A stretch of 64,000 nucleotides of DNA from Hylemonella sp. (GTDB lineage: Bacteria; Pseudomonadota; Gammaproteobacteria; Burkholderiales; Burkholderiaceae_C), in NCBI RefSeq assembly GCF_027532185.1, contig NZ_JAPZSV010000007.1, positions 1 to 64,000 on the forward strand, given 5' to 3'. This document shows, piece after piece, positions 1-64,000 of this stretch. Within the stretch, counting starts at the first letter, position 1, and each line of letters opens with the position of its first letter. Both the position numbers and the translations under genes were made by a program. The notes beneath the pieces were generated by a model. That model searched no databases. It saw only the letters and a program-made list of their open reading frames with translations, and was not told the origin of the DNA.

Positions 1-18
1 CGCGAGCATCGCAGGTTG

Positions 19-95
19 CCCCGGCAAAGCCGGGGTCACAGACACCAGGGTCGCCTTCTTTTGCCTACTTTTCTTGGCGACGCAAGAAAAGTAGG
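19..95. repeat. Intergenic hairpin pair
   Basis: Two perfect inverted repeats lie in the gene-free first 222 bases: CCCCGGC-AAA-GCCGGGG at 19-35, and 13-bp arms CCTACTTTTCTTG / CAAGAAAAGTAGG around a 6-nt loop at 64-95. The second has no U-run placed like a terminator. From memory, hairpins of this kind are dispersed between genes in Comamonadaceae; that is recollection, not a search. Confidence 0.6.
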
Positions 96-159
96 TGCGC
101 CGCCGGGCGCACATCCCGGCCAAACCAAACCGCCGGGGCGAAACACGACATAAAACTCA

Positions 160-192
160 ACGCAGAAAAAAGAAAAGCCACCCGAAGGTGGC
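160..192 (-). terminator. Rho-independent terminator of the Bug receptor gene
   Basis: On the minus strand GCCACC-TTCG-GGTGGC (177-192) is followed by a T-rich run (TTTTCTTTTTT, to about 165). It lies 30 bp after the stop codon of the 223-1197 gene, so it should end that transcript. Confidence 0.85.
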
Positions 193-222
193 CTTTCGTC
201 AGCAGCGTAGAACGCTAAAAGA

Positions 223-1197
223 TCAGTCCGCGTAAACGCCAGCTGCCTTCAGCACCGGGCTCCACTTGGCAATCTCGTCGGCAACGAATTTCTTATGCTC
301 GGCCGACTCCATGCGCTTGTCGGTCACGACCACGGCGCCCAGGCCTTCCTGCTTCTTGACGAAGTCGGCGTCCTTCAGCGCGGCCTTGAGCGCGGTGTTG
401 AGCTTGGCCACCACGTCGGCCGGCGTGCCCTTGGGCGCGTAGAGGCCGTGCCAGATGGTCACTTCAAAGCCCTTGAGTCCGGATTCCTGCAGCGTGGGCA
501 GGTCCTTGAGCGCGGGCGTGCTCAGACGCTTCGCCGTGGTCACGGCGTAGGCCTTGACCTTCTTGGCCTCGATCTGGCCGCTGGTGTTGGTGGTCTGATC
601 GCAGAGCAGGTCGATCTGGCCGCCCAGCAGGTCGGTCATGGCCGGGCCTGTGCCCTTGTAGGGCACGGTGGTCATGTCGATCTTGAGCGCGTTCTGGAAC
701 ATCAGGCCGCACAGGTGCGAGGCCGCGCCAATGCCGGCGTTGCCCAGATTGACCTTGGCCTTGTTCTCGTTGATCCAGGTGGCCAATTCCTTGTAGTTGT
801 TGGCCGGCAGACCGGGCTTGCCGATCAGGGTCATGGGCACGTCGTTGACCATACCCAGGTACTCGAAGTCGCTCTCGACCTTGAAGGGCAGGTTGCGCAC
901 CAGGGTGGGCATGGTGGCCATGCCGATGTGGTGCAGCAGCAGGGTGTGGCCGTCCGGCGCAGCCTTGGCAACCTTGTTGGCGCCGATGGAACCACCGGCA
1001 CCCGCCGCGTTGTCGACCACCACGGTCGCGCCGCCCAGAGGCTTGCGCAGGGCTTCAGCCAGATCGCGTGCCACGCGGTCGGTCGGGCCGCCGGCCGAGA
1101 AGGGCACAACGATGGTGATGGGCTTGGAACCCGGGAAAGACTGGGCCTGGGCCGTGAAGGCGGCGACGGCAGCGGCAAGCAGTAGCAGACGTTTCAT
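223..1197 (-). CDS. Bug/TctC-family tripartite tricarboxylate transporter receptor
   Basis: A periplasmic solute-binding protein of 324 aa. The start at 1197 is chosen because it is preceded by a perfect AGGAGG ribosome site and begins a clean signal peptide (MKRLLLLAAAVAAFTAQAQ); the frame stays open upstream but that part looks non-coding. The mature protein opens with the family pattern PITIVVPFSAGGPTDRVAR and ends in the usual KxxGV region. Bug proteins bind carboxylates or related small molecules; the ligand cannot be read from sequence. No TctA/TctB permease is adjacent, which is normal for the many orphan Bug proteins of Burkholderiales. It follows the PaaK-like ligase by 94 bp on the same strand and may be cotranscribed with it. 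Confidence 0.93.
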   Translation of the reverse strand: MKRLLLLAAAVAAFTAQAQSFPGSKPITIVVPFSAGGPTDRVARDLAEALRKPLGGATVVVDNAAGAGGSIGANKVAKAAPDGHTLLLHHIGMATMPTLVRNLPFKVESDFEYLGMVNDVPMTLIGKPGLPANNYKELATWINENKAKVNLGNAGIGAASHLCGLMFQNALKIDMTTVPYKGTGPAMTDLLGGQIDLLCDQTTNTSGQIEAKKVKAYAVTTAKRLSTPALKDLPTLQESGLKGFEVTIWHGLYAPKGTPADVVAKLNTALKAALKDADFVKKQEGLGAVVVTDKRMESAEHKKFVADEIAKWSPVLKAAGVYAD

Positions 1198-1291
1198 GGT
1201 GCTTCCTCCTAAAGATGCGGGGAAGTCTAATTCGCTGCTCACGCCTTGCCAGCTCGGAAACTACTTAGTTCAGCACACGGTTTGACACGCG

Positions 1292-2560
1292 TCATTTGTA
1301 ACTGCGCGCATCCTCGATCACCTTGCCGTCATTGGGCAGCGTGCCGGGCAGCACCAGCTCCACCTCGCCGCGCAGCTTGGTCACCTCGCGCACCGTCTCG
1401 GCCATGCGCCGGGCCAGCTCGCCCGGACCGCTGCACTCGGCTTCAACCCTGAGCGTCATTCGGTCATCGGCCATCTCACCGCTCACCACCAGACGGCCCC
1501 GCCCGGCCTCGGGGTGTCGGCGCAGGATCTCGGCCACCTGACCCGGGTGCACGAACATGCCGCGGACCTTGGTGGTCTGGTCGGCGCGCCCCAGCCAGCC
1601 GCGGATGCGCGTGTTGCTGCGTCCCGTGGGACAGGGCCCGGGCAGCACGGCTGAGAGGTCACCGGTACCGAAGCGGATCAGCGGGTAGTCGGGGTTGAGC
1701 ACTGTGACCACCACCTCGCCGACCTCGCCCTCAGGCACCGGGTCGCCGGTGCCGGGGCGCACGATCTCCAGGATCACGTCCTCTTCCAGCACCAGGCCCT
1801 CACGTGCCGAGGTCTCGTAGGCAATCAGCCCGGCGTCGGCCGTGGCATAGGCCTGATAGGCCGTGATGCCGCGCTCGCTCAGCCAGTCGCGCAGGCTGGG
1901 CGGAAAGGCCTCGCCGCTGAGCAGAGCCTTGGTGATGGACAGCTTCGCGCTGGCCTCCTGCGCCTTCTCGACCAGGATCTTGAGAAAGCTCGGCGTGCCC
2001 GCATAGGCCACAGGCTTCAGGTCGGCGATGGCCGCGAGCTGCTGCTCGGTGTTGCCCGTACCGCCGGGAAAGACCGTGCAGCCCAGGGCATGGGCGCCGG
2101 CCTCCATGATCCAGGCTCCGGGCGTGAGGTGGTAGCTGAAGCAGTTGTGCACCAGGTCACCGGCCGCGAAGCCGGCCGCCGCAAACGCCCGCGCACTGCG
2201 CCAGTAGTCGACGGCATGGCCCTCGGGCTCGTAGATCGGGCCGGGCGACTGGAAGACCCGGCGCGCGCCCTTGTCGCGCAGCAAGCCGCGCCAGCCGATG
2301 GCCGCAAAGCCGCCGAGCGGATCACCACCGGCAGCGCGTGCCGCCTGCTGGCGCTCCAGCAGTTCGTGCTTGCGCGTCACTGGCAGCCGGGCCAGCATGG
2401 CGCGGCTGCTCACCGCCGCCGCGTCCACGCCCCGCAGGATCTCGGCAAACGCCGGCGCCTGGCGCTGGGCCTGGGCCACATGCCCCGGCAGGGCCGCCAT
2501 GAGCGCAGCCTCGCGCTGCGCGGGGTCACGCGTTTCAAGCGCGTCGTAATGTTTAGTCAT
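1292..2560 (-). CDS. PaaK-like phenylacetate/aryl-CoA ligase family protein
   Basis: 422 aa, close to the usual length of PaaK-type adenylate-forming CoA ligases. Recognisable landmarks are the central YAGTPSF segment, the LLSGEAFPPSLRDWL stretch, YATADAGLIAYET (the PaaK counterpart of the acyl-adenylate pocket), YPLIRFGTGDLSAV (the A8-type Asp) and a C-terminal domain with GRADQTTKVRGMFVHPGQV. It should activate a carboxylic acid, probably aromatic, to its CoA thioester in the cytoplasm. It lies downstream of a Liv-type ABC transporter and in the same direction, which suggests uptake followed by CoA activation. The true substrate is unknown. It is separated from the transporter by a GC-rich repeat, so it may have its own promoter. 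Confidence 0.88.
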   Translation of the reverse strand: MTKHYDALETRDPAQREAALMAALPGHVAQAQRQAPAFAEILRGVDAAAVSSRAMLARLPVTRKHELLERQQAARAAGGDPLGGFAAIGWRGLLRDKGARRVFQSPGPIYEPEGHAVDYWRSARAFAAAGFAAGDLVHNCFSYHLTPGAWIMEAGAHALGCTVFPGGTGNTEQQLAAIADLKPVAYAGTPSFLKILVEKAQEASAKLSITKALLSGEAFPPSLRDWLSERGITAYQAYATADAGLIAYETSAREGLVLEEDVILEIVRPGTGDPVPEGEVGEVVVTVLNPDYPLIRFGTGDLSAVLPGPCPTGRSNTRIRGWLGRADQTTKVRGMFVHPGQVAEILRRHPEAGRGRLVVSGEMADDRMTLRVEAECSGPGELARRMAETVREVTKLRGEVELVLPGTLPNDGKVIEDARSYK

Positions 2561-2607
2561 CTCTGTCTTCCCTGTACAGCGACCCAGCCGCGCGTGAAAT
2601 GATCTAA

Positions 2608-2694
2608 GCGGGGAACGCCGCAGAGCCGGCTCTGCCGGGCTGCTGGCGTTGCCCCCTTGAGGGGGGAGGCGGCCTCAGGGCCGCCACGGGGGTG
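2608..2694 (-). repeat. GC-rich intergenic repeat, copy C
   Basis: Contains hairpins GAGCCGGCTC, CCCCCTTGAGGGGG and GGCGGCC-TCAG-GGCCGCC. Read on the minus strand it resembles the copies at 10790-10885 and 25606-25705: a CCCCC...GGGGG hairpin followed by a GCCCGGC-aga-GCCGG hairpin. It fills the space between the ABC ATPase gene and the PaaK-like ligase gene. Confidence 0.55.
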
Positions 2695-2702
2695 CATCCT
2701 GT

Positions 2703-3512
2703 TCACGCCAGCCAGCGCTTGCGCCGCTTATAACTTTTCACGTCACGGAAGCTCTTGCGCTCGCCCCCGCCCATGCCGAGGTAGAACTCCTTCACGTCCT
2801 CGTTGCTGGCCAGATCGGCAGCGGCGCCGTCCATCACGATGCGGCCCGACTCCATGATGTAGCCGTAGTCCGCGTACTTCAGCGCCATGTTCGTGTTCTG
2901 CTCGGCCAGCAGGAAGGTCACGCGCTCCTTGGCATTGAGATCCTTCACGATCTCGAACACCTCCTCCACGATCTGCGGCGCCAGGCCCATGGAGGGCTCA
3001 TCCAGCAGCACCATGCTCGGGTTGGCCATGAGCGCGCGACCGATGGCGCACATCTGCTGCTCGCCGCCCGAGGTGTAGGCCGCCTGCGAGGTGCGCCGCG
3101 TCTTCAGGCGCGGGAAGTAGGTGTAGACCTTCTCCAGGTTGGCCGCGATCTCGCCCTTGTCCTTGCGCGTGTAGGCGCCGGTGAGCAGGTTCTCCTCGAT
3201 GGTCAGGTGCGCAAAGCAGTGCCGCCCCTCCATCACCTGCACCACGCCGCGCTGCACCAGATCAGCCGGCGTGAGGTTCTCGATGCGCTCGCCGCGCAGC
3301 TCGATGCTGCCCTTGGTGACCTCGCCGCGCTCGCCCTTGAGCAGGTTGGAGATGGCCCGCAGCGTCGTGGTCTTGCCCGCGCCGTTGCCACCGAGCAGCG
3401 CCACGATCCCGCGCTCGGGCACCTGCAGCGACACCCCCTTGAGCACGAGGATCACATGGTTGTAGATCACCTCGATGCCGCTGACGTTGAGAACAATGTT
3501 TTTGGAGTCCAT
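2703..3512 (-). CDS. livF: Liv-type ABC transporter ATP-binding protein (LivF family)
   Basis: 269 aa ATPase of a branched-chain amino acid type importer. Walker A is GGNGAGKTTT (about residues 41-50, lysine 47), the signature is TSGGEQQM, Walker B is MVLLDEPSMGL and the switch histidine region reads LLAEQNTNMAL. It is about 30 residues longer than typical LivF because of a basic tail (RKSFRDVKSYKRRKRWLA), which is also seen in some relatives that travel with CoA ligases. It is the last transporter gene in the order ligase-livG-livH-livM-receptor-livF. The ligand is probably not an amino acid, given the two neighbouring CoA ligases; this is inference. Confidence 0.93.
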   Translation of the reverse strand: MDSKNIVLNVSGIEVIYNHVILVLKGVSLQVPERGIVALLGGNGAGKTTTLRAISNLLKGERGEVTKGSIELRGERIENLTPADLVQRGVVQVMEGRHCFAHLTIEENLLTGAYTRKDKGEIAANLEKVYTYFPRLKTRRTSQAAYTSGGEQQMCAIGRALMANPSMVLLDEPSMGLAPQIVEEVFEIVKDLNAKERVTFLLAEQNTNMALKYADYGYIMESGRIVMDGAAADLASNEDVKEFYLGMGGGERKSFRDVKSYKRRKRWLA

Positions 3513-3528
3513 AAATGGCCCTTGTTAA

Positions 3529-3609
3529 CCAGATGAAAGACCCGCGCGAGCGGCCCTTTCATCTGGCGGCTCCGGGTGGAGCCGCTGCCCCTCCCGCGGG
3601 CGGGAGGGG
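3529..3609. repeat. Cluster of three intercistronic hairpins
   Basis: Between livF and its receptor gene lie three perfect inverted repeats: CCAGATGAAAG / CTTTCATCTGG (3529-3566), GCGGCTCC-GGGT-GGAGCCGC (3566-3585) and CCCCTCCCGC-GG-GCGGGAGGGG (3588-3609). None has a terminator-like U-run for minus-strand transcription. They are candidates for mRNA stabilising or processing elements. Confidence 0.6.
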
Positions 3610-3640
3610 TTGGGGGTGGGTGCCGATATGACAGACAGGG

Positions 3641-3665
3641 TCTTGATCGGCACAGCCGATCAAGA
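3641..3665 (-). other. Intercistronic hairpin overlapping the receptor stop codon
   Basis: Perfect 11-bp arms TCTTGATCGGC and GCCGATCAAGA around a 3-nt loop. The last codons and the TGA (3662-3660) of the receptor gene form one arm. There is no U-run. Placed directly after the receptor gene, it could protect the upstream mRNA or lower expression of livF. Confidence 0.65.
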
Positions 3666-4997
3666 CTGACAGTCAGCCGGCGTGCGACGCTGCAGCTTCT
3701 TCTCCGCCGCGTACTTGTCGGCTGCGTTCTTCACCATGGGCTTGATGATCTGCTCGTCGGCCTGGTACCAGTCGGAACTCCAGACGAACTTGCTGCCATC
3801 CCAGGTGTGCACGCGCGCCCAGGAAGCGCCCATGTGGTCGGCACAGGAGGTGCTGATCGGACGCATCACGCCCTTGAAGCCCAGCGCGTCAAGCTTGGCC
3901 TGCGTGAGGTTCAGGTTCTCGTAACCCCAACGCGCCTGCTCACCGGTCACGACCTTGCCCTTGCCGAAGCGCTCCTGCGCCGCGCGCACGCCTTCCACGG
4001 CAAACATGGCGGCCTGCAGGCCGCGCATGTAGAGCACCTGGCCCACCTCTTCCTTCGGTCCAGTGCCCTGGCCCTTGGCGTGCACCTTGTCCAGGATCTC
4101 CTTGACCACGGCCGCGTTCGGCTCGGCGCCGTGCTGCATCATGATGGCGTTGTAGCCCTTGGCGCCCTGGCCCACGTCCTTGACGTCCGGCTCGGCACCG
4201 GCCCACCACACGCCGTACATCTTCTCGCGCGGGTAACCCGTGGCCTGGGCTTCCTTGAGGGCGGTGGAGTTCATCACGCCCCAGCCCCAGTTGAGCACAT
4301 AGTCCGGGCGGTTCTGGCGGATCTGCAGCCAGGTGGCCTTCTGCTCCACACCCGGATGGGTCACGGGCAGCAGGCTGAGCTGGAAGCCGTGCATGGCGGC
4401 GCGCTCCTGCAGCAGCGGGATGGGCTCCTTGCCGAAGGGGCTGTCGTGGTACACGAGGGCGATCTTCTTGCCCTTGAGCTTGTCGTAGCCGCCTTCCTGC
4501 TTGGCGATGTGCTGGATCAGCACATCGGCCGCGACCCAATAGGTGCCCGACAGCGGGAAGTTCCACTTGAAGACCATGCCGTCCTGGCTCTCGCTGCGGC
4601 CGTAGCCGGCGGTGATCAGCGGGATCTTGTCGGTCGGGGCCTTCTCGGTCAGCGCGAAGGTGATGCCGGTGGACAGCGGCTGGAACACCGTGGCGCCGCC
4701 GTTCTTGCCCTTGAGGCGCTCATAGCACTCCACGCCGCGATCGGTGGCGTAGCCGGTCTCGCACTCCTCGAAGGAGACCTTCACGCCATTGATGCCGCCG
4801 CGCGCATTCGTGAGCTTGAGGTAGTCCACATAGCCGTTGGCAAACGGCACGCCGTTGGGCGCGTAGGCGCCGGTGCGGTAGACCAGCACCGGGAAGAACT
4901 GTTCCTTGGCCTGCGCGAACGCAGCCGTGGAAGTGAGCGCGCCCGCAGCGGCGGCAGCCGCGAGCGTGGTGGCGAGGGCGAGTTGTCGAAGCTTCAT
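3660..4997 (-). CDS. ABC transporter substrate-binding protein (periplasmic binding protein type 1, Liv-associated)
   Basis: 445 aa with an AGGAGA ribosome site before the ATG at 4997 and a signal peptide ending near residue 29 (AAFAQA). The mature part follows the Leu/Ile/Val-binding fold: an N-terminal lobe starting EQFFPVLVYRTGAYAPNG, YATDRGVECYERLKGKNGG and a second lobe with the NWGWGVMNSTALKEA region. It is longer than E. coli LivJ (about 345 mature residues). It belongs to the receptor subfamily encoded inside ABC operons with acyl-CoA synthetases, where aromatic or fatty acids are the suspected ligands. The neighbours are livM upstream and livF downstream. Confidence 0.92.
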   Translation of the reverse strand: MKLRQLALATTLAAAAAAGALTSTAAFAQAKEQFFPVLVYRTGAYAPNGVPFANGYVDYLKLTNARGGINGVKVSFEECETGYATDRGVECYERLKGKNGGATVFQPLSTGITFALTEKAPTDKIPLITAGYGRSESQDGMVFKWNFPLSGTYWVAADVLIQHIAKQEGGYDKLKGKKIALVYHDSPFGKEPIPLLQERAAMHGFQLSLLPVTHPGVEQKATWLQIRQNRPDYVLNWGWGVMNSTALKEAQATGYPREKMYGVWWAGAEPDVKDVGQGAKGYNAIMMQHGAEPNAAVVKEILDKVHAKGQGTGPKEEVGQVLYMRGLQAAMFAVEGVRAAQERFGKGKVVTGEQARWGYENLNLTQAKLDALGFKGVMRPISTSCADHMGASWARVHTWDGSKFVWSSDWYQADEQIIKPMVKNAADKYAAEKKLQRRTPADCQS

Positions 4998-5052
4998 GGT
5001 TTGTCTCCTGTTGAGGTGGTGGTTGAAGCAGGCGTGAGAACTCTGGAAGAAA

Positions 5053-6129
5053 TCAGTGCGGGAAAGGCCACAGGCGCAGCTTCTGCTTGCCGATGGACCA
5101 GAGCCGGGCCAGACCGTGCGGCTCGACGATCAGGAACCAGACGATGAGCGCGCCGAAGACCATGAATTCGGTGTGGGAGATGGCCGCGGTAGAAATCTCG
5201 ACCCCGAAGAGCTGACCAATGGCCGGCAACAGCTGGTTGAGCACGATGGGCAGCACCACGATGAAGGCGGCACCGAAGAGGCTGCCCATGATGGAGCCCA
5301 GGCCGCCGATGATGACCATGAACAGCAGCTGGAAGGAGCGATCCACCGAGAAGGCCGCCGGCTCCCAGGAGCCCAGGTGCACAAAGCCCCAGAGTGCGCC
5401 AGCCACACCCACGATGAAGGAGCTCACGGCAAAGGCACTGAGCTTGGCGTACATGGGCCGGATGCCGATCACGGCCGCGGCCACGTCCATGTCGCGGATG
5501 GCCATCCACTCGCGGCCGATGGCGCTGCGCACCAGGTTCTTGGCCAGCAGCGCAAACAGCACCAGCAGCGCCAGGCAGAACAGGTACTTCTGCAGCGGCG
5601 TCTCCACGGGCAGGCCGAAGACCTGCAGGTTGGAGACCGAGACCGAACCCGAGGGCGTGTTGTTGGTGAACCAGCCGATGCGCAGGAAAGCCCAGTCGCA
5701 GAAGAACTGCGCGGCCAGCGTGGCCACCGCCAGGTACAGGCCCTTGACGCGCAGACTCGGGATGCCGAAGAACATGCCCACCAGCGTCGCAAAAAAGCCG
5801 CCCGACAGCAGGGCCACGAGCAGCGGCATGCCCTCGATGCGCACAAAGGTGTTGTAGGCGGCATAGGCGCCCACGGCCATGAAGGCGCCCGAGCCCAGGG
5901 AAATCTGGCCGCAGTAGCCGACCAGGATGTTCACACCCACCGCGGCGAGCGAGAGGATGAGGAAGGGAATGAAGATGGCGCGGAACAGGTACTCGTCGGC
6001 CAGCAGGGGCACACCGACGAAGGCAAAGGCGATCAGCGCCAGGATGGCCCAGCGGTCCTGCGCGATCGCAAAGATCTGCTGGTCCGCCGCGTAGCTGGTT
6101 TTGAACTGGCCGTTTTCTCTGTAGAACAT
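5053..6129 (-). CDS. livM: Liv-type ABC transporter permease (LivM family)
   Basis: 358 aa inner-membrane protein with a cytosolic N-terminal extension of about 30 residues and then 8-10 hydrophobic segments, for example WAILALIAFAFVGVPLLA and ILVGYCGQISLGSGAFMAVG. The family motif GYCGQISLGSGAFMAVGAYAAYN is at about 92-114, and the cytosolic EAA-like loop reads IGREWMAIRDMDVAAAVIGI. It pairs with the LivH-type protein encoded upstream. There is no convincing Shine-Dalgarno before the ATG, and the 100 bp upstream hold two hairpins. Confidence 0.93.
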   Translation of the reverse strand: MFYRENGQFKTSYAADQQIFAIAQDRWAILALIAFAFVGVPLLADEYLFRAIFIPFLILSLAAVGVNILVGYCGQISLGSGAFMAVGAYAAYNTFVRIEGMPLLVALLSGGFFATLVGMFFGIPSLRVKGLYLAVATLAAQFFCDWAFLRIGWFTNNTPSGSVSVSNLQVFGLPVETPLQKYLFCLALLVLFALLAKNLVRSAIGREWMAIRDMDVAAAVIGIRPMYAKLSAFAVSSFIVGVAGALWGFVHLGSWEPAAFSVDRSFQLLFMVIIGGLGSIMGSLFGAAFIVVLPIVLNQLLPAIGQLFGVEISTAAISHTEFMVFGALIVWFLIVEPHGLARLWSIGKQKLRLWPFPH

Positions 6130-6180
6130 GTCAACTACCGATCAATGATCTTTTGGCTTCAGCCGCTCACTTCGTTCACT

Positions 6181-6199
6181 TAACTTGCTGCGCAAGTTA
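6181..6199. other. Short inverted repeat before livM
   Basis: TAACTTGC-TGC-GCAAGTTA, 8-bp perfect arms in the livH-livM spacer. Together with the larger hairpin at 6210-6251 it leaves little unstructured RNA upstream of livM. Confidence 0.5.
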
Positions 6200-6209
6200 G
6201 CTTTCGCTG

Positions 6210-6251
6210 GAAGATCATCGACAGGGTCATCAGACCCTGTCGATGATCTTC
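6210..6251 (-). other. 19-bp-arm hairpin that contains the livH stop codon
   Basis: The last 19 coding nucleotides of livH (positions 6251-6233) are followed by a 4-nt loop holding the TGA and then by a perfect inverted copy (6228-6210). There is no U-run after it. Such a stem would be very stable and sits exactly where ribosomes terminate on livH. Confidence 0.8.
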
Positions 6252-7159
6252 TCTCCAAACAAACCCTGGGGGCGGAACAGCAGAAACACCAGCGCCAGCA
6301 TGTAGGCGAACCAGATCTCGATGCCGCCGCCCACATAGGGACCCAGATAGACCTCAGACAGCTTTTCGCCCACGCCGATGATCAGACCGCCGATGATGGC
6401 GCCGGGCACGGACGTGAGGCCGCCCAGGATGATCACGGGCAGGGCGCGCAGCGCCACCGTGGTCAGCGAGAACTGCACGCCCAGCTTGCTGCCCCAGATC
6501 ATCCCGGCCACCAGCGCCACCACGCCGGCCACGCACCAGACGATGACCCAGATGCGGTTGAGGGGGATGCCGATGGATTGCGCGGCCTGGTGGTCGTCGG
6601 CCACGGCGCGCAGGGCGCGCCCGGTGCCGGTCTTCTGGAAGAAGAGCGAGAGCCCGGCCACCAGCACGGCCGCAATGCCCGCGGCGATCAGATCCTCCTG
6701 GCTCACCAGGATGCCGCCCTCGAAAACGGACTGGAAGGCGAAGATCGGGTCCTTGGGCATGCCGATGTCGATCTTGTAGATGTCGCTGCCGAAGATGGTC
6801 TGACCCAGGCCGTCGAGGAAGTAGGTGATGCCCAGCGTGGCCATGAGCAGCGTGGCGCCTTCCTGGTTCACGAGGTGGCGCAGCACCAGGCGCTCCACCA
6901 GCCAGGCCACCACGAACATGCAGGCGCCGGCCAGCAGGAAGGCCAGCACATTGGCCAGCCACTTGCTCTCGACCCCGATCCAGCCCGGCACCCATTCGGC
7001 GAAGCGCGCCATGGCCAGGGCCGCGAACAGCACCATGGCGCCCTGGGCGAAGTTGAACACCCCGGAGGCCTTGAAGATGAGCACAAAGCCCAGGGCCACC
7101 AGCGAATACAGCATGCCGGCCATCAGGCCGTTGAGCAGGGTTTCAATGAAAAACGCCAT
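6230..7159 (-). CDS. livH: Liv-type ABC transporter permease (LivH family)
   Basis: 309 aa, eight or so membrane segments. Family landmarks are LLNGLMAGMLYSLVALGF at the N-terminus, GVFNFAQGAMVLFAAL, the loop GRALRAVADDHQAAQSIGIPLNRI (EAA-like contact with the ATPase) and VIILGGLTSVPGAIIGGLIIG near the C-terminus. An AGGAAACG ribosome site precedes the ATG. The final codons are part of a large hairpin (6210-6251). It is cotranscribed with livG upstream (9-bp gap). Confidence 0.94.
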   Translation of the reverse strand: MAFFIETLLNGLMAGMLYSLVALGFVLIFKASGVFNFAQGAMVLFAALAMARFAEWVPGWIGVESKWLANVLAFLLAGACMFVVAWLVERLVLRHLVNQEGATLLMATLGITYFLDGLGQTIFGSDIYKIDIGMPKDPIFAFQSVFEGGILVSQEDLIAAGIAAVLVAGLSLFFQKTGTGRALRAVADDHQAAQSIGIPLNRIWVIVWCVAGVVALVAGMIWGSKLGVQFSLTTVALRALPVIILGGLTSVPGAIIGGLIIGVGEKLSEVYLGPYVGGGIEIWFAYMLALVFLLFRPQGLFGEKIIDRV

Positions 7160-7168
7160 GTCGTTTCC

Positions 7169-7954
7169 TCAGTGGCTCGTGCCCAGGTAGGCCCGGATCA
7201 CTTCCTCGTTGTTGCGCACCTCGTCGGGCGTGCCGTCGCCGATCTTCTTGCCATAGTCCAGCACCACCACGCGGTCGCTGATGTCCATCACCACGCCCAT
7301 GTCGTGCTCGATCAGCACCACCGTGGTCCCGAACTCGTCGTTGATGTCGAGCACGAAGCGGCACATGTCCTGCTTCTCTTCCACGTTCATGCCGGCCATG
7401 GGCTCGTCCAGCAACAGCACCTGCGGCTCCATGGCCAGGGCCCGGCCCAGGTCCACGCGCTTTTGCAGGCCGTAGGGCAGCTGGCCCACGGGCGTCTTGC
7501 GGTAGGCCTGGATTTCGAGGAAGTCGATGATGTGCTCGACGAACTCGCGGTGGCGGATCTCCTCACGCTCGGCCGGACCGATGCGCAGCGCCTGCAGCAG
7601 GAGGTTGCTTTTGATCTTGAGGTTGCGCCCCGTCATGATGTTGTCCAGCACGCTCATGCCCTTGAACAGGGCCAGGTTCTGGAAGGTGCGCGCCACGCCC
7701 ATCTCGGCCACCTGGCGGCTGTTCATGTGGTGGAAGGTCTGGCCGCGGAAGGTGATGGTGCCGTGCTGCGGCGTGTACACGCCGTTGATGCAGTTGAGCA
7801 TGGAGCTCTTGCCCGCGCCGTTGGGGCCGATGATGGCGCGGATCTCGTGCTCGCGCACATTGAAGGAGATGTCCGTCAGCGCCTTCACGCCGCCAAAGGC
7901 CAGCGAGATGTTCTGCACGTCGAGGATGACGTCGCCCAGGGTACGTTGTTTCAT
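7169..7954 (-). CDS. livG: Liv-type ABC transporter ATP-binding protein (LivG family)
   Basis: 261 aa. Walker A GPNGAGKSSM, Walker B VLLLDEPMAGMN and the H-loop VLIEHDMGVVMD are intact. The signature is LPYGLQKRVDLGRALA, a LivG-type variant of LSGGQ. The start is 13 bp after the stop of the acyl-CoA synthetase gene, so the two are in one transcript. It energises the importer together with the LivF-type ATPase at the other end of the operon. Confidence 0.94.
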   Translation of the reverse strand: MKQRTLGDVILDVQNISLAFGGVKALTDISFNVREHEIRAIIGPNGAGKSSMLNCINGVYTPQHGTITFRGQTFHHMNSRQVAEMGVARTFQNLALFKGMSVLDNIMTGRNLKIKSNLLLQALRIGPAEREEIRHREFVEHIIDFLEIQAYRKTPVGQLPYGLQKRVDLGRALAMEPQVLLLDEPMAGMNVEEKQDMCRFVLDINDEFGTTVVLIEHDMGVVMDISDRVVVLDYGKKIGDGTPDEVRNNEEVIRAYLGTSH

Positions 7955-7967
7955 CGTTCTTCTGCTC

Positions 7968-9917
7968 TCAGGCGGCCTTGGCCACGGCGGGATAGCGGTT
8001 TGCCTCGCGGATCGGCAGCGTGGCCGAGACCATGCCCGTGCGCCCGTCCTCGAACTTCACCTGCGTCTCGATGTACTGCTCGCTGCGGCCCGCATAGAGC
8101 GCGTCGATCAGCACCTGGTACTTGTCGCCGATGAAGCCGCGGCGCACCTTGCGCGTGCGGGTCAGCTCGTCGTCGTCCGGGTCCAGCTCCTTGTGCAGCA
8201 CGAGGAAGCGCGCGATCTGCGTGTCCGCCATGCCCTCCTCGGCCGCAAGGTCGGCGTTGACCTGGGCCACGCACTCGGCCAGCATGTCCAGCACCTGGGG
8301 CTTGCTCGCCAGATCCACATAACCGCCATAGGGCAGGCCCTGGCGCTCGGCCCAGTTGCCCACGGCCTCGAAGTCGATGTTGAGGAAAGCGCAGACCTGC
8401 TCACGCCCGTGGCCGAAGACCACCGCCTCCTTGATCTGCGGGAAGAACTTGAGCTTGTTCTCGATGTAGTTGGGCGCGAAGATGGCGCCGCTGGCCATCT
8501 TGCCCACGTCCTTGGCGCGGTCGATGATGTGCAGGTGCCCGTCGTGGTCGATGCGGCCCGCGTCGCCGGTGTGGAAATAGCCCTGCGCATCCATCACCTC
8601 GGCCGTGGCATCCGGGCGCTTGTAGTACTCCTTGAGCACCGAGACACCACGCACCAGCACCTCACCGTTGTCGGCGATCTTGATCTCGATGCCCGGCGCG
8701 GCCTCGCCCACGCTGTTGAGCTTGACGCGGCCATTCTTCTGGATGCAGACATAGGCGCAGGTCTCGGTCTGGCCGTAGAGCTGCTTGAGGTTGATGCCGA
8801 TGGATCGATAGAAGCGGAACAGGTCCGGTCCGATGGCGGCGCCCGCGGTGTAGGCCACGCGGATGCGCGAGAGCCCCAGCACATTGCGCAACGGCCCGTA
8901 GACCAGCACATTGCCCAGCGCGTAGAGCAGACGGTCGCGCAAAGGCACGGGCTTGCCGTCCAGGATCTCGGCGCCGCAGCGCCGCGCCACCGCCATGAAC
9001 TTCTGGTACAGCCAGCGCTTCGGAGCCGCCGCGTCCTCCATGCGAATCGAGACCGAGGTCAGCATGCCCTCGAAGACCCGCGGCGGCGCGAAGTAATAGC
9101 TCGGCCCGATTTCGCGCAGGTCGATGCTCACCGTGGCCGCCGACTCGGGGCAGTTGATCGTGAAGCCCGCCACCAGCCACTGGGCGATGGAGAACAGGTG
9201 GTCGCCCACCCAGGCCGGCGGCAGGTAGGAAATGATGTTGTCCTCGGGCACCAGGCCGTCGACCTCCACACCGCCCTGGGCGGCACGGATGAAGCTCTCG
9301 TGCGTCTGGCACACGCCCTTGGGCCGCCCCGTGGTACCCGAGGTGTAGAGGATCACCGACACATCGCCGGGCTGGCCCTGCGCCACCGAGGCCTCGTAGA
9401 ACTGCGGGTGCTGCTGCGCATACTGGCGGCCGAACTCGAACAGGCGCTCGATGCTGATCAGCCCCTCATGGTTGTAGTTGCGCAGGCCACGCGGATCGCC
9501 GTAGATGATGTGTTTGAGCAGGCCCCCACCCTGAGCTTTGAGGCTCTCACGCAGCTCCAGCAACTTGTCCACCTGCTCCTGGTTCTCGGCGAAGGCGAAG
9601 TGGATCTCGGCGTCCTGCAGCACGAAGGCCATCTCGCTGGCGATCGCGTCCTGGTACATGGGCACGGGCACACCGCGCAGGCTCTGCGCCGCGATGAAGG
9701 CCAGGTAGAGGTGCGGCCGGTTGTCACCCACGATGGCCAGGTTCTGGCCCGGCTCGAAACCCAGGGCCGCCAAGCCGCAGCTCATGAGCTTCACGTCTTC
9801 GGCCGCGCGCGCCCAGCTCCAGGTCTGCCAGATGCCGTATTCCTTCTCGCGCAGCGCCGGGGCCTGGGGCCGCTGGGCTGCGTGCTGCATCATCAGTCGC
9901 GGAAAAGTCGTCTGCAT
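7968..9917 (-). CDS. Long-chain-type acyl-CoA synthetase (AMP-binding)
   Basis: 649 aa from the ATG at 9917, which has a GAAGGAAG ribosome site 5' of it; an upstream extension to 10442 would run through the promoter and the divergent regulator and is rejected. The ATP loop is VILYTSGTTGRPKGV, followed by the A5-type YGQTETCAY, the A7-A8 region YFHTGDAGRIDHDGHLHIIDRAKD and a C-terminal lid. Length and motifs fit the bacterial long-chain/bubblegum-like branch. It makes a CoA thioester of a fatty or aromatic acid in the cytoplasm. It heads the operon with the Liv-type transporter and lies opposite a Crp/Fnr regulator gene that may control it. Confidence 0.92.
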   Translation of the reverse strand: MQTTFPRLMMQHAAQRPQAPALREKEYGIWQTWSWARAAEDVKLMSCGLAALGFEPGQNLAIVGDNRPHLYLAFIAAQSLRGVPVPMYQDAIASEMAFVLQDAEIHFAFAENQEQVDKLLELRESLKAQGGGLLKHIIYGDPRGLRNYNHEGLISIERLFEFGRQYAQQHPQFYEASVAQGQPGDVSVILYTSGTTGRPKGVCQTHESFIRAAQGGVEVDGLVPEDNIISYLPPAWVGDHLFSIAQWLVAGFTINCPESAATVSIDLREIGPSYYFAPPRVFEGMLTSVSIRMEDAAAPKRWLYQKFMAVARRCGAEILDGKPVPLRDRLLYALGNVLVYGPLRNVLGLSRIRVAYTAGAAIGPDLFRFYRSIGINLKQLYGQTETCAYVCIQKNGRVKLNSVGEAAPGIEIKIADNGEVLVRGVSVLKEYYKRPDATAEVMDAQGYFHTGDAGRIDHDGHLHIIDRAKDVGKMASGAIFAPNYIENKLKFFPQIKEAVVFGHGREQVCAFLNIDFEAVGNWAERQGLPYGGYVDLASKPQVLDMLAECVAQVNADLAAEEGMADTQIARFLVLHKELDPDDDELTRTRKVRRGFIGDKYQVLIDALYAGRSEQYIETQVKFEDGRTGMVSATLPIREANRYPAVAKAA

Positions 9918-9982
9918 CCTGCTTCCTTCTGGACTCGGCATGCCATGTCGCATGGCGCTTGCGGCCCATGGTAGGACGGGGT

Positions 9983-10012
9983 TTGACGTTGTGTTGTCGT
10001 TGCGACGACAAT
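9983..10012 (+). promoter_or_regulatory. Candidate promoter and Crp-type operator between the acyl-CoA synthetase and Crp/Fnr genes
   Basis: A perfect dyad TTGTCGT-N4-ACGACAA spans 9994-10011; seen as TGTCG-N6-CGACA it has exactly the 16-bp geometry of Crp sites (TGTGA-N6-TCACA). It overlaps a possible plus-strand promoter TTGACG (9983-9988) N18 GACAAT (10007-10012). The overlap would allow autorepression of the regulator gene and control of the divergent synthetase operon. Confidence 0.6.
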
Positions 10013-10070
10013 TCAGGGCAATCCCTAGCTGGGACTTACCCGCCCTGCCTCTCAAAGCCCGCGTCTGTCC

Positions 10071-10781
10071 ATGACATCCGAATCCAGCCTGCACCAGCGC
10101 CGCCGCGCCCTCACCGAATCCGAGCTCGCAGGCATCCCCTGGCTGCCGCGCCTGACGGCCGAGGAGCGCGCCTACGCCGTGGCCGAGCTGCAAATCACCG
10201 AGGCCCTGCCCGGTGATCTGGTCTGCCGCATCGGCCGGCCCGTGACCTACTGGTTCGGTGTGGTGGACGGCCTGCTCAAGATGAGCGGCGAGAACGCCGA
10301 CGGCCAGTCCGTCACCTTCACCGGCCTGCCGCCCGGCGGATGGTTCGGTGAGGGCACGGTGCTCAAGCGTGAGAGCTACCGCTACAACGTGCAGACGCTG
10401 CGCAAGAGCCTGGTGGCCGGCCTGCCCGTGGACAGCTTCCACCGCCTGCTCGACCAGTCCATCGGCTTCAACCGCTTTGTCATGAACCAGCTCAACGAAC
10501 GCCTGGGCCAGTTCATCGCCGCGCGCGAGATCGACCGCCTCAACAGCCCGGATCTGCGCGTGGCGCGCAGCCTGGCCGCGCTCTTCAACCCCGTGCTCTA
10601 CCCCGGGGTGGGCGAGATGCTGCGCATCACCCAGCAGGAGCTGGCCTACCTCGTGGGCCTGTCACGCCAGCGCGTCAACGAGGCCCTGGCCACGCTTGAA
10701 GAGCTGAACCTCATCAAGGTGGAATACGGCGGCCTGCGCGTGCTCGACCTCAACGGTCTGCGCATGCTGCGCACGATTTGA
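10071..10781 (+). CDS. Crp/Fnr-family transcriptional regulator
   Basis: 236 aa. It has a cyclic-nucleotide-binding-like beta roll at about 30-125 (PPGGWFGEGTVLKRESYRY is the phosphate-cassette region), a dimer helix at about 125-160 and a winged helix-turn-helix at about 165-235 with recognition helix LSRQRVNEALATLEEL. There are no N-terminal cysteines, so it is not an FNR-type iron-sulfur sensor. Compared with E. coli Crp, the DNA-contacting Arg180 is kept (R199) but Glu181 and Arg185 align with Gln and Glu, which predicts a changed half-site. It is encoded divergently from the CoA synthetase-ABC operon and is a good candidate for its regulator. The effector is unknown. Confidence 0.9.
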   Translation: MTSESSLHQRRRALTESELAGIPWLPRLTAEERAYAVAELQITEALPGDLVCRIGRPVTYWFGVVDGLLKMSGENADGQSVTFTGLPPGGWFGEGTVLKRESYRYNVQTLRKSLVAGLPVDSFHRLLDQSIGFNRFVMNQLNERLGQFIAAREIDRLNSPDLRVARSLAALFNPVLYPGVGEMLRITQQELAYLVGLSRQRVNEALATLEELNLIKVEYGGLRVLDLNGLRMLRTI

Positions 10782-10789
10782 TAGAAACA

Positions 10790-10885
10790 CCCCCTGAGCG
10801 ACTGCGTCGCTTCCCCCTCTCTCGCCTACGGCGGGAGGGGGACGCACCCAGTGGCCCGGCGAAGCCGGTTCCACGGGCGCCCTGG
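10790..10885 (+). repeat. GC-rich intergenic repeat, copy A
   Basis: Begins CCCCCTGAGCGAC and holds an imperfect CCCCCTCTCTCGCC / GGCGGGAGGGGG hairpin, then GCCCGGC-GA-AGCCGG. The same order and much of the same sequence occur at 25606-25705. It lies between convergent genes, where the strong stem may also help stop transcription. Confidence 0.65.
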
Positions 10886-10911
10886 AACGAGATCCTTCCG
10901 GGACCAGAAGC

Positions 10912-12999
10912 TCAGAGCGGCACGTTCAGCCGCGCGCCCAGCGTCCAGTTGCGGCCGGGTGCCGGCTCGTAAAACTGGAGCGCGGCCTGGTTCACGATGA
11001 CCGAGCCCACATAGGCCTTGTCGCCCACGTTGTCCACGCGCGCATACGCCGTCAGGTTGCCCTTGCCCAGCGCCCAGCCATGGCTGGCCTTGAGGTGGAC
11101 GACGGTATAGCCGTCGGCGCTGGCCGTATTGGTGTCGTTGGCATAAAGCCGCCCGGCCCGCACCAGCTCCACGCCGGCCTGCGTGCCCAGCCGCGTGGGG
11201 CGCGCCACGTCCAGCCGCGCGCCGGCCCACAGCAGCTCGCCAAACAGGAAGTTCTGCGGAATCCCCGGCAGCTTGTTGCCATCGGCCACCGGCGTCGTGC
11301 CGTTGGTGAAGGCTTGGCTGTAGCGCGCATCAATGGAGCTGGCCGAAAGCAGCGCGCGCCAGTGCGGATTGAGCAAGGTACGGCCCGCGAGCTCCCAGCC
11401 CGTGCGTGCGGTGCCCGGCGCGTTCTTGAAGGCGGACTGCCCTTGCACCGTGCGCTGCACCACGATCTCGTCCCGGGTGTCGATATTGAAGAAAGACAGA
11501 TCAATCCGGCTGCCCTGCGCAGGCACCCATTTGGCTCCCGCTTCAAGGTGGCGACTGCGTGCGGCAGCCAGGGTGGTGTTGAACGTCGGCGTCAGCGGTG
11601 TTGCACCGTTATCCAGATAGGCCACTTCCACCAGCGTGGGGGTCTCGAAACCCTTGCCGTAGTTGGCGTAGAGGTTGAGCGTATCGGCGGCGTGCCAGGT
11701 GAGGCCCAGCACCGGGTTGCTCGCGCTGTAGCGCACATCGCCGGAGCCGCTGCCATTGCTCAGGAAGTAGTCTTCACTGCTGAGGCGCACGGTGCTGCGA
11801 CGCACGCCACCCGTGAGCGACCAGCGCTCGGCCAGCAGAGCCGTGCCCTGCACGAACACATCGCTGTTCTCCGACTGGTTGTCCTCGTCGCGGCTCAGCG
11901 AGCCGTCCTTCTCGCCGCCAGGTGAGGCGCCGCCCTGGCGGCGCTCGATGGCGCGGTCGAACTCGTAGCCCGCCACCCAGCGCAGCGGCGTGGCGCCGAT
12001 GCGCGTCTGCGCGTTGTACTGCAGGCCCGTGCCGTAGTAGTGCCGATCCAGCCCAACCCAGTTGCCCGATGCCAGGTACTGCAGGTTGTCGCGCGTGCCG
12101 AAGTAGAGGCGCGCGGTCAGGCTGCTGTCGCGGTCCAGCTCGTGCGTGATCGAGCTGCCCAGCTGGTTCTGGCGCGTGATCTTGCGTGTGCGCTGCGTCA
12201 GCGCGCCGTTGCCGGCCAGTCGGGGGTTGGCCGCCAGCTGCGCCGCCGTGAGCCCCAGCGGATCCTCCGCCAGCGGCATGTCGAAATGATTGAACACCAG
12301 GTTCACGCGCGTGCCCGCGTCGGGCCCGAAGCTGATCTTGCTGTTGAACTGCTTGCGCTCGGTGGCGCTGTTGTCGCGGTAGCCGTCAGTGCTCAAGGTG
12401 CTGTAGTCGGCCACCAGGCCCACGCTCCCCACGCGGCCGGCCATCTGCACGTCGCTGCGCCGCAGGCCGTAGGAGCCCACATAGCCCTGCACGCTGAACT
12501 CCGGCACCTCGGGCGCCTCACGCGTGAAGGCCTGGATCACGCCGCCGGCCGAGTTGCCGTACATCAGCGCCAGCGGCCCGCGCAACACCTCGATGCGCTC
12601 GGTGGACGTGAGCGCGATGGACGAGCCCTGCCCCTGCCCATCGGGCGTGGTGGCGGGAATGCCGTCGATCAGCAGGCGGATGCCGCGGATGCCAAAGGCC
12701 GAGCGCGCGCCGAAGCCGCGGATCGACAGCTGCAGATCCTGCGCGTAGTTCTGCCGGTTCAGGATGGTCAGGCCGGGCACACGGGTCAGCGACTCCGAGA
12801 GGTTGACCTGCGGGCCTGCGCTCTGGATGGTCTCGCGCTCCACAGCCTCCACCGCCGCCGGTGCATCGAAGCTGCGCTGCTGCGCGCGCGAGGCCGAGAT
12901 CACCACGTCTTCCAGGGTCTGGTTCTGGCTCCAGGCTGGCGCGCTGCCCAGGCCGGTCACCAGCAGGGCCAGCCCCATCTTTCTTCTTGTGTGCTTCAT
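10912..12999 (-). CDS. pqqU: TonB-dependent outer-membrane receptor, PqqU/YncD-like (predicted PQQ importer)
   Basis: 695 aa with a signal peptide (to about residue 25), a TonB-box-like LEDVVISA, a plug domain at about 40-160 and a 22-strand barrel. The plug holds NLSESLTRVPGL, NRQNYAQDLQLSIRGFGAR, GIRGIRLLIDGIPAT and PDGQGQ; the end holds YVGSVIVN and FYEPAPGRNW. These stretches match what I remember of E. coli YncD, shown to be the pyrroloquinoline quinone importer PqqU, almost word for word, and the length agrees (YncD about 700 aa). It ends in Leu instead of the usual aromatic residue. It is the last gene after a PQQ-type dehydrogenase and a cytochrome c, which supports PQQ as cargo. The identification rests on memory, not an alignment. 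Confidence 0.88.
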   Translation of the reverse strand: MKHTRRKMGLALLVTGLGSAPAWSQNQTLEDVVISASRAQQRSFDAPAAVEAVERETIQSAGPQVNLSESLTRVPGLTILNRQNYAQDLQLSIRGFGARSAFGIRGIRLLIDGIPATTPDGQGQGSSIALTSTERIEVLRGPLALMYGNSAGGVIQAFTREAPEVPEFSVQGYVGSYGLRRSDVQMAGRVGSVGLVADYSTLSTDGYRDNSATERKQFNSKISFGPDAGTRVNLVFNHFDMPLAEDPLGLTAAQLAANPRLAGNGALTQRTRKITRQNQLGSSITHELDRDSSLTARLYFGTRDNLQYLASGNWVGLDRHYYGTGLQYNAQTRIGATPLRWVAGYEFDRAIERRQGGASPGGEKDGSLSRDEDNQSENSDVFVQGTALLAERWSLTGGVRRSTVRLSSEDYFLSNGSGSGDVRYSASNPVLGLTWHAADTLNLYANYGKGFETPTLVEVAYLDNGATPLTPTFNTTLAAARSRHLEAGAKWVPAQGSRIDLSFFNIDTRDEIVVQRTVQGQSAFKNAPGTARTGWELAGRTLLNPHWRALLSASSIDARYSQAFTNGTTPVADGNKLPGIPQNFLFGELLWAGARLDVARPTRLGTQAGVELVRAGRLYANDTNTASADGYTVVHLKASHGWALGKGNLTAYARVDNVGDKAYVGSVIVNQAALQFYEPAPGRNWTLGARLNVPL

Positions 13000-13026
13000 A
13001 TCGCTTCTTGTGCTCGTCTCGTCAAT

Positions 13027-13356
13027 TCATTGTTCTTCCACGCGCAGCTGCAACGAGGCATACCACCGCGCCAGGTTATCGATGTCCTGGTCGCTCAGCG
13101 GCTTGGCGATCACGCTCATCACCTCGTGGTGGCGCTTGCCGCTGCGGTAGTTGCGCAGCTGCTCCACCAGGTAGATCTCGGGCTGCCCGGCCAGGTGCGG
13201 CACATTGGGCTGCATGGACAGACCTTGCGGGCCATGGCAGACCGCGCAGGCGGTGGCCGCGCGCATCTTGCCCGCCACCACATCAGCCTGCGCCGTTGTT
13301 GCCAGGACCAAACCAAGGCCAGCCCACAGGCTGGCCATCATCATGCGTTGCTTCAC
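13027..13356 (-). CDS. Small periplasmic cytochrome c
   Basis: 109 aa from a GTG at 13356, preferred because GGGAG lies at proper distance and it gives a normal signal peptide (MKQRMMMASLWAGLGL..TTAQA); the upstream ATG at 13395 has neither. One heme site, CAVCH (residues 37-41), with PNVPHLAGQPEIYLVEQL and HHEVMSVIAKPLS as the distal segment, where Met could be the sixth ligand. It belongs to the small c-type cytochromes that accept electrons from periplasmic dehydrogenases. It lies between the PQQ-type dehydrogenase gene and the receptor gene, so it is likely the dehydrogenase's electron acceptor. Confidence 0.9.
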   Translation of the reverse strand: MKQRMMMASLWAGLGLVLATTAQADVVAGKMRAATACAVCHGPQGLSMQPNVPHLAGQPEIYLVEQLRNYRSGKRHHEVMSVIAKPLSDQDIDNLARWYASLQLRVEEQ

Positions 13357-13421
13357 GCCAAGCTCCCACTCAAAAAAAGCGACGGAGATCGTCACGACCT
13401 CCGTCGCATCACTCAGTCCGC

Positions 13422-14702
13422 TCAGTTGCTGTAGGTCACGCGGTAGATCGCACCCACATAGTCATCCGAGATCAGCAGCGAGCCGTCCTTCATCACGGCC
13501 ACATCCACCGGGCGGCCCTTGTAGACGCCGTTGGCGTCCAGCCAGCCCTCGGCAAAGACCTCGTGCTTGCCCGCCGTGCCATCGGGCTTGATCGCCACGA
13601 AGTCGATCAGCGCGCCGCTGGGCTTGCTGCGGTTCCAGGAACCGTGCGCGGCCACGAAGACGCCGCCCTGGTACTTGGCCGGGAACATCTTGCCGTTGTA
13701 GAAGGTCATGCCCAGCTGTGCCTGGTGCGCCGGGAACTCCACCTGCGGCTTGGTCCATTTGGCCGGGGCCTTCATGTCCTTGAGATCGGGCGCGGCCGCG
13801 GTGCCGGCGATCTGCACATTGTTGCCGTGGATGAAGGGGTAGCCGAAATGCTCGCCGCCCTTTTGCGTGATGCGGTTGAGCTCGCCGGGCGGGATGTCAT
13901 CGCCCATGCCGTCGGTCTGGTTGTCGGTGAACCACACGGTCTTGTCGCGCGGGTTGATGTCCATGCCCACCGAGTTGCGCACGCCCACGGCTACCACCTC
14001 GCGCTTGGAACCGTCGAATGGGTCCAGCGCGATCATGCCGCCGATGCCGATCTTCTCGTACAGCGCCACCTTCTCCTTGGGCTGCACGTTGTAGGGCTGG
14101 CCCAGCGTGATGTAGAGCCTGCCGTCGTCGCTGACGCGGCAGGTGCGCGCGCCGTGGTTGAAAGACTCCTCGTCCTCGGGGATCAGCTTGCCCTGCGGCA
14201 CCACCTCGATCACCGCCACGTCGGGGCCCTCGTAGAAGAACTCGGCCGCCGGGAAGTTGAGCACGCGGTTGTGCTCCACCACGATCAGGAAACCGTCCTT
14301 GGTCCAGCACACGCCGTTGGGCACCTTGAAGTTCAGCGAAGGCGCAAAGGCCTTGACCTCGTCGGCCGCGCCGTCACCGTTGCGGTCCGTCACGGCCCAC
14401 ACGCGCGTCTTGCGCGTGCCCACGAAGAGCATGTTGGTGGAAGGCGCCACCGCCATGTGGCGTGCATCGGGCACCACCGCGTAGAGCTCGATCTTGAAGC
14501 CCGGCGGCATCTTGATGTTCTTCAGATTGGCGCGGATCGCGTCGGCGTTGCGCCCTTCCTGCGGCACCACGGGAATGTTCAGATCGGTGGTGGCCACCTT
14601 CATCTGTTTGAGCGTGGACAGGTTGTCCCGGCCCGACTGTGCACCAGCCGCCGCGGCGAAGCCCGCCGCGAGCAGGGCGATGCCCAACTTGCGTGTGATC
14701 AT
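13422..14702 (-). CDS. PQQ-type sugar/sorbosone dehydrogenase-like protein
   Basis: 426 aa with an AGAGGAG ribosome site and a signal peptide (MITRKLGIALLAAGFAAAAGAQS). The mature protein is a beta-propeller of the soluble glucose/sorbosone dehydrogenase family: PPGFKIELYA at the first blade, MAVAPSTNMLFVGTR, VRNSVGMDINPRDKTVWFTDNQ, FGYPFIHGNN, HQAQLGMTFYNG and GRPVDVAVMKDGSLLISDDYVGAIYRVTY at the last blade. Enzymes of this family use PQQ and oxidise aldoses or aldehydes in the periplasm, passing electrons to cytochromes. The substrate here is unknown. It is the first gene of the operon dehydrogenase-cytochrome-PqqU-like receptor. Confidence 0.88.
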   Translation of the reverse strand: MITRKLGIALLAAGFAAAAGAQSGRDNLSTLKQMKVATTDLNIPVVPQEGRNADAIRANLKNIKMPPGFKIELYAVVPDARHMAVAPSTNMLFVGTRKTRVWAVTDRNGDGAADEVKAFAPSLNFKVPNGVCWTKDGFLIVVEHNRVLNFPAAEFFYEGPDVAVIEVVPQGKLIPEDEESFNHGARTCRVSDDGRLYITLGQPYNVQPKEKVALYEKIGIGGMIALDPFDGSKREVVAVGVRNSVGMDINPRDKTVWFTDNQTDGMGDDIPPGELNRITQKGGEHFGYPFIHGNNVQIAGTAAAPDLKDMKAPAKWTKPQVEFPAHQAQLGMTFYNGKMFPAKYQGGVFVAAHGSWNRSKPSGALIDFVAIKPDGTAGKHEVFAEGWLDANGVYKGRPVDVAVMKDGSLLISDDYVGAIYRVTYSN

Positions 14703-15043
14703 GATTGGCTCCTCTGGATTTTCTTGCTGTGGTCCGGCACGCCGCCCGGCGCACCGGTGAGGCGATTAAGCACACGCCATCCACGGCACGCAAGGTGGTC
14801 AAACGCTAGTCATGTTCGCAGTGGGGCTGTTATGTCTCGATTTGGAACACTCGCTGCAAGGCGCGTCTCGACCAATCACCACCAAAGCATTTGTCCAGAG
14901 CAACGGCGCCTGCTCATCAATATTTCTTATATCGCTTAGTGTCCGCAGCGCATGAGCTCTCCGTGGAAACCCTAGATGAACCAAAGTGCACCATGCCTAG
15001 CATCAAGCGGTTTCGCACAAAAAAACTTCCTCAGGAGATCCAC
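14703..15043. promoter_or_regulatory. Divergent promoter region of the two PQQ-type dehydrogenase genes
   Basis: 341 bp without a credible gene. An AT-rich block near 14919-14937 (AATATTTCTTATATCGC) is the best -10 region for the plus-strand gene, leaving a leader of about 100 nt. On the minus strand TTGACC (14802-14797) is a possible -35, but no good -10 follows it. No clear operator dyad was found. Confidence 0.4.
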
Positions 15044-16315
15044 ATGCGCAAGTTCATTCCCCTGGCAGGCGTGCTGCTGGCCGCTGTGCTGGCCGGCTGC
15101 CAGTCCACCCCGCCGCAATCTGCGGTCACCACCACGCCATCGGCGGGCGCGGTACCCGCGGGCCAGCCGGCCTGGAAGCAGGGCATGGGCGCCAACATGG
15201 CCAGCTCCACCCTCGCGCCCCTACCCGGCAAGAACACGGTGACCACGGCCGCCGAGATCCCGCTGGACAGGCTGCGCCTGCCGCCGGGCTTCAAGGTTGA
15301 GGTCTGGTCCACCGGCACGCCTGGCATCCGCGCCATCAGCCGCGGCGAGAGCGGCAAGATCTACGGCGGCACGCGCGGCCTGGGCCGGGTGTACGAGATC
15401 ACCGACAACGGCAGCAGCCGCACCAGCCGCGTGGTGGTCGACAAGCTCAAGCAGCCCGCCGCCACCATCCACAACGGCAATCTCTACGTGATGGCCATCG
15501 ACAAGGTGCTGCGCTTTGACGGCATCGAGAAGAACCCCAACGTGGCCCCGGTGGACATGACGGCCGCCTTCAAGCTGCCGCCGCTGGAGCACCACAACTG
15601 GAAGTACATCCGCTTCGGGCCGGATGGCAAGCTCTACGTGCCCTTCGGCGCACCGTGCAACATCTGCACCCTGCCCACGGATGAGTACGCGCAGATCCGC
15701 CGCTACAACGCCGACGGCTCGGGCATGGAAGTCATCGCCACCGGCGTGCGCAACACCGTGGGCTTCGACTTCCACCCCGTCACCAAGGAACTCTGGTTCA
15801 GCGACCACGGCCGCGACTGGATGGGTGACGACGGTCCGGAAGACGAGCTCAACCGCCTGCCCAGCCCCTCCTGGTGGAAGCTGGGCATGGGTGGCACGCC
15901 CTTCTTCGGCTTCCCCTACTGCCATGCCAAGGGCATCGCCGACCCGGACGTGAAGAAGGCCAACCCCTGTGAGGGCGTGACCCTGCCCGTCACCACCGTG
16001 GGCCCGCACGCCGCGGCCATGGGCGTGCACTTCTACACCGGTGACATGTTCCCGCCCGTGTTCAAGAACGCCGCCTTCGTGGCACGCAAGGGCTCGTGGA
16101 ACCGCAGCACCAAGTTCGGTTTTGATGTGGTGGCCGTCACCGCCAACCCCGACGGCAGCGGTGCCACCGTCACGCCCTTCATGACCGGCTTCGCCGACCC
16201 CGCGGCCAACACCTTCTGGGGCCGTCCGACCTACTTCCTGCAGATGCCCGACGGCGCCCTGCTGGTCTCTGATGAGCAGACCGGCGCGATCTACCGCGTG
16301 TCCTACGCCAAGTAA
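15044..16315 (+). CDS. PQQ-type sorbosone dehydrogenase-like lipoprotein
   Basis: 423 aa. The ATG at 15044 follows AGGAG and opens a lipoprotein signal with lipobox LAGC (Cys 16 or so), so the enzyme should be membrane-anchored in the periplasm. The propeller landmarks parallel the divergent paralogue: PPGFKVEVWSTG, IRFGPDGKLYVPFGAPCNIC, VRNTVGFDFHPVTKELWFSDHGRD, FFGFPYCHAKG, GPHAAAMGVHFYTG, FVARKGSWNRS and the closing PDGALLVSDEQTGAIYRVSY. PCNIC and the downstream CHAKG..NPCEG supply extra cysteines that the other dehydrogenase lacks and that may form disulfides. It is followed by a terminator and then a di-heme cytochrome c. Confidence 0.9.
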   Translation: MRKFIPLAGVLLAAVLAGCQSTPPQSAVTTTPSAGAVPAGQPAWKQGMGANMASSTLAPLPGKNTVTTAAEIPLDRLRLPPGFKVEVWSTGTPGIRAISRGESGKIYGGTRGLGRVYEITDNGSSRTSRVVVDKLKQPAATIHNGNLYVMAIDKVLRFDGIEKNPNVAPVDMTAAFKLPPLEHHNWKYIRFGPDGKLYVPFGAPCNICTLPTDEYAQIRRYNADGSGMEVIATGVRNTVGFDFHPVTKELWFSDHGRDWMGDDGPEDELNRLPSPSWWKLGMGGTPFFGFPYCHAKGIADPDVKKANPCEGVTLPVTTVGPHAAAMGVHFYTGDMFPPVFKNAAFVARKGSWNRSTKFGFDVVAVTANPDGSGATVTPFMTGFADPAANTFWGRPTYFLQMPDGALLVSDEQTGAIYRVSYAK

Positions 16316-16337
16316 GACCGCGCGACATCTGAAGACA

Positions 16338-16366
16338 GGCAGGGCCCGCAAGGGCCCTGCCTTTTT
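16338..16366 (+). terminator. Strong rho-independent terminator
   Basis: Perfect stem GGCAGGGCCC-GCAA-GGGCCCTGCC followed by TTTTT. It lies only 12 bp before the ATG of the next cytochrome gene, so that gene is either expressed by readthrough or from a promoter inside this short region. Confidence 0.92.
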
Positions 16367-16378
16367 ACTGAGCCAGCC

Positions 16379-16969
16379 ATGAAGCCCTGTTCTCTCCCCC
16401 TCCTGCGCTCCCTGCTTGGCGCGCTGCTGCTCGCTGCCGGCCTGAACGCTCAGGCTCAGCAGCCGCCGCGCCTCGAACTTTGCGCCTCCTGCCACGGCCC
16501 GCAAGGCAATTCGCAGATCCCGCAATTCCCCTCGCTCGCCGGCCAGCCGCGCATCTTCATGGAGAACCAGCTCGTGCTCATCCGCGAAGGGCTGCGCGAC
16601 ATCCCGCCCATGAAGGGCGTGCTCGACGGCCTGGACGACGCGGCGCTGATCGAACTCGCCAAGTACTACGCCGCGCAGGCGCCCGCCCCCATGCCCGGCG
16701 CCGTGGACGCCGCACGCTACCAGCGCGGCAAGGACCTGGCCGCCACCAGCCTGTGCGGCAGCTGCCACCTGCCCGACTACAAGGGCCGCGACCAGATCCC
16801 CCGCCTGGCCGGGCAGCACGAAGCCTTCCTGCGCGAGGTCATGCTTGAGTACCGCGACAAGCCCGGCCCGGGCCGCGACACCGTCATGACCAACGCCCTG
16901 CGCGGCTTCAGCAACGCCCAGCTCGACGAAATGGCGCACTTCCTGGCGCATTTCGGCAAGCAGCCCTGA
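16379..16969 (+). CDS. Di-heme periplasmic cytochrome c (c4-like)
   Basis: 196 aa with a signal peptide ending near AQAQ (residue 27). Two heme sites: CASCH at 35-39 and CGSCH at 126-130, each followed about 40 residues later by a Met-containing segment (PPMKG and TVMTNAL), the layout of cytochrome c4 and related two-domain cytochromes. It probably carries electrons from the PQQ-type dehydrogenases towards the terminal oxidase. The strong terminator just upstream separates it from the dehydrogenase gene. Confidence 0.92.
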   Translation: MKPCSLPLLRSLLGALLLAAGLNAQAQQPPRLELCASCHGPQGNSQIPQFPSLAGQPRIFMENQLVLIREGLRDIPPMKGVLDGLDDAALIELAKYYAAQAPAPMPGAVDAARYQRGKDLAATSLCGSCHLPDYKGRDQIPRLAGQHEAFLREVMLEYRDKPGPGRDTVMTNALRGFSNAQLDEMAHFLAHFGKQP

Positions 16970-16975
16970 GTAGGG

Positions 16976-16998
16976 GGGGAACCTACAATCGGTTCCCC
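16976..16998 (+). promoter_or_regulatory. Promoter -10 inside an inverted repeat next to the pseudouridine synthase start
   Basis: GGGGAACC-N7-GGTTCCCC (16976-16998) abuts the ATG at 16999. Its loop contains TACAAT (16984-16989), a good -10 hexamer 9 nt before the start codon. This predicts a leader of only a couple of nucleotides. Confidence 0.55.
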
Positions 16999-17913
16999 AT
17001 GAGCAACGACTTCCCCCCCGGCAAACCCGCCGGTCCCCTGCGCCGCGCGCCGCGCCCCGAAGGCGCGGCTGCCCCCAAGCCGGGCGCGCCCGCCGGCAGC
17101 AGCGCCACCAGCCGCATCAACAAGCGCATGGCCGAGCTCGGCCTGTGCTCGCGCCGCGAGGCCGACGCCTGGGTGGAAAACGGCTGGGTCAAGGTCAACG
17201 GCCAGGTCGCCGAGATGGGCCAGCAGGTGCTGCCCACCGACCGCATCGAGATCGACAAGCAGGCCCAGAACCAGCAGGCCACGCAGGTCACCATCCTGCT
17301 CAACAAACCCATCGGCTACGTCAGCGGCCAGGCCGAAGACGGGCACGAACCCGCCGTGGTGCTGGTGCAGGCGCAGAACCGCTGGCGCGAAGACCGCGCA
17401 CCGATGCGCTTCAATGGCAGCCAGCTCAAGGGCCTGGCGCCTTCGGGCCGGCTCGACATCGACTCCACCGGCCTGCTCGTCCTCACGCAGGACGGCCGCG
17501 TGGCGCGCCAGCTCATCGGCGAAGACTCGACGATGGAAAAGGAATACCTGGTGCGTGTGGTCTACCTCGGCACACCCGCCGCGGCCAGCGCGCCCACCGA
17601 ACTGCAGACCATCCACGACACCGACCCCGTCTCCACCAATGTGCAGGCCGTCTTCCCGCCGGCCATGCTGGCCAAGTTGCGTCACGGCCTGAGCCTGGAC
17701 GGCCAGGCCCTCAAGCCCGCCAAGGTGGACTGGGAAAACCCCGAACAGCTGCGCTTTGTGCTGACCGAAGGCAAGAAGCGCCAGATCCGCCGCATGTGCG
17801 AACTGGTGGGCCTCAAGGTCGTGGGCTTGAAGCGCGTGCGCATCGGCCGCGTCATGCTGGGCCAGCTGCCCGTGGGCCAGTGGCGCTACCTGGCGCCGCA
17901 CGAGAAGTTCTGA
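16999..17913 (+). CDS. rluF: 23S rRNA pseudouridine synthase, RsuA/RluB/RluF family (RluF-like)
   Basis: 304 aa. After a Pro/Ala-rich tail of about 35 residues comes an S4 RNA-binding domain (RINKRMAELGLCSRREAD, about 40-100). The catalytic domain follows with GRLDIDSTGLLVLTQDG, where the first Asp is the nucleophile, and GKKRQIRRMCELVGL near the end. The RQIRRMCE sequence and overall length are closest to RluF, which modifies U2604 near the peptidyl transferase centre, but RluB or RluE-like activity cannot be excluded. It has no Shine-Dalgarno and may be read from a leaderless mRNA. Confidence 0.85.
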   Translation: MSNDFPPGKPAGPLRRAPRPEGAAAPKPGAPAGSSATSRINKRMAELGLCSRREADAWVENGWVKVNGQVAEMGQQVLPTDRIEIDKQAQNQQATQVTILLNKPIGYVSGQAEDGHEPAVVLVQAQNRWREDRAPMRFNGSQLKGLAPSGRLDIDSTGLLVLTQDGRVARQLIGEDSTMEKEYLVRVVYLGTPAAASAPTELQTIHDTDPVSTNVQAVFPPAMLAKLRHGLSLDGQALKPAKVDWENPEQLRFVLTEGKKRQIRRMCELVGLKVVGLKRVRIGRVMLGQLPVGQWRYLAPHEKF

Positions 17914-17929
17914 GCCTCCCCTCCTGGCC

Positions 17930-17963
17930 GGCCGGGCCTTGAAAGCCCGGCCCCCGCCCATAA
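17930..17963 (+). promoter_or_regulatory. Sigma-32 (RpoH) heat-shock promoter of htpG
   Basis: CTTGAAA (17938-17944), 11 bp, then GCCCATAA (17956-17963) match the RpoH consensus CTTGAAA / CCCCATNT with allowed spacing. The -35 box forms the loop of a perfect inverted repeat GGCCGGGC...GCCCGGCC (17930-17952). The expected leader before the htpG start is about 55 nt. Confidence 0.75.
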
Positions 17964-18024
17964 CTCCCGGTTCTCTGCGGCGCCGTCGGCGCCTGCCCGC
18001 TGTTTGTCACGATCCGAAAAAACC

Positions 18025-19974
<1,950 letters not shown>

Positions 19975-19993
19975 AGTACTTTTGCACTGCAAC

Positions 19994-20019
19994 AAAAAAC
20001 CGCCTCCGGGCGGTTTTTT
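19994..20019. terminator. Bidirectional rho-independent terminator
   Basis: AAAAAACCGCC-TCCG-GGCGGTTTTTT: the A and T runs on both sides make it work in either direction. It serves htpG on the plus strand and the nuclease gene on the minus strand, whose stop codon (20020-20018) lies in the T run. Confidence 0.9.
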
Positions 20020-21040
20020 ATGCGCGCGTTGATTCAAGCGCGCCAGTACGACGCTTGCGTGCCTCTCGGTGCATCGTGACGGGCGTAATCCCGAGTACGC
20101 GGTCCACCATCGCAGCCAGAAAGCGGCTAGGCATCAATTCTTCCGGCGTCACATCCAGTCGCAATCGCACTTTTGGCAAACCCGCGATTGCCTGGTCTAC
20201 GTCGTCATTGGCGACCGGGGCTGCGTCCTCTTCATCTTCCAAGCCAGGTTCCGCTAGAGCCTCGACGGCTGGCGCCTCTCCATCGTCGGGAAGCGTAACG
20301 CCATCGCCGTATTCCATCAACACAAGGCCAGTGGAGTGGTAAGCATCATCCTCACGCCCGAGCTTGGTCAAAAGGTCAAACAGCCACTCGGCAGTTGCTG
20401 GCTCCTCGTGCAAAATCACTGAGTTCAAACCAAACATAAAGCCCAACGCAGCGAGTGGATGTCGCAGCCGAAGATTCTTAGCGTCACCGTAAGATTCTTC
20501 AATGCGGTTTGGAGCGTTTTTACCAAACGACGAGTCCATGCGCTTCGTGGAGATTAAGAGCTCGGGCCCCGTTGACCAATCGGTGATGATGACGTCGACC
20601 TGCTTGGTGTAGTTCTTCCCCAAAATCGATGCACTCGATGCGGTGACACCTTTAATTGCACTCTTACGTTCCAACTTCGCCTTGACCTGACCCGCCTCTT
20701 TAGTCGTAAGCTGGTCGAGGAGACTAGCAACCGAGGACGGCAGAACCCGCGGGTGTGTCGGACGCGGCCATGTTTGGTCTGTCCCAAAGCCTGCCCGTCT
20801 CAGCTCATAGCTGAGCCATACGTCAAGAGCCAGCGCCGGTACGCCAGACTGGGTGTTTGCCTTCAAGTAAAGTGGTACGCCGAGCAACAAGCAAAGTGTG
20901 TCGTAGTCCGGCTCGAAGTGTCGCCTACCTTGTGAATCCCTCACCCACGGATTCGTATGCTCGCCCTTGGGCGCTGCTCGGTCGACGATTCGATCGAAGA
21001 TAGCCCATGCTTTGACTTTGGCGGACATCTCAGTTGCCAC
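20018..21040 (-). CDS. Putative type II restriction endonuclease partner of the adjacent methyltransferase
   Basis: 340 aa if started at the GTG at 21040, which has GGAGAT 8 nt upstream; an ATG at 21028 is possible. The start overlaps the methyltransferase gene by 11 bp, the tight coupling of a restriction-modification pair. I do not recognise the family by name. The strand pattern QVDVIITD..PELLISTKRM (about 147-168) looks like a PD-(D/E)xK nuclease core, but the position before xK is Ser instead of Asp/Glu (STK). FGKNAPNRIEESYGDAKNLR follows. A Pro/Glu/Asp-rich acidic linker lies at about 255-285. Codon use is less GC-biased than in neighbours, which suggests horizontal acquisition. Cutting specificity is unknown. 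Confidence 0.6.
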   Translation of the reverse strand: MATEMSAKVKAWAIFDRIVDRAAPKGEHTNPWVRDSQGRRHFEPDYDTLCLLLGVPLYLKANTQSGVPALALDVWLSYELRRAGFGTDQTWPRPTHPRVLPSSVASLLDQLTTKEAGQVKAKLERKSAIKGVTASSASILGKNYTKQVDVIITDWSTGPELLISTKRMDSSFGKNAPNRIEESYGDAKNLRLRHPLAALGFMFGLNSVILHEEPATAEWLFDLLTKLGREDDAYHSTGLVLMEYGDGVTLPDDGEAPAVEALAEPGLEDEEDAAPVANDDVDQAIAGLPKVRLRLDVTPEELMPSRFLAAMVDRVLGITPVTMHREARKRRTGALESTRA

Positions 21041-22697
21041 TAGTCGATCTCCTCTCTCTCCGGTTGGCGAGCAGCTCGCGCGCAGCCCGCATCCGTCCAA
21101 CTTGCTCGATCGAGAGTACACGCCCGTCGATGAGAAGGGCTCGATCGACTAGCTTCACGGCCTCCAAAAGACGCCCCGTGGCTAACAGGTCTGCTACCCG
21201 ATTCTTGATGGAGCGCAAGGCTACTCTGCGAGAGCGCACCAAGCCATAGGATGGCACCGCCCAAAGATCGGCTTCTTTTGGCTCGATCTTTAAAATACCA
21301 CCTCCGTAAGCTCGCCCCACCATTTCGGCGTGCATCAAAGTCACAGAGTTCAAGCTCGCCAGAGACAGCAACTCGCACCCCATTTCGCGCACAACCTCGC
21401 GCAAATAGACCCCGTGCACAGAGTTAAGGTGGTAGGCTCCAGCCTCATTCGCCACGAGCCTCGGCGTGTCGGCATTCATGCAGGTCAGAAGCAAGTCAGC
21501 GGGGCGCACGAGTGGGACGCGATACCAAACCTTGCGCACGCGGCACTTATAGGCCGTATCTACACCTGTGCGATGCCCGTCCTCAATGTAAGCCTCGGCC
21601 GCCTTCGAAGGCTTTGCCCGCGGGTAGAAGAGCAGCGTCGACTGGCCACCTTTGCCAAGCTCCGCCAATAGCTCTGGAGTTAGCGTCAGACCTCGCAAAT
21701 GAGCGCTACCTGGTGGCGAGAGCGGCAAAAGCTCGCTTGAGCGTAGCCCGAGCTCCTGAGCCCGACCAGGCGAGAGGGCAAAGTATCTATTGTTTCCGGT
21801 GACGATTCCGAGCGTTGTGTCGCCCCAGACCTCGAGTGGCGCAAAGTAGCCGCCAGAGGTGAGCGAGCTCAAGGCATCGAGAGCGGCTTGATCGACGAGG
21901 CTGCCTATCCATTTCCCGGCGGGATCAGCTGGCTTCCATGCTTGACCAGCCTCGAGTGTGACGAGACTCTCCGCATTCTTTGTCTGCCGGATCGTGGCGT
22001 AGCCCGCCGGCCCCTCGCTGTACCCTTCAGCGAGCAGCAGCACAACATCGGCGTCGGCCTCGGGAAACACTTGCTGGGCGAACAAGACAAGCTCCACACA
22101 GCGAAACCGGTCGAAGAGGAACTGTCGCACCGGTGCCGCGTAATTGACCGTCAGCAACTCCGCAGGAAGCACAAGACCAAGGCGCCCACCTGGTTTTAAG
22201 AACAGAGCTGAGTGGACTGTGAAAGCGGCCCAACTAGAAGCCAGCCCCGAAAGTGCGACACCACCTCGAAAGGCTGCTTGGCGTGACTTCGCGCGCGCTT
22301 CACCCGAAAAATTCTGATAACGGATGTAAGGTGGATTGCCGATCACCGCGTCGTAGATGGGCTCGGGGGCAATATCAAAGAAATCGCTCTCGCGCACATG
22401 TGGCTTACCCCCAGCATTACGAATTCGCTGACGGGCGATCTTCGCACTGTGGGCATGGATCTCGAACCCGTCGACCTCGGGCTCAGATACCTTGCCACGA
22501 CGCAACTTCGAGAGACGTTCAACCGCCGCGACGAGGAAGGCGGCATCTCCAGCCGACGGCTCCATGATTCGGTCGGCACCAGTTCGAATCGCCCAATTCG
22601 CGACGAACGCCGTGATGGGAGCTGGCGTGAAGAACGCTCCGCGTTCTTTTCTGAGCGCGGGAGTATCTTTGGGGTGAACAAGGCTAGAGGAGACCAC
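21030..22697 (-). CDS. N6-adenine DNA methyltransferase (type II, gamma-like with NPPY)
   Basis: 555 aa starting at a GTG. It has the motif X region RGAFFTPAPITAFVANWAI (20-38), SAM-binding motif I MEPSAGDAAFL (45-55), DGFEIHAHSA (motif II) and the catalytic motif IV NPPYIRYQNF (121-130). The second half, with GGYFAPLEVWGDTTLGIVTGNNRYF and VWYRVPLVRPADLLLT, resembles the target-recognition part of TaqI/Eco57I-type enzymes. It should methylate adenine in a specific DNA site and protect the host from the nuclease encoded right after it. A TAGAAT hexamer 6 nt before the GTG suggests a leaderless mRNA. Lower GC than the core genome around it. Confidence 0.88.
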   Translation of the reverse strand: MVSSSLVHPKDTPALRKERGAFFTPAPITAFVANWAIRTGADRIMEPSAGDAAFLVAAVERLSKLRRGKVSEPEVDGFEIHAHSAKIARQRIRNAGGKPHVRESDFFDIAPEPIYDAVIGNPPYIRYQNFSGEARAKSRQAAFRGGVALSGLASSWAAFTVHSALFLKPGGRLGLVLPAELLTVNYAAPVRQFLFDRFRCVELVLFAQQVFPEADADVVLLLAEGYSEGPAGYATIRQTKNAESLVTLEAGQAWKPADPAGKWIGSLVDQAALDALSSLTSGGYFAPLEVWGDTTLGIVTGNNRYFALSPGRAQELGLRSSELLPLSPPGSAHLRGLTLTPELLAELGKGGQSTLLFYPRAKPSKAAEAYIEDGHRTGVDTAYKCRVRKVWYRVPLVRPADLLLTCMNADTPRLVANEAGAYHLNSVHGVYLREVVREMGCELLSLASLNSVTLMHAEMVGRAYGGGILKIEPKEADLWAVPSYGLVRSRRVALRSIKNRVADLLATGRLLEAVKLVDRALLIDGRVLSIEQVGRMRAARELLANRRERRSTSGN

Positions 22698-22799
22698 GCG
22701 ATTATTCTAAGTGCCAGAATCGCCAACTTGATGAAACACCTGTTGCAGCCCTATCTCACCTGCGATTTAAATATGAGGCCAACCCAAAGCGGACTTGCC

Positions 22800-23030
22800 T
22801 CACCGTTTGGAAGACCAACCATTTTTTACATCTGGATTTTTCATGATGTAAGCGTTCAAACCATCCCCGCTATCGGCTAAGCGCTTCATGCTATCGATAT
22901 GGTACTGACCTATTTCTGAGGCGCGGTATTCATAAACCACGCCGTTTTTGAACTGCACCTCAATCCAATCATCACCGTAGCTATAAGCAGATACTCCGGA
23001 GTCACCATTGATGTCTCGGTATGCCTTCAT
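22800..23030 (-). CDS. Small KTSC-domain-like protein
   Basis: 76 aa. The sequence GVSAYSYGDDWIEVQFKNGVVYEYRASEIGQYHIDSMKRLADSGDGLNAYI follows the KTSC pattern: a short hydrophobic strand, Gly-Tyr-containing turn, FxxGxVYxY, then an alpha-helix and an SxGxxxNxYI end. Such proteins are widespread single-domain proteins of unknown function, sometimes fused to lysyl-tRNA synthetase or nucleases. It is transcribed towards the methyltransferase gene and lies in the same low-GC accessory segment. Confidence 0.75.
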   Translation of the reverse strand: MKAYRDINGDSGVSAYSYGDDWIEVQFKNGVVYEYRASEIGQYHIDSMKRLADSGDGLNAYIMKNPDVKNGWSSKR

Positions 23031-23384
23031 GATCGACCTTTCAACATTGGTTGATGAGCCCCCAGTCTAGAGACGCCATAACTCGTGGAACATCCCCCAA
23101 AGGGGTCATGAGGCAACATATTTGTGCAGCAATGTGGGTGCCTATTCTTGGAGGTGGACTGTCCGCTACTCAGGCAACTACAAGCTCAAACCTTCGCGAC
23201 CACCTCGATCCACGCCGTCGCCGCTCTCGCCTAAGGTCGGCACGGCGCATAGACCTGTAAAAACTTTCGCGCACCAAGCCAGCTAGGGCAATAGTTCAAC
23301 CAGCCGGCCGCTGGCGATGCGTTCCCGTACGGATGAAGCCCCAGGTCTGGCATATGCCTATGCCCGCCTAGGCCAGCGAGGCAA
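23031..23384. other. Gene-poor stretch at the edge of the accessory segment
   Basis: 354 bp in which I see no supported gene, RNA or strong hairpin. Base composition is more balanced than in the flanking core genes. It may be the remains of the insertion that brought in the restriction-modification genes; no direct repeat or integrase marks the ends. Confidence 0.4.
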
Positions 23385-23675
23385 CTACATCAACACATCC
23401 CGTATCGACGCGTCCTTCCCAAACTGCGCCTTGGCAAAGGGGCATAGCGGCATGACCTTGGTCTGGGTCTCGCGCGCCCAGGCCACCAGCGCATCCAGCA
23501 GCTTGCGGCCGATGCCTTGCCCGGCCAGGGAGGGATCGACTTCGGTGTGGTCGATGATGATCAGCGTAGGGTTGGCCCGGCTGTAGGTCATCTCGGCGAG
23601 GTGGCCGCCCCCGGGGCGGGCGATGTAGAAGGCGCCTTTGGAGCCGGCTTCCCGGTGCTGCACGGTGTAGGTCAT
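23385..23675 (-). CDS. GNAT-like N-acetyltransferase of the YjdJ/NATD1 type
   Basis: 96 aa. The sequence GHLAEMTYSRANPTLIIIDHTEVDPSLAGQGIGRKLLDALVAWAR contains the acetyl-CoA binding motif A (Q-G-I-G-R) at about 50-56, and VMPLCPFAKAQFGKD gives the conserved CPF/Y cysteine of this mini-GNAT family. The start at 23675 is chosen because the family begins here and CACAAT lies 6 nt upstream, so the mRNA could be leaderless. Substrate unknown. It lies just downstream of the diguanylate cyclase gene with a 25-bp gap. Confidence 0.88.
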   Translation of the reverse strand: MTYTVQHREAGSKGAFYIARPGGGHLAEMTYSRANPTLIIIDHTEVDPSLAGQGIGRKLLDALVAWARETQTKVMPLCPFAKAQFGKDASIRDVLM

Positions 23676-23700
23676 GGCGGCATTGTGCCGACAGCCGGCC

Positions 23701-24636
23701 TTAGGCGCCCTCGATGCGGTTGCGCCCCTGCTGTTTGGCGGCGTAGAGCTGCCGGTCCACGGCCTGCAGCAGCGCGCTGTGCTGCGCCGCCGCATCCGGG
23801 ATGGCGGTGCCCACGCCGATGCTCAGCGTGACGCGCTGGCCGTGGGGCGAGAGCTTGTGTTCCAGGGCCTGCTGGGCGATGAGGCGCTGGCAGCGCTCGG
23901 CCACCTCGCGGGCGCCGTGGGCGTCGGTCTCGGGCAGCAGGATGACGAACTCTTCCCCGCCGAAGCGCGCCACCACGTCACGCGGCCGCACCGCGGCCTG
24001 GCCCAGGGCCTGGGCGATGGTGACCAGGCAGGTGTCACCCTGCAGGTGGCCATAGAGGTCGTTGTACTGTTTGAAGAGGTCCACATCCAGCATGAGCAGG
24101 GACAGAGGCGTGTGGTCGCGGCTGGCCTGGGCCCATTCGCGCTCCAGGCTGGCGTCAAACTGGCGTCGGTTGGCGATGCCGGTCAGCCCGTCCTTGAAGG
24201 ACAGGGTTTCCAGCTCTTGCTGCAGTGCAACGAGCTTTTCCTCGGTCTTCTTGCGTTCGCTGATGTCGAACATGAAGCCCACGAGCGACTCCACCTCGCC
24301 GGCTTCATTGCGCACCACGTGCACCACGTCGCGGATCCAGACGTAGCCGTTGTCTTTGGTGAGCGCGCGGTAGTCGGCCTCGTGGTCCAGGCCGCACTTC
24401 GATTGCGAGACGCAGAAGTTCACCACCCGCTCCCGGTCTTCCGGGTGCATGCGCGCGGCCCAGTCGTCGGCGCTGACCCAGCTGTCCTGGCGCCAGCCCA
24501 GCAGGGGCTCGATCTGCGGGCCGATGTAGGCGAAGCGCATGGTGGCCCAGTCGATCTTCCAGGGGATGGCGCGGGTGGACTCCAGCAGGGTTTTGTAGAC
24601 GGCGCTGTCGCTGGAGAAATCGCTGGGGTCGGGCAT
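23701..24636 (-). CDS. PAS-GGDEF diguanylate cyclase
   Basis: 311 aa from the ATG at 24636 (24666 is an alternative). An N-terminal PAS domain (about 20-128, with the PAC-type GYVWIRDVVHVVRNEAGEVESLVGF end) is joined by a short coiled coil (ERKKTEEKLVALQQELETL) to a GGDEF domain. The active site is GGEEF (226-230) and an intact inhibitory site RPRD lies five residues before it, so the enzyme should make cyclic-di-GMP and be product-inhibited. No membrane segment is seen, so the sensed signal is cytosolic. Confidence 0.93.
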   Translation of the reverse strand: MPDPSDFSSDSAVYKTLLESTRAIPWKIDWATMRFAYIGPQIEPLLGWRQDSWVSADDWAARMHPEDRERVVNFCVSQSKCGLDHEADYRALTKDNGYVWIRDVVHVVRNEAGEVESLVGFMFDISERKKTEEKLVALQQELETLSFKDGLTGIANRRQFDASLEREWAQASRDHTPLSLLMLDVDLFKQYNDLYGHLQGDTCLVTIAQALGQAAVRPRDVVARFGGEEFVILLPETDAHGAREVAERCQRLIAQQALEHKLSPHGQRVTLSIGVGTAIPDAAAQHSALLQAVDRQLYAAKQQGRNRIEGA

Positions 24637-24772
24637 GGGATGGGGCCTGTCGGGGCGTAAGGGCAATGCCCGGAATTTAACGGATGGGCCGGCCGGCGCC
24701 CCCGCCGCCCCGCCCGCCGGCCGCCCCCAAAGCCCTACGGTCCGATCGGATTAGCAGGTAGGTATTTATGCA

Positions 24773-24817
24773 TAGGGACTAACACCCTAGGCCCCCCCGG
24801 GGGGGTGGGCCTATGCT
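24773..24817 (+). promoter_or_regulatory. Control region of the second Liv-type operon with a C7G7 tract
   Basis: TAGGG-N7-CCCTA (24773-24789) is followed by seven Cs and seven Gs (24792-24805), themselves flanked by TAGGCCC / GGGCCTA (24788-24794 and 24807-24813). TATGCT (24812-24817), 10 nt before the ATG at 24828, is the best -10 candidate. The homopolymer tracts would lie in the promoter spacer. Confidence 0.45.
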
Positions 24818-24827
24818 CGCCCTTCTA

Positions 24828-25598
24828 ATGAGCAACATCATTCTGCAAACGCACAAGCTCACCAAGGAGTTCAAGGGGTTCACGGCCGTGAGCCAGGTGG
24901 ACCTGTCCGTGGTGAGTGGTTCCATCCACGCGCTGATCGGGCCCAACGGCGCGGGCAAGACCACCTGTTTCAATCTGTTGACCAAGTTTCTGGAGCCCAC
25001 CTCGGGCACCATCCTGTTCAACGGCATCGACATCACGCGTGAGCGCCCGGCGCAGATCGCGCGGCGCGGCATCATCCGCTCCTTCCAGATCTCGGCGGTG
25101 TTTCCGCACCTGACCTTGCTGGAGAACGTGCGCATCGCGCTGCAGCGCCAACTGGGCACGGCCTACCATTTCTGGAAGAGCGAACGCACGCTGGACCAGC
25201 TCAACGAGCGCGCCCTGGCCCTGCTCGCCGAGGTGGGCCTGGAGACCTGGGCGCACGAGCTCACCGTCAACCTCTCTTACGGCCGCAAGCGCGCGCTGGA
25301 GATCGCCACCACCCTGGCCATGGAGCCCGAGCTCATGCTGCTCGACGAGCCCACCCAGGGCATGGGCCACGAGGATGTGGACCGCGTGACGCAGCTGATC
25401 AAGAAGGTCTCGGCCGGCCGCACCATCCTGATGGTGGAACACAACATGGGCGTGGTCTCGACCATTGCCGACACCATCACGGTGCTGCAGCGCGGCGCCG
25501 TGCTGGCCGAAGGCCCCTACTCGGAAGTCTCGCGCAACCCGCAGGTGATGGAAGCCTATATGGGCACCACGTCTGGCGAATTGCAAGGCGCGCATTGA
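24828..25598 (+). CDS. livG: Liv-type ABC transporter ATP-binding protein (LivG family), second operon
   Basis: 256 aa from the ATG at 24828; the upstream in-frame ATG at 24813 adds five residues that homologues lack and overlaps the likely -10. Walker A GPNGAGKTTCF, signature LSYGRKRALEIA, Walker B LMLLDEPTQGMG and H-loop MVEHNMG are all intact. First gene of a five-gene importer operon (livG, livF, receptor, livH, livM). The ligand is probably a branched-chain amino acid or similar carboxylate. Confidence 0.94.
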   Translation: MSNIILQTHKLTKEFKGFTAVSQVDLSVVSGSIHALIGPNGAGKTTCFNLLTKFLEPTSGTILFNGIDITRERPAQIARRGIIRSFQISAVFPHLTLLENVRIALQRQLGTAYHFWKSERTLDQLNERALALLAEVGLETWAHELTVNLSYGRKRALEIATTLAMEPELMLLDEPTQGMGHEDVDRVTQLIKKVSAGRTILMVEHNMGVVSTIADTITVLQRGAVLAEGPYSEVSRNPQVMEAYMGTTSGELQGAH

Positions 25599-25605
25599 AT
25601 GAACC

Positions 25606-25705
25606 ACCCCCTGAGCCGCTTCGCGTCTCCCCCCTCTCTCGCCTGCGGCGGGAGGGGGGCGGCACCGATGGACCGGCTGAGCCGGATCCATGGTGCCTCT
25701 GGCCT
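25606..25705 (+). repeat. GC-rich intergenic repeat, copy B
   Basis: Starts CCCCCTGAGCCGCTTCG, then an imperfect CCCCCTCTCTCGCC / GGCGGGAGGGGG hairpin and a second dyad GACCGGCTGAGCCGGATC. It is the clearest relative of the copy at 10790-10885. Here it lies inside an operon, between livG and livF. Confidence 0.7.
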
Positions 25706-25735
25706 GAGCTTCGGCGCTGTGGACCACTGAAGAAC

Positions 25736-26452
25736 ATGACAACCAAGACTCCTGCCCTCGAAATCAAGAACCTGCAGGCCTGGTACGGCGAATCGCACGT
25801 GCTGCACGGCGTGGACATGGTGGTGCACCCCGGCGAGGTGGTGACGCTGCTGGGCCGCAACGGCGCCGGCCGCACCACGACACTGCGCGCCATCATGGGC
25901 CTGACGGGCACGCGCCAGGGTTCGATCCAGATCAACGGAGTGGAGACCATCGGCTCCCCCACCCACCGCATCGCCCACCTGGGCGTGGGCTACTGCCCCG
26001 AGGAACGCGGCATCTTCTCCAGCCTCTCGTGCGAAGAAAACCTCATGCTGCCCCCGCAGCTCAAGGGCACGGACGGCGGCATGTCGATCGACGAGATCTA
26101 CGCCATGTTCCCCAACCTGGCCGAGCGCCGCCAGAGCCAGGGCACGCGCCTCTCGGGCGGCGAGCAGCAGATGCTGGCCGTGGCGCGCATCCTGCGCACG
26201 GGTGCCAAGCTGCTGTTGCTCGATGAAATCTCCGAGGGTCTGGCGCCGGTGATCGTGCAGGCGCTGGCGCGCATGATCGTGACGCTGCGCGAGAAGGGCT
26301 ACACCATCGTGATGGTGGAGCAGAACTTCCGCTTCGCCGCGCCGCTGGCCGACCGCTTCTATGTCATGGAGCACGGCCGCATCGTCGAGCAGTTCCCCGC
26401 TGCGCAGCTGCAGGCCAAGACGGCCGTCCTCAACGAATTGCTAGGCGTCTGA
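25736..26452 (+). CDS. livF: Liv-type ABC transporter ATP-binding protein (LivF family), Walker A Lys replaced by Arg
   Basis: 238 aa; the ATG at 25736 is chosen because upstream sequence is the repeat element. The P-loop reads GRNGAGRTTT (40-49), so the invariant lysine is Arg46 (codon CGC). The signature LSGGEQQM, Walker B LLLLDEISEGL and the switch region MVEQNFRFA are normal. A similar Arg is, from memory, present in other LivF relatives of Burkholderiales, so this may be a functional variant in which the LivG partner provides the better ATP site. Same operon as livG and the receptor gene. Confidence 0.92.
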   Translation: MTTKTPALEIKNLQAWYGESHVLHGVDMVVHPGEVVTLLGRNGAGRTTTLRAIMGLTGTRQGSIQINGVETIGSPTHRIAHLGVGYCPEERGIFSSLSCEENLMLPPQLKGTDGGMSIDEIYAMFPNLAERRQSQGTRLSGGEQQMLAVARILRTGAKLLLLDEISEGLAPVIVQALARMIVTLREKGYTIVMVEQNFRFAAPLADRFYVMEHGRIVEQFPAAQLQAKTAVLNELLGV

Positions 26453-26507
26453 CACGCCTGGCCCCCTCATCCGGTTCTTTTCCCCCACCACCTCATCAGG
26501 AGACACT

Positions 26508-27701
26508 ATGAAAAGACAACTGACCGCCATCGCTCTTGCGCTGGGCATCGCCGGCCTGGCCGCCACCGCGCAAGCGCAGGACAAGGTCCGCATCGGCTTC
26601 ATCACCGATATGTCCAGCCTCTACTCCGACGTGGACGGCAAGAACGGCGCCCTGGCCATCCAGATGGCCATTGACGACTTCGGCGGCAAGGTCAACGGCA
26701 AGCCCATCGAGCTGCTGTCGGCCGACCACCAGAACAAGGCGGACATCGCCGCCTCCAAGGCCCGCGAGTGGATCGACACGCAAGGCCTGACCATGCTCTT
26801 CGGCGGCACCAACTCCGGCACCGCCCTGGCCATGGCCCAGGTGGCCAACGAGAAGAAGCGCGTCTTCTTCGTCAACGGCGCCGGCGGCTCCGCGCTGACC
26901 AACGCCCAGTGCACGCCCTACACCATCCACTACGCCTACGACACCGTGGCCCTGGCCAAGGGTACGGCTGGCGCCATCGTGGACCAGGGCGGCAAGAGCT
27001 GGTACTTCCTGACGGCCGACTACGCCTTCGGCCAGCTGCTGGAGACCGATGCGTCCAACGTGGTGAAGGCCAAGGGCGGCACCGTGGCCGGCGCCGTGCG
27101 CCACCCGCTCAACGCGTCGGACTTCTCGTCCTTCCTGCTGCAGGCCCAGAACTCCAAGGCCCAGATCCTGGGTCTGGCCAACGCCGGTGGCGACACCATC
27201 AACGCCATCAAGGCCGCGCGTGAGTTCGGCATCAACAAGAGCATGAAGATGGCCGGTCTGCTGGTCTTCAACTCCGACGTGCACAGCATGGGCCTGCGCA
27301 ACACCGAAGGCCTGCTGCTCACCACGAGCTGGGACTGGAACCTGAACGACGAATCGCGCGCCTTCGGCAAGAAGTTCTTCGACAAGACCAAGCGCATGCC
27401 GACCGACATCCAGGCCGCCAACTACTCGGCCACGATGAACTACCTCAAGGCCCTGCAGGCCACCAAGACGGAAGACGCCGACAAGGTGATGGCGTACCTG
27501 AAGAGCACCAAGCTCAAGGACTTCTACGCCGAGGGCGTGATCCGTCCGGACGGCCGCTACGTGCACGACATGTACCTGATGCAGGTCAAGTCGCCCGCCG
27601 AGTCCAAGCAGCCCTGGGACTACTACAAGGTCGTGAAGAAGCTGCCCGGCGACGAGGTGTTCACCACCAAGGCCGAGAGCAAGTGCGCCCTCTGGAAGTG
27701 A
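26508..27701 (+). CDS. ABC transporter substrate-binding protein (second Liv-type operon)
   Basis: 397 aa with AGGAGA before the ATG and a signal peptide ending at AQAQ (about residue 24). The N-terminal lobe starts DKVRIGFITDMSSLYSDVDGKNG; GTNSGTALAMAQVANEKKRVFFVNGAG and YDTVALAKGTAG are typical periplasmic binding protein type 1 landmarks of this subfamily. It delivers ligand to the LivH/LivM pair encoded downstream. A hairpin directly after its stop codon may raise its level relative to the permeases. Confidence 0.94.
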   Translation: MKRQLTAIALALGIAGLAATAQAQDKVRIGFITDMSSLYSDVDGKNGALAIQMAIDDFGGKVNGKPIELLSADHQNKADIAASKAREWIDTQGLTMLFGGTNSGTALAMAQVANEKKRVFFVNGAGGSALTNAQCTPYTIHYAYDTVALAKGTAGAIVDQGGKSWYFLTADYAFGQLLETDASNVVKAKGGTVAGAVRHPLNASDFSSFLLQAQNSKAQILGLANAGGDTINAIKAAREFGINKSMKMAGLLVFNSDVHSMGLRNTEGLLLTTSWDWNLNDESRAFGKKFFDKTKRMPTDIQAANYSATMNYLKALQATKTEDADKVMAYLKSTKLKDFYAEGVIRPDGRYVHDMYLMQVKSPAESKQPWDYYKVVKKLPGDEVFTTKAESKCALWK

Positions 27702-27714
27702 TCGTCTAAACCAG

Positions 27715-27745
27715 GGCCGGCCCACGCCGACGGTGTGGGCCGGCC
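27715..27745 (+). other. Intercistronic hairpin between receptor and permease genes
   Basis: Perfect 11-bp arms GGCCGGCCCAC and GTGGGCCGGCC around a 9-nt loop, without a U-run. It is placed to protect the 3' end of the receptor mRNA or to reduce transcription into livH. Confidence 0.75.
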
Positions 27746-27763
27746 TTGCAACGTGCAGTACAC

Positions 27764-28648
27764 ATGGAAATCTTTGGTAAATCGCTTCCGGCCCTGCTGA
27801 GCCAGCTCCTGCTGGGGCTGGTCAACGGCTCTTTCTACGCGATCCTGAGCCTGGGCCTGGCCGTGATCTTCGGCCTGCTCAACGTGATCAACTTCGCGCA
27901 CGGAGCGCTGTTCATGCTGGGGGCGCTGTTCACCTGGATGGCCATGAACTACCTGGGCATCGGCTACTGGTGGATGCTGCTGCTGGCGCCGCTGGCCGTG
28001 GGCCTGATCGGCATCGTGATCGAGCGCACCATGCTGCGCTGGATCTACAAGCTGGATCACCTCTATGGTCTGCTGCTCACGCTGGGCCTGACGCTGCTGA
28101 TCGAAGGTCTGTTGCGCTCGATCTACGGCGCCTCGGGCCTGAACTACGACACCCCCGAACTGCTCGAAGGCGCCACCAATCTGGGCTTCATGATGCTGCC
28201 CAACTACCGCGTCTGGGTGGTGGTGGCTTCCATCACCGTCTGCCTGGCGACCTGGTACGTGATCGAGAAGACCCGCCTGGGCGCCTACCTGCGCGCAGCC
28301 ACCGAGAACCCGCGCCTGGTGGAGGCCTTCGGCATCAACGTGCCGCTGATGGTCACGCTGACCTACGGCTTCGGCGTGGCGCTGGCCGCCTTTGCCGGCG
28401 TGCTGGCTGCACCTGTCATCCAGGTCTCGCCGCTGATGGGGCAGAACCTCATCATCGTGGTGTTTGCCGTGGTGGTGATCGGCGGCATGGGCTCCATCCT
28501 GGGCTCCATCCTCACCGGTCTGGGCCTGGGCGTCGTGGAAGGTTTCACCAAAGTGTTTTACCCCGAGGCTTCCTCGACCGTGGTCTTCGTGATCATGGTC
28601 ATCGTGCTGCTGACGCGCCCGGCCGGTCTGTTCGGCAAAGAGAAATAA
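27764..28648 (+). CDS. livH: Liv-type ABC transporter permease (LivH family), second operon
   Basis: 294 aa from the ATG at 27764. Typical segments: LLLGLVNGSFYAILSLGLAVIFGLLNVINFAHGALFMLGA at the N-terminus, the EAA-like loop TRLGAYLRAATENPRLVEAFGIN, and FAVVVIGGMGSILGSILTGLGLGVVEG near the end. Inner-membrane channel subunit; forms the pore with the livM product encoded 15 bp downstream. Confidence 0.95.
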   Translation: MEIFGKSLPALLSQLLLGLVNGSFYAILSLGLAVIFGLLNVINFAHGALFMLGALFTWMAMNYLGIGYWWMLLLAPLAVGLIGIVIERTMLRWIYKLDHLYGLLLTLGLTLLIEGLLRSIYGASGLNYDTPELLEGATNLGFMMLPNYRVWVVVASITVCLATWYVIEKTRLGAYLRAATENPRLVEAFGINVPLMVTLTYGFGVALAAFAGVLAAPVIQVSPLMGQNLIIVVFAVVVIGGMGSILGSILTGLGLGVVEGFTKVFYPEASSTVVFVIMVIVLLTRPAGLFGKEK

Positions 28649-28663
28649 GAGGCTCGCCCCACC

Positions 28664-29641
28664 ATGAACATCAAGAAAATCGGGTACGGCCTTCTGTTGC
28701 TGGGTCTGCTGGTGGCGCCCTTTGCCGGCGCCTACCCCGTGTTTGTCATGAAGCTGATGTGCTTCGCACTGTTTGCTTCGGCCTTCAACCTGCTGCTGGG
28801 CTACACCGGCCTGCTGTCCTTCGGCCATGCGGCCTTCCTGGGCGGCGCGGCCTACGTGGCGGGCCACGCCGTGAAGGTTTGGGGGCTGACCCCCGAGCTG
28901 GGCCTGCTGCTGGGCACGCTGGGTGCGGCGGCCATGGGCTGGGTCTTCGGTGCGCTGGCCATACGCCGCCAGGGCATCTACTTCGCCATGATCACGCTGG
29001 CGCTGGCGCAGATGGTCTTCTTCCTGTGCCTGCAGGCGCCGCAGACCGGCGGCGAGGACGGGCTGCAGGGCGTGCCGCGCGGCAAGCTCTTCGGCGTGGT
29101 CGACCTGAGCAACGACGTGGTGATGTACTACGTGGCGCTGGTGATCGTGTTGGCAGCCTTCCTGCTGATCGTGCGCATCATCCACTCGCCCTTCGGCCAG
29201 GTGCTCAAGGCCATCAAGGAGAACGAGCCGCGCTCCATCTCCCTGGGCTACGACACGCAGCGCTTCAAGCTGCTGGCCTTCGTGCTGTCGGCTGCGCTGG
29301 CCGGCCTGGCCGGTTCGCTCAAGACCCTGGTGCTGGGCTTTGCGACCCTGAGCGACGTGCACTGGACGGCTTCGGGCCAGGTGGTGCTGATGACGCTCGT
29401 GGGCGGCATGGGCACGCTCTCGGGCCCCATCCTGGGCTCGGCCCTGGTCATCGTGCTGGAAAACAAGATCGGCGAGATGGGCGGCTGGCTGGCCAAGCTG
29501 AGCGGCGTGGAGTGGTTCGCCTCACTGGGTGAATCGGTCACCATCGTCACCGGCCTGATCTTCGTGGTCTGCGTGCTGGCCTTCCGCCGCGGCGTGATGG
29601 GCGAGCTGATCGCCTGGCTGGAGCGCCGCAAGAAGAGCTGA
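28664..29641 (+). CDS. livM: Liv-type ABC transporter permease (LivM family), second operon
   Basis: 325 aa integral membrane protein. The family motif LLGYTGLLSFGHAAFLGGAAY is near residues 44-64, the ATPase-contacting loop is FGQVLKAIKENEPRSISLGY, and VVLMTLVGGMGTLSGPILGSA is the last conserved membrane segment. Last gene of the operon; it ends at a strong terminator. Confidence 0.95.
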   Translation: MNIKKIGYGLLLLGLLVAPFAGAYPVFVMKLMCFALFASAFNLLLGYTGLLSFGHAAFLGGAAYVAGHAVKVWGLTPELGLLLGTLGAAAMGWVFGALAIRRQGIYFAMITLALAQMVFFLCLQAPQTGGEDGLQGVPRGKLFGVVDLSNDVVMYYVALVIVLAAFLLIVRIIHSPFGQVLKAIKENEPRSISLGYDTQRFKLLAFVLSAALAGLAGSLKTLVLGFATLSDVHWTASGQVVLMTLVGGMGTLSGPILGSALVIVLENKIGEMGGWLAKLSGVEWFASLGESVTIVTGLIFVVCVLAFRRGVMGELIAWLERRKKS

Positions 29642-29656
29642 GTGCCTCGCCCCTGT

Positions 29657-29687
29657 CAAAAGCCGCCTGCGGGCGGCTTTTGTTTTT
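29657..29687 (+). terminator. Rho-independent terminator of the second Liv operon
   Basis: Perfect 11-bp arms CAAAAGCCGCC and GGCGGCTTTTG around TGCG, followed by TTTTT. Confidence 0.93.
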
Positions 29688-29770
29688 GAGCCAGGTCAAG
29701 ACAGCGCGGGATGTGGCGCGCACAATGGTTCTGCACGGTCGACGCCCTGCGCGCGCCGGAAAGGAATGCC

Positions 29771-30256
29771 ATGCGCCCCCTCACCGCCCCTGCCCGCCTG
29801 ATCGTCACAGCCCTGGCCGCCCTGCTGCTGACCAGCTGCGCCGTGGAATGGGAGAACCCCAAGCCCGCACGCCAGCTGGCCCAGGCACAGCAGCCGCCGG
29901 GCTCGGCCTATCTGGGCTGGCGCGTCTACCAGGAGCGCTGCGCCGCCTGCCACGGCGTGGACGCACAAGGCAGGGCCAACGCCCCCAACCTGCTGCGGCG
30001 CCTGCAGACCCTGGGCCCGCGTGAATTCGTGAGCCTGGTGCTCTACCGCTACGACGCGAGCTTGCAGGGCGAACCCGCCGCCACCCGCGGCAGCCGCGAG
30101 GCGCAGGTCGAAACCCTGATGGAACGCCGTGACCCGCCCCTGACCATGCCCGCCTGGCGGGAGGAGCCGCGCGTGAACGCGCATGTGCTGGATCTGTACG
30201 CTTATCTGTCGGGACGGGCGGAGGGGCGGCTGGGTACGGGCAAGCCGGCGCCCTGA
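29771..30256 (+). CDS. Cytochrome c lipoprotein
   Basis: 161 aa; the ATG at 29771 follows AAGGAAT and opens a lipoprotein signal with lipobox LLTSC (Cys23). The frame is open further upstream but that part lacks a start site. One heme motif, CAACH (57-61), then NAPNLLRRLQTLGPREFVSLVLYRY and a distal PPLTMPAW that can supply the Met ligand. Likely a membrane-anchored periplasmic electron carrier. Its last 95 bp are duplicated in diverged form at 31136-31230. Confidence 0.88.
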   Translation: MRPLTAPARLIVTALAALLLTSCAVEWENPKPARQLAQAQQPPGSAYLGWRVYQERCAACHGVDAQGRANAPNLLRRLQTLGPREFVSLVLYRYDASLQGEPAATRGSREAQVETLMERRDPPLTMPAWREEPRVNAHVLDLYAYLSGRAEGRLGTGKPAP

Positions 30257-30279
30257 GCCAGCGCGTTCATCGCCCGCGC

Positions 30280-30993
30280 TCAGGCATCCTTGCGCGGGTC
30301 ATCGCGGCGCTCGTACCAGAAGGCCATGCCCGCGCGCTGCTTCACGGCCTGGGGCCCGCGGCGGGCCAGCCCTGCCAGCAGTTGCAACGTCTCCCGGGCG
30401 CTGTAGGTGCGCAGCTTGCGCGCCGAGGTGATGACCGCTTCCTTCAGGACGACGAAGCGGCCCTGCCGCTTGAGCGCACGGCTCATGACCAGCTCTTCCG
30501 CGCCGTAGTAGCGCTCGTCAAAACCGCCCACGGCGACAAACGCGGTGCGGGTGCAGAACAGGAAGCAGCCTGCGGCGTAACCGGTGGCGCGGAACAGGCG
30601 CACGACGCCACGCAGAAGCCAACGCGCGTACGCCGGCGCCGGCTCGTCAAAACGCATGCCCGCCCCGCCGCCCACCGCACCGCTGCGCATGGCCTGCACA
30701 GCCGCGCGTACCACGGCCTCGTTCACCAGCGTGTCGGCATCGACAAAGATCAGCCAGTCACCGCGGGCCGCGCGCGCGCCCGCGTTGCGCGTGGCGGCGA
30801 TCTGCCGGTTCGCCACGCTGACGAGCACGGCACCCTGCTGCTGCGCCAGAGCGGCGGTGGCGTCGGTGGAGGCATCGTCCGCCACGACGATTTCATACGG
30901 CTCGCCCAGCGCCTGCCCCGCCGCGTGCAGGGCGGCCAGCGTGGCCGGCAGACATTGCGCTTCGTTGTAGGCGGGAACGATGAAGGAGATCAT
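30280..30993 (-). CDS. Family 2 glycosyltransferase
   Basis: 237 aa from the ATG at 30993; longer readings start in the duplicated non-coding region. It has a GT-A fold N-terminus SFIVPAYNEAQCLPATL, VVADDASTDATAAL, the nucleotide/metal DxD motif FVDADT (84-89) and GGFDERYYGAEELVMSRALKRQG, the acceptor-side ED-like motif. A C-terminal helix rich in Arg follows. Related to transferases such as TagA/WcaA-like or mannosyl transferases; sugar and acceptor unknown. It is flanked by two copies of the 3' end of the cytochrome c gene. Confidence 0.88.
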   Translation of the reverse strand: MISFIVPAYNEAQCLPATLAALHAAGQALGEPYEIVVADDASTDATAALAQQQGAVLVSVANRQIAATRNAGARAARGDWLIFVDADTLVNEAVVRAAVQAMRSGAVGGGAGMRFDEPAPAYARWLLRGVVRLFRATGYAAGCFLFCTRTAFVAVGGFDERYYGAEELVMSRALKRQGRFVVLKEAVITSARKLRTYSARETLQLLAGLARRGPQAVKQRAGMAFWYERRDDPRKDA

Positions 30994-31135
30994 GGCTGGC
31001 CAGATTCTGAGGCCTGAACCCGCTAAGGGCTGGAGATGGATGCTTAGACCGGCTTGCAAGCGGGGTTGTATCCATGCGGGCCGGTCAGGTACAAACCGAG
31101 CGCAAGAGCCCTCCTCTGAGCTGCCCACCTGTCAG

Positions 31136-31230
31136 GACGAGCCGCGCGTGAACGCGCATGCGATGGATCTGTGCGCGTGGCTGTCGGGACGGGCGGAGGG
31201 GAAGATCGGGACAGGTAAACCGGCGCCCTG
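31136..31230 (+). pseudogene. Diverged partial copy of the cytochrome c 3' end
   Basis: These 95 bp align without gaps to 30161-30255, the end of the cytochrome c lipoprotein gene, with about 80 of 95 bases equal by hand count (offset 975). The translation keeps DEPRVNAHAMDLCAWLSGRAEG versus EEPRVNAHVLDLYAYLSGRAEG, but the stop TGA has become TGC and there is no heme motif or start upstream. It is a gene remnant or the result of a partial tandem duplication around the glycosyltransferase gene. Confidence 0.85.
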
Positions 31231-31265
31231 CGCAGGCAAGGGTGCAGCCGATTCGGCCCGGGCTT

Positions 31266-31646
31266 TCAGGTGGGCTCGTCGTACTGGACAAAGAGCGCGC
31301 CGTCGGCCGTCAGCCAGCGCTCCGCCAACTTGTGCGCCAGTTCGGGCTGATCATGGAAGAGGCGCACTCGCATCGCGAAGACTTTGTCGAACCGCTCTTC
31401 TCCGAGATCCAGGTGCTCCAACGTTGATTGCAAAAACCTCGCGATTCCCGCCGCCACGAAAGCCCTGTTTCTTTTTTCGGCCGCAGCGATCATCTTCAGC
31501 GATCGGTCAACCGCCACATAGCGACCGGTATTCAGCTTCTGGCACACCAGTGTTGCGGCGATACCGTGCCCGCATCCGATCTCCAGCACCCGATCGCCCG
31601 GCTGGATGGCCATCGATGCGACAAAGCTTTCGATCCGATCAGGCAT
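31266..31646 (-). CDS. Short class I SAM-dependent methyltransferase, possibly C-terminally truncated
   Basis: 126 aa. Motif I is RVLEIGCGHGIAATLV (about 19-34), the acidic end of strand 2 is YVAVDRSLKM, and the strand 4-5 region is RFDKVFAMRV and GALFVQYDEPT. Comparable small methyltransferases usually continue for about 50 residues after this last strand, while this one stops right there, close to the cytochrome remnant. It could be functional as a minimal fold or be damaged by the same rearrangement. Substrate unknown. Confidence 0.7.
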   Translation of the reverse strand: MPDRIESFVASMAIQPGDRVLEIGCGHGIAATLVCQKLNTGRYVAVDRSLKMIAAAEKRNRAFVAAGIARFLQSTLEHLDLGEERFDKVFAMRVRLFHDQPELAHKLAERWLTADGALFVQYDEPT

Positions 31647-31674
31647 GGGTCGCAGCGGTTCAGGCGCGGAAAAT

Positions 31675-33051
31675 TCAGTACGTCAGCTCCAGCACCGTCA
31701 CCCGCTGCTGCGCCGCCGGCCAGACGCGGCCTACGAGCTTTTCGCCGTTGAACTCGGCCGCAACAGCACGATCGTCCGCACTGGCGAGCTTGAGCTTGGA
31801 ACTGGACACGCCGGCGCCCACCGGGGGCACGCCGGGCAGCGTGGTCTGGCCATCGAGGCGCAGGCGGTCGCGCTGGGCGTCGAAGTAGCCGCGCGGGCGC
31901 GTGAAGAGGACCAGGGCCTGGGCGTCCTTGTCGGCGGCAGCGATGCGCTCGGGGCGCAGATGGATGATGCCGCTGCTGCGCGGGAAGGCGCTGCGGTAGA
32001 CATGGGTGGTGGCGTAGCCTGCCGCCTGCAGCTCGAACTCATAGTGCACACCGGGCTTGGCCGCGAACGGCCCCCAGCGGCCGTCGGCGCCGGTCGTGTG
32101 CGTGTAGACCGCGGCGCCGCGGCGTGCGCCGGTGGCGGCATCGGTCTCATAGATGGCGAGCTGCGCGCCGGGCAGCGGCAGGTTGTTGGGGTAGTTGCCG
32201 CTGGCGGGGTCGAGCGGGTTCAGGCCCAGGCCGGTGACGGTGCCGCCGAGCTGGGGGCTGGCCTCGGGCGTGATGTCTGCGGCCGGCTCGCGGCCGGTGA
32301 TGAAGCGGTAGGACGCAGCGAAGGCGGCGTAGGAGTAGGACGTCTCGCGGTGGTCGATGCCGGAGAACACCATATTGACGGCACCCTTGAGTTCGGGGCC
32401 GGCAAACGTGACGTTGGTGGGCGTGCCCTTGGCGCCGATCCACAGCCCGTCAGGCTGGGCGAACTTGTCGTTGTTGTCACTGCGGATGGTCATCCAGCGC
32501 ACCGGGCCCGTCACTTCATCGCCGTTGGCATTCTTGGGCGCGTTCAGGCCCGTGAGGAAGGGGCCGGTGCCCGAGAACTCGTTGCCTTCACGAAAGCCCT
32601 TGATGGCCCAGACACCGTGGTTGGGCGTGCCGCCCAGGATGGCATGCGAGACGGTGGCCGCGCCGCCGCCGTTCTGGATGTAGTTACGGATGGCGTTGCC
32701 GCCGCGCGAGTTGCCGATCAGCACGACCTGCGGCGCACCGGTGGCGCGCAGGACCTTGTCGACCTCGGCCTTGAGGTAGGCCATGTGCTCGGCGGTGGAC
32801 GTGCGCCCGGGCTGGGGCTTGCCGTCGTCGTCACGCGCCAGCGGATAGGGCAGCTCGATGGCGTGCAGACGCTCGCGCGGCCAGCCGTTGGATTCGAAGC
32901 GCCAGAGCGTGGTCTGCCACAGCGCGGCGCTGTCGCCGTTGCCGTGCACGAAGACGACGGGCGGGTGCTGGCTGGCGGTGGGTGAGAAGGCGCAGGCGCT
33001 CAGCAGGGCCAGCGCCGCAAACACGGCCCAGAGATGACGACGGATCAGCAT
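31675..33051 (-). CDS. Lipase-like alpha/beta-hydrolase lipoprotein
   Basis: 458 aa with a lipoprotein signal (lipobox LLSAC, Cys20). The hydrolase part opens with PPVVFVHGNGDSAALW (oxyanion HG at 36-37) and has the nucleophile elbow GNSRGGN with Ser115; GTPNHGVWA is typical of secreted lipases. From about residue 290 a beta-rich domain follows (PLPGAQLAIYETDAATGAR, GRWGPFAAKPGVHYEFEL) that looks like a carboxypeptidase regulatory-like or Ig-like module. It likely acts on esters in the periplasm or at the outer membrane. Not clearly operonic. Confidence 0.85.
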   Translation of the reverse strand: MLIRRHLWAVFAALALLSACAFSPTASQHPPVVFVHGNGDSAALWQTTLWRFESNGWPRERLHAIELPYPLARDDDGKPQPGRTSTAEHMAYLKAEVDKVLRATGAPQVVLIGNSRGGNAIRNYIQNGGGAATVSHAILGGTPNHGVWAIKGFREGNEFSGTGPFLTGLNAPKNANGDEVTGPVRWMTIRSDNNDKFAQPDGLWIGAKGTPTNVTFAGPELKGAVNMVFSGIDHRETSYSYAAFAASYRFITGREPAADITPEASPQLGGTVTGLGLNPLDPASGNYPNNLPLPGAQLAIYETDAATGARRGAAVYTHTTGADGRWGPFAAKPGVHYEFELQAAGYATTHVYRSAFPRSSGIIHLRPERIAAADKDAQALVLFTRPRGYFDAQRDRLRLDGQTTLPGVPPVGAGVSSSKLKLASADDRAVAAEFNGEKLVGRVWPAAQQRVTVLELTY

Positions 33052-33183
33052 GGTCGGGGTCTTTCTAGTCCAGGGAAGATGAAGGCCGGGTACGCCGGTC
33101 GGCGCCGCGCACCCCTTGGCAAAACCTTATAGCGGAATTCCTTTGCAGGGCAGCGACAAAGGTGACAGCCAGGTCGCGCGCCC

Positions 33184-33879
33184 TCATTCGAAGCCGCCGG
33201 CGCGCCGCAGCGGCGCGGTGTCGGGTGCCGCCAGCATGTCGATGAGCAGGCGCGCGGCCTGCGGCTGCTCGGCCCGGCTCGCGATGGCCGCGGCGTAGAC
33301 CGTGGCCAGTTCGAACTCCTTGGGCAGTGCGCCCACGAGCTGCACGCCGGGCGTGTAGCGGATCTCGGCGACCTGGGCACAGCCGATCAAGCCGCTGCCG
33401 CTGGCGGCGGCGAGCTCGCGCATGGCGGCGGCGCCGTTGGGCCAGGAGCGCAGCACCGGCTCCAGGGCCTGGGCGACACCCAGGCGCTTGAGCACGCCCA
33501 TGAAGTGGACCCCGGCCGTGGCCTTGTGGGGATCGGGGCAGTAGATGCCCTGGGCCGCCAGCAGTGCCGCCTTGAGCGCTTCGGGCGTGTCCACCCGGGG
33601 CTGGGGCTCGCCGGCCTTGACGGCCAGACCGGTGCGCACCCGTCCCAGGGGACGGGCTGAACCGGGCTGCACACGACCGGCGACGGTGAGCTCGTCGATC
33701 AGGGGCTCGGTGAGGATGAGCACGTCGCAGGGCTCACCGGCGAGCAGCTTGTCGCGCATGAGGCCAACGGCGCCGAAGTGCCCCTCAATGGCGCGGCCCG
33801 TCTCGTTGTAGAAATTGCCGCGCAGCTGCTGCACCAGGCCTTGCGCCGCGCCGCCGCTGAGAATGTGCAAGGAGCTCAT
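33184..33879 (-). CDS. ModA-like substrate-binding protein without a signal peptide
   Basis: 231 aa. LHILSGGAAQGLVQQL at the start, FGAVGLMRDKLLAGEPCDVLILTEPLIDELTVAGRV and TGLAVKAGE follow the molybdate-binding protein fold (type 2 periplasmic binding protein). The segment before SGGA, only MSSLHIL, cannot act as a signal peptide, so the product should be cytosolic. AGGAG lies 8 nt before the ATG, and the ATG overlaps the stop of a 23-codon upstream frame (ATGA). No ModB/ModC genes are adjacent. It may serve as a cytosolic ligand sensor or scavenger; its function is unknown. Confidence 0.82.
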   Translation of the reverse strand: MSSLHILSGGAAQGLVQQLRGNFYNETGRAIEGHFGAVGLMRDKLLAGEPCDVLILTEPLIDELTVAGRVQPGSARPLGRVRTGLAVKAGEPQPRVDTPEALKAALLAAQGIYCPDPHKATAGVHFMGVLKRLGVAQALEPVLRSWPNGAAAMRELAAASGSGLIGCAQVAEIRYTPGVQLVGALPKEFELATVYAAAIASRAEQPQAARLLIDMLAAPDTAPLRRAGGFE

Positions 33880-33947
33880 GGTCTACGCTCCTGCCGATGA
33901 ACGCCAGCGGAAGCAGCCTGCAGGCCGCGCAGAGCAGTGTGGCGCAT
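33876..33947 (-). CDS. Possible 23-aa leader peptide
   Basis: An ATG at 33947 preceded by a near-perfect GGAGGAG ribosome site opens a 23-codon frame (MRHTALRGLQAASAGVHRQERRP) whose TGA overlaps the ATG of the ModA-like gene. The strong ribosome site and the ATGA junction suggest translational coupling. The peptide has no recognisable domain. It could also be chance, or the worn N-terminus of an exported ancestor. Confidence 0.45.
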   Translation of the reverse strand: MRHTALRGLQAASAGVHRQERRP

Positions 33948-34086
33948 GGTCTGTCTCCTCCGTGTTGTTGTGAACCATGCTAGCCCGACACACGCCGCGT
34001 CACCCCCGGACTATCCCTAAAGTCCGTGGCCTCTACGCCACCAGCGTTTCAAATCGCAACAGGATTCAGCGTAGGTGCACGCTGAC

Positions 34087-35106
34087 TCAGACCACCAGCG
34101 GCTCTTCCTGCATGGCCTCGATCTGGTCTTCGAGCATCTGGATTTGGCCTTTCCAGTAGTCGCTGCTGCCGAACCAGGGGAAGTTGATCGGGAAGGTGGG
34201 ATCGTCCCAGCGGCGTGCGAGCCAGGCGCTGTAGTGGATGAGGCGCAAGGTGCGCAGGGGTTCGATGAGCGCGAGTTCGCGGCGGTCGAAGTCGCGCATC
34301 TGTTCATAACCATCGAGCAGACAAGACAGCTGGTAGGTGCGCTGGGCGCGTTCGCCCGAGACCAGCATCCACAGGTCTTGCACGGCCGGGCCCATGCGCG
34401 CGTCGTCGAGGTCCACGAAGTGCGGACCGGGGCCGGCGGCAGCGGGCGCATCAGCGGGCGTCCAGAGGATGTTGCCCGGGTGGCAATCACCGTGCAGGCG
34501 CAGGCGACGGATGCCGCTGGCCTCGCCCGTGAGCGCTGCATGCTGCGCGATCAACGCCAGTGCCTCCTCGCAGCGGCGCTGCCAGTGGGACTGCACGTCC
34601 AGCGGGATCATGTCGTGCGCGAGCAGCCAGTCCATGGGCTCGCGGCCGAAGCCCTGCAGGTCCAGCGCGGGGCGCTGTGCGAAAGGCCGCGCCGCGCCCA
34701 CGGTGTGCAGGCGCGCGAGAAAGCGGCCAATCCATTCGAGCACCTCCTCGTCGTCTAGCTCGGGCGCCCGCCCGCCACGGCGCGGGCTGACGGCGAAGTG
34801 GAAGTCCGCATGCCGATGCAGGGTCTGTCCCTGCAGTGACAGCGGCGCGACCACCGGCACCTCGGCTGTCTGGAGCTCGTCGGCAAAGGCGTGCTCTTCG
34901 AGGATCTGCGCCGCGCTCCAGCGGCCCGGGCGATAGAACTTGACCACCACCGCCGACCCATCCTCCAGTTGCGCCTGATAGACGCGGTTCTCGTAGGAGC
35001 TCAGGGCCTGCAGGCGACCGTCGCAGGCCAGGCCCAGGCCTTCGAGCGCGTCGATGACGACGGCGGGCGTCAGGTGTTCGTAGGGGTGGCGCGACGTGCG
35101 GTTCAT
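34087..35106 (-). CDS. srkA: SrkA/YihE-like stress-response kinase
   Basis: 339 aa from the ATG at 35106. This aminoglycoside-phosphotransferase-like Ser/Thr kinase has SSYENRVYQAQLEDGSAVVVKFYRPGRW near the N-terminus (ATP-binding lysine), the catalytic loop LRLHGDCHPGNILW and the metal-binding HFVDLDDARMGPAVQDLWML. The length is right for YihE/SrkA (328 aa in E. coli), which counteracts MazF-type toxicity and stress-induced death. The mRNA may be leaderless: GACAAT ends 6 nt before the ATG and there is no Shine-Dalgarno. Divergent from the HD-GYP gene. Confidence 0.9.
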   Translation of the reverse strand: MNRTSRHPYEHLTPAVVIDALEGLGLACDGRLQALSSYENRVYQAQLEDGSAVVVKFYRPGRWSAAQILEEHAFADELQTAEVPVVAPLSLQGQTLHRHADFHFAVSPRRGGRAPELDDEEVLEWIGRFLARLHTVGAARPFAQRPALDLQGFGREPMDWLLAHDMIPLDVQSHWQRRCEEALALIAQHAALTGEASGIRRLRLHGDCHPGNILWTPADAPAAAGPGPHFVDLDDARMGPAVQDLWMLVSGERAQRTYQLSCLLDGYEQMRDFDRRELALIEPLRTLRLIHYSAWLARRWDDPTFPINFPWFGSSDYWKGQIQMLEDQIEAMQEEPLVV

Positions 35107-35195
35107 GCGTCGATTGTCGCCGCCCGGACACGGCGCGGGCATCGCTGGCGTTTTCCCCTAGGCGGCAGCACAAAGGGCGTGGATAAACTGGGTCG
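35107..35195. promoter_or_regulatory. Divergent leaderless promoters of srkA and the HD-GYP gene
   Basis: In this 89-bp region GACAAT (minus strand, 35118-35113) lies 6 nt before the srkA ATG, and TAAACT (plus strand, 35184-35189) lies 6 nt before the HD-GYP ATG at 35196. Both place the expected transcription start at or next to the A of the ATG. -35 boxes are weak. Confidence 0.55.
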
Positions 35196-36452
35196 ATGGC
35201 TCCCCTGCTGCCCTTCCAACGCAAGCTCGCGCTCGGCACCGCCGGCGTGGCGCTGGCCGTGGCAGCGCTGGCCGGCATCGGTGCGGGCCTGATCGCGCAC
35301 GACCGGCTCGAAGACACGCTGGTGGCCCAGGCCACCGAGGATGCACAGCGCCTGCTGCGCCAGGAGGCCTACCGCCCCGAGGGCGTGCAGGCCACGCGCA
35401 ACGCCCAGGCCGCGGTGCAGGCGCTGGCAGCCTCGCACTTCGACATCGCACAGATCTACACCGCGGGCGGCCTGCTGATGGCCGAGCAGTTCAGCCCCGA
35501 CGGCCGCGCGCTGGACGCGGAATTGCCGCCGCGCGGCATGCGTGGCTACACCCAGCCCTGGTACGAGCGGCGCTGGCTGCCCGGACGGCGGCCGGTGCTG
35601 CGTGTGTTCATTCCGCTGCGCGACGAGGGCAAGGCCCTGGCCGGCTACTTCGAGGGCACGCGTCTGGTGCCCGACTGGCAGCGCCAGCGCATGCTGAGCG
35701 ATGCGCGCCGCACGGCTTACCTGACGGCGTTGGCCGCGCTGCTGTGCGGCCTGGCGCTGTACCCGCTGGTGCTGCGCCTCAACGGTGACAGCCAGCGCCG
35801 CCAGCGCGAGCTGCTGGAGTCGCACATCGCGATGATGGAGGCGCTGGGTCGCGCGATCGCGCGGCGCGACAGCGACAACGGCATCCACAACTACCGCGTG
35901 GCCTGGATCTCGGCCACGCTTGCCGAGGCCGTGGGCCTGCACGGCACGCGCATGCAGGAACTCATCGTGGGCAGCTTCCTGCACGACGTGGGCAAGATCG
36001 GCATCCCCGAACACATCCTGCTCAAGCCCGGCCCGCTGAGCAACGAGGAAATGCTCATCATGCACACGCACGTGGGCATGGGCGAGGACATCGTGGCCGG
36101 CGCGGGCTGGCTCGCCGGCGGCCAGGCCGTGGTGGCCGGCCACCACGAGAAGTGGGACGGCACCGGCTACCCGCGCGGCCTGGCCGGCACCGACATCCCG
36201 CAGGTGGCACGCATCTTCGCGATTGCCGATGTGTTCGACGCGCTGTCTTCGCGCCGGCCCTACAAGGAGCCGGTGGCGCTGGAGCAGGCGCTGGCGGCGC
36301 TGCGCGCGGAATCGGGTCGCCATTTCGACCCGCATCTGGTCGAGGTCTTCGACCGCATCGCGCCCGAGGTCTACCGCACCCTGACCGAGGCCGACGAGGA
36401 GCAGCTGCAGGCCCTGCTCACGCGCATGGTGCGCAAGCACTTCAGCCTGTAA
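35196..36452 (+). CDS. Membrane HD-GYP cyclic-di-GMP phosphodiesterase
   Basis: 418 aa. A first membrane helix (about 12-34), a periplasmic sensor of about 140 residues (35-172) and a second helix (about 174-195) precede a cytosolic HD-GYP domain. Its metal and catalytic residues are present: His231, HD at 263-264, HH at 316-317 and GYP at 324-326 within HHEKWDGTGYPRGL. It should degrade cyclic-di-GMP in response to an extracytoplasmic signal. The 3' end overlaps the convergent pseudokinase gene by 11 bp. Confidence 0.93.
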   Translation: MAPLLPFQRKLALGTAGVALAVAALAGIGAGLIAHDRLEDTLVAQATEDAQRLLRQEAYRPEGVQATRNAQAAVQALAASHFDIAQIYTAGGLLMAEQFSPDGRALDAELPPRGMRGYTQPWYERRWLPGRRPVLRVFIPLRDEGKALAGYFEGTRLVPDWQRQRMLSDARRTAYLTALAALLCGLALYPLVLRLNGDSQRRQRELLESHIAMMEALGRAIARRDSDNGIHNYRVAWISATLAEAVGLHGTRMQELIVGSFLHDVGKIGIPEHILLKPGPLSNEEMLIMHTHVGMGEDIVAGAGWLAGGQAVVAGHHEKWDGTGYPRGLAGTDIPQVARIFAIADVFDALSSRRPYKEPVALEQALAALRAESGRHFDPHLVEVFDRIAPEVYRTLTEADEEQLQALLTRMVRKHFSL

Positions 36453-37836
36453 GCCGCTCCCCGGGTGCGGCGCGCACCAGCTGCACATTGCAGGCCGCCT
36501 GCCGCGCCACGCGCACGGCCACGCCCTCGCTTGCCACCGCGCCGGCCCCCAGCACCAGATCGCTGACCGCGTTGCGCTGCGCCCAGTCCAGCAGGGCTGT
36601 GGCCACGTCAGGTGCCATGAGCACATGGCAGGAGGTCTGGTGCCCCGGCCCTTCCAGCCCCTGGGCCCAGCGCTGCAGCGCCGCCAGCTGGCGACGCTGC
36701 GCCAGGCTGTCGCCACGCGCGGTGGGCACCAGCACGGTGACGCAGGCCAGCCGCGCACCGGGCCGCGTGCCCAGGACCCGCAGCGCGGCGCGACGCAGGG
36801 CGTGCAGGGTTTCGGTGGGCGTGTCCTCCGGCGGCACGGCCAGCAGGACGATGGGCACCTCGCTGAGCACGCGCGCGGGCCGCACAGCCGGCGCCGCGCC
36901 ATGCAGCAGACGCTGGGCACGCCACCAGCGCCGCCACTGCGTCCAGGCCGGGGCGGGCTGCAAGGACTCGCTGCGCGCCGTCACGCGCACCTGCTGCGGG
37001 TGGCGCAGGTCGAAGGCCAGATGCGCGGCCGAAGGGTAGCGCTGCGCGGGCTCGGGCGCGAGGCAGCGCAGCAGCACTTCCTGCAGCCAGGCCGGGATCT
37101 CGGGCCGCCAGCGCCGCGGCGGTGGCGGCTCACGCCACAGGCGCTGGCGCAAGCCGGCCTCGCTGTCGGGCAGGCCATGGGGCAGCTCGTGCGTGAGCAG
37201 CTGGTAAAGGATGGCGCCGAGCGCAAAGATGTCGCTGCGCGGATCGCCACGCACGCCCAGCAGCTGCTCGGGGGCCATCCAGCCCGCCTCACCGGCCTCG
37301 GCACCCTTGAGACCAGCGTGCAGGTCGGGGTGGTGCGCATGCCAGGACAGGCCGTAGCCGAGCAGCACCACGCGCCCTTCGTTGGTGAGACGCACGCGAT
37401 CGGGCCGCAGGCCCAGGTGCACGCCGTGCTGCTGGTGCAGGCCGTGCACCGCCTGCGCCAGGGCCACGCCCAGGCCCACCACTTCCTCGACAGCCGGCAG
37501 GGCCGGCTGATCCAGGCGCTGCTGCAGGCTGGCGCCCTCGATGGCTTCCATGACCAGCCAGGGCGGCTGTGCCGCGTCCTCGGCGTCCAGGAGGCGCGGC
37601 ACATGCGGGCCGCTCAGCACGCGTAAGGTCTGGTGCTCGACTTCGAAGCGACGCAGGTCGGCGGCATCGCCATCATCCGTGCGCGGCTGCTTGAGCACGA
37701 GCGCACAACCGGGATCGGCCTGGCTCTCGGCGCACTGCACGCGGTAGAGCCGCGCATGTGCGCCCTGATGGACACAGTCGCCGATGAGAAAGCCGCCCAG
37801 TCGACTGCCGGGCGCCAGCGGCTCCGCTGAGCTCAT
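36442..37836 (-). CDS. Predicted pseudokinase (protein kinase fold) fused to a universal stress protein domain
   Basis: 464 aa. The kinase-fold region (about 10-285) keeps the lysine (Lys49 in ALVLKQPR) and an APE motif (188-190), but the catalytic loop is HLGLRPDRV, with Gly142 where HRD-Asp should be, and the DFG position is GYG (160-162). The glycine-rich loop is also degenerate. Phosphotransfer is therefore unlikely. From about 325 to the end a USP-like alpha/beta domain follows (VPIVLLAVPPEDTP..VSDLVLGAGAV). The start overlaps the stop of the phosphoesterase gene by 4 bp (ATGA), so the two are translationally coupled. Probably a scaffold or nucleotide sensor in stress signalling. Confidence 0.8.
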   Translation of the reverse strand: MSSAEPLAPGSRLGGFLIGDCVHQGAHARLYRVQCAESQADPGCALVLKQPRTDDGDAADLRRFEVEHQTLRVLSGPHVPRLLDAEDAAQPPWLVMEAIEGASLQQRLDQPALPAVEEVVGLGVALAQAVHGLHQQHGVHLGLRPDRVRLTNEGRVVLLGYGLSWHAHHPDLHAGLKGAEAGEAGWMAPEQLLGVRGDPRSDIFALGAILYQLLTHELPHGLPDSEAGLRQRLWREPPPPRRWRPEIPAWLQEVLLRCLAPEPAQRYPSAAHLAFDLRHPQQVRVTARSESLQPAPAWTQWRRWWRAQRLLHGAAPAVRPARVLSEVPIVLLAVPPEDTPTETLHALRRAALRVLGTRPGARLACVTVLVPTARGDSLAQRRQLAALQRWAQGLEGPGHQTSCHVLMAPDVATALLDWAQRNAVSDLVLGAGAVASEGVAVRVARQAACNVQLVRAAPGERLTG

Positions 37837-38591
37837 CGCCCGATCTCCAGGCGGTCGGCGAAGAAATCGGGCAGGCCCGCGCGGCGGATGGCATCGGCCG
37901 CAGCGTGGTGGTCGTAGGCCACACGATGGAAGGTGAGTTCGGACTGCTCGCCGTCGAACAGCGTGTACATGGCCTTGGGGCTGCCGTCGCGCGGCTGGCC
38001 CACCGAGCCGATGGTGGCCAGCCAGTGGCGCCGCGCGGAGACGGGGATGGGCACGCCCGGGGTGGGGTTGAAGGGCACGAGCTGGCCGTCGGCGGCGCGG
38101 TAGTAGAGCGTCTGGCGGTGCACATGGCCACCGAAGACGTAACGCACCTGCTCGAGCGCGCTGGCGGCGTCCAGGCTCTGGCCCGCGGCTTCGGCGTCGT
38201 AGACATAACGCCAGAGCTCGGGCTCATCGACCGTGGCGTGCACCAGCAAGGCACGGTCGAGCTGATGGGTCATGGGCAGGCTGTCCAGATAGGCTCGCTG
38301 GCCAGCGTCGAGCTGCTCATGCGTCCAGCGTGCGGTGGTCTCACCCAGGGTCTGCTGGCCGCCGCTGCCCGGGGGATGGGCGGCCATTTCGTCGTGGTTG
38401 CCTTTGAGCACCAGCGCGCCCTCCTCGGCCAGGCCCATCACGAGGTCCACCACCGCGCCGGGGTCGGCGCCATAGCCCACGAGGTCACCGAGAAAGGCGT
38501 AGTGCGTGGCCTGCTGCTCGCGCGCGTGGGCCAGGCAGGCCTGCAGGGCATGCAGATTGGCGTGGAGATCGGACATGAGGGCCAGGCGCAT
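37833..38591 (-). CDS. Calcineurin-like metallophosphoesterase
   Basis: 252 aa from the ATG at 38591 with the five-part metallophosphoesterase signature: SDLHANLHAL (D-x-H, residue 8), FLGDLVGYG, KGNHDEM, LLVHAT and FGGHVHRQT. This arrangement fits the YfcE/ApaH-like predicted phosphodiesterases; the substrate may be a protein phosphate, a cyclic nucleotide or another phosphoester. It is encoded directly before, and coupled to, the pseudokinase-USP gene. CATACT 6 nt before the ATG points to a leaderless mRNA. Confidence 0.9.
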   Translation of the reverse strand: MRLALMSDLHANLHALQACLAHAREQQATHYAFLGDLVGYGADPGAVVDLVMGLAEEGALVLKGNHDEMAAHPPGSGGQQTLGETTARWTHEQLDAGQRAYLDSLPMTHQLDRALLVHATVDEPELWRYVYDAEAAGQSLDAASALEQVRYVFGGHVHRQTLYYRAADGQLVPFNPTPGVPIPVSARRHWLATIGSVGQPRDGSPKAMYTLFDGEQSELTFHRVAYDHHAAADAIRRAGLPDFFADRLEIGR

Positions 38592-38685
38592 GGAAGCAGT
38601 ATGCCTTGGCGCCCGACCGTCGGCACGGGGTTTGCCCTCACGGTCGCACGACGAAGCCAGCGCTACCATGGCCGGCGGAGGAAAC

Positions 38686-40284
38686 ATGACGCAGCAGTAC
38701 GACTACATCATCATCGGCGGCGGTTCGGCCGGTTGCGTGTTGGCGGCCCGTCTTTCGGAAAACCCGCGCATCCAGGTCACCTTGCTGGAGGCCGGCCCGG
38801 CCGATCGCAGTGTACTGATTCACTGCCCCGCGGGCCTGGCCCTGCTGGCCAAGAGCGGTCAGGCCAACTGGGGCTTTCAGACCACACCACAGCAGGGCCT
38901 GAACGGCCGGCGCGGCTACCAGCCGCGGGGCAAGGTGTTGGGCGGCTCCAGCTCGGTCAACGCCATGATCTACACGCGCGGCGTGCCGCAGGATTACGAC
39001 GGCTGGGCCGCGGCCGGCAACCCGGGCTGGCGCTGGGACGAGGTGCTGCCCTACTTCCGCAAGGCCGAGCACAACGAGCGCGGTGCCGACGCCTTCCATG
39101 GCGTGGGCGGCCCGCTCAACGTGATGGACCTGCGCAGCCCCAACCGCTACAGCCCGCACTTCGTGCAGGCCGGCGTGCAGGCCGGCTATGTGCACAACGA
39201 GGACTTCAACGGCGCCACGCAGGACGGCGTGGGCCTGTATCAGGTGACGCACAAGAACGGCGAGCGCTATTCCGCGGCCAAGACCTACCTCACGCCCCAC
39301 CTCGCACGGCCCAATCTGAAAGTCATCACGGGGGCGCAGGCCACGCGCGTGCTGTTCGAAGGGCGGCGCGCCGTGGGGGTGGAGTTTCTCCAGGGCGGGC
39401 ACAAGCAGACGCTGCGTGCGGCGCGCGAAGTCATCCTCTCCTCCGGCGCTCTGCAGTCGCCGCAGCTGCTCATGCTCTCGGGCGTCGGCCCGGGTGGTCT
39501 GCTGCACCAGCACGGCATCCCGGTTCTGCACGAGCTGCCCGGCGTGGGCCGCCATCTGCAGGACCATGTGGATGTGGTCACGGTCTACAACGCGCCCCAG
39601 CTCACCGACCTCTTCGGGCTCTCGCCCAAGGGCGTGCTCAATGTATTGCGTGGCATCTGGGAATGGCGCCGCTCACGCAGCGGCATGCTCACGACGAATT
39701 TTGCCGAAGCCGGTGGCTTCATCCGCAGCCAGGCTGGCGAGCTCGTGCCCGACCTGCAGCTGCATTTCGTGATCGGCAAGCTGGTGGACCACGGTCGCAC
39801 CACGACCACGGGCCACGGCTACTCCTGCCACGTCTGCCTGCTACGCCCCAAGAGCCGCGGCAGCCTGCGCCTGGCCAGCGCCGACCCGCTGGCCGCGCCG
39901 CTGATCGACCCCAACTTCCTGGGCGAACGCGACGACGTGGAGCGACTGATCCGCGGCTTCAAGCTCATGCGCAGCATCCTGTCGCAACCGGCGCTGGCAC
40001 GCTTCGGCGCGCAGGAGCTGCCGGCCTCGGCGGTGGCCAAGAGCGATGTGCAGATCGAGCAGTTCATCCGCAACCATGCCGACACCATCTACCACCCCGC
40101 AGGCAGCTGCCGCATGGGGCCGGGCGAGATGGATGTGGTGGATGCGCAGCTACGCGTGCACGGCCTGCAGGGCCTGCGCGTGGTGGACGCGAGCATCATG
40201 CCGGCACTGGTGGGGGGCAACACCAATGCGCCGGTGATCATGATCGCGGAGAAGGCGGCCGACCTGATCCGGGCGGCGGCCTGA
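38686..40284 (+). CDS. GMC-family FAD-dependent alcohol/choline dehydrogenase
   Basis: 532 aa with a GGAGGA ribosome site before the ATG at 38686. The N-terminal FAD site is [19 protein letters not shown], the first GMC signature is [19 protein letters not shown] and the second [18 protein letters not shown]. The catalytic His lies in [12 protein letters not shown], with Asn in [19 protein letters not shown]. It oxidises a primary alcohol; AlkJ-type alcohol dehydrogenases and choline dehydrogenase are the nearest well-known relatives. No signal peptide. Divergent from the phosphoesterase gene. Confidence 0.93.
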
Positions 40285-40299
40285 GACGCACGCGCCGGC

Positions 40300-41283
40300 T
40301 CAGATGCCTTCGGGCTTGATCTGCGCGCGGTCGATCACGGGCTTCCAGCGCGCCTGCTCCTGGCGGATGAAAGCCGCGAACTCCTCACGGCTGTTGCCCA
40401 CGGCCAGCGCCGACTCCTGGCTCAGGCGTTCGCCCACCGACGGACCGCGCACCGCCTTGACCGCCTCCTGTTCGAGCTTGTCCACATGCGCCTTGGGCAG
40501 AGTGCTCGGCGCCATGAGGCCATACCACTGCGTCATCTCGAACCCCTTGTAGCCCTGCTCGGCCACGGTGGGCACCTCGGGCAGTTGCGGCAGACGCGCA
40601 GCGGAACCGGTGGCGATGCAACGCAAGCGGCCGGCCTTGATGAACTGCATCAGCGCCGGCGCCCCCACCGAGGCCGCCTGCAGGCGGCCAGCCATGAGGT
40701 CTGTGAGCATGGGGCCGGTGCCGCGGTAGGGCACATGGACCATGAAGGTCTGGCTGCTCATCTTGAGGTATTCGAAGGCCAGGTGGCCGGCGCTGCCATT
40801 GCCTGCCGAGCCGTAGTTGAGCTGACCGGGGCGTGACTTGAGGTAGGTCACGAACTCCTGGAGGTTCTTGACCGGCAGGTCCGGGTGCACCACATAGAGG
40901 CTGGGCACCTTGGAGATCAGGGTGATGGGGGTGAAGTCCTTGATCGGGTCGTAGGGCAGCTTGGGAAAGATGAAGGGGTTGACCGCCAGCGTACCGATGT
41001 GGCCGAGGATGAGGGTGTGTTCGTCTTTCGCGTTCGCCACTTCCTGCATGGCGATGTTGCCGGCCGCGCCCGGCTTGTTCTCCACGAAAACGTTCTGCCC
41101 GATGGTCTTGGCCATCTCGCCGGCGATGGCGCGTGCCACGATCTCGGAGCTGCCGCCCGGCGCAAAGGGCACGATCAGGCGCAAGGGCTTGGACGGCCAG
41201 GTCTGGGCCCAGGCCGGCAGGCCGGTGGCCAGGCCGGCAAGCAACAGGGTGCGGCGGTCCAGGGTGGAGAGGGCGATCGACAT
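40300..41283 (-). CDS. Bug/TctC-family tripartite tricarboxylate transporter receptor
   Basis: 327 aa from the ATG at 41283 (AAGGA upstream). The N-terminus [21 protein letters not shown] has a twin-arginine-like pair and a signal peptidase site, so export by Tat or Sec is possible. [23 protein letters not shown] is the family's opening strand-loop that binds the ligand carboxylate. Second Bug receptor in the window and only moderately similar to the first. It is convergent with the GMC oxidoreductase gene (15-bp gap), and its ligand is unknown. Confidence 0.93.
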
Positions 41284-41495
41284 GGCAGTCCTTCCGACAA
41301 GTTGGATGGCTGTCGATTCTGCGCCTGCCGCGGGCGGCTCCCGGGTCAAGCGCCCCTGGGGCAAACCCGAGGGACGGGACCGCGTGTCAGGTTTTTTCTG
41401 ACACGAGAAACCGGCGGATGCCGATTCAAGTTGGCCGACACGGGGCCTACAGTTATTTCACCACATCGCATGCTGGTGTGATGCAAGGAAAACCT

Positions 41496-41708
41496 GTGAG
41501 AACCAACCCTATTTCGCTCAACCCTTTCAGCCTGATGATGGAGCCCGAGACCGTGCTCCAGGCCATGGAGCGCTCCACCTCGCTGCGCTCGCTGCGCCGG
41601 CATCAGCTGCGCCCGCTGGACAAGCCGCTGATCCCCTACGCCGTCGACCCGGCCGCCGATGCCGGCGACGAGGAAGAGACCCTGCCGGGCGAGCTGTCAA
41701 GCCACTGA
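41496..41708 (+). CDS. Small conserved-looking protein (70 aa)
   Basis: 70 aa from a GTG at 41496 with AAGGAA 5 nt upstream; the ATG at 41481 lacks a ribosome site. The core MMEPETVLQAMERSTSLRSLRRHQLRPLDKPLIP has the feel of a short protein I have seen in other Comamonadaceae, with a nearly invariant RPLDKPLIP. The tail is acidic (DAGDEEETLPGE). No domain is recognised and function is unknown. It lies 36 bp before the next gene, which seems to have its own promoter. Confidence 0.65.
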   Translation: MRTNPISLNPFSLMMEPETVLQAMERSTSLRSLRRHQLRPLDKPLIPYAVDPAADAGDEEETLPGELSSH

Positions 41709-41744
41709 GGGCCACCTTGCGCCGACGCTGTTAGCATCGGACGC

Positions 41745-42803
41745 ATGAACTTCTGGCCCTCCTGCGGCTATGAACGCCTGCAGCCCACGGCCGAAGGCCG
41801 GCTGGCGCTCACGCCCGACTATCTGCGCTTGGTCCTGGCGCGCCCCGAGCTCGCGCTCGTGCCCGAATCCTGCCCGGCCGAGCGCCGTCTGCACCGAGAC
41901 CTGCATGACGACCCGCTGCACGCTGTCGATGCGCCGACGCTCGCGCGCATCCGCGACGCCGACGCGCGCGATAACTACACCCACTTCCTGAACTGGCGCG
42001 ACGCGCTGCAGCAGGCCGGTACGCTGGAAGCCTGGTACCTGCAGCTCATGCGCAGCGGTCGCATCACCGTCCCGCCCCTCTTCATCGACCTCGTCGTGCA
42101 GGCTGTGCTGCGTCACCTGCTGCGCGACACCGAGGACGTGCTGCAGCTGCGCGCGGCCGAACTCTTCTTCCGCCCCCAGCGCATCGCGGTGCAGGACGGC
42201 CAGGTACTGGCAGCCGACCAGGCCGTGGTGGACCAGCACAGCCAGGACGCCGGTCTGGGCGAACTGGGCCGACTGCTGCTGGAGAACAAGACCGCGCTGC
42301 GTGCCGCCGAACTGGCCGTGCTCGACGCCAGCCAGCCGGCACAGTACCTGGAGCGCAGCGAGCACCACCGCACCCTGCTCGACCTGACGCACGAGGTCAC
42401 ACAGGACCTGAGCCATGGCCTGACGCTGCGCATGACACGTGCGCGCAGCGGCCTCAAGGCGCTGGCGCAGGTGCTGGAGTGCTGGGTACGGCACTTTCTG
42501 GCCGTGGACGTGAAGATCGAGCCGCTCGCGCGCGTGGACGACGCCGCCTGGCGCTGGCACATCGGCCTGGACAGCGAGGCCACGGCCATCCTCAACGATC
42601 TGTACGAAGGCGTCGAGGTGGATACGACGCGCATGCAGCGCCTGATCAGCCTGTTCCGCCTGACGTTTGCCGACACGGCCTTGGTGCAGCCGGACATGGT
42701 GGGCAAACCGGTCTACCTGGGCCTGGCCATGAACCCGCAGGGCCTGCTGCGTCTGAAGCCGCAGAACCTGCTGCTCAACCTGCCGCTGAAGCCGGTGCAG
42801 TAA
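41745..42803 (+). CDS. DUF6352-like protein of unknown function
   Basis: 352 aa, cytosolic, no signal peptide or membrane segment. It opens MNFWPSCGYERLQPTAEGRLALTPDYLRLVLARPELALV and ends NPQGLLRLKPQNLLLNLPLKP. I believe this is the Burkholderiales family listed as DUF6352, but this is from memory. The whole sequence is alpha-rich with many His and Arg residues (YLERSEHHRTLLDLTHEV). TAGCAT 7 nt before the ATG suggests a leaderless mRNA. It is convergent with icmF (15-bp gap). Confidence 0.75.
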   Translation: MNFWPSCGYERLQPTAEGRLALTPDYLRLVLARPELALVPESCPAERRLHRDLHDDPLHAVDAPTLARIRDADARDNYTHFLNWRDALQQAGTLEAWYLQLMRSGRITVPPLFIDLVVQAVLRHLLRDTEDVLQLRAAELFFRPQRIAVQDGQVLAADQAVVDQHSQDAGLGELGRLLLENKTALRAAELAVLDASQPAQYLERSEHHRTLLDLTHEVTQDLSHGLTLRMTRARSGLKALAQVLECWVRHFLAVDVKIEPLARVDDAAWRWHIGLDSEATAILNDLYEGVEVDTTRMQRLISLFRLTFADTALVQPDMVGKPVYLGLAMNPQGLLRLKPQNLLLNLPLKPVQ

Positions 42804-42818
42804 GGCGGCGACGCCAGC

Positions 42819-45800
42819 CTACATGTTCCGGCGGTACTGCCCGCCGACCTCGAACAACGCCGTGGTGATCTGCCCCAGCGAGCAGACCTGCACCGCGTCC
42901 ATCAGCACCTCGAAGACGTTGCGGTTCTCGATCACCGCCTGCTGCAGGCGCTGCAGCATGGCCGGCGCCTGGTCCGCATGGCGCGCGTGGAAATCGCGCA
43001 AGCGCTGCAGCTGGCTCTGCTTCTCCTCTTCCGTCGAACGCGCGAGCTCCAGCTTCTCAAGCACAGTATCGCCGTGCGGGTTGCGGAAGGTGTTGACGCC
43101 GATGATGGGCAGCTCGCCCGTGTGCTTGAGCATCTCGTAGTGCATGCTCTCGTCCTGGATCTTGCCGCGCTGGTAGCCGGTCTCCATGGCGCCCAGCACG
43201 CCGCCACGCTCGGCGATGCGCTCGAACTCGGCCAGCACGGCCTCCTCCACCAGCTCGGTGAGCTCCTCGATGATGAAGGCGCCCTGGTTGGGGTTCTCGT
43301 TCTTCGCCAGCCCCCACTCGCGGTTGATGATGAGCTGGATGGCCATGGCCCGGCGCACCGAGTCTTCCGTGGGCGTGGTGATGGCCTCGTCGAAGGCGTT
43401 GGTGTGCAGGCTGTTGCAGTTGTCGTAGATCGCGATGAGAGCCTGCAGCGTGGTGCGGATGTCGTTGAACTGGATCTCCTGCGCGTGCAGGCTGCGACCG
43501 CTGGTCTGGATGTGGTACTTGAGCTTCTGGCTGCGCTCGTTCGCGCCATATTTCTCCTTCATGGCCACGGCCCAGATGCGACGCGCCACACGGCCCATCA
43601 CCGTGTACTCAGGGTCCATGCCGTTGCTGAAGAAGAAGGACAGATTGGGCGCGAAGTCGTCGATGTGCATGCCCCGCGCCAGGTACGCCTCCACCAGCGT
43701 GAAGCCGTTGGACAGGGTGAAGGCCAGCTGGCTGATGGGATTGGCCCCCGCTTCGGCGATGTGGTAGCCCGAGATGGACACCGAGTAGAAGTTGCGTACG
43801 CCGTGGTGCACGAAGTACTCGGCAATGTCGCCCATGACCTTGAGCGAGAACTCGGTGGAGAAGATGCAGGTGTTCTGGCCCTGGTCTTCCTTGAGGATGT
43901 CGGCCTGCACCGTGCCGCGCACGTTCTCCAGCACCCAGGCGCGGATCTTGGCGGCCTCGGTGTCGGTGGGCTCACGGCCGTTGTCCGTCTTGAACTTCTC
44001 CAGGTTCTGGGCGATGGCCGTGTTCATGAACATGGCCAGGATGGTGGGCGCGGGGCCGTTGATGGTCATGCTGACCGAGGTGGCCGGGTTGCAGAGGTCG
44101 AAGCCGCTGTAGAGCACCTTCATGTCGTCGAGCGTGGCGATGCTCACGCCCGAGTTGCCGACCTTGCCGTAGATATCGGGGCGCGGATCGGGATCGTTGC
44201 CGTAAAGCGTGACGGAATCGAAAGCCGTGGACAGGCGCTTGGCGGGCATGCCTTCGCTCAACAGCTTGAAGCGACGGTTGGTGCGGAAGGGGTCGCCCTC
44301 GCCAGCGAACATGCGGGTGGGGTCCTCGTTCTCGCGCTTGAAGGCGAAGGTACCGGCGGTGTAGGGGTAGCTGCCGGGCACGTTGTCCAGCATCAGCCAT
44401 TGCAGGATCTCGCCATGGTCCTCGTAGCGCGGGAGGGCCACCTTGCGGATCGTGGTGCCGGACAGGCTCTTGACGGTGAGCGCGGTGCGGATCTCCTTGT
44501 CACGGATCTTCACCACGTACTCGTCGCCGGCATAGGCCTGCTGCATCTGCGGCCACTGGGCCAGCAGCTTGCGGGCGTCGGCGTCCATCTGCAGCTCGCG
44601 TGACTGCGCGAGGTCGATCGCGGCCTCGGCGGCCTTGGGGCGGTCGGGTTTGTCCACGCTGAGCATGCGTGCGGCCTCACGCAGCTGCTGGATCTCGCGC
44701 GCCAGGCGGGCCTGGGCCCGCGCACGCCGCTTGTAGCCGCGCACGGTGTCCGAGATTTCGGCGAGGTAGCGCGTACGCTGGGCGGGCACGATGGGCATCT
44801 GATTGCTGCTGTGACGCACGCTGACCACGGGTAGGCGGCCGTCCTGGAGCTTCAGGCCCAGGGCCTGCAGTCGGGCCTTGAGCGCCTGGTAGAGCGCGGT
44901 CACGCCGTCGTCGTTGAACCGCGCCGCCATGGTGCCGTAGACCGGCATGGTCTCGGGCGACACGTTGAAGGCCGAGCGGTTGCGCTGCACCTGCTTGGCC
45001 ACGTCGCGCAGCGCGTCCGCCGCGCCCTTGCGGTCGAACTTGTTGATGGCCACGAACTCGGCGAAGTCCAGCATGTCGATCTTTTCCAGCTGGCTGGCAG
45101 CGCCGAACTCGGGGGTCATCACGTAGAGCGGCACGTCCACGTGCGGCACGATGGCGGCGTCGCCCTGACCGATGCCCGAGGTCTCGACGATGACGAGATC
45201 GAAGCCGGCGCACTTGCAGGCGGCCACCACATCGGGCAGGGCCGCGCTGATCTCGCTGCCCGCCTCGCGCGTGGCCAGCGAACGCATGTAGACACGCGGC
45301 CCCTGGCCCCAGGGGTTGATGGCGTTCATGCGGATGCGGTCGCCCAGCAGCGCACCGCCGCTCTTGCGGCGCGAGGGGTCGATGCTGATGACAGCCACGC
45401 GCAGCGCGTCGCCCTGGTCCAGGCGCAAGCGGCGGATGAGTTCGTCGGTCAGGCTGGACTTGCCTGCGCCCCCCGTGCCCGTGATGCCGAGCACGGGCAC
45501 CTTGTGGCCGGCGGCCTGCTCCCGCAAGGTCTGACGCAAGGCCTCATCGACGCTGCCGTTTTCCAGCACGGTGATCAGCTGGGCCAGCGCGCGCCAGGCT
45601 GCTTCGGTGTGGCCCTGGATAGCGCTCAGAGCACGAGGCGCATGGGCGCTCAGGTCCTGGTCGCAGCGCATGACCATCTCGCCAATCATGCCCTGCAGGC
45701 CCATGCGCTGCCCGTCCTCGGGGCTGTAGATGCGCGTGACGCCGTAGTCCTGCAACTCGCGGATCTCGGCGGGCACGATGACGCCACCGCCGCCGCCAAA

Positions 45801-46112
45801 CACCTGGATGTGCTGCCCGCCACGCTGGCGCAGCAGATCGATCATGTACTTGAAGTACTCGACGTGGCCGCCCTGGTAGGAGCTGACGGCGATGCCTTGC
45901 ACGTCCTCCTGCAGCGCGGCCGTCACCACCTCGTCGACGCTGCGGTTGTGACCCAGGTGGATGACCTCGGCCCCCATGCCCTGCAGGATACGACGCATGA
46001 TGTTGATGGCCGCGTCGTGCCCGTCGAAAAGACTGGCGGCCGTGACGAAGCGCACCTTGTGCTTCGGACGGTAGTTGGCCAGGGCCTGGTAATCGGCGGA
46101 GAGCTGGGTCAT
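42819..46112 (-). CDS. icmF: Fused isobutyryl-CoA mutase IcmF
   Basis: 1097 aa. Domain order is a B12-binding domain (about 15-155; [11 protein letters not shown] with the cobalt-ligand His32), a MeaI/MeaB-type G-protein chaperone (about 200-430; Walker [13 protein letters not shown] at 209-220), a linker and the radical mutase barrel (about 560-1097; [25 protein letters not shown] and the [14 protein letters not shown] substrate region). It interconverts isobutyryl-CoA and butyryl-CoA (and in some members isovaleryl/pivalyl-CoA) using adenosylcobalamin, with the fused GTPase guarding the cofactor. Its promoter carries a 22-bp palindrome. The gene stands alone, with its own terminator-bounded unit. 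Confidence 0.96.
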
Positions 46113-46124
46113 GCGGGGGCTCGG

Positions 46125-46174
46125 TTGACGTTTACGTAAACGTCAATCTTAGCCCTTTCGGCCATTCCGACCAA
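46125..46174 (-). promoter_or_regulatory. icmF promoter with a 22-bp operator palindrome
   Basis: On the minus strand TTGGTC (46174-46169), 17 bp, then TAAGAT (46151-46146) form a good sigma-70 promoter. Directly after the -10 lies a perfect 22-bp palindrome (46146-46125) with half-site TTGACGTTTAC followed by its inverse. It covers the expected start site, so a repressor bound there would block icmF. The sequence recalls ACGTAAACGT-type sites of branched-chain acyl-CoA regulators (Liu type); that link is inference. Confidence 0.75.
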
Positions 46175-46175
46175 G

Positions 46176-46204
46176 AAAAAGGGGCGCCGAAGCGCCCCTT
46201 TTTT
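46176..46204. terminator. Terminator between the TRAP operon and icmF
   Basis: AAAAAGGGGCGC-CGAA-GCGCCCCTTTTTT has A and T runs on both sides. On the minus strand it ends the TRAP transporter transcript just before the icmF promoter. Confidence 0.92.
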
Positions 46205-46229
46205 GCCCTGCCTGACGGCAGATGGCTGA

Positions 46230-48140
46230 TCACTTGTACAGCACCTCGGGCAGCCACATGCCGATGCCGGGGAAGTTGTACAGCAGGATGATGGCCAGCA
46301 CCTGGATGCCCATGAAAGGCAGCATGCCGGCAAAAATCTGGTTCAGCGTCACATGCGGCGGGCTGACCCCCTTGAGGTAGAAGGCTGCCATGGCCACCGG
46401 CGGCGACAGGAAGGCGGTCTGCAGGTTCAGCGCCACGAGCAGGCCGAAGAACAGCGGATCGACCCCGAAGTTGTCCAGCAGCGGGATGAAGATGGGCATG
46501 AAGATCACGATGATCTCGGTCCACTCCAGCGGCCAGCCCAGGATGAAGATGATGACCTGGCTCAGCACCAGGAACTGGGTCTTGGTCAGGTTCATGGACA
46601 TGACCCAGTTCTCCACCAGCTCCTGGCCACCGAGCAGGGCGAAGGCCGCTGAGAAGATGGCCGAGCCGACGAAGAGCCAGCACACCATAGCCGAGGTCTT
46701 GGCCGTGAGGAACACGCTCTCCTTCACCACATTCAGGGTCAGCTGCTTGTAGGCTGCAGCCAGCAAGAAGCCGCCCAGCGCGCCCACGGCGGCAGCCTCG
46801 GTGGGCGTGGCCAGGCCCAGCACGATGGAGCCCAGGACCGCCAGGATCAGCACCAGCAAGGGGAAGAAGCTGGTCAGCAGCATCTTGAAGACTTCCAGCC
46901 GGGTGAAGCTCAGGAAGGCGTAGTACACGACCAGGGCGAGGGCGCCAACCGCGAGGCTGATCCAGAAGCTCAGCGGTGCGGGCTTGCTGGTCGGCGCGTC
47001 GGCCGCGGCAGCCACGGCAGCGGGCGGCTCGGCCACGTCCGAGACACTGGCCGTTTCTTCCGCCTTCTCCTCTTCGGCACCCGGAGGCTCTTGCACGCCG
47101 GAGGCGCTCTGCTCTTCCTCTTCACCGCCCGGGGGCTCGGCCAGGCCGGTGTCGGCCGTGCTCTCCACCTCCATGACCGGCACTTCCTCGACTGGCGGCA
47201 CCGAGGTCACGCTGGCGTAGCTGCCCAGCGCCACGAAGACGAAGAGGATCAGGGGCAGGAGAACGACGCCCAACTGCTTGAGCAGGTAGCTCGCGGGGAC
47301 GTCGGCATTGCGCTGGCCCTTGAGGGCCTTGAGCAGCGTGGGCAGGGCGCGCGCGCCGTGCGAGGGCGCCACTTTCTCCAGCAGGGGCGGCAGCGGCACA
47401 TAACGCTCGGCCTCCGGCAGCGGGGGCGCCATATGGGGCTTGATCTTCGCGATGATGATCACGTAGGCGATGTACAGGCCGGCGAGCATCAGGCCCGGGA
47501 AGAAGGCACCGGCGTAGAGCTGCACCACCGAGACGCCGGCGGTGGCACCGTAGACGATGAGCATCACCGAGGGCGGAATCAGAATGCCCAGGCAGCCACC
47601 GGCGGTGATGGCGCCCGCCGACATCTTGACGTCGTAGCCCGCGCGCAGCATTTGCGGCAGGGCCAGCAGGCCCATGAGCGTGACCACGGCGCCGACGATG
47701 CCGGTGGCGGTGGCGAACACGGCACAGGTCACGAGCGTGGCGACAGCCAGCGCGCCAGGGACACGCACGAGGGCGAGGTGCAGGCTCCTGAAGAGCTTCT
47801 CGATCAGGTTGGCCCGCTCCACGAGATAGCCCATGAAGACGAAGAGGGGGATCGAGATCAGCACGTCGTTGCTCATGACCTTGAAGGCCGAGGCAACCAT
47901 GAGGTCCAGCGTCTTCTGCGTGTTTTCCTCGTAGGCGATCCAGGTGAAGATCATGCCCATGCCCATCAGGGTGAAGGCGGTGGGAAAGCCCAGCATGATG
48001 GCCACGACCACCAGCGAGAGCATGAGCAGGCCGATGTGGCCGTTGGTGATCTTGTCAGCGCTGATCAGCATGGTCAGCGCACCGGCAATGATCAGCCCCA
48101 TCAGGCTGAAGCCGAACCAGAGTTCTTTGCGGATTTTCAT
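46230..48140 (-). CDS. dctM: TRAP transporter large permease (DctM family) with an extra two-helix and acidic insert
   Basis: 636 aa, far longer than the usual 425-450. The ATG at 48140 overlaps the dctQ stop by 4 bp (ATGA). Family motifs are normal: GFPTAFTLMG, ISIPLFVFMGYLVERANL, TGIVGAVVTLMGLLALP, GGCLGILIPPSVMLIVYG and GLATPTEAAAVGALGG. Between residues about 285 and 412 there is an insert: one hydrophobic segment (LGVVLLPLILFVFVALGSYAS), a 75-residue Pro/Glu/Ala-rich loop with three EPP repeats (AEPPGGEEEE, QEPPGAEEEK, AEPPAAVAAA) and a second hydrophobic segment (SFWISLAVGALALVVYYAF). It imports the ligand bound by the TakP-like receptor using an ion gradient. Confidence 0.92.
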   Translation of the reverse strand: MKIRKELWFGFSLMGLIIAGALTMLISADKITNGHIGLLMLSLVVVAIMLGFPTAFTLMGMGMIFTWIAYEENTQKTLDLMVASAFKVMSNDVLISIPLFVFMGYLVERANLIEKLFRSLHLALVRVPGALAVATLVTCAVFATATGIVGAVVTLMGLLALPQMLRAGYDVKMSAGAITAGGCLGILIPPSVMLIVYGATAGVSVVQLYAGAFFPGLMLAGLYIAYVIIIAKIKPHMAPPLPEAERYVPLPPLLEKVAPSHGARALPTLLKALKGQRNADVPASYLLKQLGVVLLPLILFVFVALGSYASVTSVPPVEEVPVMEVESTADTGLAEPPGGEEEEQSASGVQEPPGAEEEKAEETASVSDVAEPPAAVAAAADAPTSKPAPLSFWISLAVGALALVVYYAFLSFTRLEVFKMLLTSFFPLLVLILAVLGSIVLGLATPTEAAAVGALGGFLLAAAYKQLTLNVVKESVFLTAKTSAMVCWLFVGSAIFSAAFALLGGQELVENWVMSMNLTKTQFLVLSQVIIFILGWPLEWTEIIVIFMPIFIPLLDNFGVDPLFFGLLVALNLQTAFLSPPVAMAAFYLKGVSPPHVTLNQIFAGMLPFMGIQVLAIILLYNFPGIGMWLPEVLYK

Positions 48141-48757
48141 TTGTGGGCGCCTTCCTTCGCGACGTACTTGTCCAGCGCCTGGATGTCTTCGTCTTTCACG
48201 TGCACCATTTCCTTGAGTTTCTCGACGTCCACTTCCTCCACGTCCTGCTCGCGCGACGGCCACTCGCCGTCACGGATGCAGTAAACGCAGCGGATGATCT
48301 CGACGATGCCTTGCAGCAGCAGAATGCCGCCCGACAGCGGGATGATGAATTTGAAGGGATAGATCGGCAGGGGCTCGGCAGAGAACGTCTGCTCGCGGAT
48401 GGCCAGCGCCTCGCCGAAGTAGACCCAGCCAGCCCAGGTCAACGCGGTGATCCCCGGGAGGAAGAACACGAAATAAAGAATCAGGTCGATGGTGGCCTGG
48501 GTGCGCGGCCGGAAAAAGCCGTAAAGCACGTCGCCACGCACATGACCGTTCTTGGCCAGGGTGTAGGCGCCGGCCGTCATGAAGAGCGTGCCGTAGAGCA
48601 TGATCTGGAAGTCCAGCATCCAGGCGTGGGGTTTGTTCAGCACGTAGCGCGAGAACACTTCCCAGCTGATCATGAAGGTGAGGATGAGAGCGGTCCAGGC
48701 GAAGATCTTGCCGATCCAGGTGGACAGGCGATCGACCGCGAGCAGGAAGTTCTGCAT
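48137..48757 (-). CDS. dctQ: TRAP transporter small permease (DctQ family)
   Basis: 206 aa with four hydrophobic segments: LSTWIGKIFAWTALILTFMISWEVFSRY, FQIMLYGTLFMTAGAYTLA, LYFVFFLPGITALTWAGWVY and FIIPLSGGILLLQGIVEIIR. The conserved GHVRGDVLYGFFRPR motif is present. The acidic C-terminal tail (QDVEEVDVEKLKEMVHVKDED) is longer than in many DctQ proteins. It pairs with the large permease; a hairpin separates it from the receptor gene upstream. Confidence 0.93.
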   Translation of the reverse strand: MQNFLLAVDRLSTWIGKIFAWTALILTFMISWEVFSRYVLNKPHAWMLDFQIMLYGTLFMTAGAYTLAKNGHVRGDVLYGFFRPRTQATIDLILYFVFFLPGITALTWAGWVYFGEALAIREQTFSAEPLPIYPFKFIIPLSGGILLLQGIVEIIRCVYCIRDGEWPSREQDVEEVDVEKLKEMVHVKDEDIQALDKYVAKEGAHK

Positions 48758-48802
48758 GGGGATCCTAGCAGTCAGTTGGAGGTCAGGTGGTCAGAATAGA
48801 GA

Positions 48803-48834
48803 GAGGGCGCCATGGCTTGCACCACAGCGCCCTC
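48803..48834 (-). other. Intercistronic hairpin between TRAP receptor and dctQ
   Basis: 8-bp arms GAGGGCGC / GCGCCCTC around a 16-nt loop, no U-run, 34 bp after the receptor stop codon. It matches the position of hairpins after the receptor genes of the two Liv operons. Confidence 0.6.
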
Positions 48835-48867
48835 CCAGGCAGAGCGGGATTTTAACCGTTCAGCCGA

Positions 48868-49992
48868 TCAGCTCTTCTTGGCCGGCTGCTTCTTGGCGAA
48901 GTAGTGGTTGGCGGCCATCTTGAAGTCCACGGTGTAGTCGTTCCACCACTGGGTGGCACGCTCGGCGTAGGCGCGCTGGGAGTCGATCACCTTCTTGAAC
49001 AGCGGGTTCTCGGCACTCTTCTTGGCCATGATCTTGTCCCACGAGGCCAGCTGGCCCTGGAGCACGGAGTTCGGGGTCTTGTAGAACTTGACGCCCTGCT
49101 TCTTGAGCTCGATGTAGTCAGCCGAGTTGCGCTCGATGGCCTTCCAGCTCATGTCGGCGCTGGCGGCCTGCACGGCGTAGTCGATCACGGCCTTGAGTTC
49201 GGTCGGCAGGGCGTTGACCTTGGTCTTGTTGAACAGGATCTCGAACTGTTCGCCGGACTGGTGGAAGCTCTGCAGCATGCAGTTCTTCACCACGTCGGGG
49301 AAGCCCAGCAGGCGGTCGGAGGAGGCGTTGTTGAACTCGGCACCGTCGATCAGGCCACGGTCCAGAGCGGGGACGATTTCGCCGCCGGGCAGCGGGTTCA
49401 CGGCAGCGCCCATGTCGGTGTACATGTCAACGGCCAGGCCCACGGTACGGAACTTGGTGCCCTTCACGTCGGCGGCCTTGGTGATGGGCTTCTTGAACCA
49501 GCCGAAGGGCTGGGTGGGCATGGGGCCGTAGAGGTAGGACACCACGTCCATGTTGATGGCCTTGTAGATCTCGTCCAGCAGGGCCTTGCCGCCGCCGTAG
49601 TAGTGCCAGGCCAGCAGCATGTTGGGGTCCATGCCGAAGGACGGACCCGAACCCCACAGGGCCAGGGCCGAGTTCTTGCCGTAGTGGTAGGCCACCACGC
49701 CGTGACCGGCGTCGAGGGTGCCCTTGTTCACGGCTTCGAGCAGCTGGAAGGCCGGCACCACGGAGCCTGCGGGCAGCACTTCGATCTTGAGCTTGCCTTC
49801 GGCCATCTTGTTCACCTTGGCGGCGAAGTCGTTGGCGTACTCGTGGAAGATGTCCTTGGAGGGCCAGGTGCTCTGCAGACGCATGGTGGTCGCGGTCTGC
49901 GCGGTGGCCAGCATCGGGGCGGACACAGCGCCGGCGGCGACGGCAACGCCTTTGAGCAGGCTGCGGCGGTTGGGGGATTTGTTATCGGTCAC
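48868..49992 (-). CDS. TRAP transporter solute receptor, TakP-like (predicted 2-oxo acid binding)
   Basis: 374 aa from a GTG at 49992 with GGAG at proper distance. The N-terminus SPNRRSLLKGVAVAAGAVSAPMLATAQ is a Tat signal (RRSLLK). The mature protein starts TTMRLQSTWPSKDIFHEYANDFAAKV and has EVLPAGSVVPAFQLLEAVNKGTLDAGHG, LAWHYYGGGKALLDEI and PGGEIVPALDRGLIDGAEF. These match the TakP group of DctP receptors, whose founding member binds pyruvate and other alpha-keto acids, so 2-oxo acids are the likely cargo. First gene of the three-gene TRAP operon. Confidence 0.92.
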   Translation of the reverse strand: MTDNKSPNRRSLLKGVAVAAGAVSAPMLATAQTATTMRLQSTWPSKDIFHEYANDFAAKVNKMAEGKLKIEVLPAGSVVPAFQLLEAVNKGTLDAGHGVVAYHYGKNSALALWGSGPSFGMDPNMLLAWHYYGGGKALLDEIYKAINMDVVSYLYGPMPTQPFGWFKKPITKAADVKGTKFRTVGLAVDMYTDMGAAVNPLPGGEIVPALDRGLIDGAEFNNASSDRLLGFPDVVKNCMLQSFHQSGEQFEILFNKTKVNALPTELKAVIDYAVQAASADMSWKAIERNSADYIELKKQGVKFYKTPNSVLQGQLASWDKIMAKKSAENPLFKKVIDSQRAYAERATQWWNDYTVDFKMAANHYFAKKQPAKKS

Positions 49993-50244
49993 GGTGGTCT
50001 CCGGTTGTGGACAAGACAGCGTGGCAGGACCATGTTTTTGTCCGCCATCGGGCACGCATTCTGCGCCTGAGCGGGTGTACGCATTCCTAGGGGTTTTCAC
50101 CAAGTTTGCGTCACGTGATTGTGAAACTGTTTCAACTCGGCGCACACATCGCGCCAATGACGACCAATTGACATAAACCCCATGAAGTGAGGGTAGAAAG
50201 CCGCTGTGCTGTTGCACATCACAAAAACTTTTGAGGAGACTTTC
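49993..50244. promoter_or_regulatory. Divergent control region of the TRAP operon and the FAH-family gene
   Basis: 252 bp without a gene. Two dyads are adjacent: TCACGTGA (50111-50118) and TGAAAC-T-GTTTCA (50122-50134), possible operators. TTGACA at 50168-50173 is a consensus -35 for the plus-strand gene, with only weak -10 candidates (GGTAGA near 50192). Confidence 0.45.
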
Positions 50245-51030
50245 ATGGACCGCCGTCATTTCTTCCAGAACACCGCGCTCGTCACAAGCGGCGCGCTCGC
50301 GGGTTGCGCCCTGCCCGGCACCGCCGCCCACAAGTCGCGCACACCCTTCGAGGTGGCCGACACCACCCTCCCTATCGTAGGCAGCGACGAGGTCTTCCCG
50401 GTGCGCCGCATCTACTGCATCGGCCGCAACTACCGCGCGCATGCGATCGAGATGGGATCCAACCCGGACCGCGAGCCGCCCTTTTTCTTTCAGAAGCCGA
50501 CGGACGCGGTCCAGTACGTGCCGGCCGGCACCGTGGCCGACCATCCCTATCCCACGCTGACCAAGAACTACCACTACGAGGCGGAGCTGGTGGCCTGCCT
50601 GGGCAAGGGTGGCAAGAACATCCCGGTGGAGAAGGCGCTGGAGCACGTCTACGGCTACACCCTGGGCCTGGACATGACACGGCGTGACCTGCAGCGCGCC
50701 ATGGGCGACCAGAAGAAGCCCTGGGAGATCGGCAAGAGCTTTGACCGCTCGGCACCCATCGGCGCCGTCCACCGTCTGGCCCAGACCGGGCATTTCACGC
50801 AGGGCAACATCTGGCTCAAGGTCAATGGCCAGATCAAGCAGAACGCGGACCTGAAGCAGATGATCTGGAGCGTTGCCGAACAGATCAGCCGCCTGTCCGA
50901 AGCCAACGAACTCTACCCGGGCGACATCATCTACTCGGGCACCCCGGAAAACGTCGGGCCGGTGGTCAAGGGGGACGTCATCGAGATGCACATCGACGGG
51001 CTGCCCAATCTGAGCGTGCGTATCGTCTGA
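50245..51030 (+). CDS. Fumarylacetoacetate hydrolase-family protein with a Tat/lipoprotein-like signal
   Basis: 261 aa; the ATG at 50245 follows GAGGAG. The first 25 residues, MDRRHFFQNTALVTSGALAGCALPG, contain an Arg pair, a hydrophobic stretch and a lipobox (LAGC), so the protein appears exported and lipidated. The rest is a typical FAH fold: IYCIGRNYRAHAIEMG, PFFFQKPTDAV, YEAELVACLGKGG (metal-binding Glu pair), YGYTLGLDMTRRDLQ and GDIIYSGTPENVGPVVKGD. FAH enzymes hydrolyse C-C bonds of oxo-acids or decarboxylate them and are normally cytosolic. It is divergent from the 2-oxo acid-type TRAP transporter, which fits its chemistry. Confidence 0.9.
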   Translation: MDRRHFFQNTALVTSGALAGCALPGTAAHKSRTPFEVADTTLPIVGSDEVFPVRRIYCIGRNYRAHAIEMGSNPDREPPFFFQKPTDAVQYVPAGTVADHPYPTLTKNYHYEAELVACLGKGGKNIPVEKALEHVYGYTLGLDMTRRDLQRAMGDQKKPWEIGKSFDRSAPIGAVHRLAQTGHFTQGNIWLKVNGQIKQNADLKQMIWSVAEQISRLSEANELYPGDIIYSGTPENVGPVVKGDVIEMHIDGLPNLSVRIV

Positions 51031-51052
51031 GGGGACGCGCCACACCGCCAAG

Positions 51053-51083
51053 GGACCGCGTTTTCGCGACGCGGTCCTTTTTT
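51053..51083 (+). terminator. Rho-independent terminator of the FAH-family gene
   Basis: 9-bp arms GGACCGCGT / ACGCGGTCC around TTTCGCG, followed by TTTTTT (51078-51083). Confidence 0.92.
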
Positions 51084-51124
51084 GCGTATCCTTGAGGGTT
51101 CTGCGCCCGACCGGCGCTTTCGTC

Positions 51125-52249
51125 ATGAACCCGATCCAGCTTTTCGACCCGGCTTCCAGCACGTACACCTATCTGCTGTTCGATACAGACAGCCGTGAGG
51201 CGTTGATCATCGACCCGGTGGACGAGCAGCTGGATCGTGATCTGTTCGTGCTGCGAGACTATGGCTTGCGTCTGGTACTGGCCGTCGAGACCCATGCCCA
51301 CGCCGACCACATCACCAGTGCCGGGCTGCTGGCCGAGCACACGGGAGCGCATACCGCAGCGCCCGAGGCCTGCGGCATCCGCACCGCCACGCTGCAGCTG
51401 CACGATGGGGCCGAGCTTGCCTTTGGGCGCGAGCGGCTGCGCGCGCTGCACACACCGGGCCACACGGCCGGCAGCATGAGCTATGTCTGGGAACGCGCCG
51501 GTCAGCACCACGTGTTCACGGGGGACACCCTGCTCATCAACGGCTGCGGTCGCACCGACTTCCAGTCCGGCGATGCCGGCGCGCTCTACCGCAGCATCAC
51601 GGAAAAGCTGTTCAGCTTGCCCGAGAACACCGTGGTCTGGCCCGGGCACGACTACCACGGCCGGCGCAGCAGCACGATCGGCGCGGAGATGCGCAGCAAT
51701 GCACGCATCGCAGGTCAGTCGCGCGAGGAGTTCATCCGGCTCATGGGCGAACTGAACCTGCCCAAGCCGCGCCGCATCGACGAGGCCGTGCCGGCCAATC
51801 TGCAATCAGGCCTGCGCCATGACGCCGATGGCGCGGCACTGGCCGCAGTACGCCCCGCCGAGGGCTATGCCGGCAACATCACGCCCCAGCTCGCCTGGGC
51901 CTGGGTTCAATCGGGCGAGGGCGTGCTCATCGACGTACGTACCGATGCCGAGCGCGAATGGGTGGGCTTCGTTCCCGGGGCCGTCGGCCTGGCATGGAAA
52001 CAGTGGCCCGGCATGCAGCTCAACACCGCCTTCGACAGTGGGCTGCGTGCGTCCGTACTGCCGGGGAAGAAGGCGCTGATGCTCTGCCGTAGCGGTGTGC
52101 GTTCGATCGCCGCGGCGCGGCGCGCCACCGAGCTTGGCCTGGAGGCCTACAACATCCTCGAGGGTTTCGAGGGCGATCCCGACGAACACGCGCAGCGCGG
52201 CCGCAAGGGCGGCTGGCGCTTCCACGGCCTGCCCTGGCGCCAGGGCTGA
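51125..52249 (+). CDS. Persulfide dioxygenase-rhodanese fusion protein
   Basis: 374 aa. The metallo-beta-lactamase half (1-235) is of the ETHE1/persulfide dioxygenase type: THAHADH (His57, His59, Asp61, His62), HTPGHTAGS (His113), FTGDTLLINGCGRTDFQ (Asp134) and WPGHDYHGR (His175). The C-terminal rhodanese domain (about 250-374) has VLIDVRTDAEREWVGFVPGA and the catalytic Cys321 in CRSGVRS. The fusion oxidises glutathione persulfide to sulfite and transfers sulfane sulfur, as in the PRF protein of Burkholderia. The ATG at 51125 is supported by homology of the first strand; no good ribosome site is seen. Confidence 0.93.
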   Translation: MNPIQLFDPASSTYTYLLFDTDSREALIIDPVDEQLDRDLFVLRDYGLRLVLAVETHAHADHITSAGLLAEHTGAHTAAPEACGIRTATLQLHDGAELAFGRERLRALHTPGHTAGSMSYVWERAGQHHVFTGDTLLINGCGRTDFQSGDAGALYRSITEKLFSLPENTVVWPGHDYHGRRSSTIGAEMRSNARIAGQSREEFIRLMGELNLPKPRRIDEAVPANLQSGLRHDADGAALAAVRPAEGYAGNITPQLAWAWVQSGEGVLIDVRTDAEREWVGFVPGAVGLAWKQWPGMQLNTAFDSGLRASVLPGKKALMLCRSGVRSIAAARRATELGLEAYNILEGFEGDPDEHAQRGRKGGWRFHGLPWRQG

Positions 52250-52276
52250 GGCCTCACCTACCGGATACTGTCCACC

Positions 52277-53053
52277 ATGTCTTTTCTGGCCATCGACGTC
52301 GGCAACACACGCCTCAAATGGGCCCTGTACGAGGGCCCGCACCCTGGTGCACGCGCCACGGCCCAGGGGGCCGAGTTCCTCGACAACATCGACCGTCTGG
52401 CCGAGACCGCCTGGGCCCGCTTGCCGGCACCCCGCTGCATGCTGGGCTGTGTGGTAGCCAGTGACGCCGTCAAACACCGCGTGGAAGCACAGATGGAGCA
52501 CTGGGACATCTCACCGCAGTGGGTGATCTCCAGCAGCCAGGAGGCCGGCCTGAGCAACGGCTACGACCATCCGGCCCGCCTGGGGCCGGACCGCTGGGTC
52601 GCCATGATAGGCGCCTGGCACCGCATGCAGGCCCTCGGGCCGCGGCGTCCCATTGTGGTCGCCATGGTGGGTACGGCGGTGACGGTGGAGGCCATCGATG
52701 CCAACGGCCGCTTTCTTGGCGGCTACATCCTGCCGGGTCACGGCATCATGCTGCGCGCGCTGGAATCAGGCACCGCGGGTCTGCACGTGCCCACGGGTGA
52801 GGTGCGCCCCTTCCCGACCAACACCAGCGATGCGTTGACCAGCGGCGGTACCTATGCCATTGCCGGCGCTATGGAGCGCATGGTGCAGCATGTGCGCGCC
52901 CACTGCGGGGCTGAGCCCTGGTGTGTCATGGCCGGTGGTGCCGGCTGGAAGATGGCACCCAGCCTGTCCACGCCTTTTGAATTGCGCGACACGCTGATCT
53001 TCGACGGCCTGCTGCAGATCGCCGCGCACCGCGGCTTCTGCGATCGGATCTGA
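52277..53053 (+). CDS. coaX: Type III pantothenate kinase
   Basis: 258 aa. Sugar kinase/actin fold: [18 protein letters not shown] (phosphate 1, Asp7), [28 protein letters not shown] (phosphate 2) and [22 protein letters not shown] (pantothenate and dimer site). It catalyses the first step of CoA synthesis and needs a monovalent cation. GATACT ends 7 nt before the ATG and there is no Shine-Dalgarno, suggesting a leaderless mRNA. Commonly found near birA in this order, but birA is not here. Confidence 0.95.
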
Positions 53054-53059
53054 GCGACC

Positions 53060-54253
53060 TCAGCGACCGGGGGCCAGCCAGGCCTCGGCCAGCTGCACCC
53101 AATAGGTGGCCCCGAGCGGGATCAGCTCGTCGTTGAAGTCGTAGCTCGGGTTGTGCAGGGTGCAGGGTCCGCCGCCGTGGCCCATCTCGCGGTGCACGCC
53201 ATCCCCGTTGCCGATGAAGGCATAGGCTCCGGGCTTGGCCAGCAGCATGTAGGCAAAGTCCTCGGCCCCCATGGTGGGTTCCTGCTTCAGGACGTGGTCC
53301 TCGCCCACGATGCCAGCCATCACGCGGCGCGCGAATTCGACCTCGCGCTCCGCGTTGATCGTGGGCGGGTAGTTACGCTCAAACTCGAAGTCGCAGCGCG
53401 CGCCGAAGGCCGCGCAGGTGTGTTCGGCCACCTCGCGCATGCGGGCCTCGATCTTGTCCAGCACCTCCAGCGTGAAGGTGCGCACCGTGCCCTGCAGCTC
53501 ACAGCTGTCGGCGATGACATTGGTGGCCTCGCCCGAATGGATCATGGTCACCGAGATCACACCGGCCTCGATGGGCTTGATATTGCGGCTGATGATGGTC
53601 TGGAAGGCCTGCACCATCTGGCAGGCCACGAGCACCGGGTCCACCGCGTTGTGCGGCATGGCGGCGTGCCCCCCCTTGCCGCGGATGGTGATCTTGAATT
53701 CGTTGCTGGAGGCCATGACCGGCCCCGGGCTCAGCGCAAAGCTGCCCGCCGGCATGCCCGGCCAGTTGTGCATGCCAAACACGGCTTCCATGGGGAAGCG
53801 CTCGAACAGTCCGTCCTTGATCATGCGGTCGGCCCCGCCGCCGCCTTCTTCGGCCGGCTGGAAGATCAGGTAGACCGTGCCGTCGAAGTGGCGGTGTTTC
53901 GCCAGGTGTTGCGCCGCGGCCAGCAGCATGGCCGTGTGGCCGTCGTGCCCGCAGGCGTGCATCTTGCCGTCGTGCTGGCTGGTATGGGCGAACGTGTTCT
54001 TTTCCTGCAGCGGCAGGGCGTCCATGTCGGCACGCAGGCCGAGGGCTCGGGCGCTGCTGCCGTTCTTGATCACGCCCACCACTCCTGTTCCCCCCAGGCC
54101 GCGGTGCACCGGGATGCCCCAGGCGGTGAGTTGCTGCGCCACGAGCTCGGCCGTGCGGTGCTCCTCGAAGCAGAGTTCGGGATGGGCGTGGATGTCGCGC
54201 CGGATCGCAGCGATGCCGGCAGACTGGGCGACGATGGAATCGATGACCTTCAT
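53060..54253 (-). CDS. M20-family amidohydrolase (hippurate hydrolase-like)
   Basis: 397 aa. Metal-binding landmarks: LGLRADMDALPLQE, MHACGHDGHTAML (Cys101, His103), FQPAEEGGGGADRMI (Glu135-136), MHNWPGMPAGSFAL and MGAEDFAYML near the end. The central lid/dimerisation domain begins about residue 185 (FKITIRGKGGHAAMPH). It hydrolyses N-acyl amino acids such as hippurate, or related amides, in the cytosol. It is convergent with coaX (6-bp gap) and lies after an ABC receptor gene. Confidence 0.94.
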   Translation of the reverse strand: MKVIDSIVAQSAGIAAIRRDIHAHPELCFEEHRTAELVAQQLTAWGIPVHRGLGGTGVVGVIKNGSSARALGLRADMDALPLQEKNTFAHTSQHDGKMHACGHDGHTAMLLAAAQHLAKHRHFDGTVYLIFQPAEEGGGGADRMIKDGLFERFPMEAVFGMHNWPGMPAGSFALSPGPVMASSNEFKITIRGKGGHAAMPHNAVDPVLVACQMVQAFQTIISRNIKPIEAGVISVTMIHSGEATNVIADSCELQGTVRTFTLEVLDKIEARMREVAEHTCAAFGARCDFEFERNYPPTINAEREVEFARRVMAGIVGEDHVLKQEPTMGAEDFAYMLLAKPGAYAFIGNGDGVHREMGHGGGPCTLHNPSYDFNDELIPLGATYWVQLAEAWLAPGR

Positions 54254-54318
54254 GGCGGAGAGTCTAGTCCTTCGCCCGCCCTTCTGTCAGCCGGGGATAT
54301 CCCCGGCCGCCTACACCC

Positions 54319-55446
54319 TCAGGTACGCACCCGACCGTCGCCGGTCAGCATGGAGAGCTCGACAAAACTCGATGCCACATGGTTGCTGGCCGTGAAGTTG
54401 ACCTGGAAGCCGCCCAGGCTCTGGCTGCCGATGGACTCGATACCCTGAATCAGGGCTTCGCGGCTACCAATGCGGTTGCCTGCACGCCGGAGGCCCTCGG
54501 TCACGACCTTGGCCGCCAAGTAGCCCTCCATGCTGGAGAAGTTGGCCTGCACATTGCCGGCCTTCTTGACGGCGTCGGCGAACTCGCGCGCGATCGGCCG
54601 TGCCGGGTAGTAGGGCGAAGGCATGACCTGGGACACCACCACGCCAGCACCATCCTTGCCCAGCTCGTCGGCCAGGGCCTGCGTGCCCACGAAGGACACG
54701 TTGTAGAAGGTGCCGCCGTAGCCGGCCGCACGCGCTGCACGGATGTAGGCCGCGCAGGACTTGTAGGCGCTGATCTGCACCACGGCATCGGGCATGGCGG
54801 CGTTGATGGTGCGCACGGCGGCGGCCACGTCCACCGAGTTGCGCTCCACCGTGGCCGTGGCCACAGGCTTGAGGCCCTGCTTGTCCAGAGCCAGCGTCAC
54901 ACCGTCCAGCCCGGCTTTGCCGTAAGCGTCGTTCTGGTGGAAAACGGCGATCTTCTTCAGGCCCAGGTTGGTGAGCTGACGCACGATCAGCGCCGTCTCG
55001 TCGTTGTAGGACGCGCGCAGGTGGAAGACCTGCTTGTTGAAGGGCTCGCGCAGGCCCATGGCACCGGTGAACGGCGCGATAAAAGGGACCTGAGCCTTGG
55101 TCAGCAGCGGCAGTGCGGCCAGGCTGGTGGGCGTGCCGATGTAGCCAAAGAGGGCGTGCACGTCTTCGGCGATGAGCTTCTGGGTGTTGGCCGCGCAGCG
55201 GTCGGGCTCGTAGCCGTCATCCAGCGCGCGGATTTCGATGGTCTTGCCGCCGATACCGCCCTGGGCGTTGATCTGCTCGAACCAGAGCTTGGCGCCCTGC
55301 TGGAACTGGATACCGAGTTCGGCGGCCGGCCCGGTGAAGGCGGCCGACTGGCCGAGAATGATCTTGTTGCTGCCCTGCGCCTTGAGCAGGGTGGGAACGG
55401 CCAGCAGGGATGCCGCGGCCAGGCTGAATTGGCGACGTGTCGTCAT
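54319..55446 (-). CDS. Orphan ABC transporter substrate-binding protein (Liv-type)
   Basis: 375 aa from the ATG at 55446 (GAGGA upstream). The signal peptide MTTRRQFSLAAASLLAVPTLLKAQG has a Tat-like RRQFSL. The mature part, KIILGQSAAFTGPAAELGIQFQQGAKLWFEQINAQGGIGGKTIEIRALDDGYEPDRC, is a classic Leu/Ile/Val-binding N-lobe, followed by GYIGTPTSLAALPLLTKAQVPFIAPFTGA. No ABC permease or ATPase is nearby, so it probably lends ligand to a transporter encoded elsewhere or acts as a signal receptor. It may be cotranscribed with the amidohydrolase gene (65-bp gap). Confidence 0.92.
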   Translation of the reverse strand: MTTRRQFSLAAASLLAVPTLLKAQGSNKIILGQSAAFTGPAAELGIQFQQGAKLWFEQINAQGGIGGKTIEIRALDDGYEPDRCAANTQKLIAEDVHALFGYIGTPTSLAALPLLTKAQVPFIAPFTGAMGLREPFNKQVFHLRASYNDETALIVRQLTNLGLKKIAVFHQNDAYGKAGLDGVTLALDKQGLKPVATATVERNSVDVAAAVRTINAAMPDAVVQISAYKSCAAYIRAARAAGYGGTFYNVSFVGTQALADELGKDGAGVVVSQVMPSPYYPARPIAREFADAVKKAGNVQANFSSMEGYLAAKVVTEGLRRAGNRIGSREALIQGIESIGSQSLGGFQVNFTASNHVASSFVELSMLTGDGRVRT

Positions 55447-55528
55447 CTTGAGTCCTCTACGAGATGAGGCCCGGCTTGTGACCGGCTCACGGGTCCAGGA
55501 CACTGATTGTTACAGTGTCCACAAAAGG

Positions 55529-55552
55529 AAAAGCCCTCGTAAGAGGGCTTTT
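55529..55552 (-). terminator. Rho-independent terminator after the initiator tRNA
   Basis: AAAAGCCCTC-TTAC-GAGGGCTTTT on the minus strand followed by CCTTTT. It lies 6 bp after the tRNA 3' end. Confidence 0.9.
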
Positions 55553-55558
55553 CTGATT

Positions 55559-55635
<77 letters not shown>

Positions 55636-55645
55636 GTAATCCAGC

Positions 55646-55651
55646 ATTATA
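55646..55651 (-). promoter_or_regulatory. -10 box of the initiator tRNA promoter
   Basis: TATAAT (consensus) ends 10 nt before the tRNA 5' end, giving a start a few nt upstream of the mature tRNA. No clear -35 lies at 16-18 bp, because that space is inside the end of rplQ. Confidence 0.6.
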
Positions 55652-55657
55652 GCCTAT

Positions 55658-56044
55658 TTACTCGGCCTTCGGTGCCTCGTCTGCAGCGGGGCGGTCCACC
55701 AGCTCGACCAGGGCCATGGGCGCGTTGTCACCGACGCGGAAGCCCATCTTCAGGATGCGGGTGTAGCCGCCAGGACGGGCCTTGAAACGCGGACCCAGGT
55801 CGTTGAAGAGCTTGGTGACGCTGTCGCGGCTGCGCAGGCGATCGAAGGCCAGGCGGCGGTTGGCCAGCGTGGGTTCCTTGGCCAGGGTGATCATGGGCTC
55901 GACGACGCGGCGCAGTTCCTTGGCCTTGGGGACCGTGGTCTTGATGACTTCGTGCTCGATAAGCGAATTCATCATGTTGCGCAGCATGGCGAGGCGATGC
56001 TCGCTGGTGCGGTTGAGTTTACGGAGTCCGTGTCCGTGACGCAT
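55658..56044 (-). CDS. rplQ: 50S ribosomal protein L17
   Basis: 128 aa, starting [24 protein letters not shown] as in other bacterial L17. AAGGAAAGGAAAG precedes the ATG. Last gene of the alpha operon (rpsM-rpsK-rpsD-rpoA-rplQ); the 126-bp spacer from rpoA holds two small hairpins. The product sits near the peptide exit side of the large subunit. The C-terminal tail ([12 protein letters not shown]) is short and acidic. Confidence 0.98.
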
Positions 56045-56101
56045 GGTGCTTTCCTTTCCTTATTAAACAGGCAGCCGTATCAGGTACTGCCCGGTGCACA
56101 C

Positions 56102-56158
56102 GACCCGTTGCTCCGGGTCTTCAAAAGATCAGTGGGCGAGGCGGTTTCAACAGCCTCG
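56102..56158 (-). other. Two hairpins in the rpoA-rplQ spacer
   Basis: GACCCG / CGGGTC with a 6-nt loop (56102-56119) and CGAGGC / GCCTCG with a 10-nt loop (56137-56158). Neither has a U-run, so they are more likely processing or stability elements than terminators. Confidence 0.5.
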
Positions 56159-56170
56159 TTCTCACCTTGT

Positions 56171-57160
56171 TTATCGCTTTTCGAGCGCGGCCGGCGGCCA
56201 GTTCTCGAGCTTCATGCCCAGGGTCAGGCCGCGCGAAGCGAGGACTTCCTTGATCTCGTTGAGCGACTTGCGACCCAGGTTGGGGGTCTTGAGCAGTTCG
56301 TTCTCGGAGCGCTGGATCAGGTCGCCGATGTAATAGATGTTCTCGGCCTTCAGGCAGTTGGCCGAACGCACGGTGAGTTCGAGCTCGTCGACCGGACGCA
56401 GCAGGATCGGGTCGAACTGGCTGCCGCTACGCGGTGCCGGTGCATCGAAGGCGGCGAGCTCGCTGCCTTCCAGCTGGGCGAAGACGGCCAGCTGCTCGAC
56501 CAGGATCTTGGCCGAGGCGCGCACGGCGTCTTCCGCGGTGATGGCACCATTGGTCTCGATCTCGATGATCAGCTTGTCCAGATCGGTGCGCTGCTCGACG
56601 CGGGCGCTCTCGACGGTGTAGCTCACGCGCTTGACCGGCGAATAAGAGGCGTCCAGCACGATGCGGCCGATGGACTTGCTGGGCTCGTCGCCATGACGGC
56701 GCAGCGTACCCGGCACATAGCCGCGGCCCTTTTCGACCTTGATCTGCATGTCGAGCTTGCCGCCGGCCGACAGGGTGGCGATGGCATGCTCGGGATTGAT
56801 GATCTCGACGTCGTGCGGGGTCTGGATGTCGCCGGCGGTGACCACGCCCTCGCCGTCCTTGCGCAGGCTCAGCGTGACTTCGTCACGGTTGTGCAGCTTG
56901 AAGACCACGCCCTTGAGGTTCAGCAGGATGTTCACCACATCCTCCTGGACGCCGTCGATGGACGAGTACTCGTGCAGCACGCCGGCAATGGTCACTTCGG
57001 TGGCCGCATAACCCGGCATCGACGACAGCAGAACGCGACGCAGCGCGTTGCCCAGCGTGTGGCCATAGCCACGCTCAAACGGCTCCAGCGCCACCTTGGC
57101 GCGGTTCGGGCCGAGTTGTTCGACGTTGATTGCTTTGGGTTTCAGCAGACTGGTTTGCAT
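56171..57160 (-). CDS. rpoA: RNA polymerase subunit alpha
   Basis: 329 aa. The N-terminal assembly domain (about 1-230) holds [26 protein letters not shown] and SVEFKLHN-like [13 protein letters not shown]. After a Pro-rich linker comes the C-terminal domain (about 250-329), which contacts UP elements and activators: [45 protein letters not shown]. Part of the alpha operon. Confidence 0.99.
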
Positions 57161-57214
57161 GCAGACTTCCTGTCAATACCCCCGGCTCGTTACACCGGTA
57201 AGGCTGGTGAAGCA

Positions 57215-57240
57215 CCCGGCGGGCATGCCTGCCAGCCGGG
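57215..57240 (-). other. Hairpin in the rpsD-rpoA spacer
   Basis: CCCGGC ... GCCGGG with 14 nt between the arms, which themselves can pair in part (GGGCATGCC). It sits in the 103-bp spacer before rpoA, without a U-run. Confidence 0.5.
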
Positions 57241-57263
57241 AACGGAATCAAATCGAGAGCTGA

Positions 57264-57887
57264 TTAGCGCGAGTACAACTCGACAATCAGCGATTCGTTG
57301 ATATCGGACCCAAATTCGTCGCGGTCGGGAACCTTCTTGAAGGTGCCTTCGGCCTTGTCGATGTTCACTTCGACCCAGGCCGGCAAGCCGACCTGCTGCG
57401 CCAGTTGCAGCGCCTCGACCACACGGTTCTGCTTCTTGGACTTGTCGCGCACGGCGATCACATCACCGGCCTTGACCGAGTAGGACGGGATGTTCACGGC
57501 CTTGCCATTCACGGTGATGGCCTTGTGCGACACCAGCTGACGTGCTTCGGCGCGGGTCGAGCCGAAGCCCATGCGGTACACCACGTTGTCCAGGCGCGAT
57601 TCCAGCAGCCCCAGCAGGTTGGAACCGGAGTTGCCCTTGCGGCGGCTGGCTTCCTCGAAGTAGCGGCGGAACTGACGCTCGAGCACGCCGTACATGCGCT
57701 TGACCTTCTGCTTCTCGCGCAGCTGCAGACCGAAATCGGAGGTGCGGGCGCCGGAAATGCGGCCGTGCTGGCCGGGCTTGGAGTCGAACTTGGCCTTGTC
57801 GCTGATGGAGCGACGGGCGCTCTTCAGGAACAGGTCGGTGCCTTCGCGGCGGGAAAGTTTGGCCTTGGGGCCGAGATTGCGTGCCAC
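57264..57887 (-). CDS. rpsD: 30S ribosomal protein S4
   Basis: 207 aa from a GTG at 57887; the protein begins (M)[22 protein letters not shown] as in other S4, and GGAAGA lies upstream, while an upstream extension to 57908 is not conserved. [12 protein letters not shown]-like [33 protein letters not shown] is the S4 RNA-binding fold. S4 starts 30S assembly and, in E. coli, represses the alpha operon. A 10-bp-arm hairpin lies in its leader. Confidence 0.98.
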
Positions 57888-57931
57888 TTGATCTTCCTTC
57901 TCTGTCAACTACCGCAGTGCTTACCGCGGGA

Positions 57932-57953
57932 GCCACCGGCGTGCGCCGGTGGC
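57932..57953 (-). other. Hairpin in the rpsK-rpsD spacer
   Basis: GCCACCGGCG / CGCCGGTGGC, a 10-bp inverted repeat with almost no loop (9 bp with a 4-nt loop in practice), 45 bp before the rpsD start. No U-run. Confidence 0.6.
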
Positions 57954-57994
57954 GGTGGGCTTGGTTAAACGAAAACTGTAGTGCAGCGTCGCAA

Positions 57995-58399
57995 TCAGAT
58001 GCGACGGCGCTTCTGCGGACGGCAGCCGTTGTGCGGCACGGGGGTCACGTCGGAGATGGTGTTGATGCGGATGCCCAGGGCAGCCAGCGCACGCACCGAG
58101 GACTCGCGGCCAGGACCGGGGCCCTTGATCTCGACGTCCAGGTTCTTGATGCCTTGTTCAATGGCGGCACGACCAGCCACTTCGGACGCCACCTGGGCAG
58201 CGAAGGGCGTGGATTTACGCGAACCCTTGAAACCCTGGCCGCCGGAAGAGGCCCAGGACAGGGCATTGCCCTGACGATCCGTGATCGTGATGATGGTGTT
58301 GTTGAAGGAAGCGTGCACGTGGGCAACACCGTCAGCCACGTTCTTGCGGACCTTCTTGCGCACACGCTGCGCGGCATTATTGGCGGGAGCTTTAGCCAT
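57995..58399 (-). CDS. rpsK: 30S ribosomal protein S11
   Basis: 134 aa. [51 protein letters not shown] is the S11 core, and it ends [17 protein letters not shown]. Located on the 30S platform near the mRNA exit. Between rpsM (20-bp gap) and rpsD. Confidence 0.99.
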
Positions 58400-58419
58400 G
58401 GTGATCTTTCAATGCCAGT

Positions 58420-58785
58420 TTATTTCTTCAGTGCGGCGGCGCCCTTGCGCGGACCCTTGCGGGTACGGGCATTGGTGCGCGTACGCTGGCCGCGCATGGG
58501 CAGGCCACGGCGATGACGGAAACCGCGGTAGCAACCGATGTCCATCAGTCGCTTGATGTTCATCGTGGTTTCACGGCGCAGGTCACCCTCGATGGTGATC
58601 CCGGCGATCTGGTCGCGGATCTTCTCCAGGTCGGCGTCGGTCAGATCCTTCACCTTTTTGGAGTAAGCGATGCCGCAGGCCTCGCAGATCTTGCGGGCGC
58701 GGGTGCGACCGATGCCGAAGATGGCGGTCAAGCCGATCTCAGCGTGCTTATGCGGCGGAATGTTGATGCCAGCGATACGTGCCAT
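58420..58785 (-). CDS. rpsM: 30S ribosomal protein S13
   Basis: 121 aa, [39 protein letters not shown] at the N-terminus and the basic tail [22 protein letters not shown] that reaches the P-site tRNA. First gene of the alpha operon part, 24 bp after rpmJ, so the spc and alpha operons may be read through. Confidence 0.99.
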
Positions 58786-58809
58786 TTTCGTCCTCTATAA
58801 CTCTTGCAA

Positions 58810-58923
58810 TCAGCCCTGGCGCTGCTTGTGGCGGGGATCCGTGCAGATCACACGCACCACGCCCTTGCGGCGGATGATTTTGCAGTTGCGGCAAATTTTC
58901 TTGACCGAAGCCGAAACTCTCAT
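58810..58923 (-). CDS. rpmJ: 50S ribosomal protein L36 (zinc form)
   Basis: 37 aa, too short for many gene finders: [19 protein letters not shown] then a basic stretch and [11 protein letters not shown]. Zinc ligands Cys11, Cys14, Cys27 and His32 are all present, so this is the C+ zinc-binding form. GGAGAGAACC precedes the ATG at 58923. It lies between infA and rpsM. Confidence 0.98.
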
Positions 58924-58955
58924 GGTTCTCTCCTAAAACTCTCTTGCCTTGCGAC

Positions 58956-59174
58956 TCACTTGGCGCGGAACACGATCCGCGCGCGGCTCAGGTCGTAAGG
59001 CGTCAATTCAACCGTCACCTTGTCACCGGGAAGGATGCGGATGTAGTGCATGCGCATCTTGCCCGAGATATGCCCCAGAACAACGTGGCCGTTTTCCAGC
59101 TTCACGCGGAAGGTCGCGTTCGGCAGGTTTTCCACCACCTCGCCCTGCATCTGAATCACATCATCTTTCGCCAT
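58956..59174 (-). CDS. infA: Translation initiation factor IF-1
   Basis: 72 aa, the standard length; [70 protein letters not shown] is a single S1-like OB fold. It binds the A site of the 30S subunit during initiation. It starts 5 bp after secY; its presence inside the spc operon is a betaproteobacterial trait. Confidence 0.98.
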
Positions 59175-59179
59175 CCCTC

Positions 59180-60499
59180 TCAGGCCCCCAGCGTCGGCTT
59201 GAAATTGGCCTTCTTCAGCAGCGATTCGTACTGCTGCGACATCATGTAGTTCTGCACCTGGGCCATGAAGTCCATGGTCACCACCACGATGATCAGCAGC
59301 GAGGTCCCCCCGAAGTAGAACGGCACGTTGTACTTCAGGATCAGAAATTCCGGCAACAGACACACGAAGGTGATATAGATCGCACCGGCCAGCGTCAGGC
59401 GCAGCAGGATACGGTCGATATGCTTGGCGGTCTGGTCACCCGGACGGATGCCCGGAATGAAGGCGCCGCCCTTCTTGAGGTTGTCTGCCGTCTCACGGCT
59501 GTTGAACACCAGCGCCGTGTAGAAGAAGCAGAAGAACACGATGGCCGAGGCGTAGAACAGCACGTAGACGGGCTGGCCGGGCGACAGGCTGGCGGCAATA
59601 TCCTTGAGCCACAGCATCGAATCGCCACTGCTGAACCAGCTCACCACAGTGGCAGGCAGCAGGATGATGCTCGATGCGAAGATGGGCGGAATCACACCGG
59701 CCATGTTCAGCTTGAGCGGCAGGTGCGAAGACTGGCCACCATAGACCTTGTTGCCGACCTGACGACGCGCGTAGTTCACGAGGATCTTGCGCTGACCCCG
59801 CTCGACGAACACCACGAACCAGGTCACCAGGAACACCAGGGCCACGATGAACATGGCGGCGATGATGCTCATGGCACCGGTACGCACCAGTTCCAGCAGA
59901 CCGCCGATGGCGCTCGGCAGACCCGCGGCGATACCGCCGAAGATCAGGATCGAGATGCCATTGCCCAGGCCGCGCTCGGTGATCTGCTCACCCAGCCACA
60001 TCAGGAACATGGTGCCTGCGGTCAGCGTCACCACCGCCGTGAAACGGAAACCGAAACCAGGAGCAATCACCAAGCCGGGCGAGCTTTCCAGCGCCACGGC
60101 AATGCCCAGCGACTGGAACAGCGCCAGACCCAGGGTCGCATAACGCGTGTACTGCGTGATCTTGCGACGACCGGCCTCGCCTTCCTTCTTGATCTGCTCG
60201 AAGGCGGGCAGCACATAGGTCAGCAGCTGCATGATGATCGACGCGGAGATGTAGGGCATGATGCCCAGCGCGAACACCGTGAAGCGCGACAGCGCACCAC
60301 CCGAGAACATGTTGAACAGGCTCAGGATGCCGCCCTGCTGGCCCTGGAAGAGCTGGGCCAGCTGATCGGGGTTGATGCCCGGCACCGGGATGTGCGCACC
60401 GATGCGGTACACCACCAGGGCGAGCAGCAGGAAGACCAGCCGGCGACGCAGGTCGCCGAACTTGCCGGTCTTAGCAATCTGAGCTGCGTTCGTTGCCAC
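59180..60499 (-). CDS. secY: Protein translocase subunit SecY
   Basis: 439 aa with ten membrane helices. N-terminus [26 protein letters not shown], plug region [32 protein letters not shown], cytosolic loop with EGQRKI-like [17 protein letters not shown] and a C-terminal [17 protein letters not shown] tail. It forms the inner-membrane channel with SecE and SecG. Encoded between rplO and infA as usual. Confidence 0.99.
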
Positions 60500-60526
60500 T
60501 TCGTTCTACTCTCAGGTCCGGTTGAC

Positions 60527-60958
60527 TCAGGCCACGCTGCCGCCGGCCGCCTCGATGGCAGCCTTGGCACCCGCGGTGGCGCCGATGCCGTTGAGCTTGA
60601 CGGCCTTCTTGATCTCGCCCGACTTGATGACCTTGACCACCTTGGCCAGCTCGCCCACCAGGCCAGCCTGCTTGAGGGTCAGGAGGTCGACGGTGTCAGC
60701 GCCCAGCAGCTCCAGGGTGCTGAGCGTGATCTCGGCGTTGTACTTGAGCAGGTGCGACTTGAAGCCACGCTTGGGCAGACGGCGATGCATGGGCATCTGG
60801 CCGCCTTCGAAGCCGACCTTGTGGTAGCCGCCCGAACGCGACTTCTGGCCCTTGTGGCCACGACCGGCGGTCTTGCCCAGGCCGGAGCCGATGCCGCGAC
60901 CGACGCGACGCTTGGCGTGCTTGGCGCCCGCTGCGGGCTTGATGGTATTCAGTTGCAT
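60527..60958 (-). CDS. rplO: 50S ribosomal protein L15
   Basis: 143 aa. [44 protein letters not shown] is the long basic N-terminal extension that threads into 23S r[12 protein letters not shown] and the globular [13 protein letters not shown] end follow. 10 bp after rpmD. Confidence 0.99.
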
Positions 60959-60968
60959 CGTCGGCCTC

Positions 60969-61151
60969 TCAGAGAACCTTCACCAGATAGGCGATCTTGT
61001 TGATCATGCCGCGCACGGCAGGCGTGTCCTGCAGTTCGCTGACGCTGTTCAGCTTGCGCAGGCCCAGGCCGCGCACGGTGGCACGGTGGGATTCCTTGGT
61101 GCCGATCGGGCTGCGCACCAGCTGGACCTTGACAGTTTGTTGGTTAGCCAT
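60969..61151 (-). CDS. rpmD: 50S ribosomal protein L30
   Basis: 60 aa, the bacterial short form: [54 protein letters not shown]. Between rpsE and rplO. Confidence 0.98.
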
Positions 61152-61166
61152 GTCTGTAACTCCCGT

Positions 61167-61694
61167 TTAAGCGAAGAGTTCTTCAACGCTCTTGCCACGC
61201 TTGGCCGCGACTTCCGCAGGCGTGCTGCAGTTGTTCAGGGCGTCCAGGGTGGCACGAACCATGTTGTAGGGGTTGGTCGAACCGTGGCTCTTGGCCACGA
61301 TGTCGGTGATGCCCATCACTTCGAAGATGGCGCGCATCGGGCCGCCGGCGATGATGCCGGTACCCTTGGGAGCGGGAGCCATCATCACGGAGGAGGCGCC
61401 GTGGCGACCCATCACCTTGTGATGCAGCGTGCCGTTCTTGAGCGACACCTTGAGCATGTTGCGGCGGGCTTCTTCCATGGCCTTCTGCACGGCAGCCGGC
61501 ACTTCCTTGGACTTGCCCTTGCCCATGCCGACGCGGCCGTCGCCATCACCCACCACAGTCAGCGCGGCGAAACCCAGGATACGGCCACCCTTGACCACCT
61601 TGGTCACGCGGTTGACCGCGATCATCTTCTCGCGCAGGCCGTCCTCAGGACCCTCGGCCCCTTTGCCCTGCATCTTTGCTTGAACTTTAGCCAT
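61167..61694 (-). CDS. rpsE: 30S ribosomal protein S5
   Basis: 175 aa. [57 protein letters not shown] is the double-stranded RNA-binding-like domain; the second domain holds [39 protein letters not shown]. It affects decoding accuracy and spectinomycin binding (VVKGG loop). Confidence 0.99.
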
Positions 61695-61711
61695 TTTGGA
61701 TTCCGATCTGC

Positions 61712-62077
61712 TTAGAACTGCAAGCCCGCTTCACGGGCGGCATCGGCCAGCGCCTTGACACGGCCGTGGTATGCGAAGCCTGCGCGGTCGAAGGCCACCT
61801 TCTCGACGCCGGCGGCCTTGGCCTTCTCGGCGATGCGCTTGCCGATCAGCTGGGCCGCGGCGGCATTGCCACCCTTGCCCGAGCCGCCCAGCGACTTGCG
61901 CACTTCGGCCTCGGCCGTAGAAGCACTGGCCAGGACCTGGGCGCCGTCGCCCGAGATCACGCTGGCGTAGATGTGCAGATTGGTGCGGTTCACAGTCAGA
62001 CGGGCCACGCCCTGCTGGGCGATGCGCACACGGGTCTGACGTGCACGGCGAAGACGCTGCTCTTTCTTGGTCATCAT
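61712..62077 (-). CDS. rplR: 50S ribosomal protein L18
   Basis: 121 aa; GGAG lies 7 nt before the first of two adjacent ATGs (62077). [34 protein letters not shown] and the end [26 protein letters not shown] are the 5S rRNA-binding core. Confidence 0.98.
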
Positions 62078-62088
62078 GGTGCAGCTCC

Positions 62089-62622
62089 TTACTTCTTCTT
62101 GGTCTCTTTGATCACGACCGTCTCATCCGAATAACGGATGCCCTTGCCCTTGTAGGGCTCTGGAGGACGGACGGCGCGGATTTCCGCGGCGATCTGGCCG
62201 ACGCGCTGGCGGTCGGCACCCTTGATCACGATTTCGGTCGGGGCCGGGGTGGCCACCGTGATGCCGGCCGGCATCTCGATGTTCACCGGGTGGGAGTAAC
62301 CCACGGCCAGGTTCAGCTTGGCACCGGCGGCCTGGGCCTTGAAGCCCACGCCCACCAGGCTCAGCTTCTTCTCGAAGCCCTTGCTGACGCCGACCACCAT
62401 GTTGTTCACCAGCTGACGCATGGTGCCGCTCATGGCATTGGCTTCACGAGAATCATTGGCGGGGATGAAGCTCAGCTTGCCACCCTCGTTGCTGACCTTG
62501 ACCAGAGCGGACTGGGCCAGCGACAGCGTGCCACCGGCACCCTTGACGCTGATCTGGTCGGCCTTGATCGACACATCCACCCCGTTCGGGATGGCAACAG
62601 GCATTTTTCCTACGCGCGACAT
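62089..62622 (-). CDS. rplF: 50S ribosomal protein L6
   Basis: 177 aa. [36 protein letters not shown] at the start; the C-terminal [33 protein letters not shown] is the signature that contacts the sarcin-ricin loop region. 11 bp before rplR. Confidence 0.99.
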
Positions 62623-62643
62623 TTCAGTGTTCTCCTCAATGCC

Positions 62644-63039
62644 TTAGGCCACGTAGCACAGCACTTCGCCGCCGACACCGGTGGCGCGCGCCTTGCGATC
62701 GGTCATGACGCCCTTGGGGGTCGTCACGATGGCCACGCCCAGACCGTTCTGGACCTGGGGGATGGCGTCACGGCCCTTGTACACGCGCAGGCCGGGACGG
62801 CTCACGCGCTCGATGCGCTCGATCACCGGGCGACCGGCGTAGTACTTCAGGGCAATTTCAAGTTCGGACTTGCCACCTTCGGTCTTCACCTGGAAGCCGT
62901 CGATGTAGCCCTCGTCCTTCAGCACCTGGGCGATGGCGATCTTCACTTTGGAAGAGGGCACCGACACCGAGGTCTTGGCCACCATCTGCGCGTTACGGAT
63001 ACGCGTCAGCAGGTCGGCGATGGGATCACTCATGCTCAT
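62644..63039 (-). CDS. rpsH: 30S ribosomal protein S8
   Basis: 131 aa. [46 protein letters not shown] and the end [31 protein letters not shown] are typical. In E. coli S8 represses the spc operon by binding mRNA near rplE. Confidence 0.99.
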
Positions 63040-63053
63040 CTCTAATCTCCTGC

Positions 63054-63359
63054 TTACCAGCTGGCCTTGGTGACACCGGGGATGTCACCAGCAAATGCCA
63101 TCTCACGGATCTTGGCGCGGGCCAGGCCGAACTGGCGGAACGTGCCACGCGGACGACCGGTGATGGCGCAGCGGTTGCGCTGACGGGTCGGGTTGGCGTT
63201 GCGCGGGAGCTTCTGCAGGCCCAGGCGGGCAGCTGCGCGCTCTTCCTCGCTGCGCTTCATGTCGCTGGCGATGGCCTTGAGTTCCGCGTGTTTCTTCGCG
63301 TACTTGGCGACCAGTTTGTCTCGCTTGAGCTCGCGCTCGATCAAAGCTACTTTAGCCAC
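63054..63359 (-). CDS. rpsN: 30S ribosomal protein S14 (long, zinc-free form)
   Basis: 101 aa, [30 protein letters not shown] and [46 protein letters not shown]. It is the long form without the four zinc cysteines. 8 bp after rplE. Confidence 0.99.
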
Positions 63360-63367
63360 AGGTCACC

Positions 63368-63907
63368 TCAGTTCTTGAAGGGGAATTTGAAGCCGGCGAG
63401 CAGTGCCTTGCACTCTTCGTCCGTCTTGGCCGTCGTCGTGATGCTGATGTTCAGACCACGCAGGGCATCCACCTTGTCGTATTCGATTTCGGGGAAGATG
63501 ATCTGCTCTTTGACGCCGATGTTGTAGTTGCCGCGGCCGTCGAAGGCGCGACCGGAAATGCCACGGAAGTCACGCACGCGCGGCAGGGCCACGGTCACGA
63601 AACGGTCCAGGAATTCGTACATCTGCACGCCGCGCAGGGTCACCATGCAGCCGATGGCCTGGCCTTCGCGGATCTTGAAGCCGGCGATGGCCTTCTTGGC
63701 CTTGGTCACCACGGGCTTCTGGCCGGCGATCTTGGTCAGGTCGCCCACAGCGTTGTCCATGACCTTCTTGTCGGCCACGGCCTCGCTCACACCCATGTTC
63801 AGGGTGATCTTGGTCAGGCGCGGCACCTGCATGGGCGACTTGTAGCCGAACTTGGCGGTCAACTCGGGGACCACCTTCTCACGATAGTGTTGTTGCAGAC
63901 GTGCCAT
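63368..63907 (-). CDS. rplE: 50S ribosomal protein L5
   Basis: 179 aa. [61 protein letters not shown] is the L5 core; [27 protein letters not shown] is the end. Binds 5S rRNA and P-site tRNA. It starts 2 bp after the rplX stop. Confidence 0.99.
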
Positions 63908-63909
63908 GG

Positions 63910-64000
63910 TTATGCCACCTTGATTTCTTCGCCGCTGGACTTGTAGACGCGCACACGCTTGCCGTCCGCCAGGAGCTTGACGCCGACGCGGTCGGCCTTG
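63910..64000 (-). CDS. rplX: 50S ribosomal protein L24 (3' end only)
   Basis: The window edge cuts this gene; the last 29 codons (..[28 protein letters not shown]) and the TAA at 63912-63910 are present. The [17 protein letters not shown] pattern and the position before rplE identify L24. Confidence 0.95.

Follow-up and report, generated by a model that had tools for sequence, protein, structure and literature searches.

A putative PQQ-scavenging cassette in Hylemonella: a PqqU-type receptor gene beside genes for AA12-like six-bladed dehydrogenases and cytochromes c

The window (the whole stretch of 64,000 nucleotides of Hylemonella sp. contig NZ_JAPZSV010000007.1 analysed here) contains the five-gene set described in the initial annotation: genes for a TonB-dependent receptor, a mono-haem cytochrome c and a dehydrogenase (GSDH1) on the minus strand, and genes for a lipoprotein dehydrogenase (GSDH2) and a di-haem cytochrome c divergent from them on the plus strand (Table 1). 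All Pfam assignments were above the gathering score, the receptor having the TonB barrel and plug, both dehydrogenases belonging to GSDH and both small proteins to cytochrome c. The open reading frame of GSDH2 spans positions 14891-16315 on the plus strand, with the lipoprotein start at 15044, and a longer frame for the mono-haem cytochrome c (13027-13395, minus strand) begins inside a terminator-like hairpin. The gene for the CRP/FNR-type regulator is also kept near pqqU in related loci.

Table 1. Features of the pqqU locus (window positions)
Feature	Positions	Strand	Basis or remark
CRP/FNR-type regulator, convergent with receptor	10071..10781	+	PF00027 and PF13545
PqqU-type TonB-dependent receptor, predicted PQQ importer	10912..12999	-	Homology to E. 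coli PqqU and kept signature; nearest PDB chains 6v81, 9c4o
Small mono-haem cytochrome c	13027..13356	-	PF00034, one CxxCH; likely GTG start at 13356
Terminator-like hairpin with T run, GSDH1/mono-haem cytochrome c border	13379..13407	-	
AA12-like six-bladed dehydrogenase GSDH1	13422..14702	-	PF07995, family profile, predicted fold, residues RHRNHHWNR; signal peptide by reading
Divergent intergenic stretch, both promoters presumed here	14703..15043	no strand	Gene positions
Second AA12-like dehydrogenase GSDH2	15044..16315	+	PF07995, residues RHRNHKWNR; lipoprotein by LAGC lipobox (by reading)
Terminator-like hairpin, GSDH2/di-haem cytochrome c border	16337..16362	+	
Di-haem cytochrome c	16379..16969	+	PF00034 in two stretches; two CxxCH

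The window receptor is 39% identical to E. coli PqqU over 671 aligned residues, and PqqU is its nearest receptor of solved structure (E value 5e-116), followed by FecA at 8e-16. The stretches NRQNYAQDLQLSIRGFG (then S for A) and YVGSVIVN, on which the original assignment was based, are common to both proteins. Munder et al. (2025) defined the PqqU signature as an aromatic residue at position 99 and arginine at positions 304 and 365 in the E. coli numbering, and the window receptor has F102, R303 and R354 at these places. Alignment and residue mapping thus do not place the receptor in another TonB subfamily, and a role as a siderophore, haem or B12 receptor was ruled out by the score and the signature. 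The signature was found in all 213 pqqU loci, including the window, and in none of 10 other TonB receptors of the sampled loci, although the count among the 213 is not an independent test because these loci were chosen as the best PqqU matches. On the NCBIfam model of the PqqU equivalog (NF041535), the receptor scored 493.5 bits, below the cut-off of 1200 bits and thus outside the narrow equivalog; this cut-off was passed by none of 399 Burkholderiales genomes and by 12 of 396 genomes of the phylum sample, all from one family.

One alternative is that the receptor is PqqU by ancestry only and imports another compound, such as the substrate of the dehydrogenases or a metal complex. The replacements of R536 by Q, Q310 by L and N477 by V would be consistent with this, and Munder et al. 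(PMC12124388) themselves caution that identity by itself does not settle the specificity of PqqU. However, R304, R365 and K274, at which charge swaps slowed the growth of E. coli in the same study, are kept, as are Q84, Q121, Q308 and Y481, and position 99 remains aromatic (Y to F). Furthermore, pqqU adjoins a six-bladed enzyme (of two kinds), an eight-bladed enzyme or pqqC in 43 of 81 loci, the other 38 having no recognised PQQ gene close by, and such varied partners are not explained by a substrate specific to one enzyme. Import of another compound is thus improbable.

The earlier observation that the window has no pqq genes can be widened to the whole genome, which was scored 100% complete: profile searches detected no PqqB, PqqC or PqqD, and no PqqE over the cut-off (a single match of 52.8 bits against a cut-off of 381 bits). 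No eight-bladed quinoprotein was found in the genome at E values of 1e-20 or below. Judging from its gene content, the host bacterium seems unable to make PQQ.

The family profile of GSDH1 has TrAA12 (1e-19) and CcPDH (4e-17) as its nearest solved structures, and it also picks up unrelated propellers, such as the designed Pizza6 at 2e-12. The predicted model of GSDH1 (pLDDT 87.4) is a six-bladed propeller, for which the top four Foldseek matches were AA12 chains, at 16-20% identity, followed by other PQQ sugar dehydrogenases. At nine positions matched to the PQQ contacts of AA12, the last of which (an arginine) was matched only by its place near the C-terminus, GSDH1 keeps all nine residues and GSDH2 keeps eight (His353 is replaced by Lys). 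GSDH2 is 32% identical to GSDH1, and its likeness to AA12 comes from the alignment only, the fold having been modelled for GSDH1 alone. The initial annotation had called the minus-strand enzyme a sorbosone/glucose dehydrogenase; the PQQ type is supported by the profile and fold for GSDH1 and by the residues for both enzymes, and AA12-like is a better description than sorbosone/glucose dehydrogenase. Both are nearest to the six-bladed PQQ enzymes of family AA12 and would probably share their PQQ-dependent activity.

It is also conceivable that these six-bladed proteins are lactonase-like or other propellers rather than PQQ enzymes, and that the neighbourhood serves something else. GSDH1 is matched by DUF7133 and Piru_Ver_Nterm as well, and searches of solved structures with single sequences gave weak results: the best match of GSDH1 was E. 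coli Asd (1.9e-4), followed by TrAA12 (2e-3), and that of GSDH2 was the unrelated lipoprotein YfiB, aligned through the N-terminal region of GSDH2, for which the first propeller match came at 0.007. In GSDH3, a third protein of the same genome, three of the nine contact positions are not kept. However, the pattern RHRNH[H/K]WNR is present in all 17 pqqU-linked proteins of the AA12-like type, the profile and the fold are both nearest to PQQ enzymes, and a cytochrome c gene adjoins 12 of the 16 AA12-type loci (11 by the automated rule, and L125 by eye). A propeller that does not use PQQ is therefore very improbable.

The pairing of PqqU homologues with dehydrogenase genes was found to recur. In a set of 80 PqqU-bearing Burkholderiales genomes, selected from 133 as being at least 98% complete and no more than 2% contaminated, a GSDH gene adjoins pqqU in 26 (25 of 79 without the window genome), and random placement would give 0.88; a chance neighbourhood is thus ruled out, although P values for the linkage are overstated because the genomes are not independent draws. 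Several regions end at contig ends, and neighbours may therefore have been missed. That GSDH genes are merely ubiquitous was ruled out in part, as they occur in 76 of 80 PqqU-positive and 37 of 80 PqqU-negative genomes, a contrast that would be inflated by the PqqU-positive genomes being larger, as they appear by eye. The six-bladed genes adjoining pqqU are commonest where PqqC or eight-bladed quinoproteins are missing: in the Burkholderiales sample, every one of the 36 PqqU genomes that lack an eight-bladed enzyme carries a six-bladed enzyme, whose gene adjoins pqqU in 19 of them. Outside Burkholderiales, a GSDH gene lies by pqqU in just 3 of 48 loci, which rules out the linkage as a class-wide rule.

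When the neighbours of pqqU were clustered with 14 loci left out, the GSDH family formed the largest cluster (14 loci), and three more clusters had 8 loci each. Within the genus of the window, a dehydrogenase and a cytochrome gene lie upstream of pqqU in 13 of the 14 loci that have at least 1 kb there, and the five-gene set is found in 11; only L279 departs from this, with a cytochrome c gene and the end of a gene for an eight-bladed PQQ dehydrogenase in that place. On a quick tree of 81 rows (G218 has two pqqU loci; the second copies of G234 and G269 were left out), the AA12-neighbour label needs 13 changes, at least 10 of them forced by starred branches, which argues against a single origin of the cassette. 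This label is hardly more clustered than expected by chance (61 of 500 shuffles were as low), whereas the YliI-neighbour label needs 3 changes and is clustered (0 of 500 shuffles). Some species occur both among the 80 GTDB loci and in the order sample (L013 and L280 are apparently the same record), and the two sets of counts were kept apart.

The minus-strand genes had also been described as one operon. They lie on one strand with short gaps, but a strong terminator-like hairpin parts GSDH1 from the cytochrome and receptor genes, and thus a single simple transcript is unproven. Such hairpins occur in both dehydrogenase-cytochrome gaps of the window. Among 38 junctions of this kind, pooled from the order sample and the 80 GTDB loci, 24 have a hairpin after the dehydrogenase; for other tandem junctions, of any gap length, the figure is 9 of 176. 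Searches of the divergent stretch gave no match to the sigma-70 consensus and merely two short imperfect palindromes. The hairpins favour a reading in which the neighbours are transcribed separately, without co-regulation of receptor and dehydrogenase. The short gaps and a gene order kept through the genus speak against this; moreover, leaky terminators occur inside operons, and a hairpin recurring at one gene border could set expression ratios instead of ending the unit. Separate transcription appears rather less likely than not, and the receptor may be co-expressed with GSDH1.

The signature of the receptor, the absence of pqqB-E, the profile, fold and residues of the dehydrogenases and the recurrence of the pairing all support the original suggestion that the cell may import external PQQ through a receptor encoded beside the enzymes that use it. 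We consider it likely that the locus is a PQQ-scavenging oxidation cassette made up of a predicted importer, AA12-like dehydrogenases and cytochromes c. The receptor, energised by TonB, would bring trace external PQQ across the outer membrane into the periplasm, where exported GSDH1 and the lipoprotein GSDH2 would use bound PQQ and Ca2+ to oxidise a substrate resembling a sugar or an aldehyde. Electrons might then pass to the adjoining mono-haem and di-haem cytochromes c and on to the respiratory chain. Since the consumers of PQQ would be periplasmic, no inner-membrane PQQ transporter would be needed.

In the survey by Munder et al. (PMC12124388), 67% of PqqU carriers had a predicted PQQ-dependent dehydrogenase, and no PQQ enzyme turned up in Nitrosomonadaceae, among others; the authors suggested that these bacteria put PQQ to a different use or that the search had overlooked their enzyme. 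Their search used a profile from Diamond et al. together with PF01011, PF13360 and PF13570; the six-bladed PF07995 is not among the Pfams named in the accessible text, the coverage of the Diamond et al. profile apart. In four Burkholderiales genomes they reported that pqqU is syntenic with the genes for PQQ synthesis, and the words "adjacent" and "neighbor" do not occur in the accessible text. Supplementary figures apart, no report of a linkage between pqqU and a dehydrogenase gene was found in the accessible parts of the literature, including PMC12124388, PMC6881789, PMC6881810, PMC13088180 and PMC4332668. In a genus of the ammonia-oxidiser type (g25), probably Nitrosomonas-like given the AMO genes in 6 of its 8 genomes, a YliI-type gene lies by pqqU in 7 of 8 genomes; all 8 also show a PqqC-like match, which at 57-67 bits falls well short of the cut-off of 240 bits.

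One possible explanation, which we offer tentatively as somewhat short of probable, is that PqqU forms the fixed element of a scavenging cassette with exchangeable enzymes, joined many times by AA12, YliI or eight-bladed partners, that many of the carriers left without a PQQ enzyme in the survey, ammonia oxidisers included, have a six-bladed enzyme as their PQQ user, and that a recurrent leaky terminator after the dehydrogenase gene yields much enzyme and little cytochrome and receptor. The six-bladed enzymes offer assayable candidate PQQ users for carriers in which none has been recognised, and the little-studied bacterial AA12-like proteins gain a predicted cofactor and electron acceptor.

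Compared with E. coli PqqU (YncD), the receptor is thus alike in the plug and C-terminal stretches, in the PQQ signature and in K274, Q84 and Q121, and differs in overall identity and at positions 99 and 536. In E. coli K-12, unlike in the window, pqqU has mcbR and yncE as neighbours, and the annotation of yncE is that of a protein with a PQQ-like domain, not of a dehydrogenase. Pairs of an eight-bladed quinoprotein and a dedicated cytochrome c are known in exaA-exaB and mxaF-mxaG; the order of a dehydrogenase gene followed by a cytochrome c gene is the same in the window, whereas the window cassette has a six-bladed enzyme and a cofactor importer. The window enzymes resemble the CAZy AA12 enzymes CcPDH and TrAA12 in the predicted six-bladed fold (GSDH1 model) and the PQQ-contact positions, but neither a cytochrome b nor a cellulose-binding domain is fused to them, the c-type cytochromes being separate, and their calcium-site residues differ in detail. 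A 2-keto-glucose dehydrogenase homologous to AA12 enzymes is mentioned in PMC6881789. The PF07995 superfamily is also common to the window enzymes, the soluble aldose sugar dehydrogenase of E. coli (YliI/Asd) and the sGDH of Acinetobacter; the genes beside pqqU in the ammonia-oxidiser-type genus are of the YliI/Asd type, and the two window enzymes score far lower to PF07995 (48.6 and 36.1 bits) than two YliI-type enzymes of the same genome (447 and 371 bits).

As the initial annotation described, a gene for a PqqU-type receptor (PqqU being YncD, the TonB-dependent PQQ receptor of E. coli) lies together with two dehydrogenase and two cytochrome c genes; the minus-strand genes may form one operon, as was also claimed. 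This five-gene cassette is flanked by genes for an AMP-binding ligase and a CRP-type regulator on one side and by rluB-htpG-like genes (named by reading) on the other, and the receptor gene and the CRP-type gene stand tail to tail. The CRP/FNR-type gene (10071-10781, plus strand) is near pqqU in the majority of genus loci whose sequence extends that far; in one of them (L273) the distance is 3.5 kb. Elsewhere in the window (20018-22697, minus strand), an Eco57I-like N6-adenine DNA methyltransferase gene overlaps a gene of 367 amino acids with no Pfam match, which is perhaps a restriction enzyme gene.

Features of the PQQ cassette in the window and of a related locus (L270)
Feature	Position	Strand	Remark
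PqqU-type receptor	10912-12999	-	last gene of the minus-strand row
Small mono-haem cytochrome c	end at 13027	-	
Strong terminator-like hairpin	13379-13407	-	between the GSDH1 and mono-haem cytochrome c genes
Dehydrogenase GSDH1	13422-14702	-	
Lipoprotein dehydrogenase GSDH2	start 15044, end 16315	+	lipobox LAGC
Strong terminator-like hairpin	16337-16362	+	between the GSDH2 and di-haem cytochrome c genes
Di-haem cytochrome c	16379-16969	+	
Third six-bladed lipoprotein dehydrogenase	L270:8421-9725	-	divergent from pqqU; also in L271 and L272

In a phmmer search of PDB chains, the two top matches of the receptor were E. coli YncD/PqqU (6v81 and 9c4o, E about 5e-116), and the next receptor was FecA (8e-16). 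Pairwise alignment with E. coli PqqU gave 39% identity over 671 positions. Among the residues named as important in the part of PMC12124388 consulted, whose authors accept Phe at Y99, the receptor has Phe at Y99, keeps R304, R365 and K274, and has Gln at R536; Q84, Q121, Q308 and Y481 are also kept, and Q310 and N477 are not. All 213 pqqU loci, among them the window, have the PqqU signature, and the 10 other TonB receptors within these loci all lack it. The receptor (493.5 bits) does not reach the NCBIfam PqqU equivalog cut-off of 1200, which none of the 399 genomes of the order sample (Burkholderiales) and 12 of the 396 genomes of the phylum sample, all from one family, passed. We take this cut-off to be a threshold for narrow naming, and classify the receptor by the published PqqU signature only.

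The absence of pqq synthesis genes, first noted for the window, extends to the whole genome (3.33 Mb, 13 contigs, completeness 100% by tool): PqqB, PqqC and PqqD had no match, and PqqE had a single one of 52.8 bits against a cut-off of 381, a sort of sub-threshold match found in all 14 control genomes. This cell apparently cannot make PQQ. No eight-bladed quinoprotein was found in the genome at E<=1e-20, in a search in which E. coli gave a match. Five genes belong to the six-bladed GSDH family, namely the two of the cassette, two YliI-type genes elsewhere and a weak fifth. The last, about 20 kb beyond the window (L007:5340-6719), codes for a GSDH/AA12-like protein that lacks three PQQ contacts, the Trp-Asn pair and the final Arg, and is divergent from frmA- and fghA-like genes (named by reading).

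The two cassette dehydrogenases score low against PF07995 (48.6 and 36.1 bits) but lie above its gathering score of 25. As single sequences, GSDH1 matched solved structures poorly (E. coli Asd, 1.9e-4; TrAA12, 2e-3) and GSDH2 had no convincing match among them. With a profile built from 30 aligned sequences around GSDH1, among them GSDH2, the best PDB matches were the fungal AA12 enzymes TrAA12 (1e-19) and CcPDH (4e-17), followed by Asd (3e-13) and sGDH (2.5e-7); designed Pizza propellers were also matched (2e-12). Foldseek with the AlphaFold2 model of GSDH1 (pLDDT 87.4, pTM 0.87) returned four AA12 chains first and then bacterial PQQ sugar dehydrogenases. The PQQ contacts of CcPDH and TrAA12, taken from the parts of PMC6881789 and PMC6881810 consulted, were matched in GSDH1 by R81, H183 (catalytic base), R242, N243, H326, H353, W356, N357 and R397. 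Across the 30 sequences, all but one of these nine positions are invariant. Eight positions come from residue-by-residue alignment to TrAA12, with chain numbers shifted by 25 by our count; R397 was equated with Arg621 of CcPDH by nearness to the C-terminus, TrAA12 having no Arg at that place. The contact set RHRNH[H/K]WNR occurs in all 17 pqqU-adjoining dehydrogenases of this AA12-like type (order sample plus window).

Linkage was surveyed in 399 genomes sampled evenly from the order, 133 of which had a PqqU match at E<=1e-60. Those with at least 98% completeness and no more than 2% contamination, 80 including the genome of the window, were kept, and their pqqU genes were fetched with flanks of up to 7 kb. 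A six-bladed dehydrogenase gene stood by pqqU, at a gap of at most 3.9 kb, in 26 of the 80 genomes (16 AA12-type, 10 YliI-type), against 0.88 expected under random placement of the GSDH genes within each genome. Ten further loci had an eight-bladed enzyme and seven had pqqC, and 38 of 81 loci had none of these neighbours. All 10 YliI-type and 13 of the 16 AA12-type genes (the window counted by GSDH1) read in the direction of pqqU; a cytochrome c gene adjoins 12 of the 16 AA12-type enzymes (the script's rule counted 11, and L125 was added by eye) and none of the 10 YliI-type ones. A GSDH gene was found in 76 of the 80 PqqU-positive genomes, compared with 37 of 80 PqqU-negative ones of the same order.

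The linkage is commonest in presumed PQQ scavengers: it was found in 24 of the 54 genomes in which PqqC did not pass the cut-off against 2 of the 26 in which it did, and in 19 of 36 genomes without an eight-bladed quinoprotein against 7 of 44 with one; each of those 36 has one or more GSDH genes and none has PqqC over the cut-off. On the PqqU tree, the AA12-neighbour label requires 13 changes, 10 of them forced by starred branches, so the AA12 pairing was made or lost many times; the YliI-neighbour label requires three. Outside the order, the linkage is rare (3 of 48 genomes), with an eight-bladed type by pqqU in eight (six under 130 bits) and PqqC in one.

Within the genus of the window, 16 of 26 genomes have PqqU. 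GSDH1 and the cytochrome lie upstream of pqqU at 13 of the 14 loci with at least 1 kb there (window included), and all five genes stand between rluB-htpG and the CRP-type gene at 11 of 14. At the sole exception, on a short contig (L279, 3-916), the upstream sequence holds a cytochrome c gene and the end portion of a gene for an eight-bladed PQQ dehydrogenase. Three loci (L270, L271 and L272, PqqU 94, 79 and 92% identical) carry a third six-bladed enzyme between cytochrome and receptor, a lipoprotein by reading (PF07995, 191.5 bits in L270).

By a fixed rule, a terminator-like hairpin was found at 24 of 38 dehydrogenase-cytochrome junctions of the window and related loci, with several enzyme subgroups, and was absent from 14; the same rule found 9 in 176 other tandem junctions of these loci and 6 in 700 random stretches. 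The transcript may simply end at the hairpin behind the dehydrogenase gene. Since gene order and gap are kept, we tentatively favour a leaky terminator, which would yield the dehydrogenase in excess of the cytochrome and the receptor.

The finding proves most useful in a genus (g25) where pqqU is paired with YliI-type genes, and which we infer to be of Nitrosomonas type because AMO genes occur in six of its eight PqqU genomes (four of these six with three copies). Seven of the eight have a YliI-type gene on the strand of pqqU and no more than 3.9 kb from it, three of them within 200 bases, and the eighth has one elsewhere; an eight-bladed enzyme was not found in seven. The PqqU-negative control contained two g25 genomes; each gave a single GSDH match (57 and 65 bits), which was not of YliI type. 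The g25 receptors (L131, L155, L160, L167, L176, L179, L187 and L192) have Glu at K274 and Asn at Y481, and the consulted part of PMC12124388 proposes that the Glu variant carries a metal ion with PQQ. In the methods consulted, that study names three Pfams, which do not include PF07995, and a profile taken from Diamond et al. PMC13088180 (consulted in part) counts YliI itself among the PQQ-dependent enzymes known from E. coli.

Taken together, the observation made in the initial annotation was confirmed, and its reading as a PQQ scavenging and oxidation module is supported. The parts of the cassette are of known kinds; as far as literature searches show, what is new is the cassette itself, its repeated occurrence in bacteria that do not produce PQQ, and the six-bladed proteins as candidates for missing PQQ enzymes.
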